Part shown: in pieces, positions 1 through 64,000 of the stretch
Position numbering within the stretch: position 1 is the first letter of the stretch
How the letters are laid out: every line of letters begins with the position of its first letter
NCBI GenBank assembly: GCA_947852905.1
Contig: CANTVF010000001.1
Coordinates: forward strand, 310,001 to 374,000
Direction of reading: 5' to 3'
Source: an uncultured Tidjanibacter sp.
GTDB taxonomy: Bacteria > Bacteroidota > Bacteroidia > Bacteroidales > Rikenellaceae
Length of the DNA: 64,000 nucleotides
Notes under the pieces: generated by a model
Databases searched by the model: none
The model's input: only the letters and a program-made list of their open reading frames with translations
Told to the model about the DNA's origin: nothing
Translations under genes and position numbers: made by a program

Positions 1-588
1 GTAATAGATGCCGGCAATTATACGGAAAAGGAAACAGAGGCTTTGCGGAAATTCGTGGAGGAGAAGGGTCTGAAACCCGTCATGGCTGTGAATACCCACG
101 GCCATGTCGATCATATGCTGGGCGTGGCCAGCATCAAGGATATATACGGTATTCCGTTCGCTCTGCATCCGGAAGACCGATTTCTGGTGGATTCGGCTGC
201 AGTGCACGGTGCCATGTACGGGTTCAAGGTGGAGCGTGTGCCGACAGTGGATATAGAGCTTGCCGACGGTGGCGAAGTCGTTTTCGGCAATACGAAATTG
301 CAGGTCATACATACTCCCGGCCATACTCCCGGTCACGTTTGCCTTTACGAACCGCAGGAAAAGATACTGTTCAGCGGCGATACCATTTTTCGCGAGAGCA
401 TAGGCCGCACCGACCTGCCGGGCGGAAACTACGGTTGGATCATGCGCAGCATCATAGACCGTCTGCTGCCGCTGGGCGAGGAGGTGGCCATGTATCCCGG
501 ACACGGTCAGTCGAGTACGCTGGGACACGAGATGCTGTACAATCCTTTCATCACGGAAGTCATGGAAGGAGACGTGAGACCGGAGTGA
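1..588 (+). CDS. Metallo-beta-lactamase fold hydrolase, glyoxalase II-like (5' end outside window)
   Basis: The reading frame is open from base 1, so the start lies upstream and 195 codons are visible. The metal ligands of the glyoxalase II/YcbL type are present: the THGHVDH box (HxHxDH), the next His in HTPGHTPGH, the Asp in FSGDTIF and the last His in YPGHG. The family hydrolyses thioesters such as S-lactoylglutathione or related small substrates in the cytoplasm. There is no C-terminal glutathione-binding extension after the last His box, so this is the short class and the substrate is open. trmD follows 28 bases later on the same strand. Confidence 0.85.
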   Translation, partial: VIDAGNYTEKETEALRKFVEEKGLKPVMAVNTHGHVDHMLGVASIKDIYGIPFALHPEDRFLVDSAAVHGAMYGFKVERVPTVDIELADGGEVVFGNTKLQVIHTPGHTPGHVCLYEPQEKILFSGDTIFRESIGRTDLPGGNYGWIMRSIIDRLLPLGEEVAMYPGHGQSSTLGHEMLYNPFITEVMEGDVRPE

Positions 589-616
589 CATAGTTTCTAT
601 AATCTGTTAGGATAAT

Positions 617-1294
617 ATGCGCATAGACATACTTACCGTAGTGCCGGAATTGCTCGCATCGCCTTTGAACGAGTCGATACTTAAACGCGCGCAGGCTGCC
701 GGGCTGGTGGATATAGTGATTCATAACATAAGGGACTGGACGACCGACAAGCATCGTCATGTAGACGATTATCCTTTCGGCGGCGAGGCCGGTATGGTCA
801 TGAAGCCGGAGCCTGTATACAGGCTGATAAGTCATTTGCAGTCCGAGAGACATTACGATGAGGTGATATTCACGACCCCGGACGGCGTGCAGTACGATCA
901 GGGCGAAGCCAACCGTCTTTCCACGCTCGAAAACATCATCATACTTTGCGGCCATTACAAGGGGTTGGATTATCGCATACGCGAACATATGATAACTCGC
1001 GAAATATCCATAGGCGACTATGTACTGACCGGCGGCGAACTGGCTGCCGCTGTGATAGCCGACAGCGTAGTGCGGTTGTTGCCGGGAGCGATAGGCGACG
1101 AGGAGTCGGCTCTTACGGATTCCTTTCAGGACGGGTTGCTCGCTCCGCCGGTGTATACCCGTCCGGCCGAATTCAACGGTTGGCGCGTCCCTGAGGTGCT
1201 GTTGTCTGGACACGATGCCAATATAGAACGCTGGAAGGAAGAACAGGCGTTGGAGCGTACCCGCAGGCTGAGACCTGATTTGTTGGATGAATGA
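617..1294 (+). CDS. trmD: tRNA (guanine-N1-)-methyltransferase TrmD
   Basis: A SPOUT-fold methyltransferase that makes m1G37 in tRNAs with G36, which protects against +1 frameshifting. At 225 residues it is a little shorter than the roughly 250 of enterobacterial TrmD. The knotted SAM site is recognisable in [11 protein letters not shown] and in [12 protein letters not shown]. The C-terminal half carries the family block [16 protein letters not shown], then GHDANIERW. The start ATG at 617 opens directly on [11 protein letters not shown], the usual N-terminus. It is not beside rpsP/rimM here, unlike the classical operon; lpxB follows 36 bases later. Confidence 0.95.
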
Positions 1295-1330
1295 AGTGCC
1301 GGCGCGTGTAGCGCAAGTATTGATTGAGAT

Positions 1331-2485
1331 ATGAAATATTATTTGATTGCAGGCGAGGCATCAGGCGACCTTCACGGATCGAATTTGATGAAAGGCTTGC
1401 TTAAGAGCGATCCGGATGCGAGATTCCGTTTCTGGGGCGGCGATAAAATGGCTGCCGTTGGCGGAAAGGATGCATTGGCCAAGCATTACAAGGATGCGTC
1501 TTTTTTCGGTTTTGTCGAGATAGTCAAGAATCTGCGGACGGTACTCTCGCAGATAGACGAATGTAAGCGGGATGTCGAGGCCTATGCTCCAGATGTGCTG
1601 ATATTGATAGATTACCCCGGATTCAATTTCCGCATGGCCGAATTCGCCCATAAACGCGGTATACGGGTATTCTATTACATATCCCCGAAAGTGTGGGCAT
1701 GGAAGGAGAGACGCGTGGAACTCATCCGGAAATACGTAGACCAGTTGTTCATAATATTCCCGTTCGAGGTGGAATATTTTGCCGACAAGGGAATCCGTGC
1801 AATATACGAGGGCAACCCGCTCGTGGACGCCATTCGGGAAAGATTCGACTCGATGCCCTCGCGCGAGGAGTTTTTCAGCGAGGCCGGATTGGACGGACGT
1901 CCTAAGGTGGCCTTGCTCGCAGGTAGCCGTACCAGCGAGATACGCAACAATTTACCGTTCATGGTTGAACTGTCGAAACGCTTCGCCGAATATCAGTTCG
2001 TCTTGGCGGGGGTGTCGTGGATAGACAAGTCGGTGTACGACGGGTTGCTCGCAGGCAGCGACATAAAATACGTTTGCGACCGTACATATGAAATCGTGCG
2101 TTATGCCGAAATCGCCGTAGTGACTTCCGGAACGGCCACGCTGGAGACGGCGCTGATAGGAACGCCCGAAGTGGTTTGCTACGATATAGATCCGCTGTCG
2201 GTGGCCATAGGCCGCCGAATATTGAAGATCCGTTACATATCGCTCGTCAATCTCGTGATGAACAAAGAGGTCGTGAGGGAGCTGATTCACAAGGATATGA
2301 ATATGGAGACTGCTACAGCGGAACTAAGAGCGATACTTCCCGGCGGCAGCAAGCGCGAGCGTATGTTGGCAGATTATGCCCGGTTGAAAGAGATAATAGG
2401 CGGTGCCGGAGCATCGGACAGGGTGGCCGCCCGTATGGTGGACATGCTGACTGACGGGGAAAGCGGTACCGGAAAGTCGGTTTAA
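1331..2485 (+). CDS. lpxB: Lipid-A-disaccharide synthase LpxB
   Basis: Glycosyltransferase family 19. It joins UDP-diacylglucosamine and lipid X to form the tetraacyl disaccharide of lipid A at the inner face of the cytoplasmic membrane. The 384 residues match the family length. Landmarks are the N-terminal YLIAGEASGDLHGS, DYPGFNFRMA, YISPKVWAWKERR, the donor-site AGSRTSEI and the SGTATLETAL loop near residue 270, followed by the membrane-associated IRYISLVNLVM. The ATG at 1331 starts exactly on the canonical N-terminus. It is the only lipid A gene in the window. Confidence 0.96.
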   Translation: MKYYLIAGEASGDLHGSNLMKGLLKSDPDARFRFWGGDKMAAVGGKDALAKHYKDASFFGFVEIVKNLRTVLSQIDECKRDVEAYAPDVLILIDYPGFNFRMAEFAHKRGIRVFYYISPKVWAWKERRVELIRKYVDQLFIIFPFEVEYFADKGIRAIYEGNPLVDAIRERFDSMPSREEFFSEAGLDGRPKVALLAGSRTSEIRNNLPFMVELSKRFAEYQFVLAGVSWIDKSVYDGLLAGSDIKYVCDRTYEIVRYAEIAVVTSGTATLETALIGTPEVVCYDIDPLSVAIGRRILKIRYISLVNLVMNKEVVRELIHKDMNMETATAELRAILPGGSKRERMLADYARLKEIIGGAGASDRVAARMVDMLTDGESGTGKSV

Positions 2486-2561
2486 TGCGTAGCATCGAGG
2501 AGCGTTATCGGTCACTAAGTGGTGGATAACGGATAATCGGACACGATGATTCAGAAGGAAT

Positions 2562-3182
2562 ATGAAAATAATATGTATAGGACGGAATTACCGGGATCAT
2601 ATTAAGGAATTCGACGGCGGTGAGCCGAATGCCGATCCGGTGTTTTTCATGAAACCGGATACGGCGCTGCTGCGTAACAACGATATTTTCTGGATTCCGC
2701 CGTTCAGCGAGGAGGTGCATTACGAGACCGAACTCGTGGTGAAAATATGTCGGACGGGCAAGTGCATAGCCGAGAAATTCGCTCATCGTTATTATGACGA
2801 GGTAACGCTCGGAATAGATTTTACGGCACGCGACCTGCAACGCCGTGCGATTACCGCCGGACTGCCGTGGGAACCGGCCAAGGCATTCGATCGTTCGGCT
2901 GCGATAGCCCCGCGCTGGCTGCGTCTTTCGGAATCGGGTCTGTCGGTGCAACGTTTGAGATTTTCCATGTCGTTGAACGATGAACTCCGGCAGACGGGCG
3001 ATACGGGCGACATGATATTTTCGGTCGACCGGATAGTGTCTTATGTGTCGCAGTTCGTAACCTTGCGCATGGGCGATCTCATATATACGGGAACTCCGGC
3101 AGGTGTGGGCGCCGTCGCTCCGGGCGACAATATAAAGGCATGGCTCGAAGGCGAGAAGTTGTTGGACTTCGATATAAAGTAA
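2562..3182 (+). CDS. Fumarylacetoacetate hydrolase family protein
   Basis: A 206-residue FAH-fold enzyme of the short YcgM/FAHD1 type, whose members act as acylpyruvases, oxaloacetate decarboxylases or isomerases on 2-oxo-diacids. It opens on IICIGRNYRDHIKE, a typical N-terminus. The metal site is visible as HYETELVVKI (two Glu) and GIDFTARDLQ (Asp). Near the end is the conserved IYTGTPAGVG. The stop is 57 bases upstream of the next gene. The exact substrate cannot be read from the sequence, and no aromatic-degradation genes lie nearby. Confidence 0.9.
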   Translation: MKIICIGRNYRDHIKEFDGGEPNADPVFFMKPDTALLRNNDIFWIPPFSEEVHYETELVVKICRTGKCIAEKFAHRYYDEVTLGIDFTARDLQRRAITAGLPWEPAKAFDRSAAIAPRWLRLSESGLSVQRLRFSMSLNDELRQTGDTGDMIFSVDRIVSYVSQFVTLRMGDLIYTGTPAGVGAVAPGDNIKAWLEGEKLLDFDIK

Positions 3183-3239
3183 ACGCAAACATGCGGTCTG
3201 ATTCTTTCAGTACGGTTTCAGACGATTGAAATTATGTAT

Positions 3240-3887
3240 ATGAAGAGGGTTACGGTATTGTTATGTGCGCTGACATGTGTATGGAGTGCGAATGCGCAGT
3301 TTACGCTCACTCCTACCGGATTCGTCAGCGATAATCCTGCGGACGATGACTTTTATCTCATAGAGTGTCCGGGGCAAGGCGCAGAAGATATTTTCCGTGC
3401 AGTAGCTTATTTCATGGAGAGCAGCTTCCCGTTTCCGTGGACGCAGTTCAATGCCATAGAGCCGGAATCGTTTACTGTCTTTACCGTGGTGCCTGACGCA
3501 GTAGTGGACGGCCGACGTCCGACAGCGGGGAAAGTCTACGATATGGAGTTCCGATGGCGTGTAGATATACGGGACGGCATGATACGGCTGTGGGTGCCCG
3601 AAATAGGTTCGCTCAGCCGTGAGAAACGCAATACCGTATCTTTCGATGTCGGCGTCGGGATAGGCACGGAGTCGGTGGAGTTGCCGGTAGTGGGGCGGAG
3701 TTTCGTTTTCGTTTCTACGAATTATTTGCCCGGACAGACGCGGCGTTACCGTACCGGTAGTTCGGCTATTTTCAATCGTAAGGGTAAACTGAAGCGGGAG
3801 ATTCTCAAAGCGTCGCTTGAGGATTACTTCAACTCGATGACCGGTTCCCTCGAAAAATACCTTTCCGGCAGAAACGACGAATGGTAA
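3240..3887 (+). CDS. Secreted protein, possibly DUF4468-like
   Basis: A protein of about 215 residues with a signal peptide: MKRV, a hydrophobic stretch VLLCALTCVWS, and a cleavage site after ANAQ. A start two codons upstream at 3234 (Met-Tyr-Met) is also possible. The mature part is a beta-rich domain with a short hydrophobic pattern and a charged C-terminal helix ending in EKYLSGRNDEW. It resembles the DUF4468/TBP-like secreted proteins of Bacteroidota, but I see no diagnostic motif. No function is known. It sits between the FAH-fold enzyme and maf, with 47 bases to maf. Confidence 0.6.
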   Translation: MKRVTVLLCALTCVWSANAQFTLTPTGFVSDNPADDDFYLIECPGQGAEDIFRAVAYFMESSFPFPWTQFNAIEPESFTVFTVVPDAVVDGRRPTAGKVYDMEFRWRVDIRDGMIRLWVPEIGSLSREKRNTVSFDVGVGIGTESVELPVVGRSFVFVSTNYLPGQTRRYRTGSSAIFNRKGKLKREILKASLEDYFNSMTGSLEKYLSGRNDEW

Positions 3888-3934
3888 TCTGTCCTCTTGT
3901 CGTGTACGTATGATTCGATGCTTTATTTTGTGTC

Positions 3935-4543
3935 ATGACACTACTGAAAGATAAACTCACCGGATACAGACTGTTGCTTGCGAGCCGGTCGCCGCGTCGC
4001 CGGGAACTGCTCGAAGGCGCAGGTATAGATTTCTCTTTGGCCGAGAATTTCGATGTGGACGAAAAGTATCCAGCCGGCTTGCCGGTACACGAAGTGCCCG
4101 GATTTCTCGCGAGACTAAAATCAGAAGCCTATCCGGTACCGCTTGAAACTAAAGATATTCTACTTACGGCCGATACCGTCGTTTTGTGCGGAGACAAGGT
4201 GTTCGGCAAGCCACGCGACCGCGCCGGCGCCGTAGAGATGCTCGGCGAATTGTCGGGACGCAAGCATACCGTAGTGACAGGAGTGGTGCTGAGGTCTGCC
4301 GATTTTGTACACGAGTTTTCGGTCGCTACGGACGTGTGGTTCAGACCGCTTTCGCGCGAAGAGACGGAATATTACGTGGACGCATACCGTCCGTATGACA
4401 AGGCGGGTGCGTACGGTATTCAGGAGTGGATAGGGTATGTCGGCATAGAGCGGATCGAAGGCTCTTTCTACAATGTTATGGGATTGCCGGTACAGGCGCT
4501 TTATGTGGAACTCGACAAATTCGTGGATCGGATGCATGCATAG
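3935..4543 (+). CDS. maf: Maf-family nucleoside triphosphate pyrophosphatase
   Basis: Maf proteins cleave non-canonical or pyrimidine NTPs to NMP and pyrophosphate and act as house-cleaning enzymes. The 202 residues carry the signature LLASRSPRRRELL near the N-terminus, the active-site region LLTADTVVLCGDKVFGKPRD in the middle, and DKAGAYGIQEW toward the end, followed by GSFYNVMGLPV. The presence of Q in YGIQ fits the dTTP/UTP-type (YhdE) branch. The dipeptidyl-peptidase gene begins 41 bases downstream. Confidence 0.93.
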   Translation: MTLLKDKLTGYRLLLASRSPRRRELLEGAGIDFSLAENFDVDEKYPAGLPVHEVPGFLARLKSEAYPVPLETKDILLTADTVVLCGDKVFGKPRDRAGAVEMLGELSGRKHTVVTGVVLRSADFVHEFSVATDVWFRPLSREETEYYVDAYRPYDKAGAYGIQEWIGYVGIERIEGSFYNVMGLPVQALYVELDKFVDRMHA

Positions 4544-4584
4544 ATGAAGCTGAGATTCAGATAAACCAATATAAAATTAGTTAT

Positions 4585-6702
4585 ATGAAAAGATTTCTGA
4601 TTGTTTTATTCTCATTTTGCTTGTTCGGATATACGGCAGTGGCGGACGAAGGAATGTGGCTGCCGTCGCTTATAGGTACCCAGATCAAGGATATGAAATC
4701 CAAAGGGTTCAAGCTCTCTGCCGAGGATATATACAGCGTGAACAAGGCCTCGCTTAAAGATGCCGTAGTGCTGTTCGACGGAGGGTGTTCCGGAGAACTC
4801 GTATCGGGCGAAGGGTTGCTTTTGACGAATCACCATTGCGGTTACGACCAGATACAGCGTCACAGTTCATTGGAACACGATTACCTTACGAACGGGTTTT
4901 GGGCTATGGATCGTAGCGAAGAGTTGCCGAATCCGGGACTGAAAGTGTCGTTCCTCGTGCGTATGGACGATGTTACTGACCGTGTACTCGACGGAGTGTC
5001 GGACGGAATGACACCGGAAGAGCGTAAAGCCAAGATAGACGCCAATATAGATGCACTCAAAAAAGAGATTCTCTCCGGAGTGGAGGGTAAAGGATATATG
5101 GTATCCGTGGAGTCCATGTATTACGGTAACCAGTATTTTTCTTTTCTTTATCGTGAATACAGCGACGTCAGGCTGGTGGCCGCACCGCCTTCCTCTATAG
5201 GAAAGTTCGGAGGAGATACCGACAACTGGATATGGCCGCGCCATACGGGCGACTTTTCCGTTTTCCGCATATATGCCGACGAAAACAACGATCCTGCCGA
5301 TTATTCGCCGGACAATGTACCTTATCGTCCGCGCAGGCATTTTACGGTTTCTACCAAAGGCGTCAGGGAAGGGGATTTCACGTTCGTTTACGGGTTTCCC
5401 GGATCGACGCGCGAATATGTGACTTCGGATTATGTGGATTATGTCTTGAATTATTCCAATCCGGTGAAGATACGTCTGCGCACGGAACGTCTGGATATTA
5501 TAAACGAGGCCATGGAGTCCGATCCGGAGTTGCGTATAATGTATTCCTCCAAGGCTGCATATATCGCCAATGCATGGAAAAAGTGGCAAGGGGAAAGTCT
5601 CGGTCTGGCACGACTGGGAACTCTCGACAAGAAGCTCGCCTACGAGACGGCTTTCATTGAGTGGGCTGCCGACAAGTCCGAATATGCCGGAGTACTCTCC
5701 GCGCTTAGCGAAACCTATGCCGACCGTCTGCCGTATGCTGCGGCCAGCGATCTGTTTATCGAATCGGTGAATGCCGTGGAGTTGTTCGGTATGGCTTATG
5801 GCGTCGCGGCAGCGGTTACGAACGGCAGCGATCTTACGGCCGTATATAAAGATTATTCATCGGAGGTAGACAGGCAGATAGCGTATGTTATGTTCGACGA
5901 GTATATGACTAATATGCCGTCGGAATTCATACCGAAGGAAGTCTCCGCCATGACGGACTCGCTTGGAAGCATCCGCGCCTATGTCGATTGGATTTTCGAC
6001 AATTCCGTTTTCGCATCGGCAGACCGTGCGACACGATTGGTCGGCACGACTGCGGCCGAACTGACTGAAACGTTGAAAAAGGATCCTGCAACGTCGCAAT
6101 GGAACGCTCTCGCTGCCATGTTCACTGAAGTAATATATCCGGTGGTGAGCCGTACCGATGCGGAACTCGCAGCACTGTATCCGGTGTATATGCGCGGGCA
6201 GATGGAGTTTGAACCGGACAGAAATTTCTATCCGGACGCCAATCTGACGCTACGCGTTTCATACGGTACAGTGGAGGGCTATCGCGAGGCCGACGCTTTC
6301 TGGCTGTTGCCAAATACGACGCTCGAAGGCGTCATGGAAAAAGACAATCCGGAAATATACGACTACGATGTACCGCAACGTCTGCGCGAAATTTATGAGA
6401 CGAAGGATTACGGCCGTTGGGGAATTAATATAGGTACCCGCAAGGAGCCTTTCTATACGGTTCCGGTGGCATTTATAGCCACCAATCATACGACGGGCGG
6501 CAATTCCGGAAGCCCCGTACTCAACGGTCGCGGCGAACTGGTAGGAATTAATTTCGACCGTACTTGGCTAAGTACGATGAGCGATCTGGAATTCGATCCG
6601 CAGATGTGCCGCAATATAATAGTAGATATACGGTATGTACTGTTCGTCATCGACAAGGTCGGCGGAGCCGGTTATCTGCTGGACGAAATGACGCTGAAAT
6701 AG
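4585..6702 (+). CDS. S46 family dipeptidyl-peptidase, DPP11-like
   Basis: A secreted serine peptidase of 705 residues that removes dipeptides from peptide N-termini in the periplasm of asaccharolytic and gut Bacteroidota. The ATG at 4585 gives a signal peptide (MKRFLIVLFSFCLFGYTAVA, then DEGMW); the frame is open further upstream but only the 4585 start makes sense. The catalytic His lies in TNHHCGYD (His84), the Asp in RHTGDFSVFRIY, and the Ser in GNSGSPV (Ser641). The residue 18 positions after the Ser is Arg659 in NFDRTW. In Porphyromonas DPP11 this Arg selects Asp/Glu at P1, while DPP7 has Gly. DPP11-type specificity is therefore inferred. A terminator follows at 6719. Confidence 0.92.
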   Translation: MKRFLIVLFSFCLFGYTAVADEGMWLPSLIGTQIKDMKSKGFKLSAEDIYSVNKASLKDAVVLFDGGCSGELVSGEGLLLTNHHCGYDQIQRHSSLEHDYLTNGFWAMDRSEELPNPGLKVSFLVRMDDVTDRVLDGVSDGMTPEERKAKIDANIDALKKEILSGVEGKGYMVSVESMYYGNQYFSFLYREYSDVRLVAAPPSSIGKFGGDTDNWIWPRHTGDFSVFRIYADENNDPADYSPDNVPYRPRRHFTVSTKGVREGDFTFVYGFPGSTREYVTSDYVDYVLNYSNPVKIRLRTERLDIINEAMESDPELRIMYSSKAAYIANAWKKWQGESLGLARLGTLDKKLAYETAFIEWAADKSEYAGVLSALSETYADRLPYAAASDLFIESVNAVELFGMAYGVAAAVTNGSDLTAVYKDYSSEVDRQIAYVMFDEYMTNMPSEFIPKEVSAMTDSLGSIRAYVDWIFDNSVFASADRATRLVGTTAAELTETLKKDPATSQWNALAAMFTEVIYPVVSRTDAELAALYPVYMRGQMEFEPDRNFYPDANLTLRVSYGTVEGYREADAFWLLPNTTLEGVMEKDNPEIYDYDVPQRLREIYETKDYGRWGINIGTRKEPFYTVPVAFIATNHTTGGNSGSPVLNGRGELVGINFDRTWLSTMSDLEFDPQMCRNIIVDIRYVLFVIDKVGGAGYLLDEMTLK

Positions 6703-6718
6703 GGCTGTACGTATTTTA

Positions 6719-6750
6719 ATGGCGTCGCAATTCCATGCGACGCCATTTTT
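6719..6750 (+). terminator. Rho-independent terminator after the S46 peptidase
   Basis: An 11-bp perfect stem (6719-6729 with 6736-6746), a six-base loop, then a run of five T. It lies 17 bases past the peptidase stop codon. Confidence 0.9.
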
Positions 6751-6774
6751 ATTTGAATAATGTAATGCGGATAA

Positions 6775-6998
6775 AAAATATCCCCGACCGAGGCCGGGGA
6801 CTGTACGGTAACCGAAAATTGAAAAACGAAATTTTAGAAATGCGTACTACTTACTACTACATAAGAAACCAAACCACAAACGCACTCCGTAACTAAAGAC
6901 CAAATCACGCTATTTCAATTGGTACATGCATGAGAAACGGTTACCGAATTCAATAGGTTATTAGGTAAAAATTGACAGTTATTTTTCTTCGTTTATTT
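6775..6998 (-). ncRNA. Candidate structured small RNA, possibly 6S-like
   Basis: On the minus strand a TATCTTTG element (7008-7001) matches the Bacteroidota -7 consensus, although no TTG lies at the ideal distance. About 200 bases later there is a strong terminator hairpin (TCCCCG stem, 6800-6781) followed by TATTTTTT. In between there is no open frame, but complementary segments are nested far apart: ACTGT with ACAGT, CGGTAACCG with CGGTTACCG, AATTGAAA with TTTCAATT, and AGTGCGT with ACGCATT. This gives a long rod with internal bulges of about 220 nt, the general form of 6S RNA. The identity is inference; a different sRNA is equally possible. Confidence 0.5.
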
Positions 6999-7000
6999 GA

Positions 7001-7008
7001 CAAAGATA
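7001..7008 (-). promoter_or_regulatory. -7 element for the candidate sRNA
   Basis: TATCTTTG read on the minus strand fits TAnnTTTG. TTG triplets lie 13 and 26 bases upstream, neither at the preferred 19-21, so the -33 part is weak. Confidence 0.45.
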
Positions 7009-7160
7009 ACGTTTGTTGTTACAAAAAATATTATCAACCCAACGCAACTCATATATTCAAATGATATTTCATGAAAAAATATCGACGATATATTATTGTA
7101 TTTGTGTTGATTATGTCTTAATATAAATACGCTATTCAATATAATGACGGTCGGTATGTT

Positions 7161-8120
7161 TTATCCGCGCATTATCAGATAGGCTATATAGCCGGCATAC
7201 AGTATGAGGAACAATATCCCGTCACCTCGATTGATCTTGCTTCCCTTGAAAGTGTATGCCGATACGAATAATGCGATCCCTGCGCCTATGGGAGCCACGA
7301 TGTCCCACGGTGTGATGCCCGCCGTCCCGATAGGACGTACTACTGATGAGACGCCGAGTATGAGACATACGTTGAAAATATTCGAGCCGATGATATTGCC
7401 GAGTGCCAGTTGGGTGTTACCCTTGAAAGAAGCGACGGCGGATGTGGCGAGTTCCGGGAGTGAAGTGCCGATCGCCACGATAGTGATGGCTATGACGGCA
7501 TCGCTTACGCCGAGCGCTGCGGCTATGGCGCTTGCGCCGGATACGAACCAACGACCGCCGAGTATAAGTCCTCCGAGACCGACTATTATGAGCGTTACGG
7601 CTTTCCACATTTTCATGGGCATCGCTTGTTCCGCAGCATCTTCCAGTATTTCGGTTTTTGAAGCGGTGCGGAAAGAGTAGGTCATATAGCCTGCGAAAAG
7701 CAATAGCAGGACGATGCCGTCGAAACGGGATATTACCCCGCCGTTTCCACGCCAGAATGCCGCTCCGAAGCACATGAACAATAGCACGGCGGTAACTAAA
7801 ATGTTGTACGGTATATCTATGCGCAGAGTTGTGCGTGAAATATCTATGGGACGTATCAATGCCGATAATCCGAGGATGAGCAGAACGTTTGCGAGATTCG
7901 AGCCCACAACGTTGCCTATCGCTATGCTGCCGTTCCCGTCTATGCCGGCTATCAGGCTTACGACCATTTCGGGCATCGAAGTGCCTATGCCGACTATCGT
8001 TAGACCTATGAGGAATTCGGGCATTCGGTAACGTTTCGCCACGGCTACCGAGCCGTCGACCATGAATTGCGCTCCGAATATCACGAATACCAATCCCAGT
8101 ATCAAAATCAATGCATCCAT
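7161..8120 (-). CDS. CaCA family calcium/sodium antiporter (YrbG-like)
   Basis: A 319-residue inner-membrane exchanger with about ten membrane helices. The two inverted alpha-repeats that bind the cation are clear: GNVVGSNLANVLLILGLSA in the first half and GNIIGSNIFNVCLILGVSS in the second, each preceded by a GTSMPE or GTSLPE helix. A hydrophilic loop around residues 155-170 (SKTEILEDAAEQAMP) joins the halves. It probably exports Ca2+ using Na+, which would suit a cell with a sodium-pumping Nqr (encoded in this window). It is 18 bases downstream of the ATP-grasp gene and is likely co-transcribed with it. Confidence 0.93.
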   Translation of the reverse strand: MDALILILGLVFVIFGAQFMVDGSVAVAKRYRMPEFLIGLTIVGIGTSMPEMVVSLIAGIDGNGSIAIGNVVGSNLANVLLILGLSALIRPIDISRTTLRIDIPYNILVTAVLLFMCFGAAFWRGNGGVISRFDGIVLLLLFAGYMTYSFRTASKTEILEDAAEQAMPMKMWKAVTLIIVGLGGLILGGRWFVSGASAIAAALGVSDAVIAITIVAIGTSLPELATSAVASFKGNTQLALGNIIGSNIFNVCLILGVSSVVRPIGTAGITPWDIVAPIGAGIALFVSAYTFKGSKINRGDGILFLILYAGYIAYLIMRG

Positions 8121-8138
8121 ATCGGCAGGTAGTTTCTA

Positions 8139-9014
8139 CTATTTTGAGTATTTATCTCTTATGTATCCGAATAGGGTCGCTGGAATGTTGTTTTCTCCAA
8201 TGCGCGACAATGTACGGAATCCGGCGTTGCCGTTTATTTCGTTAACCGTGAATCCGTTTTCGCCGAAGAGCAGGTCTATGCCGGCAAATTCTATGCCGAG
8301 CGCTCCGGCACTCGCCACCGCGAGCGATGCCGCGTCGGGTTCGAGGTGTATGGCCGCGACTTTGCCGCCCTGGGAAAAATTGGAGAGAAACGAAGTTTCC
8401 GAGTATCGAAGTACGGCACCGGCCACTTTACCGCCTATCACCCAAACACGCACATCGCGACCGGAAGAGGATACTATGAACTGCTGACATATGCAACGGC
8501 GGGAACAGGCATCGACCGCTTTGCGCATTTCCGCAGCGTCGTTAACCAGATATACGTCTTCGCCTTTCGCTCCGTCGATTCGCTTTACTATGAACCGTCG
8601 GTCGGAGAATGCATCGCACAACTCCTCGTAGTCGTATTCCCCGTTACACGAATACACGGTTCGTGGCGTAGGAATACCGGCCGAATGCAACACTTCATGC
8701 GTAAGCATCTTGTTTTTGGACAATTCCATGGAGTACGAAGAGTTTATTACAGGAATGTCGAGCCGTTCAAAAAATCGGGACAATACCGTATCGTATGTCC
8801 GGATAACGACGAAAGAGGGAAGTGCGTCGGGAATGCGTCCACCTATCGTCAGATAGTTTTTGCCGGCAAAATATCCGGCAGCGATGTCTTCGGCGAATAC
8901 CACCTCGGCCGACAGTCCGCAGGCGGCCGCCTCTTCGGTAAGCCAATCGAATGCGTTGTCGTCGTGGTGCGATACGTAACGCGGGTAAATTATCCAGCCG
9001 TGATTGCTGTTCAT
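8139..9014 (-). CDS. ATP-grasp protein, RimK-like alpha-L-glutamate ligase family
   Basis: A 291-residue ATP-grasp ligase of the RimK type, a family that adds amino acids to proteins or small molecules with ATP. Visible features are an N-terminal pre-ATP-grasp domain, SKNKMLTHEVLHSAGIPTPRT at its end, the ATP-binding FIVKRIDGAKGEDVYLV with the glycine-rich loop, CICQQFI with DVRVWVIGGKVAGAV, and the Mg-binding FTVNEINGNAGFRTLSR. The last motif is the family's ExN pair. The acceptor is unknown. A TATATTTG element lies 27 bases upstream of the start (9041-9048), giving a short leader. Confidence 0.85.
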   Translation of the reverse strand: MNSNHGWIIYPRYVSHHDDNAFDWLTEEAAACGLSAEVVFAEDIAAGYFAGKNYLTIGGRIPDALPSFVVIRTYDTVLSRFFERLDIPVINSSYSMELSKNKMLTHEVLHSAGIPTPRTVYSCNGEYDYEELCDAFSDRRFIVKRIDGAKGEDVYLVNDAAEMRKAVDACSRRCICQQFIVSSSGRDVRVWVIGGKVAGAVLRYSETSFLSNFSQGGKVAAIHLEPDAASLAVASAGALGIEFAGIDLLFGENGFTVNEINGNAGFRTLSRIGENNIPATLFGYIRDKYSK

Positions 9015-9040
9015 TAGTTATGATACTTGTGAATGAAGTA

Positions 9041-9048
9041 CAAATATA
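9041..9048 (-). promoter_or_regulatory. -7 element upstream of the RimK-like gene
   Basis: TATATTTG on the minus strand matches TAnnTTTG, 27 bases before the ATG at 9014. I see no TTG at the usual upstream distance. Confidence 0.45.
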
Positions 9049-9159
9049 TGTGTTTTGCCGAAGATTCGGACATCTTACGAAAATGTGCTGAGCCGGCGAT
9101 CCGGGCACAGAATTTGATAATATTGAATTATGGAAAACAGAAAACTAAATATATATATT

Positions 9160-9873
9160 ATGGAAAACGAAATTAATATGATGCCGAGAATCGGCGATGC
9201 GGCTCCCGAATTCGTAGCCGAAACCACGCAGGGTAAGATACATTTTCCGCAGGATTTCAAGGGCAAATGGAGCATATTGTTCAGCCACCCGGCAGACTTT
9301 ACGCCCGTATGTACTTCCGAGTTCATGACTTTCGGCAAGATGCAGAAGGAATTCGACGAACTCAACTGCCAACTTATAGGTTTGTCGGTAGACGGTCTTT
9401 CGAGTCACATAGCATGGCTCAGGACCATAAAAGACAGGATACATTTCCGGGATATGGACGATATAGACGTGCGTTTCCCGTTGATAGACGACGTATCCAT
9501 GAAAGTATCGAAACTGTACGGAATGATTCAGCCGGGGGAAAGCGAAACCAAGGCCGTGCGTGCCGTATTCTTCATAGATCCGCAGGGAGTGATTCGTACC
9601 ATTATTTATTATCCTCTGGCACTCGGTCGTAATTTCGACGAAATCAAGAGGGTGCTGGTCGGATTGCAGACTATCGACGAATTTAAGGTCGCTCTTCCGG
9701 CCGACTGGCGTCCGGGTGGCGAAGTGATAGATCCGAATCCCGGCAATATGAAAGGCGTGGCCGAACGTTGGGAAAAGGCGCAGGAAGCCGGTAGCGGGAT
9801 GAAATGTTACGACTGGTTCTTCTGCACGAAGGTGATTTCACAGGAAGAGATAGAAAAGAAGATCAAGAAATGA
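9160..9873 (+). CDS. Peroxiredoxin, Prx6/archaeal-TPx type
   Basis: A thiol peroxidase that reduces H2O2 and organic peroxides in the cytoplasm. The peroxidatic Cys is in HPADFTPVCTSEF. At the C-terminus is KCYDWFFCTK with two Cys six apart, the arrangement of resolving cysteines in the Aeropyrum-type thioredoxin peroxidase. The length of about 237 residues includes the long C-terminal arm of this class (PADWRPGGEVIDPNP). Two in-frame ATGs, 9130 and 9160, are followed by nearly the same words; I prefer 9160 because MENEINMMPRIGDAAP fits the family N-terminus. A terminator follows at 9943. Confidence 0.92.
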   Translation: MENEINMMPRIGDAAPEFVAETTQGKIHFPQDFKGKWSILFSHPADFTPVCTSEFMTFGKMQKEFDELNCQLIGLSVDGLSSHIAWLRTIKDRIHFRDMDDIDVRFPLIDDVSMKVSKLYGMIQPGESETKAVRAVFFIDPQGVIRTIIYYPLALGRNFDEIKRVLVGLQTIDEFKVALPADWRPGGEVIDPNPGNMKGVAERWEKAQEAGSGMKCYDWFFCTKVISQEEIEKKIKK

Positions 9874-9942
9874 TATAACTCCCTGCATGAACAGCAGGAG
9901 CTAATTTTCTTCATAGTTCTATTACACTTTTCTCTGATTGTC

Positions 9943-9976
9943 GGGCCTGGGGTTTTGCCGCAGGCCCTTCTTTTTT
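9943..9976 (+). terminator. Terminator after the peroxiredoxin gene
   Basis: GGGCCTG pairs with CAGGCCC around an 11-base loop, followed by TTCTTTTTT. It lies about 70 bases past the stop. Confidence 0.8.
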
Positions 9977-10113
9977 CCGATTAAACTGGTAGTGTAGGCA
10001 GACTGTCGGTAATTTTCTTTATGTTCAGGTATCGTTTTGTACGCAAATTGCATAAGACAATATAATGCCGGATTACGGTATAAGAATATTAATCGATAAA
10101 AATTATTTGGATT

Positions 10114-10275
10114 ATGAAAGAGAACAAAAAAGAAAATCAGGGTTGCGGTTGCGGCTGCGGTTTCGAGAAGAAGATCGACGAAATGGTGAAGGACGGAAAG
10201 AAACCGAACATCATCGAACATCTGGAAAAAAAGGAAGAAGTGGAAGAGGCATTCCGTAAGGAAGAGCAGAAATAG
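10114..10275 (+). CDS. 53-residue Cys-Gly small protein
   Basis: An ATG at 10114 opens a 53-codon frame ending in TAG at 10275. The protein has three parts: a lysine/asparagine-rich start (MKENKKENQG), the compact block CGCGCGFE at residues 11-18 with three cysteines at alternate positions, and a highly charged helix rich in Lys and Glu. No family is recognised. The cysteine spacing would suit metal binding or redox chemistry, but that is inference. It lies between two clean terminators (9943 and 10301), so it forms its own transcription unit; no promoter consensus is evident. The codon pattern (third-position choices, AAG/GAA runs) looks coding. Confidence 0.7.
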   Translation: MKENKKENQGCGCGCGFEKKIDEMVKDGKKPNIIEHLEKKEEVEEAFRKEEQK

Positions 10276-10300
10276 TCCGCACGCATTTCAATAGTGCGTA

Positions 10301-10335
10301 CCGTCCCGACTGCATACTTGCAGTCGGGACGGTTT
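10301..10335 (+). terminator. Terminator after the Cys-Gly small protein
   Basis: A perfect 14-bp stem (10301-10314 with 10319-10332), a four-base loop TACT, then TTT. It starts 26 bases past the stop codon. Confidence 0.88.
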
Positions 10336-10497
10336 GTGTTTGTACTGTCAGTCGCATGTCGCGGAGTGTAGTAGGATAGGTGTGACGCATAAAAGAAACT
10401 ATACGAGTTCTGCTTGAATTGAATTTATAAATTACTATCTACGACATTGATTTATATTTATGTATATTGCGGGCGGATTTAACGTATGGTGGGTAGT

Positions 10498-10881
10498 ATG
10501 GATTTGCTTGAATTGCGGGAATATTGTCTGGCATTGCCGGATACGGAGGAGACCACTCCTTTTGACGAGACCACGCTCGTTTACAAGGTTGCCGGAAAAA
10601 TGTTCGCTATGACGGATATGGTCGAGGCCGATTGGGTCGCTTTGAAATGCGATCCGGAAAGGGCGGTGGAGTTGCGGGAGCAGTACGATGAAATCACTCC
10701 GGCTTTCCACATGAACAAGCGACATTGGAACGGCGTAAAACTCGACGGCGACTTGCCGGCGGTATTCGTAAGACAAATGATCCGTGAATCGTGGCTTGCC
10801 GTAGTAGCCGGTATGCCACGCAAGACACGCGAAGAACTTACCAAACGATTCATCGATGCAGAATCCGTTTTAGTGCGGTAA
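10498..10881 (+). CDS. MmcQ/YjbR family protein
   Basis: A protein of about 127 residues of the YjbR double-wing fold family, described as DNA-binding-like but without a settled function. Typical landmarks are MDLLELREYCLALPDTEETTPF at the start, VYKVAGKMFAM, DWVALKCDPERAVELRE, TPAFHMNKRHWNGV and the final helical part with SWLAVVAGMPRKTREEL. The start at 10498 gives the standard N-terminus; an ATG four codons earlier (10486) is also in frame. It stands alone between terminators. Confidence 0.9.
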   Translation: MDLLELREYCLALPDTEETTPFDETTLVYKVAGKMFAMTDMVEADWVALKCDPERAVELREQYDEITPAFHMNKRHWNGVKLDGDLPAVFVRQMIRESWLAVVAGMPRKTREELTKRFIDAESVLVR

Positions 10882-11088
10882 TTATGTTTCCTACCGTGTA
10901 TTCCGCAGATCAACTGATCTTGCACCGGAAAGAGATGCTTGGTAGATCGATGTGGCTGTAATATATTTATTTATGAGTATTGACAGATTTTTGCTGAATT
11001 TGCACGGTTTGTACCTCAAAAGTGCTGTTGTTTTGTGAAATTTCCTGTAATAAAGTAAGGGATCAATCAGCTGTCATGACATTCGTAG

Positions 11089-11137
11089 AAACCATAAAGG
11101 CCTTAAAATCGATCCGATTTTAAGGCCTTTATGGTTT
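11089..11137 (-). terminator. Long perfect hairpin downstream of tRNA-Pro
   Basis: A stem of about 22 bp with a three-base loop, with T-rich ends in both directions (TTTT on the plus side, TTT on the minus side). It sits 3 bases beyond the 3' end of the tRNA gene, so it most likely ends the tRNA transcript, and it could stop readthrough from the YjbR side too. Confidence 0.8.
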
Positions 11138-11139
11138 TG

Positions 11140-11214
11140 TCGGGGTAGCGGGATTCGAACCCACGACCCCCTGCTCCCAAAGCAGGTGCGCTAACCGGAC
11201 TGCGCTACACCCCG
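11140..11214 (-). tRNA. tRNA-Pro (anticodon TGG)
   Basis: A cloverleaf on the minus strand. The acceptor stem CGGGGTG pairs with TACCCCG (one G-T pair), the D arm contains GGTTAGCGC, the anticodon arm CTGCT-TTGGGA-GCAG gives anticodon TGG, and the T arm is GTGGG-TTCGAAT-CCCGC. The discriminator base is A. CCA is not encoded. A consensus promoter lies just upstream (11245-11274). Confidence 0.95.
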
Positions 11215-11244
11215 TTACCGTCTGGCGATTGCCGAACGACGGTG

Positions 11245-11274
11245 CAAATATATGCTATTTTCGGTAAATAGCAA
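11245..11274 (-). promoter_or_regulatory. Promoter of tRNA-Pro
   Basis: On the minus strand TTG (11274-11272), a 19-base spacer and TATATTTG (11252-11245) match the Bacteroidota sigma consensus exactly. The predicted start is about 25 bases before the tRNA. Confidence 0.8.
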
Positions 11275-11304
11275 CATAATATCGGCGGACAGTTGTACGT
11301 CGGC

Positions 11305-11991
11305 TTATTTCTTTTGTGCGGCTATGGCGAGCAAAAGACCGAGAACGACGCCCAGCAATGCTGCGAACAAAACTCTGAAATCTCCCGGCAACAGGAACGT
11401 TATGGTGTGTGCCGGATACCAGAACAGCGGTATGGTTTTCTTGAATACGAATCCCCATTGGCGGTGCCAATCGATACGCGACAGTATGTCGCCCATATGT
11501 ATCGGAGTGAAGAAGCCGCGCAGAGTGCCGCCTGTTTCGATTATGTGAGTGTCAGTAACTTTGTGAAGCGTCATGAATACCGGAGCGAATATGGTGTTCA
11601 TGGCTACGGATATGCATAGGGCGACGAATACCTTGCGCCAAGACAGACTCGATGCCATGAGTGTCGGTGCATCTTCCATACCGAGCGTTGCCAGAAATAC
11701 GGGGACGCCTGACGAAAATATCGTCATGGCCATGCTTATGCCCATGCCGAGTACACCCCAGACCAGTGCGCGCGGAAGTATGCCGAAGCCCTTGCGGTTA
11801 TATGTACCTGAGGTTATTCGAAGGCCTATACATTCGCCGAATGTGGACAAGACGGCGAATTTGATGAAACTCGTAATCATGCCGTGTTCGGCGTTGAATG
11901 TCTTATATGCGCCGTAGACCGCATCGGACAGAAAGAAGGGTGATAGAATGGCCAGCGTGCAGATTATGACCGCGATGTCTTGTTTCTTCAT
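11305..11991 (-). CDS. Multi-pass membrane protein of unknown function
   Basis: About 228 residues with roughly six hydrophobic segments. I place the start at 11991 (MKKQDIAVIICTLAILSPFF), because the upstream in-frame extension to 12033 is hydrophilic and unlike a natural N-terminus. Between the segments are conserved-looking loops such as GMITSFIKFAVLSTFGE, TSGTYNRKGFGI and WHRQWGFVFKKTIPLFWYPAHT. It ends in LLLAIAAQKK. The aromatic loop pattern faintly recalls Mpv17-like channels, but I do not assign it. A TACATTTG element lies 40 bases upstream (12031-12038). Confidence 0.75.
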   Translation of the reverse strand: MKKQDIAVIICTLAILSPFFLSDAVYGAYKTFNAEHGMITSFIKFAVLSTFGECIGLRITSGTYNRKGFGILPRALVWGVLGMGISMAMTIFSSGVPVFLATLGMEDAPTLMASSLSWRKVFVALCISVAMNTIFAPVFMTLHKVTDTHIIETGGTLRGFFTPIHMGDILSRIDWHRQWGFVFKKTIPLFWYPAHTITFLLPGDFRVLFAALLGVVLGLLLAIAAQKK

Positions 11992-12120
11992 TATGCTTGC
12001 ATGTTTTAGTATGACAGAGGGTTGTGCGTGCAAATGTAGGGAAATTATTTTGTCCGTAAATGCGGCGTTGCAGGAAAAACGGGAATGTTGAAATTAAACA
12101 GTAATAATGTGTCGGAGTAT

Positions 12121-12150
12121 TTGTTTTTACGAATTTCCGGTATATATTTG
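12121..12150 (+). promoter_or_regulatory. Promoter of the SPFH gene
   Basis: TTG at 12121, a 19-base spacer, and TATATTTG at 12143-12150 form a full consensus. The start codon is 34 bases further on. Confidence 0.82.
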
Positions 12151-12184
12151 TGATATCAAAACAATATCATAAAACTACAAAGAT

Positions 12185-13111
12185 ATGAACGGTAAGGATT
12201 TCGAATTTTCCGGATTGAAGGTCAACGGGTTCGTCATGATCTTCGTCGTACTGCTCCTGCTTGCGGCAGGTATCGTATGCGGCATATATGAATCGGCATG
12301 GTGTGTCGTAATATTGTGTGTCGATTTTCTTATATGTATGGGATTCACTATGCTCGAACCGAACGAAGCGCGTGCCATGGTGTTTTTCGGGAAATATAAG
12401 GGGACGTTTTACAAAACCGGATTGTGGTGGGTCAATCCTTTCATGAAACGCAAGTTGATATCGCTCAGGGCGCGTAATCTTAACGGAGCACCGATAAAGG
12501 TCAATGACAAAAGCGGCAATCCTATAATGATAGGTCTTGTTTTGGTGTGGAAAATCAGTGACGTATACAAGGCCCTATTCGAGATAGATTCACAGACTAT
12601 GGCACAAACTACGCCCAAAACGGCCCCGGGAGCCGGACTTGCCAACCGTATGAACGCATTCGAGGCTTTCGTCGAGGTGCAGAGCGACGCAGCGTTACGG
12701 CAGGTGGCTGGAGAGTATGCCTATGACAATACTTCTTCCGAAGAAGAGGAGGTTACGTTGCGGTCGGGTGGAGCGGAAGTCAACCAGCAGCTCGAAGAAA
12801 AGCTTAACGAACGTCTGCATCTGGCCGGCATAGAAGTCGTGGAAGCGAGAATAAATTATCTGGCTTATGCTCCCGAAATAGCCGCAGTGATGCTCAGACG
12901 CCAACAGGCGGACGCTATAATATCGGCACGTGAAAAGATAGTAGAAGGGGCCGTGACAATGGTCAAAATGGCTCTCGACAGATTGTCTGCCGAAGAGGTT
13001 GTCGAACTCGACGAGGAGCGTAAGGCAGCCATGGTGAGCAACCTGCTCGTCGTATTGTGCGCCGACGAAGCTGCTACTCCGGTGGTCAATACCGGAACAT
13101 TGCATCAATAG
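12185..13111 (+). CDS. SPFH/Band 7 domain membrane protein
   Basis: A 308-residue stomatin/prohibitin-like protein. Two N-terminal hydrophobic segments (about residues 14-34 and 38-55) anchor it. The SPFH domain begins at EPNEARAMVFFGKYKGTFYKTGLWWVNPF and runs to about residue 245, with an insert carrying acidic SSEEEE. A helical tail (RRQQADAIISAREKIVEGA) resembles the oligomerising coiled coil of the family. Members form membrane microdomain scaffolds and often control proteases, but the partner is not shown here. The downstream RHH gene, 134 bases away, is a familiar neighbour of this type in Bacteroidota. Confidence 0.9.
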   Translation: MNGKDFEFSGLKVNGFVMIFVVLLLLAAGIVCGIYESAWCVVILCVDFLICMGFTMLEPNEARAMVFFGKYKGTFYKTGLWWVNPFMKRKLISLRARNLNGAPIKVNDKSGNPIMIGLVLVWKISDVYKALFEIDSQTMAQTTPKTAPGAGLANRMNAFEAFVEVQSDAALRQVAGEYAYDNTSSEEEEVTLRSGGAEVNQQLEEKLNERLHLAGIEVVEARINYLAYAPEIAAVMLRRQQADAIISAREKIVEGAVTMVKMALDRLSAEEVVELDEERKAAMVSNLLVVLCADEAATPVVNTGTLHQ

Positions 13112-13245
13112 GCGCAGAGATTTCTCTCGGAATCGATTGCCGAATTGCGGCAGGGAATCGGAAAAACGGCGTATTTCCGGTGCCCTGCCGTCGCAACGTA
13201 GTATTTGCACAATAATAACACCAAGGGTAAATTCGTATATTTGCT

Positions 13246-13488
13246 ATGTCGAAGGATTCTTCTGTAAAGAATTTCGTTTTGCGTATAGACGCATCCATGT
13301 GGGAGGCCATCGAGAAATGGGCGGCCGACGAGTTCCGCAGTACCAATGGCCAAATACAATGGATCATAGCGGATGCCCTGCGTCGTAGCGGAAGATTGAA
13401 AAGCGGCGGGAAGAAAACACCGGCAAAAGCCGCAGAAGGCTGTGGCGGGCCAACAGGCGGCGACGGGAAGGACGAAGATATCTTTTGA
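13246..13488 (+). CDS. Arc-like ribbon-helix-helix protein
   Basis: 80 residues. The beta strand KNFVLRID followed by a helix (MWEAIEKWAADEF) and then RSTNGQIQWIIADALRR is the Arc/MetJ ribbon-helix-helix plan. The conserved turn RSTNGQIQ corresponds to the RSxNgEI motif of Arc-type repressors. The tail from residue 50 is low-complexity and rich in Gly, Lys and Ala (SGGKKTPAKAAEGCGGPTGG), and ends in acidic DEDIF. It probably binds DNA as a dimer, perhaps controlling its own cluster, but no operator is obvious. No toxin gene is adjacent. Confidence 0.8.
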   Translation: MSKDSSVKNFVLRIDASMWEAIEKWAADEFRSTNGQIQWIIADALRRSGRLKSGGKKTPAKAAEGCGGPTGGDGKDEDIF

Positions 13489-13533
13489 ACGGAGCGTTTA
13501 TCCGTGCTGTGATTCAAACCGAAAATATTTGTT

Positions 13534-13977
13534 ATGAGGCGACATTGGCATGATTTCATAAGATCCGAATATTGGCGCTGGTGCGTACCTACGGTGGGCG
13601 GCTTGGCTTTGATATGTTTCGCGATATTATATCTGATGGGGCTATCGGCCGATAAGTTCTTGTGGTTTCTCGGAACTATAGTCTTGAGTTATATACTCGG
13701 TGTATGGGGTGCGACGGCTCCTCAGGAAAATGATGACACAACGGAGGAAACCGACATTGCGGGCGACAAGCCTAAGTGGGTGTCGATCATGCAGTGGGTT
13801 GTGCTTGTCGTGGTCTTTATGCTGTTCGTATTCGCTTCGCCGATTATCAATATGTTATCCGGCGAGGAAAATCTCACAGAAGGATTGCGGCATTGCCTGT
13901 GGCTCGCAGCGGCCGTGGCGGCTGTCATGGTGCCTATCGTATTGGATACACGGAAAAAGAAGACAAATAAGATATGA
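13534..13977 (+). CDS. Four-helix membrane protein, unknown function
   Basis: 147 residues with about four transmembrane segments (roughly 18-37, 42-60, 86-104, 118-137) and a hydrophilic acidic loop (APQENDDTTEETDIAGDKP) after the second. A positively charged end (DTRKKKTNKI) follows the last helix. No family is recognised. The stop codon overlaps the ATG of the sirtuin gene (ATGA), so the two are translationally coupled and the membrane protein belongs to that operon. Confidence 0.78.
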   Translation: MRRHWHDFIRSEYWRWCVPTVGGLALICFAILYLMGLSADKFLWFLGTIVLSYILGVWGATAPQENDDTTEETDIAGDKPKWVSIMQWVVLVVVFMLFVFASPIINMLSGEENLTEGLRHCLWLAAAVAAVMVPIVLDTRKKKTNKI

Positions 13978-14672
13978 AAAAGAGACTCGTTGTGTTTACC
14001 GGTGCCGGCGTGAGTGCCGACAGCGGACTGGCCACCTTCAGGGATTCGGACGGATTATGGGCGCAATATCGTATAGAAGATGTCTGTACGCCGGAAGCAT
14101 TGGAACGCGACAGGGCTACCGTCATAGAGTTCTACAATAAAAGGCGGCGTGAATTGCTTGCGGCGCAACCCAATGCCGGACATGAAGCCATAGCCGGACT
14201 GGAGCAGTTTTTCGACGTGACAGTCATTACGCAGAATATAGATGATCTTCACGAACGTGCCGGAAGCAGCAAAGTGGTACACTTGCACGGGGAGTTGCGT
14301 AAGTTGCGCAGTTCTGCCCGCGAAGACATAGTATTCCCAATAGAGGGCTGGGAGCAGCGTTTGGACGACCGAGCTCCAGACGGAACCTTGGCGCGGCCTT
14401 TCGTCGTGTTTTTCGGCGAAGCGGTTCCGAAATTCGAAGAGGCAGCCCGTATTGCGTCACAGGCGGACATTATGATCGTTGCCGGAACTTCTCTCGCCGT
14501 TTATCCAGCGGCATCGCTGGTACGTTATTTGGCCTCCGGAACGCCTGTTTATCTCGTCGATCCCGGCAATCCTGATATTCACGGCGTAAGGAATCTGACA
14601 GAGCATATACGCATGCGCGGCGCCGAAGGTTTGCCGTTCTTGGCAGACAGACTATCAGCTGCGGAAAAGTGA
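13974..14672 (+). CDS. cobB: Sirtuin NAD-dependent protein deacylase, zinc-less type
   Basis: 232 residues. NAD-binding motifs are GAGVSADSGLATFRDSDGLW (residues 10-29) and TQNIDDLHERAGS (86-98); the catalytic His is His105 in HLHGE. The pair Tyr54 and Arg57 in FYNKRR is the YxxR signature of SIRT5/CobB-like desuccinylases. The usual four zinc cysteines after the HG motif are absent: there is no Cys between residues 105 and 150, where FVVFFGEAVP resumes the Rossmann core. The stretch RSSAREDIVFPIEGWEQ replaces the zinc module. Deacylation of lysine succinyl or acetyl groups is likely. It is translationally coupled to the upstream membrane protein. Confidence 0.9.
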   Translation: MKKRLVVFTGAGVSADSGLATFRDSDGLWAQYRIEDVCTPEALERDRATVIEFYNKRRRELLAAQPNAGHEAIAGLEQFFDVTVITQNIDDLHERAGSSKVVHLHGELRKLRSSAREDIVFPIEGWEQRLDDRAPDGTLARPFVVFFGEAVPKFEEAARIASQADIMIVAGTSLAVYPAASLVRYLASGTPVYLVDPGNPDIHGVRNLTEHIRMRGAEGLPFLADRLSAAEK

Positions 14673-14789
14673 TTACAAAACGAGACAGCTCTCATGTTGT
14701 TGCGCGCGAAAAGTGACCGGGAATATTTTTAGCACGGTTATTGTATAACTTCATATCAGTCAAATTTCATTAATTAAAAAAATACTGAT

Positions 14790-15368
14790 ATGGCAGCTTT
14801 AATGGAACAATTCAAAAGTCTGACACGTTACTGGTGGGCAATGTTGTTGCTCGGTGTCGCAACGTTTATTCTCGGAATACTCATTTTCGTATATCCGGGT
14901 GAAAGTTATATCGGAATGGCAGCCCTGTTCGCAGTGCTGATGCTGCTTTCCGGTATAGTCCAGTTGGTCATAGCCTTTACCGAAAAATATATGGTAGGTC
15001 GAGGGTGGAGCGCCGTGCTGGGTGTATTGGAAGTGCTTCTGGGTATCATGCTGATAGCCAGCCCCGGAGTTACTGCCGTGATGCTTCCGATAGTGCTCGG
15101 TATCTGGTTGCTCTTCAGAGGTATCGGATTGATAGGTATAGCCAGCGAAATGAATCACTTCAATGTTCCCGGCATGGGATGGACTATCGCCTTGGGCATT
15201 CTGTTGATTATCGGCTCGTTGTTGGTGCTTTTCCAGCCTCTTCTGTTCGGCATGACTGCGGTCGTTGTATTGGTAGGCATAGCTTTCCTCGTTGCGGGAG
15301 TGTCTATTACCGTATTCGCATTCCAGCTTTTCGGAATCAAGAACAAGCTCAAAAGCTTGAATCTGTAA
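14790..15368 (+). CDS. HdeD-like (DUF308) membrane protein
   Basis: 192 residues with six membrane segments arranged as three similar hairpins, the DUF308 repeat plan. Typical words are YWWAMLLLGVATFILGILIFVYPG, GRGWSAVLGVLEVLLGIMLIASPG and GWTIALGILLIIGSLLVLFQP. In E. coli HdeD helps acid resistance at high cell density; the role here is not shown. The first residues MAALMEQFKSLTRY form a short cytoplasmic helix. A strong inverted repeat follows the gene at 15388. Confidence 0.88.
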   Translation: MAALMEQFKSLTRYWWAMLLLGVATFILGILIFVYPGESYIGMAALFAVLMLLSGIVQLVIAFTEKYMVGRGWSAVLGVLEVLLGIMLIASPGVTAVMLPIVLGIWLLFRGIGLIGIASEMNHFNVPGMGWTIALGILLIIGSLLVLFQPLLFGMTAVVVLVGIAFLVAGVSITVFAFQLFGIKNKLKSLNL

Positions 15369-15387
15369 AAGGAATTTATCGTAACAT

Positions 15388-15424
15388 TATTACGGGACGG
15401 ATTCTGAAAATCCGTCCCGTAATA
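15388..15424 (+). terminator. Inverted repeat after the HdeD-like gene
   Basis: TATTACGGGACGGATT pairs with its perfect complement around CTGAA. Only a weak T tract (GTTTA) follows, so it is a probable terminator. Confidence 0.65.
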
Positions 15425-15666
15425 GTTTATGCATGACAGTAGGGAGCAAGACGCAGGTTATATTATGTATTGTCGGTTTGCCTAGCACGATTGTTTTTTA
15501 ACGGATGCAGGACAGACAGATGTTTCATATCGAATGAATTGACGCATACATGCGGTATTTGTCATGACTATTTGACGTATAATTTGTTTTCTGTCCCATT
15601 TTGCCTATTTTTGCAAACCTTCCTGACAAGCGTCGGAAGATAACTTTTAAAAGATACCTTATCCGT

Positions 15667-16605
15667 ATGACGAAACTCGCAGTGGTCGCTCTTGGCGGTA
15701 ACGCCCTGTTGCGCAGCGGCCAGAAAGGAACTTATGCCGAACAGTTGCAGAATGTGCAGGACACGTGCGATGCATTGCTCCAGCTTCTGTCGAACAATTA
15801 CAATCTCGTGATAGGACATGGGAACGGCCCTCAGGTAGGCAACGTACTGCTTCAGCACGATGCCGGTCACAAGGAATACGATCTTCAAGTCATGCCTATG
15901 GATTTTTGTGTGGCCGAAACTCAAGGATCGATAGGGTACATGCTTGAACGTACGCTCCGTAATGAGTTGGCTGCCCGCCATATAGACCGCAATGTCATAA
16001 CTATGCTCACGGAAGTCGTGGTGGATCGTAACGACGAACGTTTCAAGAATCCTACGAAACCGATAGGTCCTTATTACACGAAGGAAAAAGCCGATGAATT
16101 TTCGCGTATCGACGGCTCGGTATTCAGAGAGGATCCGAAAGGCAACGGATGGCGTAAGGTCGTAGCTTCGCCTACGCCGCTCGAAATAATAAACGTTGAC
16201 GTAATCAAAAGGCTTTCTTCGGAAGGTAACATAGTTATAGCGGCCGGTGGAGGCGGGATTCCCGTATATCGCGAAAACGGCATGCTGAATGGCATCGAGG
16301 CCGTTATAGACAAGGATCTCGCATCGGCGTTGACTGCCGTACAGATCGGGGCTGACGAATTTTACATTCTTACCGATGTGCCGAAGGTATATATCAATTT
16401 CCGCAAACCGGACGAGAAGGCGCTCGACACCATTACGGTAGCTCAGGCTGAAGAATATATGGCACAGGGACAATTCTCTGAAGGTTCCATGTTGCCTAAG
16501 GTCAAAGCCGCTCTCCATTTCGTGCGCAACGGTGGTGGAGAGTGCGTAATAACCGACGCAACTCAACTCGGTGTTCCCGGCGGCGGTACACGTATAGTGA
16601 AATAA
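15667..16605 (+). CDS. arcC: Carbamate kinase
   Basis: 312 residues of the amino-acid kinase fold. It converts carbamoyl phosphate and ADP to ATP, ammonia and CO2, normally the last step of arginine or agmatine fermentation. Motifs are LAVVALGGNALL, IGHGNGPQVGN, MDFCVAETQGSIGYML, VIAAGGGGIPVY and LPKVKAALHFV near the end. The start at 15667 (MTKLAVVALGG) matches the family; the open frame upstream is not translated-looking. No arcA, arcB or agmatine genes are nearby, so the carbamoyl phosphate source lies elsewhere. Confidence 0.95.
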   Translation: MTKLAVVALGGNALLRSGQKGTYAEQLQNVQDTCDALLQLLSNNYNLVIGHGNGPQVGNVLLQHDAGHKEYDLQVMPMDFCVAETQGSIGYMLERTLRNELAARHIDRNVITMLTEVVVDRNDERFKNPTKPIGPYYTKEKADEFSRIDGSVFREDPKGNGWRKVVASPTPLEIINVDVIKRLSSEGNIVIAAGGGGIPVYRENGMLNGIEAVIDKDLASALTAVQIGADEFYILTDVPKVYINFRKPDEKALDTITVAQAEEYMAQGQFSEGSMLPKVKAALHFVRNGGGECVITDATQLGVPGGGTRIVK

Positions 16606-16644
16606 CCGCGGTAGTCGCGGTGACAGATTTCTGTCTCGAATGAC

Positions 16645-16682
16645 AATCCGGCATGCAAATAAAGGCATGCCGGATTTTTTTA
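16645..16682 (+). terminator. Terminator after arcC
   Basis: A 12-bp perfect stem AATCCGGCATGC, an eight-base loop, the complement, then at least six T. Confidence 0.9.
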
Positions 16683-16883
16683 TGTTATAATGCAAACCTA
16701 AGTAAGTTGATTACCGCAGTCATGATATGGAATGATGTGGGCTGTATAGTAAGTTTCGGATAGTAGCGGCGGAAAATATTTCCGGTTTACCGTCTTATCG
16801 GCTTCCGAATGGCAAGGATATTGATAACAAATCATACAAATGTAATTATGGAGCATATGACTCCTAAACTTAAATTATCTATT

Positions 16884-17312
16884 ATGGAAGTATTGTATAA
16901 AGCCAAAGCAACCTCTCGCGGCGGCCGCGGCGGAAATGTAAAATCTGCCGACGGAATTTTGAATCTCGAATTGCGTCCTCCTAAAGAAATGGGTGGGGAA
17001 GAGGGATATAACAATCCTGAACAGTTATTCGCCGCAGGGTATGCAGCGTGTTTCGATTCTGCAATGGAATTTATGGCACGGCGCCACAAACTCGATGTCA
17101 GCGATGCCGATCTTATCGTAGAAATCGGCATAGGACGCGATCCGTCCGGAGAAGGGTATCGTTTGGAGGCCGATATTACCGGTGTTTTCCCGAAAGGGAT
17201 AACAGACGCTCAGGCTGAACAACTCATGAATGAGGCGCATGGATTCTGCCCCTATTCGAGAGCCGTCAAAGGAAATATAGATGTGCGATTGCATCATACT
17301 ATCAAAAGCTAA
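16884..17312 (+). CDS. Organic hydroperoxide resistance protein, Ohr/OsmC family
   Basis: 142 residues starting at MEVLYKAKATSRGGRGG, the usual Ohr N-terminus; in-frame ATGs upstream (16809, 16848) would add an atypical extension. The two reactive cysteines are in GYAACFDSAMEF and HGFCPYSRAVKGN, the Ohr positions. The enzyme reduces organic peroxides using lipoylated proteins or dithiols. In RGGRGGNV a Gly-Arg stretch replaces the common GGRxG. Together with the peroxiredoxin, ferritin and flavo-diiron protein it makes this part of the window rich in oxygen defence. Confidence 0.9.
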   Translation: MEVLYKAKATSRGGRGGNVKSADGILNLELRPPKEMGGEEGYNNPEQLFAAGYAACFDSAMEFMARRHKLDVSDADLIVEIGIGRDPSGEGYRLEADITGVFPKGITDAQAEQLMNEAHGFCPYSRAVKGNIDVRLHHTIKS

Positions 17313-17394
17313 GGAAAATTAATTGACTGCGGAGGTGTTCCAAATAGGCACCGCAAGCGTTTATAATTGTTTAACACATAAAATATTTGTTATT

Positions 17395-17697
17395 ATGAAA
17401 GGTTCTAATGTAGCTGCATTTTTTATCGGCGCACTCGCCGGCGGAGTAGTGGCATTGTTGTATGCGCCCCAGTCGGGTCGTAAAACCCGTCGTCAGGTAC
17501 GCGAGTTTGTAGAAGACGAAGTGGATCAGGTCAAGGATTTCGCAGACCGTACGGTTTATAAGGCCAAAACGGCAGTCAATCAGGGTGTGGCCCAAGTTCG
17601 CGAGGGCGTGTCGCAGGCTCGTCGTTTCGTACAGGACGAAATGGCTGACGTAAAATCGGAATTGTGCGATTGCGAAGGAGATAAGAAACAGAAATAA
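17395..17697 (+). CDS. YtxH-domain protein
   Basis: 100 residues. One N-terminal membrane segment with small residues (NVAAFFIGALAGGVVALLYAPQSG) precedes an amphipathic helical region with repeated KTRRQVREFVEDEVDQVKDF-like turns, the YtxH/gas-vesicle-like plan. The start at 17395 removes an upstream in-frame extension that lacks a membrane-protein character. The acidic/basic C-terminus has two close Cys (LCDCEGD). Members are general-stress proteins of unclear action. It leads a three-gene cassette with the next two genes. Confidence 0.85.
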   Translation: MKGSNVAAFFIGALAGGVVALLYAPQSGRKTRRQVREFVEDEVDQVKDFADRTVYKAKTAVNQGVAQVREGVSQARRFVQDEMADVKSELCDCEGDKKQK

Positions 17698-17726
17698 TAA
17701 ATTCATAGTTATAACTGACGACGGTC

Positions 17727-18083
17727 ATGGAACGACTTTTTCAGGAAGTGAAGGATTATGTGGACCTGCGAATAAAAAGGTTCAAGCTGAATATGGTGGA
17801 ACAGCTGTCGGTATTCTGCGGGAAAGCTGTGGCGATGGCGTCTTTCGCATTGATGCTGCTCCTTGCGATACTGGTGTTGACGGTCGCGTTGATAGTGGCC
17901 GTTGCCGGTTGGATCGACTCGCTGATCTGGGCACTCGTTATTGTCGGCGGCGTTTACCTGCTTATGGCAGTGCTGTTCTTCGTTTTGCGTGACAGACTGT
18001 TCCTCGGCGGAATGGTACGCACGTTCAGCAAAATGTTCTTTGAGAGTGATTCTACTAACGACGGGGAGGAGGACGATGAGTAA
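17727..18083 (+). CDS. Phage holin-like (DUF1469) membrane protein
   Basis: 118 residues. A polar amphipathic N-terminus (ERLFQEVKDYVDLRIKRFKL) is followed by two membrane helices (about 36-60 and 66-90) and an acidic tail SDSTNDGEEDDE. This is the Holin-X/DUF1469 pattern that is common in bacterial chromosomes beside YtxH proteins and is probably not a lysis holin. The next gene starts 8 bases inside its end. Confidence 0.82.
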   Translation: MERLFQEVKDYVDLRIKRFKLNMVEQLSVFCGKAVAMASFALMLLLAILVLTVALIVAVAGWIDSLIWALVIVGGVYLLMAVLFFVLRDRLFLGGMVRTFSKMFFESDSTNDGEEDDE

Positions 18084-18339
18084 GATTGATAACAAACAGT
18101 TGGCGGCTCTCGGCTCAATGGCCGAACTGAAAGTGGCCAAACAGAGAGTCAACAGGGCTATACGCCGTAAGGAAAAATATTTCGAAGGTCAGTATGAATC
18201 GGCACGAGACATGTTTTCTTGGACCAATCTGCTGTGCTACGGATTTTCGCTCGTAGACAATCTCCAAAGTATCTTCCGTTATGTCGGCAAAGGCTTTTCC
18301 GCGGGATTGTCCAGAATACGTAAAGGTGCGGCCAAGTGA
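18076..18339 (+). CDS. Small conserved-type protein of the YtxH/holin cassette
   Basis: 87 residues from the ATG at 18076, which overlaps the previous gene by 8 bases. It begins MSKIDNKQLAALGSMAELK, then a basic helix with VNRAIRRKEKYFEGQYE, a mildly hydrophobic stretch (WTNLLCYGFSLVDNLQSIF) and a basic end (RIRKGAAK). No family is recognised. The overlap and spacing imply that the three genes work together at the membrane. Confidence 0.75.
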   Translation: MSKIDNKQLAALGSMAELKVAKQRVNRAIRRKEKYFEGQYESARDMFSWTNLLCYGFSLVDNLQSIFRYVGKGFSAGLSRIRKGAAK

Positions 18340-18358
18340 GCCGTGGGCAGAAAACAGA

Positions 18359-18383
18359 CTATACCGACTCGAAGTCGGTATAG
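18359..18383 (+). terminator. Hairpin after the YtxH cassette
   Basis: CTATACCGACT, a loop CGA, and its perfect complement lie 19 bases beyond the 87-residue gene. No strong T run follows, so it may work with the next hairpin. Confidence 0.55.
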
Positions 18384-18406
18384 GTTATATGATTTAGGTT
18401 TACAAG

Positions 18407-18446
18407 TTAAGGATAAACGGCATATTGCCGTTTATCCTTAATTATT
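18407..18446. terminator. Bidirectional terminator between convergent genes
   Basis: A 16-bp perfect stem TTAAGGATAAACGGCA with loop TAT, AT-rich on both sides. It lies between the cassette (+) and the DUF4294 gene (-). Confidence 0.75.
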
Positions 18447-18468
18447 TAAATGCGGCACGGACGTTTAA

Positions 18469-19068
18469 TCATATTTGTCCCGCCTCTATCATTTTGATTA
18501 TCTCTTCGATCTGGGCGTCTTCTCCGTGGGAGGGATCGTAATGCTGATTGAGGTCTGCTTTGAAAACCTTCGCTATGGCATTGTAGAAACCGGCAGTCAT
18601 GCGTCCTCGGAACTGTCGCAATATCTGATACGGCGAACGTTGCGTTTCCCGGTCTATCAGTTTTATCAATATTTTGCCTTGTGTGAAAGTCATCTTTTCG
18701 AGTATCGGCGTGTACTTGCGGACTATCTCTCGCTCCATTTGGGATATGAACTTTTCTCTTTCCCGCGACGACTTTGTCTTTGCCAACGTATCTTCCAGCT
18801 CCTGCATATACTGTCTGGCCTCCATGGCGTAAGGGTATACCTTTTTGACATTGTTTACCAGCCGATAGTATTGGCGGCGATCCTTCGGCGACGCGAAAAC
18901 GAACACCGGATTTAATACTGCCGTTATGGTAGTGTCCTTTCCGCTGACTTCATATCCGGTATATCTTCCGCCGTTGAAGCGGTAGGATGCCGGTGGCGCT
19001 GCGGCGAGAGTTTCGCCGATCGCGAGCGATACCGTGAGAGATATGAGTAATATGTGCGTTCTGAACAT
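18469..19068 (-). CDS. DUF4294-type secreted protein
   Basis: 199 residues with a signal peptide (MFRTHILLISLTVSLAIGETLAAA). The mature domain has the DUF4294 words SPKDRRQYYRLVNNVKKVYPYA, then a long helix MQELEDTLAKTKSSREREKF, IVRKYTPILEKMTFTQGKILIKLIDRET and YQILRQFRGRMTAGFYNAIAKVF. It is known only as a widespread Bacteroidota periplasmic protein with no assigned function. The promoter is part of a palindrome shared with the divergent flavoprotein gene (19079-19094). Confidence 0.85.
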   Translation of the reverse strand: MFRTHILLISLTVSLAIGETLAAAPPASYRFNGGRYTGYEVSGKDTTITAVLNPVFVFASPKDRRQYYRLVNNVKKVYPYAMEARQYMQELEDTLAKTKSSREREKFISQMEREIVRKYTPILEKMTFTQGKILIKLIDRETQRSPYQILRQFRGRMTAGFYNAIAKVFKADLNQHYDPSHGEDAQIEEIIKMIEAGQI

Positions 19069-19078
19069 CTAAAATTTG

Positions 19079-19118
19079 TATCTTTGCAAAGATAATCGGT
19101 TTGAGCCGATTTTGACAA
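19079..19118. promoter_or_regulatory. Back-to-back promoters inside a 16-bp palindrome
   Basis: TATCTTTGCAAAGATA (19079-19094) is a perfect palindrome and contains a -7 element on each strand. For the minus strand a TTG lies at 19118-19116 with a 21-base spacer. For the plus strand I find no TTG at the right distance. The two transcription starts would fall inside each other's -7 element. Confidence 0.65.
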
Positions 19119-19134
19119 TTAAAAACATAACGTT

Positions 19135-20340
19135 ATGCAGACAAATGTTAGTATAGCCGACGGCATACATATGATCGGAGTCAATGATCGTAGAACAGCC
19201 CTGTTCGAAAATATTTGGCCGATACCGCACGGGGTATCATATAACTCTTATGTGATAGTGGACGAGAAGTGCGCCATGCTCGATACGATAGAATTCGGTA
19301 GCGAAGGCGCCTATATGGAACGTGTGGAGACGATTCTCGGCGGTCGCACTCTCGATTATCTTATAGTCAACCATATGGAGCCGGACCATTCCGGCGAGAT
19401 CGAAACCGTCCTCAGGCGTTATCCGAATGTGAAGCTCGTGGCCAACGCACAGACTCGCAAGATCATGTCCGGCTACTTCGGCGACGTGTCGGCGAATTTT
19501 CTCGAAGTGAAAGACGGCGACTGCATATCGCTCGGAAAACATACGCTCTACTTTTATCTTACACCGTGGGTACATTGGCCTGAGACCATGATGACCTATG
19601 AGGCAAGCGAAAAGATACTTTTCTCGGCCGATGCCTTCGGTACTTTCGGTACCCTTGACGGCGCCATGACCGACGACGTGGCCGATCTGACTACTTATGA
19701 GAGCGAGATGAGGCGTTACTATTCCAATATTGTCGGCAAGTACGGCGGTATGGTACAGAAGGCTCTGGCGAAACTGTCGGGACTCGAAGTGAAGACGCTC
19801 TGCCCGCTGCACGGTCCGGTGTGGAGACGTCAGGCAGGAGATGTCATTGCATTGTACGATAAATGGAGCCGTTGCGAAGCGGACGAGGACGTAGTGATAA
19901 TATACGCCTCCATGTACAATAACACCGCTCATATGGCCGACCATATAGCCATGCGCCTTGCCGAACAGGGTATCCGTAACGTGAAGGTATACGACGTTTC
20001 AAAAACGCATCTTTCGTACCTTATCAGCGAGATATGGCGTTGTCGCTACGTGATACTCGGCAGTTGCGCATATAACGGTACTATGTTCCCGCTCATGGAG
20101 ATGCTGTGCAACTCGATCAAGCATTACGGTCTGAAGAACCGTTCGCTCGGTCTCTTTGCAAGTTATAGTTTCAACGGCGGCGGCATGCGCGCGCTGAGCA
20201 AATTCGCCGAGGACTGCGCATGGGAAATGATCGCCGAACCGGTAGAGGTGTGCGGAAGGGCTACCGAGGAAAATCTCGCCAAGTTCGTGCCCATGGCCGA
20301 TGCTATAGCCGAAAGAATCAAGGCGAATCGTACGAAATAA
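19135..20340 (+). CDS. Flavo-diiron protein (FprA family A-type flavoprotein)
   Basis: 401 residues. The N-terminal metallo-beta-lactamase-like domain carries the diiron ligands His80, Glu82, Asp84 (HMEPDH), His147, Asp166 and His226, matching the family spacing. The C-terminal flavodoxin domain starts near residue 255 with VIIYASMYNNTAHMA, the FMN phosphate loop. Such proteins reduce O2 to water or NO to N2O in anaerobes, taking electrons from rubredoxin or flavin reductase. No rubredoxin domain or gene is adjacent. It suits oxygen defence in an anaerobe. Confidence 0.95.
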   Translation: MQTNVSIADGIHMIGVNDRRTALFENIWPIPHGVSYNSYVIVDEKCAMLDTIEFGSEGAYMERVETILGGRTLDYLIVNHMEPDHSGEIETVLRRYPNVKLVANAQTRKIMSGYFGDVSANFLEVKDGDCISLGKHTLYFYLTPWVHWPETMMTYEASEKILFSADAFGTFGTLDGAMTDDVADLTTYESEMRRYYSNIVGKYGGMVQKALAKLSGLEVKTLCPLHGPVWRRQAGDVIALYDKWSRCEADEDVVIIYASMYNNTAHMADHIAMRLAEQGIRNVKVYDVSKTHLSYLISEIWRCRYVILGSCAYNGTMFPLMEMLCNSIKHYGLKNRSLGLFASYSFNGGGMRALSKFAEDCAWEMIAEPVEVCGRATEENLAKFVPMADAIAERIKANRTK

Positions 20341-20365
20341 TCAAGTACTGCAATTACTCACAGCC

Positions 20366-20737
20366 ATGTTGCATATTGGATTGCAATATACTTCCGAGAC
20401 GATCGTGTCGGACGACAATACCGCAGTAGCGGTCGGATCTGGTGATTTGCGCGTATTCGCGACACCGGCCATGATTGCGCTTATGGAAAACGCTGCCATG
20501 AATGCCGTAGCCGCGGAGTTGCCGGTCGGAAGCACTACCGTAGGGGCTGCCATGAATACGTCACATGTAAAACCTTCAGCACTCGGAGCCGAGGTAAAGG
20601 CAACGGCCGAACTCATCGGCATCGAGGGGCGTCGGTTGGTTTTCAAGGTATCGGCTTGCGACGGCAGCGGTACCATAGGTGAAGGCGAGCATGTCAGATA
20701 TGTGGTGGACAAAGAAAAGTTCATGTCCAAACTGTAG
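20366..20737 (+). CDS. Hotdog-fold thioesterase, FlK-like
   Basis: 123 residues of the fluoroacetyl-CoA-thioesterase-like branch of hotdog proteins. The pattern VFATPAMIALMENAAMNAV is the central helix with the Thr-Glu pair used in catalysis. It is followed by STTVGAAMNTSHVKPSALGAEVKATAEL, in which the His is the third catalytic residue. A substrate cannot be assigned; the protein may hydrolyse a small acyl-CoA. It lies 25 bases after the flavo-diiron gene and is probably transcribed with it. Confidence 0.85.
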   Translation: MLHIGLQYTSETIVSDDNTAVAVGSGDLRVFATPAMIALMENAAMNAVAAELPVGSTTVGAAMNTSHVKPSALGAEVKATAELIGIEGRRLVFKVSACDGSGTIGEGEHVRYVVDKEKFMSKL

Positions 20738-20770
20738 CGTAACGGCTGACTTAGTTATAGAAATGTATTG

Positions 20771-20803
20771 TTCCGGGACTGTGCAACGAGGCACAGCCCG
20801 GAA
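20771..20803 (+). terminator. Hairpin after the thioesterase gene
   Basis: TTCCGGG-CTGTGC pairs with GCACAG-CCCGGAA with one A opposite C, followed by an AT-rich ATTATTA. It is a likely terminator before pfk. Confidence 0.6.
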
Positions 20804-20835
20804 ATTATTATGGTATAACCAATTAATCGTAAATC

Positions 20836-22077
20836 ATGAAAGATGCGATAGCGATACTTACGGGCGGCGGACCGGCTCCCGGTATCAATGCGGTGATCGG
20901 CAGCGTAGCCAAAACATTTCTCGAACGCGGGTATCGCGTGATAGGGCTTCACGGAGGATACAAAGGCTTGTTCTCCACAGCTCCGCGTACCGTAGATCTC
21001 GATTTCTTCATTGCCGAGGACATATTTACCCGTGGAGGGTCATACCTCCAGATGAGCCGCTACAAACCTTGTGCTGCGGATTTCGAGAATAATTTCAATC
21101 TCGGTTTTTTCGTCGACAACAACATAAAACTTCTCGTAACAATAGGCGGAGACGATACGGCTTCGACCGCCAACCGTATAGCGAAATTTCTTGAGGAAAA
21201 ACATTATCCGATAGCCAATATACACGTACCGAAAACTATCGATAACGATCTTCCGCTGCCGGGCGGCACACCTACGTTCGGTTACGAATCGGCCAAGGAT
21301 AAAGGCGCCGTTACCGCCCGCACGGTATTCGAGGATGCCCGTACCAGTGGTAACTGGTTCGTGACAGTCGCTATGGGACGTTCGGCTGGACATTTGGCTT
21401 TCGGTATAGGGTCGGCGAGCAACTATCCGATGATAATAATACCCGAAATGTTCGACAGAACGGCCATTTCGGTAGACAAGATACTCCGCCTTATCGTATC
21501 TTCCATAATCAAGCGCCGCATAATGGGAATGAACTACGGTGTCGCAATGGTATCCGAAGGCGTATTCCACGAACTCGAAGCAGCGGAAATAGCCGCCGCC
21601 GGCGTATGTTTCTCTTACGACGAACACGGTCACCCTGAATTATGCAAGGTTTCCAAGGCGCTTGTTTTCAGTACCATGCTCGATGACCGTTTGGCTGCGC
21701 TCGGTCTCGGTATAAAGACGCGCCCCGTTGAACTCGGTTACGAAATGCGTTGTCAGATTCCGGTTGCATACGACCTCGCGTATTGTCAGGCTCTCGGCGG
21801 AGGAGTGTACAAACTGTATTCCGAGGGCAAGACCGGATGTATGGTGTACGCCGATCAGGCCGGCAGTATAGGGCATCTATATCTGCGAGACCTTCAGGAT
21901 CCGCAGACAGGAAAGATTCCTCCGCGTACTGTCGATATACATTCGGACCAGTTCCGTAACGTCGTCGAGAACATGATGAGCTACATAACTCCGGCAGATT
22001 ACGATGCGGCCAAGACTTATGTTCAGGATCCGGAGAAATACGATCTATACGATATATTGGAATGGCCGCGTCCGTAG
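20836..22077 (+). CDS. 6-phosphofructokinase, PPi-dependent type
   Basis: 413 residues of the phosphofructokinase A family. The phosphoryl-donor site reads GGDDT (Gly104-Thr108) and the catalytic loop PKTIDND (Lys133, Asp136, Asp138). Asp at the second position of GGDD and Lys in PKT are the known markers of pyrophosphate-dependent enzymes, where ATP-users have GGDG and PGT. It phosphorylates fructose 6-phosphate reversibly with PPi, saving ATP in glycolysis. The length fits the clade of about 410 residues. A terminator follows. Confidence 0.93.
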   Translation: MKDAIAILTGGGPAPGINAVIGSVAKTFLERGYRVIGLHGGYKGLFSTAPRTVDLDFFIAEDIFTRGGSYLQMSRYKPCAADFENNFNLGFFVDNNIKLLVTIGGDDTASTANRIAKFLEEKHYPIANIHVPKTIDNDLPLPGGTPTFGYESAKDKGAVTARTVFEDARTSGNWFVTVAMGRSAGHLAFGIGSASNYPMIIIPEMFDRTAISVDKILRLIVSSIIKRRIMGMNYGVAMVSEGVFHELEAAEIAAAGVCFSYDEHGHPELCKVSKALVFSTMLDDRLAALGLGIKTRPVELGYEMRCQIPVAYDLAYCQALGGGVYKLYSEGKTGCMVYADQAGSIGHLYLRDLQDPQTGKIPPRTVDIHSDQFRNVVENMMSYITPADYDAAKTYVQDPEKYDLYDILEWPRP

Positions 22078-22139
22078 CACGACATGACACGTATGGGATA
22101 GTATCGATGTAATATGCAGACTGGAAATTGATTGACTTC

Positions 22140-22172
22140 ATTAGGCCGGACTTTGCATAAGTCCGGCCTAAT
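22140..22172 (+). terminator. Terminator after the phosphofructokinase gene
   Basis: ATTAGGCCGGACTT pairs with AAGTCCGGCCTAAT around TGCAT. It lies 62 bases past the stop, with TTCAT after it. Confidence 0.7.
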
Positions 22173-22705
22173 TCATACCGGATAGATCGTAATGTAATTC
22201 TGCCGGTTATGTCGAAATGTTGTAAGTCAGACTATTGCGAATGTTACAAGTGCGGACGACATACGCAGAACAGTTACAGTCCGTCCTACGCAACGAAAAA
22301 ACAATATATACTATAATTTATTGTTAATCATAGTGATTTTACTGCCGTATTCGCACCGTAAAGCTGCATGTAACGACCGATTAACTTGTTTGTTCGTGTA
22401 ATTGTCTTTACCTTTGGTCTCGCCAAATCAACAGTTAATTCCAGAGGAGGTTACATTATATAAACCGAACTGGCTACAACTGTATATTGGACAATAGCGT
22501 ATCTGTTTAAACGGTAACATTTTTCGGTGTCGCCATGCAGCGCCGGAAAAAAGGACGATCCTCGCAATTTTATTGCGGGGACGTATACTGTTATTTTGGT
22601 ATGACTGTTGCGTAATTTTAACAGCTCCCGTTGTGCATCTCATGATATGCCTACAGGAGACTGAATTGTGAAAGAATTATATAATTGTAAATTGGATTTA
22701 TCGTA
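22173..22705. other. Long non-coding stretch upstream of the polysaccharide genes
   Basis: 533 bases with no convincing gene. It contains one consensus promoter (22386-22416). Downstream of the predicted start lies a leader of about 283 bases with a hairpin (CTCGCAAT with ATTGCGGGG, about 22562-22583). Bases 22173-22385 hold nothing I can assign. Confidence 0.55.
22386..22416 (+). promoter_or_regulatory. Promoter of the NDP-sugar dehydratase gene
   Basis: TTG (22386-22388), a 20-base spacer and TACCTTTG (22409-22416) match the consensus. The coding start is 289 bases later, so the leader is long. Confidence 0.72.
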
Positions 22706-24643
22706 ATGAACCGGTTGGTGGAGAAATTCGGATTGGACCGCTATGTCAGCTCATGGCTGATATTGATAATGGATACGGTTACCTCCGGTATAGTCACTTT
22801 CGTTTCGTTTTTACTGGCCAATTATTTTATTGCCGGCATAGATTATCCGATTCATTATATTCTGGAGTGGACTGCACTGGCTACGGTAATCAGTATGGCC
22901 GTATTCGTGGTATGCCGGACATATCGCCAGATAATCAGGCATTCGACACTTCGGGAGATATGGAAAATCGCCGTTGCCGGATTGTTGAAGGTCGCCTTAT
23001 GGGGCAGTATAGTTTGGATACGCGGCGGATTCGTTTCCGAAAGCTATGCTGTGTTGGTATTGTCTCTCGACGTTTTACTGACGTTCTGCGCATTGGTGGT
23101 ACTTCGTATAGTCATGATAATCGTCTACGATGCCATTAAGGAAAAAATTGCCGGACGAGCCGGAGACCGTCGCATCAATGTGCTGGTGTACGGAGTAGGC
23201 GACAAATCGGTGGCTTTAGTCACGAGATTGCAGAACTCGCCGCATTATTGCGTCCGAGGCTTCCTGTCGATGGGTAACGGCCTCAGGTCGCACGCTATAG
23301 TCGGACTGCCGGTATATTGCATGTGCAATCATAAGAATTTGGAAAACATTATCAGACGCACGCATGCTCAGGCGCTGTTGTTCGCGAGCTATGACGATGC
23401 TCGAGCCGAGCAGGAAGGTGTCATCAGGGAGTGTATGTCGATGCATCTGAAAGTATTGATCGCTCCGCCTATAGACGAAGTCATAGACGGTAAGGTCATG
23501 AAATCTTCGGTGCGTGAAATCAAGATAGAAGATCTGCTGGGCAGAGCCGAAATCAAAGTGTCAATGGAAAATATCATTGCGAATTTCCGAGGCAAGACCG
23601 TACTCGTAACGGGTGCGGCCGGCTCAATAGGCTCAGAACTTTGCCGTCAGCTGGCGACTTTCGGAGTGGAACGTCTGATTCTTTTCGACAATGCCGAAAC
23701 CCCGATGCACAACATAAGACTCGAACTCGAAGAACGTTTCCCCGAATTGGAATTCCGCCCTGTCATAGGAGACGTCCGTCTCGTATCGAGACTCGATTTC
23801 GCATTCAGGACTTACAGGCCGGACATAGTATTTCATGCCGCGGCTTACAAACATGTACCGCTCATGGAAGAGAATCCGTGCGAAGCCGTCCTCGTCAATG
23901 TCATAGGATCGAGAAACGTCGCGGATATGTGTCTGAAATACGGCGTGGAGAAAATGGTGATGATCTCTACGGACAAGGCCGTGAATCCGACGAATATAAT
24001 GGGATGTACCAAACGTCTCGCCGAAATCTACGTACAGAGCCTCGGACTGGATATAGAAGCCCGTCGGATAGAAGGAAAAACCAAGTTCGTGACTACGAGA
24101 TTCGGAAACGTACTTGGCTCCAACGGTTCGGTGATTCCGCGTTTCAGGGAACAGATCGCCAAAGGCGGTCCTGTAACCGTTACCCACCCTGAGATAACGC
24201 GTTTCTTTATGACTATTCCGGAAGCGTGCCGTTTGGTTATGGAGGCGGCTACGATGTCCGACGGTAATGAAATTTTCGTATTCGATATGGGCGAATCGGT
24301 CAAGATAGCCTCTCTAGCACGACGCATGATAGAGCTCGCCGGATTCGAGGTGGGTAAGGATATACGTATAGAATTTACCGGTTTGAGACCGGGTGAAAAA
24401 CTGTACGAGGAGGTGTTGTCCGATGCGGAGAACACTCTGCCCACAGCGCATGACCGCATACGCATCGCCAAGGTGCGCAAATACGACTATACCGATGCCT
24501 GTGAGGCCATCGGTATGCTCGAGCGCCTTTCGCGGGAAGTCAACATACCCGATATGGTGCGTCTCATGAAACGGACGGTGCCGGAGTATAAATCGCAGAA
24601 CTCGCAATTCGAAGAATACGACAAGGAAACGGCTGCCGTCTGA
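22706..24643 (+). CDS. Polysaccharide biosynthesis NDP-sugar 4,6-dehydratase/epimerase (WbpM/FlaA1/CapD family)
   Basis: 645 residues. Four N-terminal membrane helices (to about residue 130) are followed by a CoA-binding-like Rossmann domain (VLVYGVGDKSVALVTRLQ) and then an SDR dehydratase domain from about residue 290 with VTGAAGSIGSELCRQL, AAAYKHVPLMEENP, ISTDKAVNPTNIMGCTKRLAE and RFGNVLGSNGSVIPRF. In the catalytic triad the usual Tyr of YxxxK is Met (MGCTK), as in WbpM/FlaA1-type dehydratases. It likely makes a UDP-4-keto-6-deoxyHexNAc for capsule or O-antigen. The nucleotidyltransferase-like gene is 11 bases downstream. Confidence 0.92.
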   Translation: MNRLVEKFGLDRYVSSWLILIMDTVTSGIVTFVSFLLANYFIAGIDYPIHYILEWTALATVISMAVFVVCRTYRQIIRHSTLREIWKIAVAGLLKVALWGSIVWIRGGFVSESYAVLVLSLDVLLTFCALVVLRIVMIIVYDAIKEKIAGRAGDRRINVLVYGVGDKSVALVTRLQNSPHYCVRGFLSMGNGLRSHAIVGLPVYCMCNHKNLENIIRRTHAQALLFASYDDARAEQEGVIRECMSMHLKVLIAPPIDEVIDGKVMKSSVREIKIEDLLGRAEIKVSMENIIANFRGKTVLVTGAAGSIGSELCRQLATFGVERLILFDNAETPMHNIRLELEERFPELEFRPVIGDVRLVSRLDFAFRTYRPDIVFHAAAYKHVPLMEENPCEAVLVNVIGSRNVADMCLKYGVEKMVMISTDKAVNPTNIMGCTKRLAEIYVQSLGLDIEARRIEGKTKFVTTRFGNVLGSNGSVIPRFREQIAKGGPVTVTHPEITRFFMTIPEACRLVMEAATMSDGNEIFVFDMGESVKIASLARRMIELAGFEVGKDIRIEFTGLRPGEKLYEEVLSDAENTLPTAHDRIRIAKVRKYDYTDACEAIGMLERLSREVNIPDMVRLMKRTVPEYKSQNSQFEEYDKETAAV

Positions 24644-24654
24644 CCGGAAACAAT

Positions 24655-25737
24655 ATGCCCGACAAAACAGATAAACTCCTGCTCTCCCTATTACGCCAAG
24701 CCTTATGGGGTACGGAAGATAATTGCGACGGTAGTGGGGTAGAATGGAATAGTGCGTACGATCTCGCTTCGCAGCACGGTGTACTTGCCGTGACATGGGA
24801 TGCCGTTACAAAGCTCGGATTGCAGACGGCAATGCCGTTGGAAACGAAGATTTCGTGGGCGTACAATACGCAACAGACCGAAGCTAATTTCAGACGTCAG
24901 GTTGCCGTAATCGAAAAACTGGCGCGTCTTTACTCCCGGCATGGCATAGAGATGACGCTACTGAAAGGATACGGTTTGAGCCTTTACTGGCCGGTGCCGT
25001 GTCATAGACCGTGCGGCGATGTGGATATATGGCTCGCCGGACGTTACAAAGAGGGTGACGCACTCGTAAAGACGGAATGGGGCGTCGGAATAGATTACAG
25101 TCATCATCATCATACGGTTTTTATCGTCGACGGCGTTATGGTGGAGAATCATTACGATTTCGTAAATGTACATGCGCACGGATCGAGTCGCACCATGGAA
25201 CGCGAACTGCGACGCATGGCGGCGTCCGGTAGCGAACGGATTTCCGTCGGCGACGAATATGTCAGTTTACCTTCGCCCACAATGACGGTTATGTTCATGT
25301 TGAGACACGCGGCCTCTCATTTCGCGGCCGACAGGATCCTGTTGCGGCACTTGATAGACTGGACTGTATTCATAGATCGCAGAGCTGATGAAATAGACTG
25401 GAAAGAGATCGGAAGGGTGGCTGCCGAGGTCGGTATGTCCCGTTTCATGCATTGTATAAATGCCGTGTCGGTACATTGTCTCGGTCTCGATGAACGCAAA
25501 ATACCAGAACCGGCAGTGGAGGCCGGACTGGTAGCCCGTGTAGCTGCGGACATAATGCATCCCGAATTTTCGGAAACACGGCCGCAAGTCGGCTTTGTCA
25601 GGACAATAGCATTCAAAATCAAGCGTTGGCAGCGTAACCGCTGGAAACAGAAACTGGTTTATGACGAAAATACGCTCGTCGCATTCGTTCGTTCCGTATG
25701 GAGTCATTTGCTCAAACCCGGATCGATAACCGGATAG
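24655..25737 (+). CDS. Nucleotidyltransferase-like protein (NTP_transf_5 type)
   Basis: 360 residues of the uncharacterised nucleotidyltransferase family often found in surface-polysaccharide loci. The diagnostic part is TLLKGYGLSLYWPVPCHRPCGDVDIWL, the G-x-x-x-D-x-D strand that would hold metal ions. Further along, VENHYDFVNVHAHGS and MFMLRHAASHFAADRILLRHLIDW are also family-like. The substrate is unknown. It is probably co-transcribed with the preceding dehydratase. Confidence 0.85.
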   Translation: MPDKTDKLLLSLLRQALWGTEDNCDGSGVEWNSAYDLASQHGVLAVTWDAVTKLGLQTAMPLETKISWAYNTQQTEANFRRQVAVIEKLARLYSRHGIEMTLLKGYGLSLYWPVPCHRPCGDVDIWLAGRYKEGDALVKTEWGVGIDYSHHHHTVFIVDGVMVENHYDFVNVHAHGSSRTMERELRRMAASGSERISVGDEYVSLPSPTMTVMFMLRHAASHFAADRILLRHLIDWTVFIDRRADEIDWKEIGRVAAEVGMSRFMHCINAVSVHCLGLDERKIPEPAVEAGLVARVAADIMHPEFSETRPQVGFVRTIAFKIKRWQRNRWKQKLVYDENTLVAFVRSVWSHLLKPGSITG

Positions 25738-25786
25738 GTAGGATAGGTTTTTGTGATGTCGGCATAAATAATGATTATGAGGACTT

Positions 25787-25820
25787 TTGTATAATCGTAT
25801 CATAAAAATTCGTACATTTG
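25787..25820 (+). promoter_or_regulatory. Promoter of the ferritin gene
   Basis: TACATTTG at 25813-25820 with TTG at 25787-25789; the spacer of 23 is slightly long. The ATG is 30 bases downstream. Confidence 0.55.
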
Positions 25821-25849
25821 CATAAGTCTAATTTTAAAGTGCATTGATT

Positions 25850-26332
25850 ATGAAACTGACAGAGAAACTTACGAATGCGTTCAACGAACAGATCAAAGCC
25901 GAAATGTGGTCGGCCAATCTGTATTCCTCGATGGCTATTTATTTCCAGAGCATGGGCTTGGCCGGTTGCGCTAACTGGATGAAGAAACAGGCGGAGGAAG
26001 AACTCGAACATGCCAACAAGCTGATCGACTACGGTGTAACCCGTGGGGGCGCTATCAAAATAAGTGCTATCGATGCCGTTCCGTGCAAATGGGAAGAACC
26101 CAAAGCGGTATTCGAACATGTATACAGCCACGAATGTCATGTGTCGGAACTCATAGATAACCTTATGGATATAGCCATAGCTGAAAACGACAAGGCTACG
26201 CAGGAGTTCCTCAGGTGGTTTGTAAACGAACAGGTCGAAGAAGAGGAAAACGCACAGGCCATTCTCGACAAATTCAATGTATTCGGCCAGCACGGCCTTT
26301 ATTGTGTAGACCACGAGCTCGGCAAGCGATAG
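25850..26332 (+). CDS. ftnA: Ferritin
   Basis: 160 residues, a non-haem ferritin that stores iron in a 24-mer cage after oxidation at a diiron site. Ferroxidase residues lie in NEQIKAEMWSANLY (Glu), KKQAEEELEHANKL (Glu-x-x-His), VYSHECHVSELI and FVNEQVEEEENAQ. The start at 25850 (MKLTEKLTNAFNEQI) is the standard ferritin N-terminus. Four helices plus a short fifth helix (ILDKFNVFGQHG) are consistent with the length. It is a single-gene unit with its own promoter and terminator. Confidence 0.96.
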   Translation: MKLTEKLTNAFNEQIKAEMWSANLYSSMAIYFQSMGLAGCANWMKKQAEEELEHANKLIDYGVTRGGAIKISAIDAVPCKWEEPKAVFEHVYSHECHVSELIDNLMDIAIAENDKATQEFLRWFVNEQVEEEENAQAILDKFNVFGQHGLYCVDHELGKR

Positions 26333-26373
26333 TTTTGGGGACTTGAGCCTGCCGCTTATTTACGTAATTAGCC

Positions 26374-26409
26374 AACCGTCCGGAAAGCATTTTTCCGGAC
26401 GGTTTTGTT
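26374..26409 (+). terminator. Terminator after ferritin
   Basis: AACCGTCCGGAAA pairs with TTTCCGGACGGTT, a short loop, then TTGTT. It starts 42 bases past the stop. Confidence 0.85.
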
Positions 26410-26520
26410 ATTGGTTGAGACGCGGAAAACTTGCATTTTCGAGGCGAGCCCGTATGTTCATTGTCGGGTAAAGAGTATTAATTTTGTACAGTCGAACTAT
26501 ACCAATAAAATACTGACGAT

Positions 26521-29016
26521 ATGGCTGGAAATACGGAAAAACCTGAAAAGATCATCGTACACGGGGCGAGGGTACATAATCTGAAAAATATAGATGTCGA
26601 GGTGCCGCTAAACGAAATAGTCGGTATTGCGGGAGTTTCCGGTTCGGGCAAATCCTCGCTCGCACTGGGAGTGCTGTATGCCGAAGGGTCGAGGCGTTAT
26701 CTCGAATCGCTGTCCACGTATACCCGTCGGCGAATGACTCAGGCATCCAGAGCCGATGTGGATGAGGTGCTTTACGTACCGGCCTCGCTGGCCATGCACC
26801 AGCGTCCCGGCATTCCGGGTATACGCAGCACTTTCGGTACGGGAACGGAATTGCTCAACGGCTTGCGGTTGATATATTCGCGCTTGGCCAGTCACAGGTG
26901 TCCTAACGGACATTATCTGTCGCCGTCGATACTCGTAGCGGCAGGTCAGGAGTTGGTGTGTCCCGAATGCGGAGAACGCTTTTTCGCTCCGTCGGCAGAA
27001 GAACTGTCGTTCAACAGTCAGGGAGCATGTCCTTCATGCGACGGTACCGGTACCGTGCGGACAGTTGACGAATCGACTCTTGTGCCGGACGAGACACTTA
27101 CGATAGATCAAGGGGCGGTCGCCCCTTGGAATACGCTGATGTGGTCGTTGATGACGGACGTATGCCGGGCTATGGGCGTGCGTACCGATGTGCCGTTCAA
27201 CACTTTGACACCTGAAGAGCGAGATATAGTCTTTCATGGTCCGGCAGTTAAACGGCATATTTTCTACAAACCCAAGAACTCCAATCAGGCCGGGGAATTG
27301 GATTTTACTTATTACAACGCCGTCTATACAGTAGAGAACGCCCTTTCCAAAGTAAAGGACGAAAAGGGAATGAAACGTGTCGAAAAGTTTCTCAAGACCG
27401 ACATATGTCCCGATTGCGGCGGCACGCGACTTTCGGCGGCAGCCCGTCTGCCGCTTGTAAGGGGAATTTCGCTGGCGGACGCCTGCAAAATGACGCTTTC
27501 GGAACTGGTCGAATGGGTGAAAGGCATACCGGCGGCTTTACCGGAACAGATGCAGCCCATGGCACATAATATTTGCGAATCCTTTCTCGACGCCTCCCGT
27601 AGGCTGCTGGATCTCGGAGTAGGGTATTTGAGTTTGGACCGAGCCGCCTCGACTCTTTCCACTGGAGAACGGCAGCGCATGCAACTGGCTCGTGCCGTGC
27701 GCAACCGCACTACCGGAGTACTTTATGTGTTGGACGAGCCGTCGATAGGGCTTCATCCGGCAAATATCGTCGGACTTGCCGGTGTGATGAATGACTTGAT
27801 AGCGGACGGAAATTCTGTCGTGCTCGTTGATCACGATACGCAGATTCTGGCCGAGGCCGATCATATTATAGAACTCGGTCCCGGTGCCGGCTCGTCGGGC
27901 GGTAGGATTATAGCCCAAGGTACAGTCGAAGAGATCGAACATGACTCAGCATCCAGGATAGGAGCATTTCTTTCGAGCGATGCCGATGTGCTTGTACGCC
28001 AGCAGGAGGCGGCCGACACTCTGTTCGGGAAAGGGCGGATACACCTTTCCATTGACGCCATACATACCGTCAAACCGCTCGAAACGGATATACCCAAAGG
28101 ACGTTTAACGGTCGTCACCGGTGTTTCGGGGTCGGGCAAGACTACTCTGGTTTTGGAAAGTCTGATTCCGGGACTTCAGGCCTACATAGCTGGTACCAAG
28201 ATGCCCGACCACGTCAAAAGTATAAATGCGGACGGAATCAGGCAGGTCAAACTTATCGACGCCTCACCTATAGGGATAAACGTACGTTCGACAGTGGCGA
28301 CTTATGCCGGCGTACACGACGAACTTCGCAAAGTGTTCGCCAAGACCGAAGATGCCCGCAAAAAAGGATACAAGGACGGCGATTTCTCCTATAACACGGG
28401 ACGCCTTCGTTGTCCTACATGCGACGGCACCGGTGTGATAAGTCTTGACGTGCAGTTCCTGCCGGATGTGGATATTCCGTGTCCCGACTGTCGCGGATCG
28501 AGGTATTCCAGAGAAGCCGGTATGATCCGACGGGAAAATGCTGCCGGCGAATATTATTCTCTTCCGGAACTCATGGATATGGACATCAACGATGCTCTGA
28601 CCGCATGTGCCGATCTGAAAACGGTCAGTCAGCGATTGCGTGTTCTTCAGGAACTCGGCCTCGGCTATCTGACTCTCGGTGAGGCGACTCCGGGACTTTC
28701 GGGAGGTGAGGCGCAGCGTCTGAAACTCGCCAGCGAAATGGGGCGTGGACAAGAAGATACGGTATTCGTTTTCGATGAGCCGACAATCGGTCTGCATCCG
28801 GCAGATGTGCAGACGCTCCTTCAGGTTTTCCAGCGACTTGTAGATCACGGGGCGACGGTAGTAGTCATAGAGCACGATCTCGATGTAATACGCAATGCCG
28901 ATTACATCATAGATATGGGACCGGGAGGAGGCGAGGAGGGTGGTCGCATAGTAGCGACAGGCTCTCCAGACGTCATCAGGAACTCTTCGGAAAGCGTTAC
29001 CGGTAAATTCATATGA
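26521..29016 (+). CDS. UvrA-like excinuclease paralogue (short, UvrA2-type)
   Basis: 831 residues, about 110 shorter than the true UvrA on the other strand at 31109. Both ABC modules are complete: Walker [13 protein letters not shown] and GVSGSGKTTLVL, signatures LSTGERQRMQLAR and LSGGEAQRLKLAS, Walker [12 protein letters not shown] and VFDEPTIGLHP. Zinc pairs include CPECGERF, CPSCDGTGTV, CPDCGGTRL, CPTCDGTG and CPDCRGSRY. The missing length lies in the N-terminal insertion that binds UvrB, so it may act without UvrB. Relatives confer self-resistance to DNA-damaging drugs. A TAATTTTG element at 26479 may be its promoter. Confidence 0.9.
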   Translation: MAGNTEKPEKIIVHGARVHNLKNIDVEVPLNEIVGIAGVSGSGKSSLALGVLYAEGSRRYLESLSTYTRRRMTQASRADVDEVLYVPASLAMHQRPGIPGIRSTFGTGTELLNGLRLIYSRLASHRCPNGHYLSPSILVAAGQELVCPECGERFFAPSAEELSFNSQGACPSCDGTGTVRTVDESTLVPDETLTIDQGAVAPWNTLMWSLMTDVCRAMGVRTDVPFNTLTPEERDIVFHGPAVKRHIFYKPKNSNQAGELDFTYYNAVYTVENALSKVKDEKGMKRVEKFLKTDICPDCGGTRLSAAARLPLVRGISLADACKMTLSELVEWVKGIPAALPEQMQPMAHNICESFLDASRRLLDLGVGYLSLDRAASTLSTGERQRMQLARAVRNRTTGVLYVLDEPSIGLHPANIVGLAGVMNDLIADGNSVVLVDHDTQILAEADHIIELGPGAGSSGGRIIAQGTVEEIEHDSASRIGAFLSSDADVLVRQQEAADTLFGKGRIHLSIDAIHTVKPLETDIPKGRLTVVTGVSGSGKTTLVLESLIPGLQAYIAGTKMPDHVKSINADGIRQVKLIDASPIGINVRSTVATYAGVHDELRKVFAKTEDARKKGYKDGDFSYNTGRLRCPTCDGTGVISLDVQFLPDVDIPCPDCRGSRYSREAGMIRRENAAGEYYSLPELMDMDINDALTACADLKTVSQRLRVLQELGLGYLTLGEATPGLSGGEAQRLKLASEMGRGQEDTVFVFDEPTIGLHPADVQTLLQVFQRLVDHGATVVVIEHDLDVIRNADYIIDMGPGGGEEGGRIVATGSPDVIRNSSESVTGKFI

Positions 29017-29217
29017 TATTGTCGGTTATATCGACATTTGTCATGCGGAACAAAAGGGAATTATTAGTTAAGGAAGATTGTCCCTCAAAGCAGCCGGGCG
29101 TTGTTCTTTCCGATTATTGAAACGTGAACATTCATGCCAGTGTTTCACAAGACGACAACGAACGGATGTATTGCCGGATTGCAGTTCTGACAATCGTGGT
29201 AACGATCTCGATACGAT

Positions 29218-29880
29218 TTAAATATACTTTATTCGTATCAGATTTATTCCGTCGCGCAGGGGCAGTATGACATTTTCAACGCGGTCGTCCTCCGCGACCA
29301 TTCGATTGAAAGTATTGATTGCCGTAGTATGCGGGTCTGTGTGTATGGTCGGCTCCGCTACTTTGCCGTACCACAATATATTGTCTGCCATAATGTAACT
29401 GCCTTCGCGTACCAATGGACCCGTTGCCGAAAACTCTCCGTCGCCCATGAGCATTCTGTAGTAAGCCGGATACTCGCGTTTGTCACCGTCGACGAATACC
29501 ATATCGAAACGTAGTCCGAGTCGCGGCGCGACATTCAGGGCGCTGCCTATATGAAGACGCACTTTGTGACCGACAGGGCTTTCCGCAAGATAGGAACGAA
29601 TCATGTCTTCGAGTTCGTCATCGGCTTCGATAGTGTCTATAGTCCCGTTATCAGAAAGGGCGGCAGCCATGGACAAAGCCGAATACCCCGTAAAAGTTCC
29701 TATTTCGAGTATATGCTCAGGACGGACCATATCGACGAGCATGCCGAGCAGTTTGCCCTGAATATGTCCCGATACCATTTGCGGATGTATGGCGCGTTGG
29801 TGCGTCTCACGGTCCAGACGCGCGAGCAACGGATCTTCGGGCGACGAAAATTCCCTTATATATTTTTCTATAGGATCCAC
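29218..29880 (-). CDS. SAM-dependent O-methyltransferase, caffeoyl-CoA-OMT type
   Basis: 220 residues of methyltransferase family 3. The SAM site reads ILEIGTFTGYSALSMAAAL, followed by IDTIEADDE, then VRLHIGSALNVAP and the metal-linked FDMVFVDGDKREYPAYY and YIMADNILWYGKVAEP. These are the family's usual order and spacing. The substrate is not predictable. It lies 8 bases after the M16 peptidase gene, at the end of a long minus-strand operon that begins with dapB. Confidence 0.92.
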   Translation of the reverse strand: MDPIEKYIREFSSPEDPLLARLDRETHQRAIHPQMVSGHIQGKLLGMLVDMVRPEHILEIGTFTGYSALSMAAALSDNGTIDTIEADDELEDMIRSYLAESPVGHKVRLHIGSALNVAPRLGLRFDMVFVDGDKREYPAYYRMLMGDGEFSATGPLVREGSYIMADNILWYGKVAEPTIHTDPHTTAINTFNRMVAEDDRVENVILPLRDGINLIRIKYI

Positions 29881-29888
29881 GACAAAAT

Positions 29889-31106
29889 CTATCTGTAGGT
29901 GAGAACGGACATGTCAGAGAATATTTCCGTTGCGGCAGTGCGGATGTCGTCGGCAGATACCGCACTTATTTTTTCCTTAATGGCTGGGAAACTGTCCACG
30001 GCTCCGAATACGAGGAAACTTTTCGCGGCTCCGAACATGTAGTTTTCGTTACTTTCCGCAGAAATGGCCAACTGGCCGAGGAACTGCTTTTTGGCAACCG
30101 ACATTCTGCGCGGCGAAAGATTGCTTGATATCAGTTCGTCTAATTGTCTTCTTATCAATATGCGGCACCGTTCCTCATTTTCCTTTTCGCAACTGAAATA
30201 TATGGATGCGATGCCAGAGTCGGTGAACGGTGTATACGAAGCCTCCACTCCATACGACAAGGCGTTTTTCTCGCGCAACAGGACATTCAGCAACGAGTTG
30301 GCCGAAGGCCCGCCGAGCGTATTGATGAACAGCAACAGCGGCAAACGCTTGCAGTCGTCTTTCATATCGTAGGCACGTCCGCCCATGATGCAATGCACCT
30401 GATGTGTATTGCGGCCGATGCATTTGTCGAACGGGGCAAGACCGGGAGCTGTATGACGTTTGAAATCGCGTACGCTCGCAGGAATGTCGCCGAAAAACTT
30501 CATCACCGACTGTTCGAAAGCATTCGTCGAAACGTTGCCTATTACGGAAAATACCATCTGGTCGGTAGTGTAGGTACGCGTTATGAATCGACGTATGTCC
30601 TCACTGTGTAGCTTGCGCAATGTCGCCTTGCTGCCCAGAATATTGTGTCCGAGAGATGATCCGGCGAAAACCATGTCTTCGAATTCGTCGTATATGCGTT
30701 CCGTAGGGGAGTCCTTATAGAGGTTGATTTCATCGAAGATCACCTGTTTCTCCTTTTCTATCTCCTGTTCGGGGAATGTGGAACGGAAAACTATATCGGC
30801 AATAAGCTCGACGGCTTTGGCGTAATCCGACCTCAATGTAGTGGTGTGTATTACAGTTTCCTCCTTTGTGGTGAACGCATTGAGTTCGCCGCCCATGTTT
30901 TCCAACCTACAGTTAACCTGCCATGCCTTGCGTCGCTCGGTACCCTTGAAAATAGTGTGTTCGACAAGATGCGCCATACCTTCTTCGCCGGGAAGTTCGT
31001 CCCGGCTGCCGGTATTGATCGTGAGAGCGCAATGTACCACGGCGGACCGGACCTGTTTGTGTATGCAACGTATGCCGTTGGGTAGGGTATAAGTGTTGAA
31101 CTCCAT
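29889..31106 (-). CDS. M16 family zinc peptidase
   Basis: 405 residues with no signal peptide, so probably cytoplasmic. The inverted zinc motif is HLVEH (His46, Glu49, His50) with the third ligand Glu126 in EKEKQVIFDEI. The C-terminal half includes GPSANSLLNVLLREKNALSYGVEASY, the R/Y pair region of the inactive domain. The size fits the single-chain, two-domain M16B type resembling the mitochondrial processing peptidase. The substrate is unknown. It starts two bases after the uvrA stop codon, so the two are coupled. Confidence 0.93.
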   Translation of the reverse strand: MEFNTYTLPNGIRCIHKQVRSAVVHCALTINTGSRDELPGEEGMAHLVEHTIFKGTERRKAWQVNCRLENMGGELNAFTTKEETVIHTTTLRSDYAKAVELIADIVFRSTFPEQEIEKEKQVIFDEINLYKDSPTERIYDEFEDMVFAGSSLGHNILGSKATLRKLHSEDIRRFITRTYTTDQMVFSVIGNVSTNAFEQSVMKFFGDIPASVRDFKRHTAPGLAPFDKCIGRNTHQVHCIMGGRAYDMKDDCKRLPLLLFINTLGGPSANSLLNVLLREKNALSYGVEASYTPFTDSGIASIYFSCEKENEERCRILIRRQLDELISSNLSPRRMSVAKKQFLGQLAISAESNENYMFGAAKSFLVFGAVDSFPAIKEKISAVSADDIRTAATEIFSDMSVLTYR

Positions 31107-31108
31107 GT

Positions 31109-33931
31109 TTACTTTCGGTTATGGGAACGCAAAGATAGATATTTACCCGTATAACTCTTCTCGCATTCGGCTATTCCCGCAGGTGTTCCCTCGTAAACCA
31201 CGTGTCCGCCGCCTTCGCCGGCTTCCGGACCGAGGTCTATAATCCAGTCCGCACATTTTATTACATCCATGTTGTGTTCCACCACTACGATTGTGTGCCC
31301 CTTGTCGATAAGCGCATCGAACGCGGCGAGTAACTTGCTTATGTCATGAAAATGCAGTCCGGTCGTAGGTTCGTCGAATACGAACATGGTGTTGCCGTTC
31401 TGGTTGTCCTTCATCAGGAACGAGGCGAGCTTGATACGTTGTATCTCTCCGCCGGAAAGCGTAGATGTGGATTGTCCGAGTTTTATGTATCCGAGACCGA
31501 CGCTGCTCAACGTAGACAATATCTCGACCACCTTTCTGGCCGAAGCGGATGCCGTGTCACCGCCGAAAAACGCGATGGCTTCGTCTATAGTCATTTCGAG
31601 TACGTCGTATATCGTCTTGCCTCGATACTTTACCTCCAAGACGTCGTCCTTGAAACGTTTGCCTCCGCAATGTTCGCACTTTAGTTCTATATCGGCCATG
31701 AACTGCATGCCTACGGTAACGTAACCTTCGCCCTGACACTCTTCGCACCGACCGCCCGGACGATTGAATGAGAAGTAAGATGCGTTCATTCCGTTGTTGG
31801 CGGCATATGGCTGATCCGCAAATATTTTACGTATATAATCGTAAGCTTTGGTATATGTAGCCGGATTGGAACGTAACGATTTTCCGATAGGGTTTTGGTC
31901 GATCATTTCTATGGACTTGAGCATCGACACATCTCCGCCGAGCGACTCGAAACTGCCCGGTTTAAGTCCTGTCTCGAACAATTTGCGACGAATGGCCGGA
32001 TACAGTATGCCTTTGACGAGCGAGGATTTTCCGCTCCCGCTCACACCGGTAATGCATGTCATTACTCCCAGCGGAATCTTAACGTCTATGCCCTTGAGGT
32101 TGTTTTCACGGGCACCCTTTATCTCTATATAGTTGCTCCAGCCGCGTGCCGAGACGGGTGTCCCGATAACTTTGCGCCCGGTCAAATAGTCTGCCGTCAG
32201 GCTACCTTCGGCATGTTCGAGTTCGTCTATACGTCCGTTGAACACCACTTCGCCGCCATTATATCCGGCTCCGGGACCGATGTCTATGATCCTGTCGGCG
32301 GCACGTATGACCTCTTCCTCGTGTTCCACCACAATTACAGTATTGCCGAGGTCGCGCAGTTGTTTGAGTACTTTTATCAGCCTTGCGGTATCGCGCGGAT
32401 GCAGGCCTATGCTCGGCTCATCGAGTATATACAATGATCCGGTGAGGTTGCTGCCGAGCGAAGTGGCCAGATTTATGCGTTGGCTTTCGCCGCCGGAGAG
32501 GGTGGAAGAGAGACGGTCGAGAGTAAGATAGCCCAAACCTACATCGGACAGATACGACAGTCTGTTTCCGATCTCTACGAGTATACGGGCAGCGGTAGTG
32601 CTGTCGTGCTCATCGAGCGACAGATCGCGGAAAAACACGATCAGGTCATCCACGCTCATCGTAACGAGCTGGGCTATATTCATTCCGCCTATCTTTACAT
32701 AAAGCGCTTCTTTACGCAGTCTGCTGCCGCCGCACTCGTGGCATACCGTTTTGCCCGTGTAACGCGACAACATGACGCGGTACTGTATCTTATACCTTTC
32801 GCTTTCGAGATAAGCGAAGAAATCGTTAAGTCCGTGGAAATAGGTATTTCCCGTCCACAACAATTTCTTTTGTTCTCGCGTAAGTTCGTAGAAAGGTTTG
32901 TGTATGGGAAAATCGAATTTGTGAGCGGACGCAACGAGCTGATCTTTCCATTGCTTCATGGTTTCTCCGCGCCAGGCAGCTATCGCATCGTCGTATATGC
33001 TTTTGGTTTTGTCAGGAACTACGAGATCTTCGTCTATTCCGATGACCTTGCCGTACCCCTCGCAAACGGGACATGCACCGAGCGGATTGTTAAATGAGAA
33101 CATATGCTCAGACGGGTGTTCGAATACGATACCGTCGGCCTCGAAACGTGTGGAAAACTCATGTACTTCGTCGTTGCCGTCGTCATCGGTTACCACTATG
33201 CGGCAAATGCCTTCGCCATAGCCGAGCGCCTGAGATACCGAGTCTCCGAGGCGGCTTACTATCTCCTCGTCGGCACGCGATTTCACCCTGTCTACTACTG
33301 CATTGAATTCCGCATCGTCGGGCAATTTCTCTCCGTTGCCGAGCAGTTCCTCTATCATGACAGCTCTCCCGCCGTGATATATGCGTTGCAAGCCCTCCTT
33401 AAGCAATAGAGTAAGAAATTCTATAGCACCCTGTCCATCCTTAGGCTTCATCGGCGCACATACGAGTATTCGACACCCTTCGCGGGAAATTATATACGAC
33501 ACGATATCCTGTGGTTGATAACACTTCACTTCGCGTCCCGAAACGGGAGAGTAGGTCCGCCCTATACGGGCAAACAACAATTTGAGATAATCGTAGATTT
33601 CCGTGGTGGTACCTACCGTCGAACGCGGATTGCGCGTATTTACCTTCTGTTCTATGGCTATGGCCGGGGCTATGCCTTCGATGAAATCTACGTCCGGCTT
33701 ATCTATGCGGCCTAGAAACTGCCGGGCATAAGCCGACAGGCTTTCGACATAACGCCGTTGTCCTTCGGCGAATATGGTGTCGAAAGCGAGCGTGGATTTA
33801 CCGGAACCGGACAGTCCCGTTATTACGACCAGTTGGTTATGCGGTATTTCGAGGCTTATATTCTTAAGGTTGTGTACCCTTGCGCCCTTGATATATATGG
33901 AATCGAGTTTGGTGTTATTGTTTTTCTGCAT
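31109..33931 (-). CDS. uvrA: UvrABC excinuclease subunit A
   Basis: 940 residues, the full canonical length. UvrA finds bulky DNA lesions as a dimer and loads UvrB. Walker A motifs are [14 protein letters not shown] and [14 protein letters not shown]; signatures are [12 protein letters not shown] and [13 protein letters not shown]; zinc sites include CHECGGSRL and the [10 protein letters not shown] with CEHCGGKRF module. I prefer the ATG at 33931 ([21 protein letters not shown]) over 33946. With that start it overlaps the yigZ stop by 17 bases. It is the fourth gene of the dapB operon. Confidence 0.97.
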
Positions 33932-34544
33932 GATCGTTTCTATCAATCCTCTCCGCTTGTGCCCCTTCCGTCTTGGAAAGTTTGCTTTCCAAGATGTCGG
34001 CTTTACTCTGGCGGATGGCCAGAACCATTGTGCAAAGATTGTCGAACTCCTGTGATACGATGCGGGGCTGTTCGTCTTTGACGACTTTCATGACATCGTT
34101 CATCGTAACATACGGAAAAACGACACGAAATATTGTATCGACCGTCTTCTCCACCACATCGGCTACGGACAACACTTCTTCGGCTGACGTCCTATAGGCG
34201 TTGATCAAACCGGGAACGCCCAGTTTCGTGCCGCCGAAATAGCGCACTACGACAATAAGACAATCGGTAATTTCGGCAGAAAGCATCTGCCCCAATATAG
34301 GCCGTCCGGCAGTTCCAGAAGGTTCTCCGTCGTCATTTACGCGGTAGCTTTCTCCTCGCGGACCGAGACGATAAGCGTAACAGTGATGTGTGGCATCGTA
34401 ATATTTTTTACGAAGCTCGTCGAGCCGTTCCTTTACCTCTTCTGGCGTAGTTACCGGATAGGCAAAAGACAGGAACTTACTGCTCCTGTCTTTGAATACC
34501 GTTTCCGCCGCAGCGGCTATAGTTTTGTATATATCGTTTTCCAC
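33915..34544 (-). CDS. YigZ/IMPACT family protein
   Basis: 209 residues with the UPF0029/IMPACT N-terminal domain: [38 protein letters not shown] and [17 protein letters not shown]. The C-terminal DUF1949-like part continues to about residue 190. The tail is charged and rich in Ala and Glu ([19 protein letters not shown]). Bacterial members are linked loosely to translation or proteostasis. It is encoded between lepB and uvrA and overlaps the latter. Confidence 0.9.
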
Positions 34545-34593
34545 GTACTACAAACACTTTGTATCGCACGCATTCTCTACACGAGACCGACCG

Positions 34594-35982
34594 TTACTCC
34601 GCCGAGCGGAATATTCTGTTCCAACGTATGTTTTTCGGGAAACTGCGGTCCTTGTCCGTCGACCAGCCGATAAAGACCGGTTTACCGACAATATGGTCTT
34701 CCGGAACGAATCCCCAGAAACGCGAGTCGGCCGAATTGTGACGATTGTCTCCCATCATGAAATAGTAGTCCATTTTGAACGTATATTCATCGGCCGTTTT
34801 CCCGTTTATGAATATGACGTCATAATTTACCTCTATGTCGTTGCCTTCATAATTCTTTATAATCCTGTAGTACAACGGGAGATTTTCCAAAGTAAGTTTT
34901 ACCGTGGCTCCACGTTCCGGGATCCAGAGTGGACCGAAATTATCCACGCTCCAAGCATACCTCTCGTCGTTGGGGAATATGCTGTAATAGGGTACTTGCG
35001 GATCGAACCTCTCGACGCTTTCGATATTGTTCATTGCACGCAAAGCCGTAACATTGGCATCCGTCAGCGGCAATACGTAAGTATGCGAATTCTGGTCGTA
35101 CCAAACATCGTCCTTTGCTATGCCGAGCCTGTCCAGCACCGACCGTCCTATGGGCGATCCTGTCGTGCGGACTATATAGTTGAATTGCCTTTCATCAGGA
35201 GCCGGTTGCATTACTCCGTCGATATATACCTCTCCGTTAATCACGGACAGCGTATCGCCGGGCATGCCTACGCATCTTTTGACGTAATGTTCCCGTTTGT
35301 CCACCGGATGTGAAATGATAGTATAGTCCTCATGCAACTTGTCATGTCCCATCTTATCGTTTCCGTAACTGATCTGATAACGACGCAATATGTCGTAATA
35401 GGTCTCCGCCGGACGCTCCCTGACGACGGTGTCGCCGGCCGGGAAGTTGAACACCACGATATCGCCGCGCTTTACGTTGCCGCAACCGGCCAGACGCTTG
35501 TAAGGACTCTTGATAGCTTCCGAGTATGATTTTTTTGTCTGCGAGAACGGCATCTTGTTATGGACGAGCGGAAACGATAGGGGAGTCATCGGCATCCTCG
35601 GACCGTAAGCGAGCTTGCTCACGCACAGATAATCGCCCACGAGCAGCGTTTTCTCCATGGATGAAGTCGGAATGCGGAACATCTGGAATATATATATGTG
35701 TATAAGCGACGCGGCTATTACCGCGAACACTATGGCCTCTATCCAGCTCCACATCTCGCGATAGGCTTTGCTGGTCGCCTTGCGTTCCTGATGTTTCTTC
35801 CCGAACAACAGGCGCGACAAAAATTTAGTTATATAGAAGTCGAATATCAACGGCAACCCGAGCAGCATCCACGGGCTGCGTGACCATACTACGAACCATA
35901 AAACGTATATTACTGAAACTATGGTGAATTTCACCCACCTGTTTCTGAAGAAAGCACGTACTTTATTCCAAAACTCTTTCAT
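34594..35982 (-). CDS. lepB: Signal peptidase I
   Basis: 462 residues, larger than the E. coli enzyme (324) because of insertions, which is normal in Bacteroidota. Membrane helices lie near residues 18-35, 38-55 and 83-101. The catalytic Ser is Ser108 in IPTSSMEKTLLVGDY; the general base is Lys235 in HYVKRCVGMPGDTL. The late box GDNRHNSADSRFWGFVP completes the fold. It cuts signal peptides of secreted proteins at the periplasmic face. The ATG at 35982 (MKEFWNKVRAFF) is chosen over an upstream TTG. dapB precedes it by 23 bases. Confidence 0.96.
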   Translation of the reverse strand: MKEFWNKVRAFFRNRWVKFTIVSVIYVLWFVVWSRSPWMLLGLPLIFDFYITKFLSRLLFGKKHQERKATSKAYREMWSWIEAIVFAVIAASLIHIYIFQMFRIPTSSMEKTLLVGDYLCVSKLAYGPRMPMTPLSFPLVHNKMPFSQTKKSYSEAIKSPYKRLAGCGNVKRGDIVVFNFPAGDTVVRERPAETYYDILRRYQISYGNDKMGHDKLHEDYTIISHPVDKREHYVKRCVGMPGDTLSVINGEVYIDGVMQPAPDERQFNYIVRTTGSPIGRSVLDRLGIAKDDVWYDQNSHTYVLPLTDANVTALRAMNNIESVERFDPQVPYYSIFPNDERYAWSVDNFGPLWIPERGATVKLTLENLPLYYRIIKNYEGNDIEVNYDVIFINGKTADEYTFKMDYYFMMGDNRHNSADSRFWGFVPEDHIVGKPVFIGWSTDKDRSFPKNIRWNRIFRSAE

Positions 35983-36005
35983 TATTATCAATCGATTATG
36001 AGTAA

Positions 36006-36731
36006 TTATTTCAACTTAAAGTCCAGCATATCGTCCATACATAGCACACCCTTGTGCGTCACCGCGAATTCGGCTGCCATTACGGCACCCAAAGCGAATC
36101 CGCGCCTGCCTTTGGCGCTGTGACGTATGGTAAGCGTGTCGGCTTCCGACTCGTACCTCACCTCGTGTATACCGGGCACGTCGCCTTCCCGGACTGATTC
36201 TATAGCCACTTCGGAAGCGGAGGAAGCAGCGTGATTCACCCATGAAGACTTACGCTCCATATTGTCTATTATGCCTTCTGCTATGGTAACGGCCGTTCCG
36301 CTGGGAGAATCCTTTTTGCGGGTATGGTGCACTTCCGTCATCGAAACCTCATATTCCGGGAAACGATCCATAATATGCGCCAGGTAACGGTTTACCATGA
36401 ACATTATATTTACGCCGATGCTGAAATTGGACGACCAGAAAAATGTGCCGCCGAGCCTGTCGCACTCCTCGCAGGCGCTTTGCAAGTCGTCGTTCCAACC
36501 AGTAGTGCCGCACACCACCGGAATACCGGCTTGCAGGCACGCGGATACATTTGCGCGAGCCGTGGAAGGGGTGGTGAATTCTATGGCCGCATCGGCCTTG
36601 CGCAGATTGTCGGCCGTAAGCATATCTCTGTTGTCAGCGTCTATGACGAGTACCGTTTCATGCCCTCTCTCTTGGAGGATCTTCTCGATTTCCCGCCCCA
36701 TGACGCCGTATCCTATTATGGCTACTTTCAT
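36006..36731 (-). CDS. dapB: 4-hydroxy-tetrahydrodipicolinate reductase
   Basis: 241 residues. It reduces the cyclic lysine/diaminopimelate precursor with NAD(P)H. Nucleotide binding is IIGYGVMGREIEKIL; other marks are IEFTTPSTARANV, GTTGWNDDL, SSNFSIGVNIMF and the catalytic EVHHTRKKDSPSGTA. The ATG at 36731 opens on MKVAIIGYG; the TTG three codons upstream is less likely. It heads the operon dapB-lepB-yigZ-uvrA-M16-OMT, an arrangement that starts with a known dapB-lepB pairing in this phylum. Confidence 0.96.
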   Translation of the reverse strand: MKVAIIGYGVMGREIEKILQERGHETVLVIDADNRDMLTADNLRKADAAIEFTTPSTARANVSACLQAGIPVVCGTTGWNDDLQSACEECDRLGGTFFWSSNFSIGVNIMFMVNRYLAHIMDRFPEYEVSMTEVHHTRKKDSPSGTAVTIAEGIIDNMERKSSWVNHAASSASEVAIESVREGDVPGIHEVRYESEADTLTIRHSAKGRRGFALGAVMAAEFAVTHKGVLCMDDMLDFKLK

Positions 36732-36899
36732 TCCTGTCAAAACTTACCTATCCGTACAAAGATAGGTAAAACGATATAAACTACACGATCATGCGCTGAT
36801 TTTCTTAAACGTTTTCCGTACACAGACGAGCTTCGCATGAAAGATTTTCCCGGATGACGGGTTTTTTACTAAATTTGGCTTCCAAACGAAACGGATACG

Positions 36900-37643
36900 A
36901 TGCGTTATTTCCTGATACTTTCATACCAAGGCACCGCGTACAAAGGCTGGCAAATACAGCGCAATGCGCCGTCCGTACAGGCTACCATAGAAAACGGACT
37001 GTCGGCCATACTGCGTTCCGAAATACATATAACGGGAGCAGGCCGCACCGACACCGGCGTTCATGCGTCGTATTATGTAGCACACTTCGACTCTGACTGT
37101 ATCGCTGACGAAGCCGACTTCATTTATCACCTGAATTCCATACTCCCAAAGGACATAGCCGCAACGGAAATTAAAAAAGTGCGGGACGATGCGCATGCGC
37201 GTTTCGATGCTATCGAGCGTGAATATACCTATCGTATAGTAAACCGTAAAGATCCTTTCCTGCGCGAATTTTCTTGGCAATATTACGCGATGCTCGACAT
37301 GCAAGCGATGAACGAGGCTGCCGCGCATCTGTTGGCATTCGACGATTTCACTACATTCGCAAAACTCAATTCGGCTAACAAAACCAATATCTGCCATGTA
37401 ACTCATGCGCAGTGGGAACGTACCGACAACGGCATGACGTTCGTAATACGTGCAGACCGCTTTTTGCGCAATATGGTAAGGGCGATAACGGGTACGCTGG
37501 TGGAAGTGGGGCGCGGCAAAATGACGCCGAACGAGTTCCGTAACATAATAGCTGCAAAAGACCTGTCTCTTTCGGGATCGTCCGCTCCGGCGCAAGGATT
37601 GTTTCTCAGCAATGTGAAATACCCTGAAGAGATATTTCTGTAA
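36900..37643 (+). CDS. truA: tRNA pseudouridine synthase A
   Basis: 247 residues. TruA isomerises uridines 38-40 in the anticodon stem. Family marks are YFLILSYQGTAYKGWQIQ at the start, the catalytic Asp in GAGRTDTGVHA, REYTYRIVN, DFTTFAKLNS and FLRNMVRAITGTLVEVGRGKM. A TAAATTTG element lies at 36870-36877, 23 bases before the ATG, giving a nearly leaderless message. It is convergent with the phosphohexomutase gene, with a shared hairpin between them. Confidence 0.95.
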   Translation: MRYFLILSYQGTAYKGWQIQRNAPSVQATIENGLSAILRSEIHITGAGRTDTGVHASYYVAHFDSDCIADEADFIYHLNSILPKDIAATEIKKVRDDAHARFDAIEREYTYRIVNRKDPFLREFSWQYYAMLDMQAMNEAAAHLLAFDDFTTFAKLNSANKTNICHVTHAQWERTDNGMTFVIRADRFLRNMVRAITGTLVEVGRGKMTPNEFRNIIAAKDLSLSGSSAPAQGLFLSNVKYPEEIFL

Positions 37644-37660
37644 AAACCGTACGATGAAAA

Positions 37661-37706
37661 ACATATTGATGGCGATGTATCGCGCGACACATCGCCATCA
37701 ATATGT
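37661..37706. terminator. Hairpin between convergent truA and the phosphohexomutase gene
   Basis: An 18-bp perfect stem (37661-37678 with 37689-37706) with a ten-base loop. Both sides are A/T-flanked, and it lies 18 bases from each stop codon. Confidence 0.7.
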
Positions 37707-37723
37707 AAAATCAGGACATGTCG

Positions 37724-39466
37724 TCAAGCCAGTTTCAGGTCTTTCTTTATCTCATCTATTTTCGAGTCGAGACGCGCCTCTACCGCATCGTATTCATCGA
37801 GGCTGGGTAGAGGTTCCTGAACACTGAAGTAAAACTTTATTTTAGGCTCTGTACCCGAAGGACGTACAGACACTACAGTTCGGTCGGCCGTGACGAATTG
37901 AAGCACGTCGGAACGCTCTATTTCTATAGGTGTCACTTTCCCTGTCGTCAGATCGCGGCTCTCGCCCTTGAGGTAATCGCGTATCACGAATACGGAGGAA
38001 CCTGCGATTATTTTAGGCGGAGACATCCGCCAGTCTTCCATCATTTTTCGTATCTCCGTTTGGCCGTCCTTTCCTTTGCGCACAATCGATACCAAAGCCT
38101 CCTTGTAAAAGCCATACTTAATGTAAAGCTCCTTAATCAGCTCGAACAAAGATGTTCCGACGCTCTTAGCCCATGCGGCTGCCTCGGCAGCTAATGCGCA
38201 CGAACTGACGCCATCCTTGTCTCTCACGAAATCTTCGGGCAGATAGCCGAAGCTCTCTTCGCCGCCACCTATGTATTTTTCGCCGAGCGCCTCTTCGCGA
38301 CGTATTATACCCGCTATGTATTTGAAACCGGTCAGACATTCGAAATCCTTGACACCGAAACTGTTCGCGACATCGGAAACCATTTGCGAAGTGACGATGG
38401 TACGTACCACGTACTGATGCCCGTCAAGCCGGCCGAGTTCGCTCCAGCGACGGCATATGTAATACGTAAGCAGCGTGCAGGTCTGGTTGCCGTTGATGAG
38501 TACATAGTTCCCCTTGCCGTCGGGTACGGCTATACCTATCCGGTCGGCATCGGGATCGGTGGCCAGAACTATGTCTGCACCTTCGCGCATTCCGAGTTCT
38601 ATGGCCTTGCTCATCGTAGTCCGCTCTTCCGGATTGGGCGACTCGACAGTAGGAAAATTGCCGTTTATAACCATTTGTTCCGGAACGGTAGTTATATTCT
38701 CGAAACCGAATTTGCGCAACGCTTCGGGAACGAGTCTGTACCCGCAACCGTGAATCGGCGTGTAGACGATTTTCATATCCTTATGGGCGGCGACGGCATC
38801 AGGAGACAATGACAGTCCCTTGATTCTGTCGAGATACTTCTCGTCGAAATCATTGCCAAGAATAACGATGTTTCCCGGATTGAGGCCGGTGCGTATCTGT
38901 TCGATAGACGTTATCTTTCCGACTTCGGCTATTATGTTTTTGTCATGCGGCACCACCACCTGCGATCCGTCCGTCCAATAGGCCTTGTAACCGTTGTATT
39001 CTCTCGGATTGTGCGAGGCCGTAACCATAACACCGCTCTTGCACCCCAGCTCCCTTATGGCAAAACTCAGTTCCGGGGTAGGTCGCAACGAATCGAACAG
39101 ATAGACGTGAAAACCGTTCGATGCGAAAATGTCTGCAACACGCTCTGCAAAAAGACGACTGTTATTACGACAATCATGTCCTACCGCGACTTTTATCGTC
39201 TCGCCGGGAAAGGTTGCGGAGAGATAGTTCGCCAACCCCTGAGTAGCCATGCCTACCGTATATATGTTCATCCTGTTTGTGCCTACCCCCATGATACCTC
39301 GTAGCCCACCGGTACCGAATTCCAAATCTCTGTAAAAACTTTCGGTCAGTTCCTTTGAATCGTTGTCAATGAGCCACTTGACTTGCTTTTTAGTAGCCTC
39401 GTCATAGTTGCCGTCAAGCCATTTTTGAGCTTTCTCGAGAATGCTTTTATCAATGCTGCTTTCCAT
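37724..39466 (-). CDS. Phosphoglucomutase/phosphomannomutase family protein
   Basis: 580 residues of the alpha-D-phosphohexomutase superfamily. It interconverts sugar 1- and 6-phosphates. The phosphoserine loop is TASHNPREYNGYKAYW, the Mg loop ATDPDADRIGIAV, the sugar-binding loop GGEESFGYLPEDFVRDKDG, and the C-terminal phosphate loop VRPSGTEPKIKFYFS. The length agrees with the PgcA/PGM2-like branch that uses glucose 1,6-bisphosphate. A TACTTTTG element at 39523-39530 is a likely -7 site. Confidence 0.94.
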   Translation of the reverse strand: MESSIDKSILEKAQKWLDGNYDEATKKQVKWLIDNDSKELTESFYRDLEFGTGGLRGIMGVGTNRMNIYTVGMATQGLANYLSATFPGETIKVAVGHDCRNNSRLFAERVADIFASNGFHVYLFDSLRPTPELSFAIRELGCKSGVMVTASHNPREYNGYKAYWTDGSQVVVPHDKNIIAEVGKITSIEQIRTGLNPGNIVILGNDFDEKYLDRIKGLSLSPDAVAAHKDMKIVYTPIHGCGYRLVPEALRKFGFENITTVPEQMVINGNFPTVESPNPEERTTMSKAIELGMREGADIVLATDPDADRIGIAVPDGKGNYVLINGNQTCTLLTYYICRRWSELGRLDGHQYVVRTIVTSQMVSDVANSFGVKDFECLTGFKYIAGIIRREEALGEKYIGGGEESFGYLPEDFVRDKDGVSSCALAAEAAAWAKSVGTSLFELIKELYIKYGFYKEALVSIVRKGKDGQTEIRKMMEDWRMSPPKIIAGSSVFVIRDYLKGESRDLTTGKVTPIEIERSDVLQFVTADRTVVSVRPSGTEPKIKFYFSVQEPLPSLDEYDAVEARLDSKIDEIKKDLKLA

Positions 39467-39522
39467 ATTTTTATAGGTTTTGCTTATAATTTCACCTTCA
39501 ATTATCCAATTATTTCTATATA

Positions 39523-39530
39523 CAAAAGTA
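39523..39530 (-). promoter_or_regulatory. -7 element of the phosphohexomutase gene
   Basis: TACTTTTG on the minus strand, 57 bases before the start codon at 39466. No TTG at the ideal distance. Confidence 0.4.
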
Positions 39531-39687
39531 CGTGTTTTTTGGAAATTCTCTATATCAGATTATTGAATTAGGCCCCTTGAAAAAAGGCTCATTCTTCTAT
39601 ATAAATTAAAAATTAAAACGCAATAACTATGAACATTTTTTAAACCGATTTTATGACTCAATTTTGTGTTGCAAAATCATCCGACTT

Positions 39688-41106
39688 ATGATTGTTGATA
39701 ACCCTACATATAGCGATATGTGGCAGAACTGCTTGACCCAAATCCGGGAACAGACCTCCCAGGAGGAGTTCACCAAATGGTTCAAGCCCATAGTTCTCGT
39801 CAATTTCGACGGCACCACATTGCAGTTGCGGGTACCGAACGAATCATACGTATACCATATAGAGAAACACTATATTCCTTTCCTGCGGCCGATCATCTAC
39901 CAGACGTTCGGTCAGAAAACCAAATTGCGCTATTCGATACCCAATAACGAACAACACCAACACGCTTTTCAACAGGAATCGCACACGGCCACTCCGATGT
40001 CGAAATACATGGAGCAGACCAATACGGCAAATATAAAAAATCCGTTCGTTATACCCGGCATAAAAAAGATCGTAATAGATTCGCAACTCAATCCGAACTA
40101 TACGTTCGACAATTTCGTCGAAGGCGATTGCAATAGGCTGGCGCGTTCGGCAGGCTTGTCGATAGCGGTAAATCCCGGTATGACCGCGTACAATCCGCTT
40201 TATGTTTTCGGCGATTCCGGTCTTGGAAAAACGCATGTGGCTCAAGCCATAGGCATGGAAATCAAGCAGCGTCATCCGGATCTTCAGGTGCTGTACGTTT
40301 CGATGAACAAATTCCAGGCCCAATACACATCGGCCGTATTGAATAAGGAGGTCAACGACTTCATACATTTCTATCAGATGATAGATGTGTTGATAATAGA
40401 CGACATACAGGAGCTTTCCGGCAATAAGGAAAGCACGCAGAATGCGTTTTTCAACATATTCAATCATCTTCAGCTCGCAGGCAAACAGTTGATATTGACA
40501 TCGGATAAACGGCCGGTAGAGCTTAAGGACATTAACGACCGTCTACTCACGCGATTCCGCTGGGGGTTGGCTGCCGAACTGACCCCTCCGGATTTCGACA
40601 CTAAAGTGAAAATCATCCGCAACAAGGCCGCAAGACTTGGTGCCGATGTTCCGGACGACGTCGTGGCTTTCTTTGCGGAAAACATAAATGCCAACATACG
40701 CGAAATAGAAGGGGCGCTGTCGTCGCTCGTGGCAAATGCGACGCTTTTGGGTAGGAGCATTACGATTTCGCTTGCCAAAGAAATTATCAAAGTATACGTA
40801 AAGTTTACTCAAAAAGAGATAACTATAGATCACATACGCAATGTGGTTTGCGATTTTCTGAATGTGGATCAGGCGGTATTCGACTCTGCAAAACGCACGA
40901 GGGAGGTAGCTCAGGCACGTCAGATTGCCATGTATCTTTGCAAACAGCATACGAAAGCACCATTGGCAACTATAGGCTCGGCTATAGGAGGAAAAAATCA
41001 CGCCACCGTTTTGCATGCATGCAAAACCATTTCCAATCTGATAGAAACGGATAAAGCGTTCAGGCAAACCATGGAAGAGATAGAGCGCAAGGTATTGGCA
41101 CGTTAG
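39688..41106 (+). CDS. dnaA: Chromosomal replication initiator DnaA
   Basis: 472 residues. Domain I (to about 85) carries MWQNCLTQIREQTSQEEFTKWF; domain II is a Gln/His-rich linker (85-115); domain III is the AAA+ module with Walker A GDSGLGKT (175-182) and Walker B VLIIDDIQEL near 235; domain IV ends with the DnaA signature APLATIGSAIGGKNHATVLHACK. The ATG at 39688 is preferred over in-frame codons at 39664. A DnaA-box-like TGTTGATAA lies inside codons 2-5, and a second copy lies just after the gene, so autoregulation is plausible. Confidence 0.96.
   Translation: MIVDNPTYSDMWQNCLTQIREQTSQEEFTKWFKPIVLVNFDGTTLQLRVPNESYVYHIEKHYIPFLRPIIYQTFGQKTKLRYSIPNNEQHQHAFQQESHTATPMSKYMEQTNTANIKNPFVIPGIKKIVIDSQLNPNYTFDNFVEGDCNRLARSAGLSIAVNPGMTAYNPLYVFGDSGLGKTHVAQAIGMEIKQRHPDLQVLYVSMNKFQAQYTSAVLNKEVNDFIHFYQMIDVLIIDDIQELSGNKESTQNAFFNIFNHLQLAGKQLILTSDKRPVELKDINDRLLTRFRWGLAAELTPPDFDTKVKIIRNKAARLGADVPDDVVAFFAENINANIREIEGALSSLVANATLLGRSITISLAKEIIKVYVKFTQKEITIDHIRNVVCDFLNVDQAVFDSAKRTREVAQARQIAMYLCKQHTKAPLATIGSAIGGKNHATVLHACKTISNLIETDKAFRQTMEEIERKVLAR
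39693..39701 (-). promoter_or_regulatory. DnaA-box-like site at the dnaA start
   Basis: TGTTGATAA (complement TTATCAACA) differs from TTATCCACA by one base. It overlaps codons 2-5 of dnaA. Confidence 0.4.
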
Positions 41107-41317
41107 CGAACACTGGCTACGAGTTATCAACAATAACGGGCAGAAACGATTGGGTTCCGCCCGTTGCATTTTCGTATTAAAGATATTTTCACTAATTTTA
41201 CTTCTAATTATGCGCGTTTTGTGGACATTGTTGATATTCCGGAATAACAGCGCATTGCAATCGCTATATATAGTATTTGATTAAATTGAATCGATTATAT
41301 AATACACAATCAACCAT
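41107..41317. other. dnaA-recA intergenic region with DnaA-box-like sites
   Basis: 211 bases. It holds TTATCAACA at 41124-41132, a terminator-like hairpin AACGGGC/GCCCGTT (41135-41165), an AT-rich tract (41176-41211), then TGTGGACAT and TGTTGATAT close together (about 41219-41237). The last two are degenerate boxes in reverse orientation. This could serve dnaA/recA control or part of an origin; I cannot tell from sequence alone. Confidence 0.45.
41135..41174 (+). terminator. Hairpin after dnaA
   Basis: AACGGGC (41135-41141) and GCCCGTT (41159-41165) bracket a partially paired 17-base loop, followed by GCATTTTCG. It begins 28 bases past the dnaA stop. Confidence 0.6.
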
Positions 41318-42343
41318 ATGGCAGAAAAGAAAGAAGTCAATGCAGACAAGCTTAAAGTACTGAATGCTGTACTCGACAAAATAGAAAAGGATTTCGGTAA
41401 GGGAGCCGTAATGAGAATGAGCAGCGACAATATAGAAGAGGTGGCAGTCATTCCGTCGGGTTCCATTACGCTTGACATGGCACTCGGAGTGGGCGGTTAT
41501 CCCAAAGGGCGGGTCATTGAAATTTTCGGACCGGAATCGTCCGGTAAAACCACACTTGCCCTTCACGCCATTGCAGAGGCTCAGAAAGCAGGCGGTCTTG
41601 CCGCATTCATAGATGCAGAACACGCTTTCGACAGGACCTATGCACAGGCTCTCGGAGTAGATGTGGACAATCTGTTGATTTCCCAACCCGACAACGGTGA
41701 ACAGGCGCTCGAAATAGCCGACAGTCTAATACGATCCAGTGCAATAGATATCATAGTCATCGACTCGGTTGCCGCTCTTACTCCTAAAGCCGAGATAGAA
41801 GGCGACATGGGCGAATCCAAAATGGGATTGCAGGCGAGGTTGATGTCGCAGGCTCTCCGCAAACTCACGGCGAGCATCAGCAAGACGAAGACCGTATGCA
41901 TCTTCATAAACCAGTTGCGCGACAAGATAGGTGTCGTATACGGCAATCCGGAAACCACTACCGGCGGTAACGCCCTGAAATTCTATGCGAGCGTGCGTAT
42001 AGACATTCGCAAGGCTTCCAGTATAAAGGACGGCGAAGACCAGTTGGGTGCGAGGGCCAAGGTTAAAGTCGTGAAAAATAAAGTGGCGCCACCTTTCCGC
42101 AGGGCTGAATTCGATATAATGTACGGCGAAGGAATATCTAAAGTCGGCGAAATCATAGACCTCGGCGTCGATTTCGGCGTAATCAAGAAAAGCGGTTCAT
42201 GGTATTCATACGGTGACCGCAAACTGGCGCAGGGACGAGACGCTACCAAGGAACTGCTACTGTCCGACGAACCGCTCATGGCGGAAATAGAACAGAAAGT
42301 CCGCGATGCGATGAAAGAGAGCAAAAATCAATCGAAGAAATAA
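41318..42343 (+). CDS. recA: Recombinase RecA
   Basis: 341 residues. RecA forms filaments on ssDNA and performs strand exchange. Walker A is [10 protein letters not shown] (71-80); other marks are [34 protein letters not shown], the L2 loop MGVV-like region [32 protein letters not shown], and the C-terminal domain from about residue 268. It ends with a short charged tail (KESKNQSKK). An almost identical copy of codons 257 to about 311 occurs inverted at 46569-46743 (separate entry). rsh follows 78 bases downstream. Confidence 0.98.
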
Positions 42344-42421
42344 ACAAACGTTCCGACTCGACGGATGCATGAATTCAATGCACCGTCGAGTTGTGAAATA
42401 AACCCAATCTACGATCCCATT

Positions 42422-44626
42422 ATGGCAACAGCCGGTTATACAGCAGAACACGAACTTATCATCAGAGATAGGTTTAACGACCTGCTTGCGTCATGTCAGA
42501 AAATAATAAAAGATGAGAACGACAGGGAGATGATAGACAAGGCTTTCTTCCTTGCGAAGGAAGCCCACAAAGGGGTATTGCGCCGTGACGGCGATCCATA
42601 CATACTCCACCCGCTGTCTGTCGCCAAGATCGTAGTGGACGAGATAGGTCTCGGCGTCAAGTCCGTAGTGGCTTCGCTGCTGCACGATGTGGTAGAGGAT
42701 ACCGAATATACCGTCGAAGAGATAGAGACGATATTCGGCGAGAAGGTTGCCTACATGGTGGACGGACTTACCAAAATGGCCGGAGTGGTCAGCAAGGATA
42801 CGTCGAAACAGGCGGCTTACTTCAGGAAAGTATTGTTGACGCTCTCCGACGATGTGCGCGTGATACTTATCAAGATTGCCGACCGGTTGCACAACATGCG
42901 CACCATGGCGTCCATGCCGCGCGAAAAGCAAATCAAAATATCGAGCGAGACACTCTACCTGTTCGCGCCTTTGGCCTACAGACTCGGTCTTTACAATATA
43001 AAAACGGAACTCGAGGATCTCAGTCTGAGATACCGCTACCCGGAACAGTATTTCGAGATCGTAGATAAACTGAACGAAACAGAGTCCGGACGAAGCGAAT
43101 TCATCGAGAAATTCATAGCTCCTATACGCCAGCAATTATCCGCCAGCGGCATAGACTGCACAATATCCGGACGAATCAAAAGCGTCTTTTCCATCTGGTC
43201 TAAAATGCAGCGGAAGGGTATTGCTTTCGAAGATATTTACGACCTGTTCGCTATAAGAATAGTGTTCAAACCGACGGCACTTATACCGGAAAAATCACAA
43301 TGCTGGCACATATATTCACTGATTACGGATATATACACGCCGAAACCCGACCGTATAAGGGACTGGGTGAATTTTCCTAAGGCCAACGGCTACGAGGCTT
43401 TACATGTTACCGTCATGGGTCCCGACGGCATATGGGCTGAGGTACAGATACGTTCAGAACGTATGGAGGAGATCGCCGAAAGGGGATTTGCAGCCCACTG
43501 GAAATATAAACAGGCACACAGTACGGACGACGAGTTTGACAAATGGCTGAGGGAAGTACGCAACGCGCTGAAAGGGCCGACGGAAGATGCGGTTGAGTTT
43601 TTGGATAATGTAAGACTTACACTGTACACGAATGAGATAGTCGTTTTCACACCCAAAGGTGAACCGCGTAAGATGCCTCAGGGGGCGACCGTACTCGATT
43701 TCGCATACAATATACACACCAATGTCGGCAACAAGGCCATAGGCGCCAAGATTAACCACAAGATAGAGTCTATATTCGAGACACTTACGAACGGCGATCA
43801 GGTGGAGATAATCACATCGGATAATTCCAAGCCTACAATAGAATGGCTCGACCACGTTACTACGGCCAAAGCCAAGCAGTCGATTACGACTTTTCTGAAA
43901 CGTTCACGGGAAAATAACGTGGAACGCGGAATGGAGTTATTCGAAAAACGTATGAGCGAATTCGGAATTATGCCGAGCGGCAGGGTATTCCGTAAAATAT
44001 TGCCTGCATACGAATGTGCCAACAAAGATGAGTTTTACAGTAAGTTAGGCTCCGGAATAATAAATCTCGATGACGTAGAGCCGATACTACGACAGAATTC
44101 CATGAGCAAGGTGCTCAAATTCTGGGACATACAACTAACCAAACCGTTCAAGTCGGGACAGGAAACATTGGTGGTCGGCGGTTCCGATACGGCGGACGGC
44201 AAAGCGGCTAAATTCGTAATAGCGGAAAAATGTAACCCCATTCCCGGAGACGAAATAGTCGGTTATAAAAATCCGGGAAGCAATACTATTGTCGTACACA
44301 AAGCCGGTTGCGAAGACTTGACACGTCTTGCAGCCCAGCATGGAGAGAATATAGTTACAAATATAAAATGGTCGAGCTACAAAGCTGAATCCTATCTTGC
44401 AGAGGTAGAAATACGAGGTATAGATAGGGTGGGAATTTTGGTAGATCTTTCACAGGTCATTACCGTAGAGCTCGGCATCAATATACGTGAATTAATGATA
44501 CAAAGCCACGACGGTATATTCGAGGGCAAGATAAGGGTGTACGTCAAGGATACCGAGAACCTGAATGCGTTACAGGAAAGAGTAGGGCATATCAAAGGTA
44601 TAGAAAAAGTCCAGCGGACCCTGTAA
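42422..44626 (+). CDS. rsh: Bifunctional (p)ppGpp synthetase/hydrolase, RelA/SpoT homologue
   Basis: 734 residues from the ATG at 42422 (MATAGYTAEHEL); an in-frame ATG at 42365 would add 19 atypical residues. Domain order: HD hydrolase with LLHDVVEDTEYTVEEI and IKIADRLHNMRTM; synthetase with RIKSVFSIWSKMQRKG and FPKANGYEALHVTVMGP; TGS (MPQGATVLDFAYNIHTNVG); a zinc-finger-like region; and a C-terminal ACT domain (IDRVGILVDLSQVIT). The intact HD motif and synthetase argue for both activities, controlling the stringent response. It follows recA and precedes a small membrane-anchored protein. Confidence 0.95.
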   Translation: MATAGYTAEHELIIRDRFNDLLASCQKIIKDENDREMIDKAFFLAKEAHKGVLRRDGDPYILHPLSVAKIVVDEIGLGVKSVVASLLHDVVEDTEYTVEEIETIFGEKVAYMVDGLTKMAGVVSKDTSKQAAYFRKVLLTLSDDVRVILIKIADRLHNMRTMASMPREKQIKISSETLYLFAPLAYRLGLYNIKTELEDLSLRYRYPEQYFEIVDKLNETESGRSEFIEKFIAPIRQQLSASGIDCTISGRIKSVFSIWSKMQRKGIAFEDIYDLFAIRIVFKPTALIPEKSQCWHIYSLITDIYTPKPDRIRDWVNFPKANGYEALHVTVMGPDGIWAEVQIRSERMEEIAERGFAAHWKYKQAHSTDDEFDKWLREVRNALKGPTEDAVEFLDNVRLTLYTNEIVVFTPKGEPRKMPQGATVLDFAYNIHTNVGNKAIGAKINHKIESIFETLTNGDQVEIITSDNSKPTIEWLDHVTTAKAKQSITTFLKRSRENNVERGMELFEKRMSEFGIMPSGRVFRKILPAYECANKDEFYSKLGSGIINLDDVEPILRQNSMSKVLKFWDIQLTKPFKSGQETLVVGGSDTADGKAAKFVIAEKCNPIPGDEIVGYKNPGSNTIVVHKAGCEDLTRLAAQHGENIVTNIKWSSYKAESYLAEVEIRGIDRVGILVDLSQVITVELGINIRELMIQSHDGIFEGKIRVYVKDTENLNALQERVGHIKGIEKVQRTL

Positions 44627-44671
44627 TACATTATTTACAAATGTAAACACATTTGACTAATAGAAAATTAC

Positions 44672-45094
44672 ATGGAAGATTTCATTGAAATAATCATATT
44701 GATACTGATCAGCGCGGCAGGTCTAGTCCAAGGACTCATATCGGAAAATAAAAAAAAGAAGAAGCAAGCGGCTGCCGCACAATCGGCCGAATCATTCATG
44801 TCAGATCTGCACGTGGGGGAAAAACGTGTACCGGGTAATTGGCAGATATTACCGGATAACACGTCTCCAGACACAGAAAATGCTGTGAATGATAATGACG
44901 AGACACGTCCAAGTCCGACTGTTATCTATAACACTAATACACGATCTCGTATTAAAATACAAAATGATATTACGTCAATTACGGAAAGCCAGTTGGCGAC
45001 AGAAGAAACATCGACAGTAATTAATCCATTATTAAACGATTTTGATCTTAGAAAAGCCATATTGTATTCGGAAATATTGAAACCTAAATTCTAA
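44672..45094 (+). CDS. Small membrane-anchored protein of unknown function
   Basis: 140 residues. One N-terminal membrane helix (FIEIIILILISAAGLVQGLI), then a lysine/alanine-rich segment (ENKKKKKQAAAAQSAE), a long polar low-complexity middle, and a distinct C-terminal motif DFDLRKAILYSEILKPKF. I recall that last motif from other Bacteroidota proteins of this kind, but no function is known. The protein most likely faces the cytoplasm. It is 5 bases from the HIT gene and 45 after rsh, so it is part of that run. Confidence 0.78.
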   Translation: MEDFIEIIILILISAAGLVQGLISENKKKKKQAAAAQSAESFMSDLHVGEKRVPGNWQILPDNTSPDTENAVNDNDETRPSPTVIYNTNTRSRIKIQNDITSITESQLATEETSTVINPLLNDFDLRKAILYSEILKPKF

Positions 45095-45099
45095 TTATT

Positions 45100-45483
45100 A
45101 TGTCCACTATTTTTACCAAAATAATAAGAGGTGAAATTCCGAGCTATAAGATAGCGGAGGACGACAAGTTTTATGCATTCCTCGATATAAATCCTGTTGC
45201 CGAAGGTCATACTCTTGTAGTACCCAAAAGGGAGGAAGACTATATTTTCGCATTACCGGACGAAGAGTTGGCCGAGATGATGATATTCGCCAAAAAAGTA
45301 GCTGCAAAACTGCAACGCCGTCTCGATTGTAAACGCGTTGGTGTAGCCGTAATAGGCATGGAAGTACCTCATGCACATATACATCTTATTCCTATAAATA
45401 AGGAAAAAGATATGGATTTCAATCATAAGACATCTCCGTCACCGGAAGAACTGAAAGCTGTTGCTGACAAAATAAATAGCTAA
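45100..45483 (+). CDS. HIT family hydrolase
   Basis: 127 residues of the histidine-triad HINT/Fhit-like group. It opens STIFTKIIRGEIPSYKI and contains the catalytic HAHIHLIPI with the triad His-x-His-x-His. Such enzymes hydrolyse nucleoside phosphoramidates or dinucleoside polyphosphates. The N-terminal LDINPVAEGHTLVVPKR is the typical substrate loop. It ends with a helix SPSPEELKAVADKIN. A strong terminator follows at 45508, and the AT-rich region begins there. Confidence 0.94.
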   Translation: MSTIFTKIIRGEIPSYKIAEDDKFYAFLDINPVAEGHTLVVPKREEDYIFALPDEELAEMMIFAKKVAAKLQRRLDCKRVGVAVIGMEVPHAHIHLIPINKEKDMDFNHKTSPSPEELKAVADKINS

Positions 45484-45507
45484 AAAAGGGATATTGTTAT
45501 AATAGGA

Positions 45508-45550
45508 AAGGGCAGGGTATGGGATTTTCATACCCTGCCCTTATTATTTT
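45508..45550 (+). terminator. Terminator after the HIT gene
   Basis: A 14-bp perfect stem AAGGGCAGGGTATG, a seven-base loop and a T-rich tail (ATTATTTTTA). It ends the dnaA-side gene run. Confidence 0.9.
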
Positions 45551-45563
45551 TATTCAATAGCCT

Positions 45564-45588
45564 CTTTACACTTGTAACAAGTGTAAAG
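45564..45588. repeat. Perfect inverted repeat CTTTACACTTG
   Basis: Two 11-base arms, CTTTACACTTG and CAAGTGTAAAG, around TAA. No T run follows, so an operator or recombination site is as likely as a terminator. Confidence 0.6.
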
Positions 45589-45887
45589 CAATACAACTTA
45601 TACCCCAAAACTCATATTTACAAATGTATTTACGTGATTTAAGAAAGCTTCAACAACCCTGAAGACGTGAATTAAAAATTGTAATTTCATATGTAACTGG
45701 CTATAACACACCATATTGTGTGATTTATATAAACCAACTAATAAGCTTGCCTTCGCGTGCATTTCTACATTTTTCATCACACTCAAAATGCGCATTAATT
45801 TGAGTGTTTATATTATTAATAATAAGGCATTTAAAAGATTTATATAAATAAAAAAATCATATAATATAATAGATGGTAATTGTCGGG

Positions 45888-45920
45888 AGTGACGCGCATG
45901 TAAATTTCATGCGCGTCACT
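45888..45920. repeat. GC-rich inverted repeat before the XRE promoter
   Basis: AGTGACGCGCATG and its perfect complement flank TAAATTT. It directly precedes the -33 element of the XRE gene, so it may be a regulator site or an upstream terminator. Confidence 0.6.
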
Positions 45921-45922
45921 GT

Positions 45923-45953
45923 TTGTAAATATGATAGTTGTTTTTTATTTTTG
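45923..45953 (+). promoter_or_regulatory. Promoter of the XRE regulator
   Basis: TTG at 45923-45925, a 20-base spacer, and TATTTTTG at 45946-45953 match the consensus. The ATG is 19 bases later. Confidence 0.78.
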
Positions 45954-45971
45954 TAAAAACCAACTGTCGTC

Positions 45972-46415
45972 ATGAAAGATAGGATTGTATATATTATGCA
46001 GGATAAAAACATATCCGCAAATAGGCTTGCGGAGCTTATGGAGATACAGCCGTCAAGTATTTCGCATATATTATCCGAACGTAACAAACCAAGCCTTGAT
46101 TTCGTGACAAAGTTACTCACTGTATTTCCGGAGATAAATCCGGATTGGTTGATATTCGGCACCGGGCATATGCTTCGCGATCGAAAAGATTTAATTGAAA
46201 CGAATGATGCGAATGATAAGTCTGATAAGAATGAAGTGGCTTCGAAAAATTCAGCGCATCAACCTCTGTCGGTGTCAAGTTCCGAAAATCCGAGTCGTCC
46301 GCAAGTTGGTGTATCCTTAAAGCCTTCTCAAAATATAGGTAGAGCCATTCGGAAAGTCATGATTTTTTACGACGACTATACGGTCGAATCGTATGATTAT
46401 TTCAAAATTGAGTAA
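45972..46415 (+). CDS. XRE-family helix-turn-helix regulator
   Basis: 147 residues. The HTH is in the first 60 residues: MKDRIVYIMQDKNISANRLAE, then EIQPSSISHILSERNKPSLDFV, with the IFGTG loop INPDWLIFGTGHML that often follows HTHs of this phylum. A polar linker (residues 75-125, Ser/Asn/Asp-rich) leads to a short C-terminal part (RKVMIFYDDYTVESYDYFKIE). It may repress its own region; the GC-rich palindrome at 45888 is a candidate site. The gene is AT-rich compared with the core genes. Confidence 0.85.
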   Translation: MKDRIVYIMQDKNISANRLAELMEIQPSSISHILSERNKPSLDFVTKLLTVFPEINPDWLIFGTGHMLRDRKDLIETNDANDKSDKNEVASKNSAHQPLSVSSSENPSRPQVGVSLKPSQNIGRAIRKVMIFYDDYTVESYDYFKIE

Positions 46416-46531
46416 TTGCTTTTTACCAAGCTTTTATATCTTATTTATCAAAAACAGCTATTCAAAATTCTATTTGAAAATTGGAAACGCACAGCTAAAA
46501 TTCGCCTCGAGGCTTTGAAATATAATTTATA

Positions 46532-46743
46532 TTATGTTAAGTAGTGTATGGAAATAATTCTGTAAGACAGCAATAGTTCTCCTTGGTAGCGTCGTCCCTG
46601 CGCCAGTTTGCGGTCGCCGTATGAATACCATGAACCGCTTTTCTTGATTACGCCGAAATCGACGCCGAGGTCTATGATTTCGCCGACTTTAGATATTCCT
46701 TCGCCGTACATTATATCGAATTCAGCCCTGCGGAAAGGTGGCG
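46532..46743 (-). pseudogene. Inverted partial copy of recA (codons 257 to about 311)
   Basis: Read on the minus strand, bases 46743-46582 match recA 42087-42249. The first 127 bases are identical, one C/T difference (42214) follows, and then a 2-base deletion (GA at 42238-42240 missing); a 2-base insertion near 46580 restores the frame. Past that the match decays, but GAACTATTGCTGTC still encodes the same Leu-Leu-Leu-Ser as recA. The open frame runs from a TAG just upstream of the match to TAA at 46532-46534, ending [19 protein letters not shown]. There is no start or promoter, so it is a fragment. Confidence 0.85.
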
Positions 46744-46930
46744 ACTAATATAATAATCAGATTTATAAAGTATTTAATCTATTTCTGGAGACATCGTTTA
46801 AAGTGTCGAGCCATATTTCTACCCGGCCTAGTTTGCTCGCCTCTTTCATTGATAACTAATTTTCCCGTGTTTTTCATACTTCTTCTGACAACGAGAAGTT
46901 ATCACAACAATAAAAATAAACCCTTTTATA

Positions 46931-46949
46931 TTGCTATATTTGTTAGCAA
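46931..46949 (+). promoter_or_regulatory. znuA promoter element inside an inverted repeat
   Basis: TATATTTG (46935-46942) is a -7 element, 26 bases before the znuA ATG. It is covered by the inverted repeat TTGCTA-N7-TAGCAA, a candidate operator for a metal-responsive repressor. No good TTG -33 is visible. Confidence 0.5.
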
Positions 46950-46967
46950 ATTCATCCTACGACATAT

Positions 46968-47846
46968 ATGAGAATCTCAGCTACACAAAAAACAGCATAT
47001 ATTATACTGACTATAATTACAATAGCCATATTGTCAGTAATTTATGGTTGTAATCGAGATGTGCGCAAGACGGATAAACAGGTCATAACTGTATCCATAC
47101 CACCCATAAAATATATTGTAGAAGAAATCACATGCGGAGATTTCGATATTAACGTAATACTTCCGCATGGCAGCAGTCCGGAAACCTACTCTCCTACTCC
47201 GCAACAACTGATAGATGTGAGCAAGTCCGATATACTGTTTTACACAGGATTGCTTGACTTTGAAAACGAACTGATGAAACGACTGCCGGATACAGGTAAA
47301 CCTGTATCGTTATCGGTCGGCATGGATTTGATTTCCGATGACGGACACGATCATAATCATAATGGTCTCGGTGTGGATCCGCATATATGGACTTCTCCGG
47401 AACGTTTGAAAATCATGTCAGCCAATATATACGATGCTGTCAACAAACGATTTCCAGATTCGACAAAATATACTACGGCATATTCAAATTTGATAGAGCG
47501 TCTCGATTCCTTATCTGCACAAATCAAAAGGACTTTAAACGAGACATCAACCAAGGTTTTCGTGATATATCACCCGGCATTGACTTATTATGCGGAAGAT
47601 TACGGCCTGACACAGATATCTATCGAAAACGAAGGTAAAGAACCTTCGGCAACTCATTTGAAATCAGTAATAGAAACAATTAATAAGGAGAATATCGGAC
47701 ATATTCTTTATCAACAACAATTTTCGGTTTCAGTAACCGAAGCTGTAAGCAAAGAGACAAATGCTACGCCGATAGAAATAGATCCTCTTGCAGAAAACAT
47801 AGTCGCCGAAATCACCGCAATAACTAACATCATATCAAGCAGATGA
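46968..47846 (+). CDS. znuA: Zinc ABC transporter substrate-binding lipoprotein ZnuA-like
   Basis: 292 residues of the cluster A-I metal-binding proteins. A signal anchor is followed by a lipobox ending in Cys (VIYGCN), so it is a lipoprotein. Metal ligands are in LPHGSSPETYSPTPQQL, VDPHIWTSPE, FVIYHPALTYYAEDYG and near the end in PIEIDPLAEN (Asp). A His-rich loop DDGHDHNHNG, typical of zinc rather than manganese proteins, lies near residue 127. The stop overlaps znuC by 4 bases (ATGA). AT-rich. Confidence 0.88.
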   Translation: MRISATQKTAYIILTIITIAILSVIYGCNRDVRKTDKQVITVSIPPIKYIVEEITCGDFDINVILPHGSSPETYSPTPQQLIDVSKSDILFYTGLLDFENELMKRLPDTGKPVSLSVGMDLISDDGHDHNHNGLGVDPHIWTSPERLKIMSANIYDAVNKRFPDSTKYTTAYSNLIERLDSLSAQIKRTLNETSTKVFVIYHPALTYYAEDYGLTQISIENEGKEPSATHLKSVIETINKENIGHILYQQQFSVSVTEAVSKETNATPIEIDPLAENIVAEITAITNIISSR

Positions 47847-48586
47847 ATTTAATAACTTTAAGTAATGTTTCTGTAAGTTACAACGGCTATCAAGCGCTTT
47901 CGGAAGCATGTCTTAACATTGCCGATAACGATTTCATAGGAATAATAGGACCTAACGGAGGCGGTAAAACTACCCTGATAAAGGCCATATTGCACATGGT
48001 ACCTTTCAGCGGCAAGATAACTTTCGCTCCGGGCATCGATATTTCCGACGGTAGTATAGGTTATCTGCCTCAGCAAACCGGATTCGACCGTGCGTTTCCT
48101 ATTTCAGTGACTGAAACTGTATTGAGCGGTTTGCAATCCGGCCACAAGTTCCTCCGTATTACACGACAGGCAAAAGATAAAGCACAAGCTTTAATGAATA
48201 TGACCGGCATAACAAAATTGGCAGACAAAGCTATAGGAGATATATCCGGTGGCGAAATGCAGCGAGCGCTACTCTGCCGGGCATTAATTTCCGATCCGAA
48301 ACTACTGATACTCGATGAACCGGCTAATTTCGTGGACAACAAATTCGAACATGAACTATACGATATATTGGCATCGTTAAGCGATAAAATGGCCATAGTC
48401 ATGATTTCCCACGATATAGGTACCATAACGAGTCATGTCAAAAGTATCGTATGCGTAAACCGTACTGTCCACAGGCACGACATTGCGGAAGTTACGCCCG
48501 AACTGCTGGCAACTTATAATTGTCCCATCCAGCTTATCACCCATGGCGAAGTTCCGCATACTGTACTTGCACGTCACGATAAATAA
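47843..48586 (+). CDS. znuC: Metal ABC transporter ATP-binding protein ZnuC-like
   Basis: 247 residues of an ABC ATPase. Walker A is GPNGGGKTTLI, Q-loop YLPQQTGFDR, signature ISGGEMQRALL, Walker B LLILDEPANFVD, and the switch His in MISHDIGTITSH. It would power import of the metal captured by ZnuA. No membrane permease (ZnuB) gene follows: the operon ends at a terminator at 48701 and the next gene is on the opposite strand. The permease must be elsewhere or lost. Confidence 0.9.
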   Translation: MNLITLSNVSVSYNGYQALSEACLNIADNDFIGIIGPNGGGKTTLIKAILHMVPFSGKITFAPGIDISDGSIGYLPQQTGFDRAFPISVTETVLSGLQSGHKFLRITRQAKDKAQALMNMTGITKLADKAIGDISGGEMQRALLCRALISDPKLLILDEPANFVDNKFEHELYDILASLSDKMAIVMISHDIGTITSHVKSIVCVNRTVHRHDIAEVTPELLATYNCPIQLITHGEVPHTVLARHDK

Positions 48587-48700
48587 ATTACCGAGAGTTT
48601 ATTTGCCTCGGCGCAAAAGTCGATAAATCAATACTCGGCAAGTAACGGCCTACCGCAACTAAAGTTTCCGAAAATGCGACTTTATTTTCAAAATCACATA

Positions 48701-48730
48701 AAAAAGCCCCGATTGTAATCGGGGCTTTTT
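48701..48730. terminator. Bidirectional terminator between znuC and the 97-residue gene
   Basis: AAAAAGCCCCGATT and AATCGGGGCTTTTT form a 14-bp stem with a two-base GT loop. It has A and T runs for both directions and ends both convergent transcripts. Confidence 0.92.
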
Positions 48731-48748
48731 AGACTGATAAACTTCTGC

Positions 48749-49042
48749 TTATTCATTTTTGGCATTGACGACACTGCTCAATTTATCGAATAAACCGTCC
48801 ACCCTATCCATCAACTCGTTCCTTACAAATGCATAATGCTTCTTAACGAGAGACTTGTTGTGCTTCTCGGCCGGATGATTGACCATTTCGAAAAACTCGT
48901 TTCTCATATTGACGGCATCGCCTATTACCCCGACAATTGCATCCGCCTTATCTTCGTGGAAATACAATGCGAGATAACAATCGCTGACTATCTCGTTTAC
49001 CAGATAGTCGATATCTTTTTTAATTCTTCTAAGACTTGCCAT
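48749..49042 (-). CDS. Small conserved-type helical protein
   Basis: 97 residues. Basic start MASLRRIKKDIDYLVNEIVSDCYLALYFHEDKADA, then IVGVIGDAVNMRNEFFEMVNHP and a basic helix (KSLVKKHYAFVRNELMDRVDGLF). It resembles short hypothetical proteins of Bacteroidota, without an assigned function. A TATCTTTG element at 49087-49094 gives a leader of about 40 bases. Confidence 0.75.
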   Translation of the reverse strand: MASLRRIKKDIDYLVNEIVSDCYLALYFHEDKADAIVGVIGDAVNMRNEFFEMVNHPAEKHNKSLVKKHYAFVRNELMDRVDGLFDKLSSVVNAKNE

Positions 49043-49086
49043 AAATTCAGCTCTTTAGTATTTACATGTTAAAAACCTTTGTCTAA

Positions 49087-49094
49087 CAAAGATA
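49087..49094 (-). promoter_or_regulatory. -7 element before the 97-residue gene
   Basis: TATCTTTG on the minus strand, in the short gap between the nnrD stop and the small gene. No TTG at a proper distance. Confidence 0.4.
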
Positions 49095-49100
49095 TGAAAT

Positions 49101-50021
49101 TTATTCTATTTCCTTCCATGCTTCCGGCAGGAATTCTATAATATCACCGCTGTTCATGGCCTCGGCGCCAAAATATTCCATAGCCTTGTCTCCGGCCAAT
49201 CCATGCAGGTATACTCCGAGTACAGCACCTGAATACGGATCGTATCCGCGAGCGAGCAATCCTGTAATAAATCCGGTCAATACATCGCCGCTGCCCCCCT
49301 TAGCCATTCCGCTGTTACCCGTAGAATTGAACACAACGCTCCTACCGCAATCGAATATAGCCGTGTTGGGCCCTTTTACAACTATTATCGAATCCATTTC
49401 TGCCGCCAAAGCCGAGGCGAGATCTATCTTATGCTCCTCACTACTCCACTCACCTACCAATCGTCTCAGTTCGCCGAGATGAGGCGTAAGAACGCTACCG
49501 CGCGGTACTGATCGTCGTAATCCGCTATCGGCGGCAATAAGATTCAACGCATCGGCATCCACGACCATAGGCATATTGACAGCTGTGCAGTATTCCAATA
49601 GTTCACCCAATGCGAACGCTGTCTGCTCATGTACCCCCAATCCGCACCCTACTCCGACTACCGAATATTTTGACATATCGCACGGCATCGATGTAAAGAA
49701 AGGACCGTCGTCGAGACTGTACAACGCCGAAGGGAAATTAGCCGCCACAGGAAATCTTTCGTTTTCCGGCAAATGTATCGTTACCAAACCGCATCCGGAA
49801 CGCAATGCGGCACCGACAGACAAGGCAGCAGCCCCCGACATACCGCGCGAGCCGCATATAAGCAGCGCATGCCCGTATGTCCCTTTATGCGCATCTATCG
49901 ATCGTGGTATCAGCAAACTGCGCACATAATCGGCCGTAACATACCCGAAACCAAGCATCGATCCCTCTGCAAACTCTTCGCCCACTCCGGGAGGAAGAAA
50001 CATTATTTCATGTTCGTTCAT
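49101..50021 (-). CDS. nnrD: ADP-dependent NAD(P)H-hydrate dehydratase
   Basis: 306 residues of the YjeF C-terminal, ribokinase-like domain, which repairs hydrated NADH/NADPH. Marks are KGTYGHALLICGSRGMSGAAALSVGAALRSG, MVVDADALNL, LTPHLGELRRLVG, VVKGPNTAIF and the catalytic GNSGMAKGGSGDVLTGFI. The N-terminal epimerase domain (NnrE), often fused in bacteria, is absent; about 40 residues of linker-like sequence remain. An NnrE gene may be elsewhere. It lies downstream of the nqr operon on the same strand. Confidence 0.92.
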   Translation of the reverse strand: MNEHEIMFLPPGVGEEFAEGSMLGFGYVTADYVRSLLIPRSIDAHKGTYGHALLICGSRGMSGAAALSVGAALRSGCGLVTIHLPENERFPVAANFPSALYSLDDGPFFTSMPCDMSKYSVVGVGCGLGVHEQTAFALGELLEYCTAVNMPMVVDADALNLIAADSGLRRSVPRGSVLTPHLGELRRLVGEWSSEEHKIDLASALAAEMDSIIVVKGPNTAIFDCGRSVVFNSTGNSGMAKGGSGDVLTGFITGLLARGYDPYSGAVLGVYLHGLAGDKAMEYFGAEAMNSGDIIEFLPEAWKEIE

Positions 50022-50168
50022 TGCAAGATAACATTTTCCGAATCAGGAGACATGCAGTCATCCTATTCAATACAAATATAAAACTTTTATCACGACGGAA
50101 TACATACGACAAGTTGTATTCTTTTCGTCGCAATCTTCCACCGACGCCGTCAACGGACAAATCTCTAT

Positions 50169-50206
50169 GAAAACAAAAGCGGAACGTATGAACTACGCTC
50201 CGCTTT
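50169..50206 (-). terminator. Terminator of the nqr operon
   Basis: On the minus strand AAAGCGGAGCGTA pairs with TACGTTCCGCTTT around GTTCA, with one mismatch-type pair and TTTGTTTTC after it. It lies 21 bases past the nqrF stop. Confidence 0.75.
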
Positions 50207-50226
50207 GCTGAATCGGTCAAGCCGCC

Positions 50227-51471
50227 CTATCCGCCGAAATTATCGTACATGATATTTTCTTTGGGAACGCCGAGATTGTCGAGCATCTTTTCCACAGCAG
50301 CCGTCATCGGGCCGGGACCGCAGATATAGTATTCTATATCTTCAGGCGCATCATGGAACTTCAGATAGTTGTCGTAAATAACCTGATGTATGAAACCTAC
50401 GTATCCAGTCCAGTTGTCTTCCGGTTTGGGATCCGAAAGCGCTATCTCGAACCTGAAATTAGGATTCTCCTCGGCTATCTCACGATACTGGTCCTCGTAG
50501 AATATCTCCCTGCGGCTACGGGCACCGTACCAGAACGATATCGGAAGCTGCGTATGCTTTGTCTTGAAAAGATCGAAGATGTGAGAACGCATCGGAGCCA
50601 TTCCGGCACCACCGCCGATAAACATTTTCTCATTGGGTGTATCCTTGACGAAGAACTCCCCGTAAGGACCGGAAATGGTTATCTTGTCTCCGGGTTTGAG
50701 CGAATAAATGTACGAAGAACAGATACCGGGATTTACCTTCATGAATCCGCCAGCAGCACGATCGAAAGGAGGCGTCGCGATACGGATATTCAACATGATG
50801 ATATTGCCTTCTGCCGGGTGGTTAGCCATGGAGTATGCACGGAACGTAGGTTCCGGATTCTTAGCCACGAGATCCCACATCTTATTTTTATCCCAATCTT
50901 CATGGAATTCGGGATCTATATCGAAATCGGAATATTTTATGGCATCGTATTTAGGTACGTCGATCTGAATATATCCGCCGCTACGGAAATTGAGATTCTC
51001 CCCTTCCGGCAGTTTAACGACAAATTCTTTAATGAACGTAGCCACATTATGATTCGATATGACCTCGCATTCCCATTTCTTGACACCGAGTACGGCCTCC
51101 GGAACATGAATCTTGAGGTTGTCCTTAACTTTGACCTGACAACCGAGTCTCCAGTGTTCCTTCTGCTGGCGTCTGGTAAAATAACCTACCTCGGTCGGCA
51201 GTATCTCGCCGCCGCCTTCCAATACCTGACATTTACACATTCCGCAAGTTCCCTGACCGCCGCAGGCCGACGGAAGATAAATATTCTGTGCAGCCAATGT
51301 AGCGAGCAAAGACTCTCCGGTGGCAGCCGTCAACGTCTTTTCTCCGTCGTTTATGTCGATTGTCACCTCTCCGGAGGTAGTCAGTTTCGCTTTTGCGAAC
51401 AACAGCAACGCCACGAGCAACAACACGATCACAAGCGCCGCTACAACCGCAATTATTATAGAAGTAGTCAT
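50227..51471 (-). CDS. nqrF: Na+-translocating NADH:quinone reductase subunit F
   Basis: 414 residues. One N-terminal membrane helix ([21 protein letters not shown]), then a [2Fe-2S] ferredoxin domain with Cys70, Cys76, Cys79 and Cys111 ([15 protein letters not shown] and RLGCQV), an FAD domain (RAYSMANHP) and an NAD domain ([14 protein letters not shown]) ending [10 protein letters not shown]. It is the NADH entry point of the complex. Last gene of nqrABCDEF, 13 bases after nqrE. Confidence 0.97.
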
Positions 51472-51484
51472 CTGAGTTTAAGCG

Positions 51485-52105
51485 TTAGTTGATTTGAATA
51501 CCGAGAAACGACATGAATGCGATTCCCATAAGACCTGTTAAGATAAACGCTATACCGGGACCGCGCAGCGGGGCGGGTATGTTGGAATAGGTGATCTTTT
51601 CGCGAATCGCTGCCATCATGAGGATAGCCAGCCACCAACCTATACCCGATCCGAGGCCGTATGATGCGGCTTCGCCGACATTGAGAAATTCCCTTTGCTG
51701 CATGAACAACGAACCGCCCATGATAGCACAGTTAACCGCGATAAGCGGCAGGAATATACCGAGAGAGTTATACAGCGACGGGCTGAATCTCTCCACGATC
51801 ATCTCCACCAACTGCACGAAAGACGCGATCACGGCTATGAACACGATGAAACTAAGGAAGCTGAGATCTACGTCAGCAAGTTTGGGGCTGATCCAAGCCA
51901 AAGCTCCGGGTTGCAGAAGGAATTCGTCTATCAGGTAGTTCAGCGGAACGGTTATGAACATTACGAAAGTAACGGCAGCACCGAGACCCAAAGCTGTCTT
52001 CACGTTTTTACTTACGGCAATGTATGAACACATGCCGAAGAAATAGGCGAACACCATATTGTCGATAAAGATCGACTTTATGAAAATATTAAAAATGCTT
52101 TCCAT
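51485..52105 (-). CDS. nqrE: Na+-translocating NADH:quinone reductase subunit E
   Basis: 206 residues, six membrane helices. With NqrD it forms the inverted pair that binds an iron centre through cysteines (FFGMCSYIAVS, and NCAIMGGSLF later). The N-terminus FNIFIKSIFIDNMVFAYFFGMC and the late GLGSGIGWWLAILMMAAIREK are typical. It lies 11 bases after nqrD in the operon. Confidence 0.96.
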   Translation of the reverse strand: MESIFNIFIKSIFIDNMVFAYFFGMCSYIAVSKNVKTALGLGAAVTFVMFITVPLNYLIDEFLLQPGALAWISPKLADVDLSFLSFIVFIAVIASFVQLVEMIVERFSPSLYNSLGIFLPLIAVNCAIMGGSLFMQQREFLNVGEAASYGLGSGIGWWLAILMMAAIREKITYSNIPAPLRGPGIAFILTGLMGIAFMSFLGIQIN

Positions 52106-52116
52106 ACACTATCCTC

Positions 52117-52770
52117 CTATTTTTCTATAAGGTCACGGTTTTTACTGCGATGTATCCAGATGATAACGCCGACGATGATCAGCGCCATTGGAGGCAGCAA
52201 CATGAGACTGTTATTTACATATCCCTGTTCATACAGCCATTGCGGTATTATCTGATAACCCCACAGAGTACCAGATCCGAAAAGTTCGCGCACGATAGCG
52301 ACGACAATCAATATCAGACCGTACCCCAGACCGTTACCTATACCGTCGAGGAACGAAGGCCAAGGCTTGTTGCCGAGAGCGAACGCCTCCACGCGGCCCA
52401 TGATTATACAGTTCGTAATGATAAGGCCGACGAATACGGACAACTGTTTGCTGACATCGTATACATAGGCTTTAAGCACTTGATCGACCAGAATTACGAG
52501 GGTAGCGATCACAACCAACTGCACGATGATACGTATACGGTTCGGAATACCTTTACGCAGACATGACATTATAAGGTTCGAGAATGCCGTCACAACGGTT
52601 ACCGACACAGCCATTACGAATGCCGGTTTGAGTTTGGCCGTTACGGCAAGTGCCGAACAAATACCGAGTATCTGCACTATAACCGGATTGTTCCGGTTCA
52701 GCGGTCCCCACAACAACTTCATATTCTTGAGTGAGAACATAGGCTCTTTTTCTTCTACTCCCTTACTCAT
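52117..52770 (-). CDS. nqrD: Na+-translocating NADH:quinone reductase subunit D
   Basis: 217 residues from the ATG at 52770 ([12 protein letters not shown]), which overlaps the nqrC stop by 8 bases. Six membrane helices; the iron-binding Cys are in GICSALAVT and [14 protein letters not shown]. Pairs with NqrE in the membrane. Confidence 0.95.
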
Positions 52771-53566
52771 AACTTTCGATTTTATTTTCTTCAACGTTGG
52801 TTGCAACGGCTGCAGGCACGATCTCTACGGAAGGTTTCGCCGTCTGCTTTTCGATAAACGGCAGATATGCATCCAGACAGTCGTACAACATTGTCTCCAC
52901 GCCGCGGCTCGTTATAGTACCTCCCGAAACGGCATCTACCGCATGGTCGTTACCGGCCGAAGCGCCGACGCCTTTCAATACTGCTATGCTTACGAACTCC
53001 CCGTCGCTCATGATCGTCTTTCCGCGGAACTGATCGGCGAAATGCGGCGTCGCGATTTCCGCACCGAGGCCGGGAGTCTCTCCCTGATGGGCGAACACCG
53101 CTCCGTAAATGGTATCCCAATCGTTTTCAAGAGCAATATACCCCCAGATCGGTCCCCACAAGCCGGCTCCGTAAACGGAAAGGATATTGAGTACGGTACC
53201 GTCGTCGAGTTTGGCGGTAAATATCGGGAGACGCATCTCCTCGCGAGGCTTCGCATATTCGGCTTTGAGCATGTCAAGCAACGCGAAAGCGTCTACGCCT
53301 TCTACCCTGTCGCCCAATCCGTTGACTACATAACTATCGATTATATACTTAGCATATTCGTCCTGAATATATTTGGTCTTGTCTTTAACCTTATCGGCAT
53401 CTCCGCCAAGTCCTATAGTATTGAGGATAGCGCCCTGTTTTTCGACAGCTATGTTTGCCTGTTGTCTTCCTTTCAAGGACATTGCGGCCACCGAAAGGAG
53501 CACTGCAACGATGACGATCATCACCGTCGCATAGATTACTATATAAACGTTATTATTCTTATTCAT
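52763..53566 (-). CDS. nqrC: Na+-translocating NADH:quinone reductase subunit C
   Basis: 267 residues. One N-terminal membrane helix ([22 protein letters not shown]) and a periplasmic FMN domain. The flavinylation motif is [10 protein letters not shown]; Thr217 is the predicted covalent FMN site, by analogy with the SGAT motif. [28 protein letters not shown] is a typical FMN-domain block. It ends by overlapping nqrD. Confidence 0.96.
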
Positions 53567-53572
53567 GGCCGC

Positions 53573-54769
53573 CTACTGTTTTGCTGTTTTCAAACGTTTG
53601 TTCCTCCTGCGGACATTCGCCTGTACTACATAGTAGTCTACGAGCGGCGACAGCGCATTGACGAACAATATCGAGAGCATCATACCTTCCGGATAACCGG
53701 GATTGACAACCCTGATGAGAACTGCGAGCATACCTATGATAAGACCTGTTATCACCTTGCCCACATTGGTCTGGCTGGAAGTCACAGGATCGGTAGCCAT
53801 GAACACTGCACCGAACGCGAAACCGCCGAGCAACCAATGGTAGTAAGCAGGCATCTCCATATAGGCATTACCGCCGACAAGGTTGAATATCAACCCCATA
53901 ACAAGACCACCGGCAAACACGCTGACCATTGTACGCCAGCTTGCCACTCCTGTCCAAATAAGGATCACGGCACCTATCAGAATACAGAAAGTCGACACTT
54001 CGCCTATACTTCCCGGTATGAATCCCCAAAACCAGTCCATTGGGGTCGTTCCGCCGAAATCGAGAGTTGCGGCTCCGGAGCTGACACTGTCGGTAATGTA
54101 TCCGAGCGGAGTCGCACCGGAAAATCCGTCTACATACTCACCTCCTTTGGTAACACCCCTTACCCAGACGTGTTCGCCGGATATTTTAGGAGTATATGCG
54201 AAGAATACGAATGCACGGGCCAACAATGCGGGGTTGAACACGTTCATACCTGTTCCGCCGAACACCTCCTTACCGAATACCACGGCAAAAGCCACCGCGA
54301 GGGCGAGTATCCACAACGGAATATCTATAGGCATGATCATCGGTACGAGAAGTCCCGTCACGAGGAAACCTTCGTTAACCTCTTCGCCGCGTTTCTGGGC
54401 GACGGCAAATTCTATACCCAGTCCGACTACATACGATACGATGATCATCGGCAACATACGTACGAAACCGTACCACCAGCATTTCAGCCACATGGCCTGC
54501 GATACCGGATCGGCTACGGCCGCGAAGTGCTGGTAACCGACGTTATACATACCGAACAGCAATGCGGGAATGAGAGCTATGATTACGACGATCATCGTAC
54601 GTTTCAGATCGTTCACGTCACGTATGTGACTGCCCTTCTTCGTCACCGTATTGGGCACGAAAAGGAACGTTTCGAATGCATCGAACGTAGAATGCAGGAA
54701 ACCGAGACGTCCTCCTTTGGAGAAGGTCGGTTTCATATTATCTACGATTTTTCTTAATTGTTTCTCCAT
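53573..54769 (-). CDS. nqrB: Na+-translocating NADH:quinone reductase subunit B
   Basis: 398 residues, about ten membrane helices. The covalent FMN motif is DGFSGATPLG with Thr220. It also binds riboflavin and forms much of the Na+ path. Other family marks are VNEGFLVTGLLVPMIMPIDIPLW and GMNVFNPALLARAFVFFAYTP. It starts 4 bases downstream of nqrA. Confidence 0.97.
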   Translation of the reverse strand: MEKQLRKIVDNMKPTFSKGGRLGFLHSTFDAFETFLFVPNTVTKKGSHIRDVNDLKRTMIVVIIALIPALLFGMYNVGYQHFAAVADPVSQAMWLKCWWYGFVRMLPMIIVSYVVGLGIEFAVAQKRGEEVNEGFLVTGLLVPMIMPIDIPLWILALAVAFAVVFGKEVFGGTGMNVFNPALLARAFVFFAYTPKISGEHVWVRGVTKGGEYVDGFSGATPLGYITDSVSSGAATLDFGGTTPMDWFWGFIPGSIGEVSTFCILIGAVILIWTGVASWRTMVSVFAGGLVMGLIFNLVGGNAYMEMPAYYHWLLGGFAFGAVFMATDPVTSSQTNVGKVITGLIIGMLAVLIRVVNPGYPEGMMLSILFVNALSPLVDYYVVQANVRRRNKRLKTAKQ

Positions 54770-54773
54770 ATCC

Positions 54774-56135
54774 TTAGCTCAACTCTTTAATCATCAAATT
54801 GATGCCGTCGGCAATCACAGCCTGCATTTCGGTCTTTGACGGATCGACGAATTCACACAAGGCAAAATCTTCGGGAAGTACTTCGTAAATTCCGAGATTT
54901 TCCATCTTATCTATGTCGCCGGCCATGCAGGCTTTAAGAAGGTAAAGCGGGTAAATGTCCATAGGCAGATAACGGTCGTAAAGTCCTGTTACCACCAATG
55001 CGCGTTTGCCGCCATGCAGATTCGTATCGAGATCGTATACCTTTCGGGGCATGAGCCATGAAAAGTAACTGTGCGAAACCGAAAATTTGTTGAAACGCGG
55101 TGCGATCCAACCGAGCAGCTCATATTTGTCGCCTTCCGGTATGACGGTCATCTGATTATGATACATGTCAATATAACTGTCCGCATCGGCCTTGCAACCG
55201 GTAAGCACGTTACCTATGATCATACGGAAACTGTCGCCGGCTGCCTGACGTTTGATACCCACGGCCGTAGCTATTTGTACAACGGGAGCGCCAACCATGA
55301 CAGTAACATATTTGGGATCAACTATTTCGGAACCGGTAACGGCTATCGTCTTGCGCATGTCTACCCTGCCGGTATTGAACAGGCGACCTATGACAGCTAC
55401 ATTCTGAATATCCACGGTCCACACAACCTCGCCCTTATTGATCGGATCGACATGATGTATCTGTACCCCTACGTTACCAGCCGGGTGGGGTCCTTCGAAC
55501 AAATGCTGTTCGGCACTGTTCAGGCGATTCAACACGCCCTGCTGACCGTTACGGAGGCCGATGTGCACCTTACCGTCGGTAAGTTTTTTCAGGACCTCGA
55601 TACCCTTGGCGAGATTGTCGTACTCGTTTTCAAGTACGAAATTCATGTCCGGCGCCAACGGAGCAGAATCGAATCCGGAAATGAAAATAGATTTAGGAGT
55701 GTCCGACGGATTGGCTATTATGCCGTAAGGCCGCTGTATTATCATCGGCCACAATCCGCTCTTAAGAAGTACATCGGTAATAGTTTCCCGCGTCGAATCG
55801 GCAGGCGACGCTACCTCGAATTTCTCATACTCCATAGTAGGATCGGCATCTATGACAACCGATAGTATCCTTCGCTTTTCTCCACGCCGTATCGCCGATA
55901 CCGTTCCGCTCACGGGCGATGTGAACAGTATCTGCGGACGAGCCTTGTCGAAAAACAGAGGTGTACCGGCTTTCACTTTACCACCCTCAGCTACGAGCAG
56001 TTTCGGGGTAATTCCGGGAAAGCTGTCAGGCACGACGGCATAGGTAGAGTACAGAGGCATTTCCACGCGCGTCCTCTGCGCTTCACCGACCAGCCGAATG
56101 TCCAGACCTCGTTTCAGTTTTATGACTTTCGACAT
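54774..56135 (-). CDS. nqrA: Na+-translocating NADH:quinone reductase subunit A
   Basis: 453 residues, cytoplasmic quinone-side subunit without cofactor. Marks are IKLKRGLDIRLVGEAQ, YAVVPDSFPGITPKLLV, GTPLFFDKARPQILFTSPVSG, the FEGPHPAGNVGVQIHHVDPI box and the C-terminal CEFVDPSKTEMQAVIADGI. First gene of the operon; a TAAATTTG element about 80 bases upstream (56215-56222) is a likely -7. Confidence 0.97.
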   Translation of the reverse strand: MSKVIKLKRGLDIRLVGEAQRTRVEMPLYSTYAVVPDSFPGITPKLLVAEGGKVKAGTPLFFDKARPQILFTSPVSGTVSAIRRGEKRRILSVVIDADPTMEYEKFEVASPADSTRETITDVLLKSGLWPMIIQRPYGIIANPSDTPKSIFISGFDSAPLAPDMNFVLENEYDNLAKGIEVLKKLTDGKVHIGLRNGQQGVLNRLNSAEQHLFEGPHPAGNVGVQIHHVDPINKGEVVWTVDIQNVAVIGRLFNTGRVDMRKTIAVTGSEIVDPKYVTVMVGAPVVQIATAVGIKRQAAGDSFRMIIGNVLTGCKADADSYIDMYHNQMTVIPEGDKYELLGWIAPRFNKFSVSHSYFSWLMPRKVYDLDTNLHGGKRALVVTGLYDRYLPMDIYPLYLLKACMAGDIDKMENLGIYEVLPEDFALCEFVDPSKTEMQAVIADGINLMIKELS

Positions 56136-56455
56136 ATTATGATTGAATTGGTATAAGTGTTTCGAAACAAATCCCTAAAAAGCTCTTAAAATCATCGTTT
56201 TTCGATTTCCACGGCAAATTTACGCTTATTTTTCAGTATTAAAACCCTTAATGTGATTTTTTTCACAGATAAATTTCACTATAATTTCGGATACCGATAT
56301 AAGTACCGAAACCACGTCGGGACATTACCGGCAGTGACAAACCGCCACGATAGCAAACAGCCCTCGGTTCATGGTCCGTCACGTCTTGCGAGCAATAAAT
56401 ATTATGATCTCGTCCAGACCATTTAGGACGGTTTTTCATACCTTTGTAACCGGCA
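56136..56455. other. Divergent region between nqrA and tatD-like genes
   Basis: 320 bases with no credible gene. It includes the probable nqr promoter element TAAATTTG (56222-56215, minus strand) without a matching TTG. No plus-strand promoter is evident before 56456. The rest (56223-56455) shows nothing else assignable. Confidence 0.5.
56215..56222 (-). promoter_or_regulatory. -7 element of the nqr operon
   Basis: TAAATTTG read on the minus strand, 80 bases before the nqrA ATG; a leader of about 70 bases is implied. Confidence 0.45.
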
Positions 56456-57103
56456 ATGACTCCATTCATAGACATACATACGCATTCGACGACACCTTCC
56501 GCAAATGACACAATAACGATACGGAATTATCGTGTCGGATATGACGATGCTCTACCCGCCAGACCGTTTTCGGCAGGAGTACACCCGTGGGATGCGGCAA
56601 CAGTCGCCCTATCGGAGGCTGAAAGGTTTTTGAACATATGCGACTGCGTAGCGATAGGAGAAATCGGAATAGATAAATCCAAAGAATACACCGACTCTCA
56701 GACACCCATGTTTGAAATGCAACTGTCGGTAGCCGAACGACGCGGCCTGCCGATAATCATACATTGCGTCAAAGCCTTCGAAGAGGTCATGTCGATACTC
56801 GGAAAGTACGAACTGCCCGCCGTCATATTCCACGGTTATATAGGCAACCGAATACAGACTGCACGTATCGCCGAAAGAGGTTATTTCATATCGGCAGGCA
56901 CACGGTCGTTCGCCTCACCCAAAACCGTTGAATCGCTCAAGCATTTTCCATCAGACCGTCTGTTTCTCGAAACGGACGATTCGACGGCAACGATAAGCGA
57001 TATGTACGACTCGGCAGCACATTTACTGGGACTGGAATCGGACAATCTGAAAGCCATTTTATACGATAACTTCACAAAAATATTTCCACGGATACGACTA
57101 TGA
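56456..57103 (+). CDS. TatD-family metal-dependent hydrolase
   Basis: 215 residues, shorter than typical TatD (about 260). The metal site opens with DIHTHS (HxH), followed by FSAGVHPWDA, AIGEIGID (Glu), LPIIIHCVKAFEE (His), VIFHGYIGN (His) and LFLETDD (Asp). Family members are 3'-5' DNases or aminoacyl deacylases. The start begins directly on the first strand, as in compact members. Its end overlaps tcdA by 4 bases. Confidence 0.9.
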   Translation: MTPFIDIHTHSTTPSANDTITIRNYRVGYDDALPARPFSAGVHPWDAATVALSEAERFLNICDCVAIGEIGIDKSKEYTDSQTPMFEMQLSVAERRGLPIIIHCVKAFEEVMSILGKYELPAVIFHGYIGNRIQTARIAERGYFISAGTRSFASPKTVESLKHFPSDRLFLETDDSTATISDMYDSAAHLLGLESDNLKAILYDNFTKIFPRIRL

Positions 57104-57819
57104 GTTGGCTCGAAAGAACGGAACTGTTATTGGGCGAAGAAAAGACCGCCATTCTCCGACAGACGCACGTACTCGTAGTCGGCTTGGGAGGCGTAGGCGC
57201 TTATGCCGCGGAAATGTTGTGCCGGGCAGGTATAGGACAACTTACGATAGCAGATGCCGACACTGTGAGTGTCAGCAATATAAACAGGCAACTCGTAGCG
57301 CTAAATTCTACCATAGGCCGACATAAGACGCAAGTCATGGCCGAAAGACTGCTCGACATAAATCCGAATTTGAAACTGACTGTAGTAGACCGTTTCATAA
57401 AGGACGATGCAACGTTTGAATTGCTTGACAGCGACAGCTTCGATTACGTTGTAGACGCGATAGACACCCTTTCGCCCAAAGCACACTTAATCAAGGGTGC
57501 TCTCGACCGCCATATACCTATCGTCAGTTCCATGGGATCGGGAGCCAAAACCGATCCTACGATGGTCGAAATAGCCGACATAGCGCGAACACACCACTGT
57601 CCTCTCGCCCACATGCTCCGCAAACGATTGCACAAGATGGGTATACATACGGGCTTTTATGCCGTATTTTCGGCCGAAAAAGTGCGTGAAGGCGCCATGA
57701 TAATCGAAGAACAGACAAACAAGAAGTCCAATACCGGAACAATCTCGTATATGCCTGCCGTATTCGGGTGTTGTTGCGCATCGGTCGTAATCCGTGACCT
57801 ATTGGGTGAAATGAGATAG
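57100..57819 (+). CDS. tcdA: tRNA threonylcarbamoyladenosine dehydratase TcdA-like (ThiF/E1 fold)
   Basis: 239 residues. The E1-like ATP-binding domain has VVGLGGVGAYAAEMLCRAGIG, DADTVSVSNINRQLVA, and ERLLDINPNLKL, with the TcdA marks VVDAIDTLSPKAHLI and SSMGSGAKTDPTMVEIADIARTHHCPLAHMLRKRL. It cyclises t6A37 to ct6A in tRNAs. The ATG overlaps the TatD stop (ATGA). A CxxA/CCCA element near the C-terminus (FGCCCASVV) is present. Confidence 0.92.
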   Translation: MSWLERTELLLGEEKTAILRQTHVLVVGLGGVGAYAAEMLCRAGIGQLTIADADTVSVSNINRQLVALNSTIGRHKTQVMAERLLDINPNLKLTVVDRFIKDDATFELLDSDSFDYVVDAIDTLSPKAHLIKGALDRHIPIVSSMGSGAKTDPTMVEIADIARTHHCPLAHMLRKRLHKMGIHTGFYAVFSAEKVREGAMIIEEQTNKKSNTGTISYMPAVFGCCCASVVIRDLLGEMR

Positions 57820-57850
57820 TCGCATGCAATTACAAACAAAACAAGCTGAT

Positions 57851-58786
57851 ATGAAGAAAATAGTTTTTCTGGACGAATATAGTCTGAACGGAGCCGACCT
57901 GTCCGGCATAAAATGTCAGGGCGATTATACCGGTTATGAATTTACAGCCCCGGAGCAAGTGATCGAAAGAGCCCGCGATGCCGAGATAATCATTGTCAAC
58001 AAAGTGAAGCTGACCGCTGAAATAATTGCGGCGCTGCCCAAACTCGAACTTATCTGCGAAGCAGCTACAGGAGTGGATAATATAGATACCGCTGCAGCAG
58101 CGGCAAGAGGAATACCGGTACGCAATGCCAAGGGATATTCGACCCATTCAGTAGCCGAAGCTACTCTCGGAGGCGCGATAAGCATGTTGCGCGAAGTGAT
58201 ATATTACGACAGGTTCGTAAAAGACGGCTCATATTCCGCTTCTCCCCGCTTGTTCAATTACGACCGCCCAACCCGCCAGTTGCACGGACGACATTGGGGC
58301 ATAGTCGGTCTCGGTGCCATAGGACACGAAGTGGCCCGCCTCGCTTCGGCATTCGGTTGCGAAGTCGCATACCATTCCGTATCCGGATCGAAACGCGAGG
58401 AGATTTATCCGGAAAAGAGCCTTGCGGAACTGCTCGCATGGGCGGACATAGTTTCATTACACTCACCGCTGAACGACAAGACACGTAATCTCATAGGCAC
58501 GGAAGAACTTAAAATAATGCGCCCTCATGCCATACTTATCAATGTGGCACGCGGTGGTATAGTCAACGAACGAGCGCTTGCCGATGCGTTGAATGACAAC
58601 ATAATAGCCGGAGCCGTAATAGACGTGTTCTCGAAAGAGCCGCTCGAAGAGGCTAATCCATTGTTTAGTGTCAAAGATAAATATAAGTTGTTGTTGTCGC
58701 CGCATAACGCATGGTCGGCCGAAGAGTCTATCGCAAATTTGGTCGATTCCATATCCGACAACATCAGGACTTTCCTGCAAGCCTGA
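57851..58786 (+). CDS. D-2-hydroxyacid dehydrogenase
   Basis: 311 residues, NAD-dependent, HprA/glycerate-dehydrogenase type. The Rossmann loop is HWGIVGLGAIGHEVARLASAFG; active-site marks are INVARGGIVNERALADAL (Arg), VIDVFSKEPLEEANPL (Glu) and SPHNAWSAEES (His). Candidates for substrate are glycerate, lactate or hydroxypyruvate; none can be chosen. I prefer the ATG at 57851 (MKKIVFLDEYSLN) over 57824. Spacing to tcdA is 31 bases. Confidence 0.9.
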   Translation: MKKIVFLDEYSLNGADLSGIKCQGDYTGYEFTAPEQVIERARDAEIIIVNKVKLTAEIIAALPKLELICEAATGVDNIDTAAAAARGIPVRNAKGYSTHSVAEATLGGAISMLREVIYYDRFVKDGSYSASPRLFNYDRPTRQLHGRHWGIVGLGAIGHEVARLASAFGCEVAYHSVSGSKREEIYPEKSLAELLAWADIVSLHSPLNDKTRNLIGTEELKIMRPHAILINVARGGIVNERALADALNDNIIAGAVIDVFSKEPLEEANPLFSVKDKYKLLLSPHNAWSAEESIANLVDSISDNIRTFLQA

Positions 58787-58806
58787 AAAAACATGACAAT
58801 ACGAGG

Positions 58807-58845
58807 GGTGCGCCAAAACTTAACGTTTTGACGCACCACCTTTAA
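58807..58845 (+). terminator. Hairpin after the dehydrogenase gene
   Basis: GGTGCG-CAAAAC pairs with GTTTTG-CGCACC with one mismatch, a five-base loop, then CACCTTTAA. A probable terminator. Confidence 0.65.
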
Positions 58846-58975
58846 AGTGTATAAGAACGGGGTCAACACGGGATGTGGGTGACAGGAATTACCATAAAAA
58901 ATGACTCAACTAACCCGAATCACTATAGAAACAAAGTAGATTGCCCGTTAAAACACTCCATTCTTAGCTTTTGTA

Positions 58976-59557
58976 TTACCGCAATTTTACTTTGGCCCTT
59001 ATACGGCTTAGACTGACTGGTGTTATACCGAGATATGAAGCGAGATACTCCAACGGTATGCGTTGCAATAATTCCGGATTGTTTTTCAACAAAACCTCAT
59101 AACGCTCCGAAGCTGTAGTAAACAACAATGGAATCAGTTTTTCTTCCGTTGCCAGAAACTCCCGCTCGGCAAACTTACGTCCCCAGTTCGCCACGTTAAC
59201 ATCCTGTTCAAACAGACTATACAGATTACCCCTATCCAATCGGTACAAAACGGAATCTTCCAAAAGTTCTACAGTTTCGTAACCGTATTCGTCACTTACA
59301 TAACTGCGTAACGATACCAAAGCGGTGCCTTCTCCGCCTATCCAGAACGTCACCTCCCTGCCGTCGATCGGGATATAGGCACGCGCGATTCCCTGTCCGA
59401 TAAAAAACACGGAGGTTTCCACCTTGCCGGCTTCCAGAATGCGGAAACCTTTAGGATATTCTACAACAGACATACACGAAATGAGTTTGTCAGCCGACGT
59501 TTCCGGCATCGGATATATTTTATTCAATATATCCGACGGTGTCATTTTTACATTCAT
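58976..59557 (-). CDS. Crp/Fnr-family cNMP-binding regulator
   Basis: 193 residues. A cyclic-nucleotide-binding-type beta barrel covers about residues 20-130 (YPKGFRILEAGKVETSVFFIGQGIARAYI). The C-terminal part has a short helix-turn-helix (IPLEYLASYLGITPVSLSRIRAKV), the recognition helix reading TPVSLSRIR. No Fe-S cysteines near the N-terminus, so it is not an Fnr oxygen sensor. It is divergent from the SMR exporter gene 110 bases away and may control it. Confidence 0.88.
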   Translation of the reverse strand: MNVKMTPSDILNKIYPMPETSADKLISCMSVVEYPKGFRILEAGKVETSVFFIGQGIARAYIPIDGREVTFWIGGEGTALVSLRSYVSDEYGYETVELLEDSVLYRLDRGNLYSLFEQDVNVANWGRKFAEREFLATEEKLIPLLFTTASERYEVLLKNNPELLQRIPLEYLASYLGITPVSLSRIRAKVKLR

Positions 59558-59667
59558 TGCCTTGCTTCAAAATATGATATTACGTCAGTTGTTTTTATCA
59601 AATGTAAAGAGCCGGACAGAATGGAAAAGTTAGCTTTGCCGCATCATAATAAATCATACGGCATACA

Positions 59668-59988
59668 ATGAACTGGCTTATTTTAATTATCGCCGGACTG
59701 TTTGAAGTCGGCTTCACATTCTGTCTCGGAAAACTCAGGGGAGCTTCAGGCGCGGAATTTTACCTATGGATATCCGGATTCATAATTTGCATAATTCTGA
59801 GCATGTCACTCTTAGCCAAGGCCGCTCACACCATTCCATTAGGTACGGCATACCCGGTATGGACCGGCATAGGTGCCGTCGGAACCGTAATAGTCGGCAT
59901 ACTTGTTTTCCACGAACCGGTATCGTTTCTTCGTCTGTTCTTCATCGCCACTCTCATAATATCCGTGATAGGATTGAAAATGGTATGA
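59668..59988 (+). CDS. SMR-family small multidrug/guanidinium exporter
   Basis: 106 residues with four membrane helices. The conserved membrane Glu is in IAGLFEVGFTFCLGK (Glu13), and AYPVWTGIGAVGTVIVGILVF is the third to fourth helix signature of the family. It works as an antiparallel dimer exchanging protons for small cations. SugE/Gdx (guanidinium) and EmrE types are both possible. Divergent from a Crp-like gene and 15 bases from the convergent beta-lactamase. Confidence 0.9.
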   Translation: MNWLILIIAGLFEVGFTFCLGKLRGASGAEFYLWISGFIICIILSMSLLAKAAHTIPLGTAYPVWTGIGAVGTVIVGILVFHEPVSFLRLFFIATLIISVIGLKMV

Positions 59989-60003
59989 ATATAGCCCGAT
60001 AGC

Positions 60004-60915
60004 TCATAATGTTTTCACATAATCGTAAACGGCAGCGGATATATCTGCTATAATCCGGGACGTATCCGATTCGCTTTCGGCCGAGTCCTTCACGAAAACC
60101 GCAATAGTATATCTGTGTCCGTTAGGCAACATTACGAAACCTATGTCATTGCAACCTATTATACGCCCATGATCGTTTCGGTCTCCAGTACCAGTCTTAT
60201 GTCCTACGACTACAGGTTCCGATTGTAGCGGCGCAAGCAGACGATTTTTTCCGGTATCGCACCCTATCATGGTCTCGACAATAAATTGACGGCCAGCATC
60301 GGAAAGTATTCGACCGCATACAAGAGCTTCCAATAGGGTCGCTGAATCTAAAGGAAAAGTCCAATTATCGTAGCATAACAGCATATCTCTGTGCATATCT
60401 GCTTCCGTCGCCGTTATGGCGAAATTACGATATCCCAAAGCTCGGACGAATGCATCCGTTGCCCCGACGCCGCCAGTATACCCGAACAGAATATCGCAAG
60501 CATTGTTATCGCTCAACTGTAACGTATACGTCAATAGTTCAGCTATGGTAAACTCGCCTCCGCTGGGATACCTGTCCCGCAATGGACTGTAAGTATCCGG
60601 TTTCATATCTGCGGCATCAACATATATAGGGGTCGACAGCGGTAGGTCATGTCGTTCCATATAGTCGACAACGGCCAGTGCCTGATGAAACTTGAAGACA
60701 CTCATCATCGGATAACGCCGGTCGTCATTGATAACAAGAGTATCTTTACCGTCTATTATAACAGCTATCCCGACCTGCATGTTCTTATCGGATATTATTG
60801 ACAGCAATTTCTCCTTCAACACCTGTGCGCCGTTCTGAGCCATTACCGACGGCAACGATGTCAATGCAATAGCTAACGCTACCGCTATAGTTTTTAAAGA
60901 CGGGTAAACTCTCAT
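60004..60915 (-). CDS. Class A beta-lactamase, A2-like
   Basis: 303 residues with a signal peptide (MRVYPSLKTIAVALAIALTSLPSVMAQ). The active-site Ser is Ser72 (SVFK, Lys75), the SDN loop is Ser135-Asp136-Asn137, the general base Glu171 is in TEADMH, where His175 takes the place of the common Asn170, and the KTG box is Lys240-Gly242 (HKTGTGDRND). This is the pattern of the CblA/CepA/PER branch found in Bacteroidota. It hydrolyses beta-lactams in the periplasm. There is no mobile element next to it. Confidence 0.94.
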   Translation of the reverse strand: MRVYPSLKTIAVALAIALTSLPSVMAQNGAQVLKEKLLSIISDKNMQVGIAVIIDGKDTLVINDDRRYPMMSVFKFHQALAVVDYMERHDLPLSTPIYVDAADMKPDTYSPLRDRYPSGGEFTIAELLTYTLQLSDNNACDILFGYTGGVGATDAFVRALGYRNFAITATEADMHRDMLLCYDNWTFPLDSATLLEALVCGRILSDAGRQFIVETMIGCDTGKNRLLAPLQSEPVVVGHKTGTGDRNDHGRIIGCNDIGFVMLPNGHRYTIAVFVKDSAESESDTSRIIADISAAVYDYVKTL

Positions 60916-60934
60916 AATTTAATTGCAAACAATC

Positions 60935-60966
60935 GGCGGGGACGGTATTTCATTACCGTTCCCGCC
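60935..60966 (-). terminator. Terminator downstream of the OstA-like gene
   Basis: GGCGGGGACGGTA and TACCGTTCCCGCC pair with one mismatch-type pair around TTTCAT. On the minus strand it lies 36 bases past the OstA-like stop, followed by GATTGTTTG. Confidence 0.65.
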
Positions 60967-61001
60967 TCTGTATAACATTAATAATATTAGTTTTCCGATC
61001 T

Positions 61002-63434
61002 CTATCGCATTCCGCTGCCGGATTTATTCAAATTGCCCGGCCATACTTGCATCTGCATACGTCTTACCGTCTCCTGAGCGTCCAACGACAACTCTTCGTC
61101 TCTGTCTCGCCATATACCCTCTTCTATCAATTCGAGCCGGTACCGGTCGATACTTTCCGTCAACGGGAACTGCGGAAGCGGAAGTTCTTCGTATTCCCGT
61201 CGTTGCGAAGGCTTTACTTTTCTATTGAAAACGTCACGTTTAAACGGACGGCGGTCTATCTCCCACACGAAGTTCTCCAGCCGCTGTTCCTGCGACTCCG
61301 GAATCATATCCATAGGGTAAAGTATATATTCGAGATCTGTCCGGAAAACTATCTCCTCCACTTCCTGTCCAGATATGAAAAACGTCATGTCGGAACATTT
61401 CATGTCAAGAAATCCCTGAAACGCCTTAGTTTTCTCGTCCTGCATGTAATACAATGTCTTGGCATTGCCGTTGATATCGGTACGATACATCTCGTTATCC
61501 CTGAACAGCGCGACTATCTCCTTGCCGGAAATCTGATTGTAATGTTCCTCGTCGAGCTCCGAACACATCACCGGATTGCCGTGCGCATCTCCGCCTGTGA
61601 ATACAGCTTTGTCGAGTGCTTCGTCTTTGGCATAAATCACAGCCACATCCGAAGTTATCTGATTACCGCCATTCCACATTACCGGATCTATGAACAGATG
61701 CGCCGTCGTATCGCGCGAAAAAGCCACGATCGAATCGCATACGGCCTGCATGTCCGAACGATATATTTTAACATTCCTGTATCCTACCACTACACGCTCC
61801 TGTTCTTCCTCCTGCACTGTGGTTTCTTCGGCATTCTCATTCGTATCAGACGTAACGTCTGCGTCGTCCATCCGAGTATCGCTTTCCGTCGTATCGTCTT
61901 CAGGAGCTACTGTCTCGACTTGCTCGCCTTCGGCAACAGTATCTGCAACAGGCTCTACTGAAGTTTTCAGACCGCCTTGCCGTGCCAGTCGTCGTGCTTC
62001 TCGCCTCGCCTGACGTTCTCGTTTTCTGGCTTCCCGCAACTCCTTACGGGTAGGTTTCGCTGCAGGCGTATCGGTAAATGTTTCTGTCGCCGTAGTTTCA
62101 TCCTGTATTATTTCTGAATCGTTCCCGTCATCGGACACCTCTGACGACTCTAACCCTTCAGCGATAATGCCGTTTTCCTGTCCCTGCACCTCAGCGACCT
62201 CCGACTGCATTTCGGCATTCTTGTTATCCGCAACCGCATCAGATACCGAAGTTTCCGATACGTTATTGTCCGTCGTCTCGTTATGTGCGACTGTCTGTTC
62301 TCCGCCGTTCGGCTTTATAAGCTCCTCGCCGCTGTCCTGTTCTTCTTCCGCCTTTTTATTTCCTATATAGTCAGCGCTGTATACGCTGGTGGAGTCTATG
62401 ACATACAGGAAAATGGAATCTGCGCGCATATACAACGAATCTGCACCTTGCGAGAAATTGATAACCGAAGGGTTTTCCGTCAACAACGCATCTCCGGTCT
62501 GTCCCCAATAACGTCCGTAATCGCCGAAGGCCAGAACATCATGTCCCTTGTCGAATATCTGTATGTCGCGTCTGAGTATCACATCCTCGGTATCGGAATG
62601 AAAATCTATATCTTCGGCCCACATCTCCTGATCGGCAGACAACACATATGCATCGGACATGAAGTGGTAATGATCGGCGGCAGTATCGTACCAACCGCTG
62701 TCGGCACTAAGTATCTCGCCCTTATCGTTCCATATATATGTCTTCAGATAAAAGGTAGCTATCTCGGTATCCATATTGAAACCGAGCGAATCGGAACGTA
62801 TCTGATAGGTAGAATCACGCAGTTCCACATTGCCTACACACACGGCATCGCGCGTATCGCCGTAATAATATCCGCGCTCGGATTCGAGCAACATTTCCCG
62901 CTGGCTTATTGTACCTCCGCCGAAATATTCTCCTATGTTGTCGAGCGTATTATACTTGAAATAATATGTATAAAGCGTAGCATCGCCGTCTATCATTTTA
63001 ATCAACGGCGAAAATACTTCGGCCGTATTCGTGATTCCGTCGTACAATACCCTATCGCCATATACGTAAGTGCTGTCCTTGTTGATAAGTACGTTTTCGA
63101 AACATTCGATCTTGTTGACATTGTACTGTATCGCACTGTCGCAAGTCAGTACGGCGCCGTTATGGTAGGCCACCACATTTCCTATGAACACATAACCGGT
63201 AGAATCGCCCAACTTGATCGGCCGCATTCGCTTGGACTTTATATTGACGATGGTCTTCTCTTCCGAACGATTGCTTTTCGTAGGCCGAACGGAAGACGTT
63301 GTGTCGCGTCGCAGTGTAGCTATCGAATCTTTCCGATCGTCGGCAGCCCCCGCAAGCGGCGAAGGCTCCTGCGCGAATACACCAAAAAAAACGGAAGCAA
63401 TTACTATGGATATTACCGTATTGCGTATCTTCAT
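61002..63434 (-). CDS. OstA-like LPS-transport periplasmic protein
   Basis: 810 residues with a signal peptide (MKIRNTVISIVIASVFFGVFA). Residues about 60-250 form the OstA/LptA-type beta-jelly-roll repeats (SDTAIQY, VLINKDSTYVYGDRVLYD, EVFSPLIKMIDGDATLYTYYFKYNTL). From about 358 to 546 a low-complexity linker rich in Glu, Asp, Thr and Ser contains a basic block (RKELREARKRERQARREARR). Another OstA-like section continues to about 740. The C-terminus is rich in acidic and Arg residues. It likely carries lipopolysaccharide through the periplasm. Paired with the SurA-like gene. Confidence 0.85.
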   Translation of the reverse strand: MKIRNTVISIVIASVFFGVFAQEPSPLAGAADDRKDSIATLRRDTTSSVRPTKSNRSEEKTIVNIKSKRMRPIKLGDSTGYVFIGNVVAYHNGAVLTCDSAIQYNVNKIECFENVLINKDSTYVYGDRVLYDGITNTAEVFSPLIKMIDGDATLYTYYFKYNTLDNIGEYFGGGTISQREMLLESERGYYYGDTRDAVCVGNVELRDSTYQIRSDSLGFNMDTEIATFYLKTYIWNDKGEILSADSGWYDTAADHYHFMSDAYVLSADQEMWAEDIDFHSDTEDVILRRDIQIFDKGHDVLAFGDYGRYWGQTGDALLTENPSVINFSQGADSLYMRADSIFLYVIDSTSVYSADYIGNKKAEEEQDSGEELIKPNGGEQTVAHNETTDNNVSETSVSDAVADNKNAEMQSEVAEVQGQENGIIAEGLESSEVSDDGNDSEIIQDETTATETFTDTPAAKPTRKELREARKRERQARREARRLARQGGLKTSVEPVADTVAEGEQVETVAPEDDTTESDTRMDDADVTSDTNENAEETTVQEEEQERVVVGYRNVKIYRSDMQAVCDSIVAFSRDTTAHLFIDPVMWNGGNQITSDVAVIYAKDEALDKAVFTGGDAHGNPVMCSELDEEHYNQISGKEIVALFRDNEMYRTDINGNAKTLYYMQDEKTKAFQGFLDMKCSDMTFFISGQEVEEIVFRTDLEYILYPMDMIPESQEQRLENFVWEIDRRPFKRDVFNRKVKPSQRREYEELPLPQFPLTESIDRYRLELIEEGIWRDRDEELSLDAQETVRRMQMQVWPGNLNKSGSGMR

Positions 63435-63475
63435 CTCACTTTATGACGTAATTGTGCGAGGAATATATACCGAAA

Positions 63476-64000
63476 CTATTTAAGCCATTTCTTATTCAGG
63501 AAATCGCTATTCCGGAACTCTGGAGCTACACGTACATAAATACTTTCGATTTTATCATCGAGCCACTTTTCGAATTCATCTTCCTGCTTCATCTGTAAAG
63601 CCAGTTGCTCTATTTCAAGATAATCGGTTTCCATATTGGCCGTATGAGAAGGTATGACCGAAATCAGTTTGACAATTTTCGTCATCTCATTGCCGAACAT
63701 ATCCTGCGTCTGAAAAGCATCGGATATTTCACCCTCTTTCAAGTCGTGCAATACCGGATAATCCACCCGTAAATCCTCTTTCATGAAACGGGTCGAAGAA
63801 TTCCGGCTGTTGAAATATTCCATCAGTTCGTGGTTGTTTACAACTCCGCCATTCTCTTTGGAATATTTGTCATCCGAATATTTTTTTGCTGCTGCAGCGA
63901 ACGTTATGGCTCCGCTGCGTATCTGGTTGGCGAGACTGTCGAGAAAACGGCTGTCCTGAGCCAATTCTTCCGGAGTATAAACCGGACGCAGCAATATATG
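63476..64000 (-). CDS. SurA-like peptidylprolyl isomerase, C-terminal part (5' end outside window)
   Basis: The minus-strand frame is open through base 64000 and reads HILLRPVYTPEELAQD; that is the start of a parvulin domain (HILLRP), which continues with FAAAAKKYSDDKYSKENGGVV, HDLKEGEISDAFQT and ends near TKIVKLI. About 60 residues of helix and a basic C-terminus follow. The gene's N-terminal chaperone part lies beyond the window. It is 41 bases upstream of the OstA-like gene on the same strand and probably helps fold outer-membrane proteins. Confidence 0.88.
   Translation of the reverse strand, partial: HILLRPVYTPEELAQDSRFLDSLANQIRSGAITFAAAAKKYSDDKYSKENGGVVNNHELMEYFNSRNSSTRFMKEDLRVDYPVLHDLKEGEISDAFQTQDMFGNEMTKIVKLISVIPSHTANMETDYLEIEQLALQMKQEDEFEKWLDDKIESIYVRVAPEFRNSDFLNKKWLK

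Follow-up and report, generated by a model that had tools for sequence, protein, structure and literature searches.

A short, near-identical piece of the DNA-repair gene recA lies in inverted orientation between a dif-like site and a znuA-like gene of an uncultured Tidjanibacter sp., 4.3 kb away from the intact gene. It is probably a dead fragment, recently copied in reversed orientation into this spacer during repair or fork fusion near the terminus, and it is confined to this lineage within the genomes searched. As judged from the sequence comparisons, its source is this species' own recA, and we infer that the copying step occurred near the terminus. The whole stretch of DNA that was analysed, 64,000 nucleotides long, is called the window, and coordinates refer to it unless another contig or locus is named.

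The recA fragment and its distribution

The recA gene of the window (41318..42343, plus strand, 341 aa) is intact and matches NCBIfam TIGR02012 with 562 bits. BLASTN of the two segments aligned 46580..46743 on the minus strand with 42087..42252 on the plus strand, inside recA, with 163/166 identities (E 5e-83). An exact run of 127 nt is shared, the first mismatch being at recA 42214, and the differences in this alignment are one substitution and one 2-base gap. In a repeat search, the source segment and the fragment also came out as the longest inverted pair of the 40.5-48.5 kb interval, with 99% identity over 152 ungapped nt. With these alignments, the near-identical inverted recA fragment of the preliminary description is real, and only its extent had to be corrected, the secure match being slightly tighter than originally given.

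The segment has two matches in the genome, recA itself and the fragment, and no third. Contig C1, 405 kb in size, contains nine self-repeats of at least 45 bases, and in just one inverted pair, that of the fragment and recA, are the copies less than 10 kb apart; those of another inverted pair (77 bases at 87%) are 10,013 bases apart. The GC content of the fragment is 52%, and that of its flanks 28-31%. An open reading frame of 59 aa, opened by an internal ATG, runs across the fragment (46532-46711) and matches positions 1-36 of the 57 positions of Pfam RecA_C.

Beyond the secure match, the similarity possibly continues from 46579 to about 46564 (46564..46579, minus strand), where a 2-base insertion is followed by the codons for ELLLS, differing from recA at synonymous positions only. 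In an anchored extension, the score of this tail was equalled in 20 of 2000 dinucleotide shuffles, which makes the frame-restoring insertion and the synonymous tail, both described before, plausible and not secure. The sequence below 46580 is probably, not certainly, homologous to recA. If it is homologous and diverged, it is at odds with a single very recent copy. At the opposite edge there is no significant extension, as 347/2000 shuffles scored as high.

A DNA search of 23 genomes of the genus, own genome included, gave any match in 11, and the fragment was found in the own genome only (1/23), so it was rejected as a genus-wide feature. The fragment is 98% identical to its own recA, as compared to 75-83% for the ten congeners in which recA was matched, and is consequently closer to its own gene than to that of any listed relative (at most 83%). 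It also groups with its own recA in an alignment with the recA genes of eight relatives. For the family, probably Rikenellaceae, a sample of 200 genomes from a larger group was searched with a 50-residue RecA piece (E 1e-6), a search that would miss recA pieces much shorter than the fragment. One match was present in 175 of the 177 matched genomes, and two matches in the remaining two. In the own genome (G000), the second match is the fragment, in a 70-aa frame, while G176 has two RecA-matching frames of 345 aa each on different contigs. A short extra piece of recA is accordingly found in 1/177 matched family genomes, the own one. The 23 genomes without a match say nothing about its distribution; they include three of the 109 genomes with a completeness of 90% or more and a contamination of 5% or less. 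As no second short copy was seen in the relatives searched (23 of the genus, 200 of the family) and the identity to the own recA is so much higher than that of the congeners, the recent duplication considered earlier is supported.

The dif-like site and the conserved neighbourhood

Some 35 bp separate the fragment from a dif-like site, and it lies between the xre-dif pair and znuA, a position absent from the preliminary description. This site (46518..46544, plus strand) was found by pattern matching as a XerC arm, a spacer and a XerD arm, and we take it to be dif-like on the basis of the XerC/XerD arm consensus. It is the only match in the window at up to 3 mismatches, with 0 expected. At up to 2 mismatches, one copy was found in the own genome and one each in 12 of 59 relatives, against none in the backwards-read control; the site of congener G003 has no mismatch to the search pattern. 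In C1, the peak of the cumulative GC skew falls at C1:341137, and the site, at C1:356518, is 15 kb from it. According to one study, dif sites are characterized by a single copy, an intergenic position and closeness to the GC-skew switch (PMC3091885). The present site is single-copy, lies between xre and znuA, and is near such a switch, and it is likely to be the dimer-resolution site of the chromosome. Five tyrosine-recombinase matches were identified in the own genome, two of them in frames whose lengths, 342 and 303 aa, resemble those of Xer proteins.

G030, a single-contig genome, was sampled at 20 places. Its GC skew is negative in eight of ten stretches between 360 and 1710 kb (the exceptions being those at 810 and 1560 kb), positive in 8/8 between 1860 and 2910 kb, and still weakly positive at 60 and 210 kb. 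Its dif-like site is situated about 4 kb before the contig end, so the sampled switch is near this site but may be as much as a few hundred kb away, a point against the proposed origin at the terminus.

In the window, dnaA, recA and spoT (39664-44626) are found on the same side of the dif-like site, within about 7 kb of it and near the GC-skew turn. Because these genes adjoin both, dnaA appears to be near the terminus instead of the origin.

The fragment is flanked by an XRE/HTH_3 regulator gene (xre, 45972..46415, plus strand, Pfam HTH_3) on the side of the dif-like site and, on the far side of the insertion, by a znuA-like gene (46968..47846, plus strand, Pfam ZnuA, 188 bits). The congener G003 has the same order, dnaA-recA-spoT-hinT-xre-dif-(spacer)-znuA, with one recA match only and none in the spacer between dif and znuA, which contains an apparent decayed coding sequence (read by eye, without a family search). 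The fragment is hence absent from the syntenic spacer of G003, as it is from the other matched family genomes. Since the gene order is the same in G003, it sits between conserved neighbours, and the region can no longer be called accessory, as had been proposed. In another congener, G014, xre and the dif-like site are jointly inverted relative to hinT, spoT and recA (L064 3216-4261). The corresponding locus of G030 (L076 555-3118) has several related small frames in the interval that separates the dif-like site from the znuA match. Some of these share a WQTGSAQ stretch near their start, and direct repeats of up to 639 bases at 90% are present.

The proximity of an xre gene to a dif-like site is itself common in the family. 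In the family loci among L033-L062 and the own window, a dif-like site with at most 3 mismatches is located downstream of an XRE/HTH_3 gene in 12 of 18 cases, counting the own locus and sites no more than about 500 bp from the xre match. Two of the other loci have a site at 4 mismatches and four have none. The relative orientation of both elements is the same in 11 of the 12, the exception being G034. Two further family loci with xre (G004 and G021) showed no dif-like site at up to 4 mismatches, and loci of other families showed one beside xre in 0/12 at the same threshold. A backwards-read control of 30 loci gave five hits at up to 5 mismatches. A linkage beyond the family was rejected, with dif-like hits at up to 4 mismatches in 5/80 loci of XRE relatives (80 kept from 565). 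These hits are L103 (Rikenellaceae; 118 bp downstream, 3 mismatches), L091 (Alistipes; 488 bp, 4 mismatches), L089 (5 kb, 1 mismatch) and the weak L127 and L145; at up to 3 mismatches, the wider loci gave two hits versus one in the backwards-read control. The XRE gene adjoining dif in most family loci examined may merit more attention than the fragment.

Transcription and alternative explanations

An absence of any start or promoter had been claimed for the fragment, which holds only in part. An internal ATG does open the 59-aa frame, and a sigma-70-like match (10 of 12) is present upstream on the plus strand (46474-46501), although at chance frequency only: six such matches were found in the region, another one being at 47037-47010 on the minus strand, versus 7.7 expected from shuffles. 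Using what we take to be the Bacteroidales promoter pattern, a promoter-like pair TTG / TATTTTTG was found for xre at about 45946, TATATTTG for znuA at 46935, with no upstream element in the expected place, and a -7-like element with one mismatch at 46555. A terminator-like site on the plus strand was not found between xre and znuA. The 552-nt spacer RNA has an ordinary fold (z 0.14; 49/100 shuffles fold as well), and the window has a single Rfam hit, a tRNA at another place; the fragment was rejected as a conserved RNA on these two grounds. The antisense read-through from xre suggested previously is possible on paper, given the promoter-like pair and the missing terminator-like site, but nothing shows its occurrence. 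As a trans-acting antisense RNA, a plus-strand transcript across dif and the fragment would reduce RecA by pairing with recA mRNA, with a perfect duplex of up to 127 bases. The xre pair, the element at 46555 and the match at 46474-46501 could serve such a transcript, but with promoter-like matches at chance level, a fold no better than shuffles and the fragment in 1/177 matched family genomes, nothing shows selection, and we regard this role as very unlikely.

The proximity to dif also recalls integrated elements. Microvirus proviruses of Bacteroidetes have dif-like sites on their flanks (PMC3091885), and such Xer-dependent elements use these sites for landing; the fragment adjoins one. It might be what remains of a phage or plasmid, since lost, that entered dif by Xer recombination and deposited host DNA it had picked up; three viral contigs that share 24 bases of the dif-like site exactly, and the apparent decayed coding sequence in the same spacer of G003, point in this direction. 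Unlike such elements, for which flanking duplicated sites are expected, the fragment has no second att-like site beside it: only one dif-like site is present in the window (at most 3 mismatches) and in the genome (at most 2 mismatches). The phage and plasmid collections, searched with the fragment alone, gave only recA-like stretches below 80% identity. A lost element is judged improbable. A mobile-element source was rejected on the records of that search (two phages and six plasmids, all recA-like at 60-80% identity). The three viral contigs (L203, L204 and L205) may themselves be Xer-dependent phages; L203 has a terminase-like frame, as read by eye, and L204 and L205 share frames.

Three explanations concern the repeat pair itself. 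Gene conversion from recA, at a distance of 4.3 kb, could have re-homogenised the core of an older and longer fragment and left a diverged edge. In favour of this, the core is near-identical while the adjoining tail has synonymous differences and two 2-base indels that compensate each other, but the tail has only 16-18 bases and is matched by shuffles at the rate given above, the other side has no significant extension, and no older copy was found in the congeners searched; this explanation is unlikely. An assembly or library artefact was also raised earlier, and the exact run of 127 nt does equal a common largest k-mer of short-read assemblers. An error would however need two junctions, a substitution and a gap distinguish the fragment from recA, synteny with G003 holds on either flank, and the 405-kb contig belongs to an assembly that is 99.94% complete and 0.01% contaminated. 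Because of these differences and this synteny, an artefact has a very small probability as judged from the assembled sequence. Least credible of all is a rare RecA-driven inversion switch, in which recombination between the copies would flip the 4.3-kb segment (spoT, hinT, xre and dif) and alter the recA 3' end. The pair is indeed inverted and encloses dif, and the frame of the fragment stays open, with a predicted RecA of 326 aa instead of 341. Nevertheless, the inverted form was not seen in the one assembly examined, the RecA C-terminal domain would be cut short at its new end, since the fragment covers RecA_C 1-36 of 57, and the pair was seen in one genome only. If true, dif would be reversed and the RecA C-terminus shortened and altered, a recombinase changing itself. 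Gene conversion, a lost Xer element, antisense and assembly error are each less likely than a dead copy.

A possible origin at the terminus

Partial gene duplications and short templated insertions by template switching are a known class of rearrangement. Like them, the fragment is a short, near-identical, inverted copy of nearby sequence with no evident function; unlike them in general, it directly adjoins a dif-like site. For the dead copy, the most likely route is repair in the terminus region, as converging forks and the processing of dimers can produce broken or displaced DNA ends there. DNA synthesis would then have jumped for a short stretch onto recA as a nearby template, running the opposite way, before going back, leaving a 164-bp inverted copy between dif and znuA.

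Lactobacillus delbrueckii ssp. bulgaricus has large inverted repeats of 38-76 kb at its terminus, which have been explained by chromosome rescue after breakage (PMC5345009). Both are lineage-specific inverted repeats at a replication terminus, but there the putative dif is inside the repeat, whereas here the copies comprise 164 bp, with a single dif-like site between them. A search of 20 relative loci, including 13 with a dif-like site, gave no inverted repeat at the threshold used, and since none is comparable, the proposed tie to the terminus has a single example behind it. Direct repeats were found in two of the 20 (L076 and L079). In the open-licence literature, no work on a partial or inverted recA copy was identified by title among the matches listed.

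No function is proposed for the fragment, which is a real but ordinary feature and probably dead. As a dead copy, it represents a small natural record of DNA repair or replication beside dif. Should remnants of this kind turn up next to dif in further strains, template switching during fork fusion could be put to the test in Bacteroidales.
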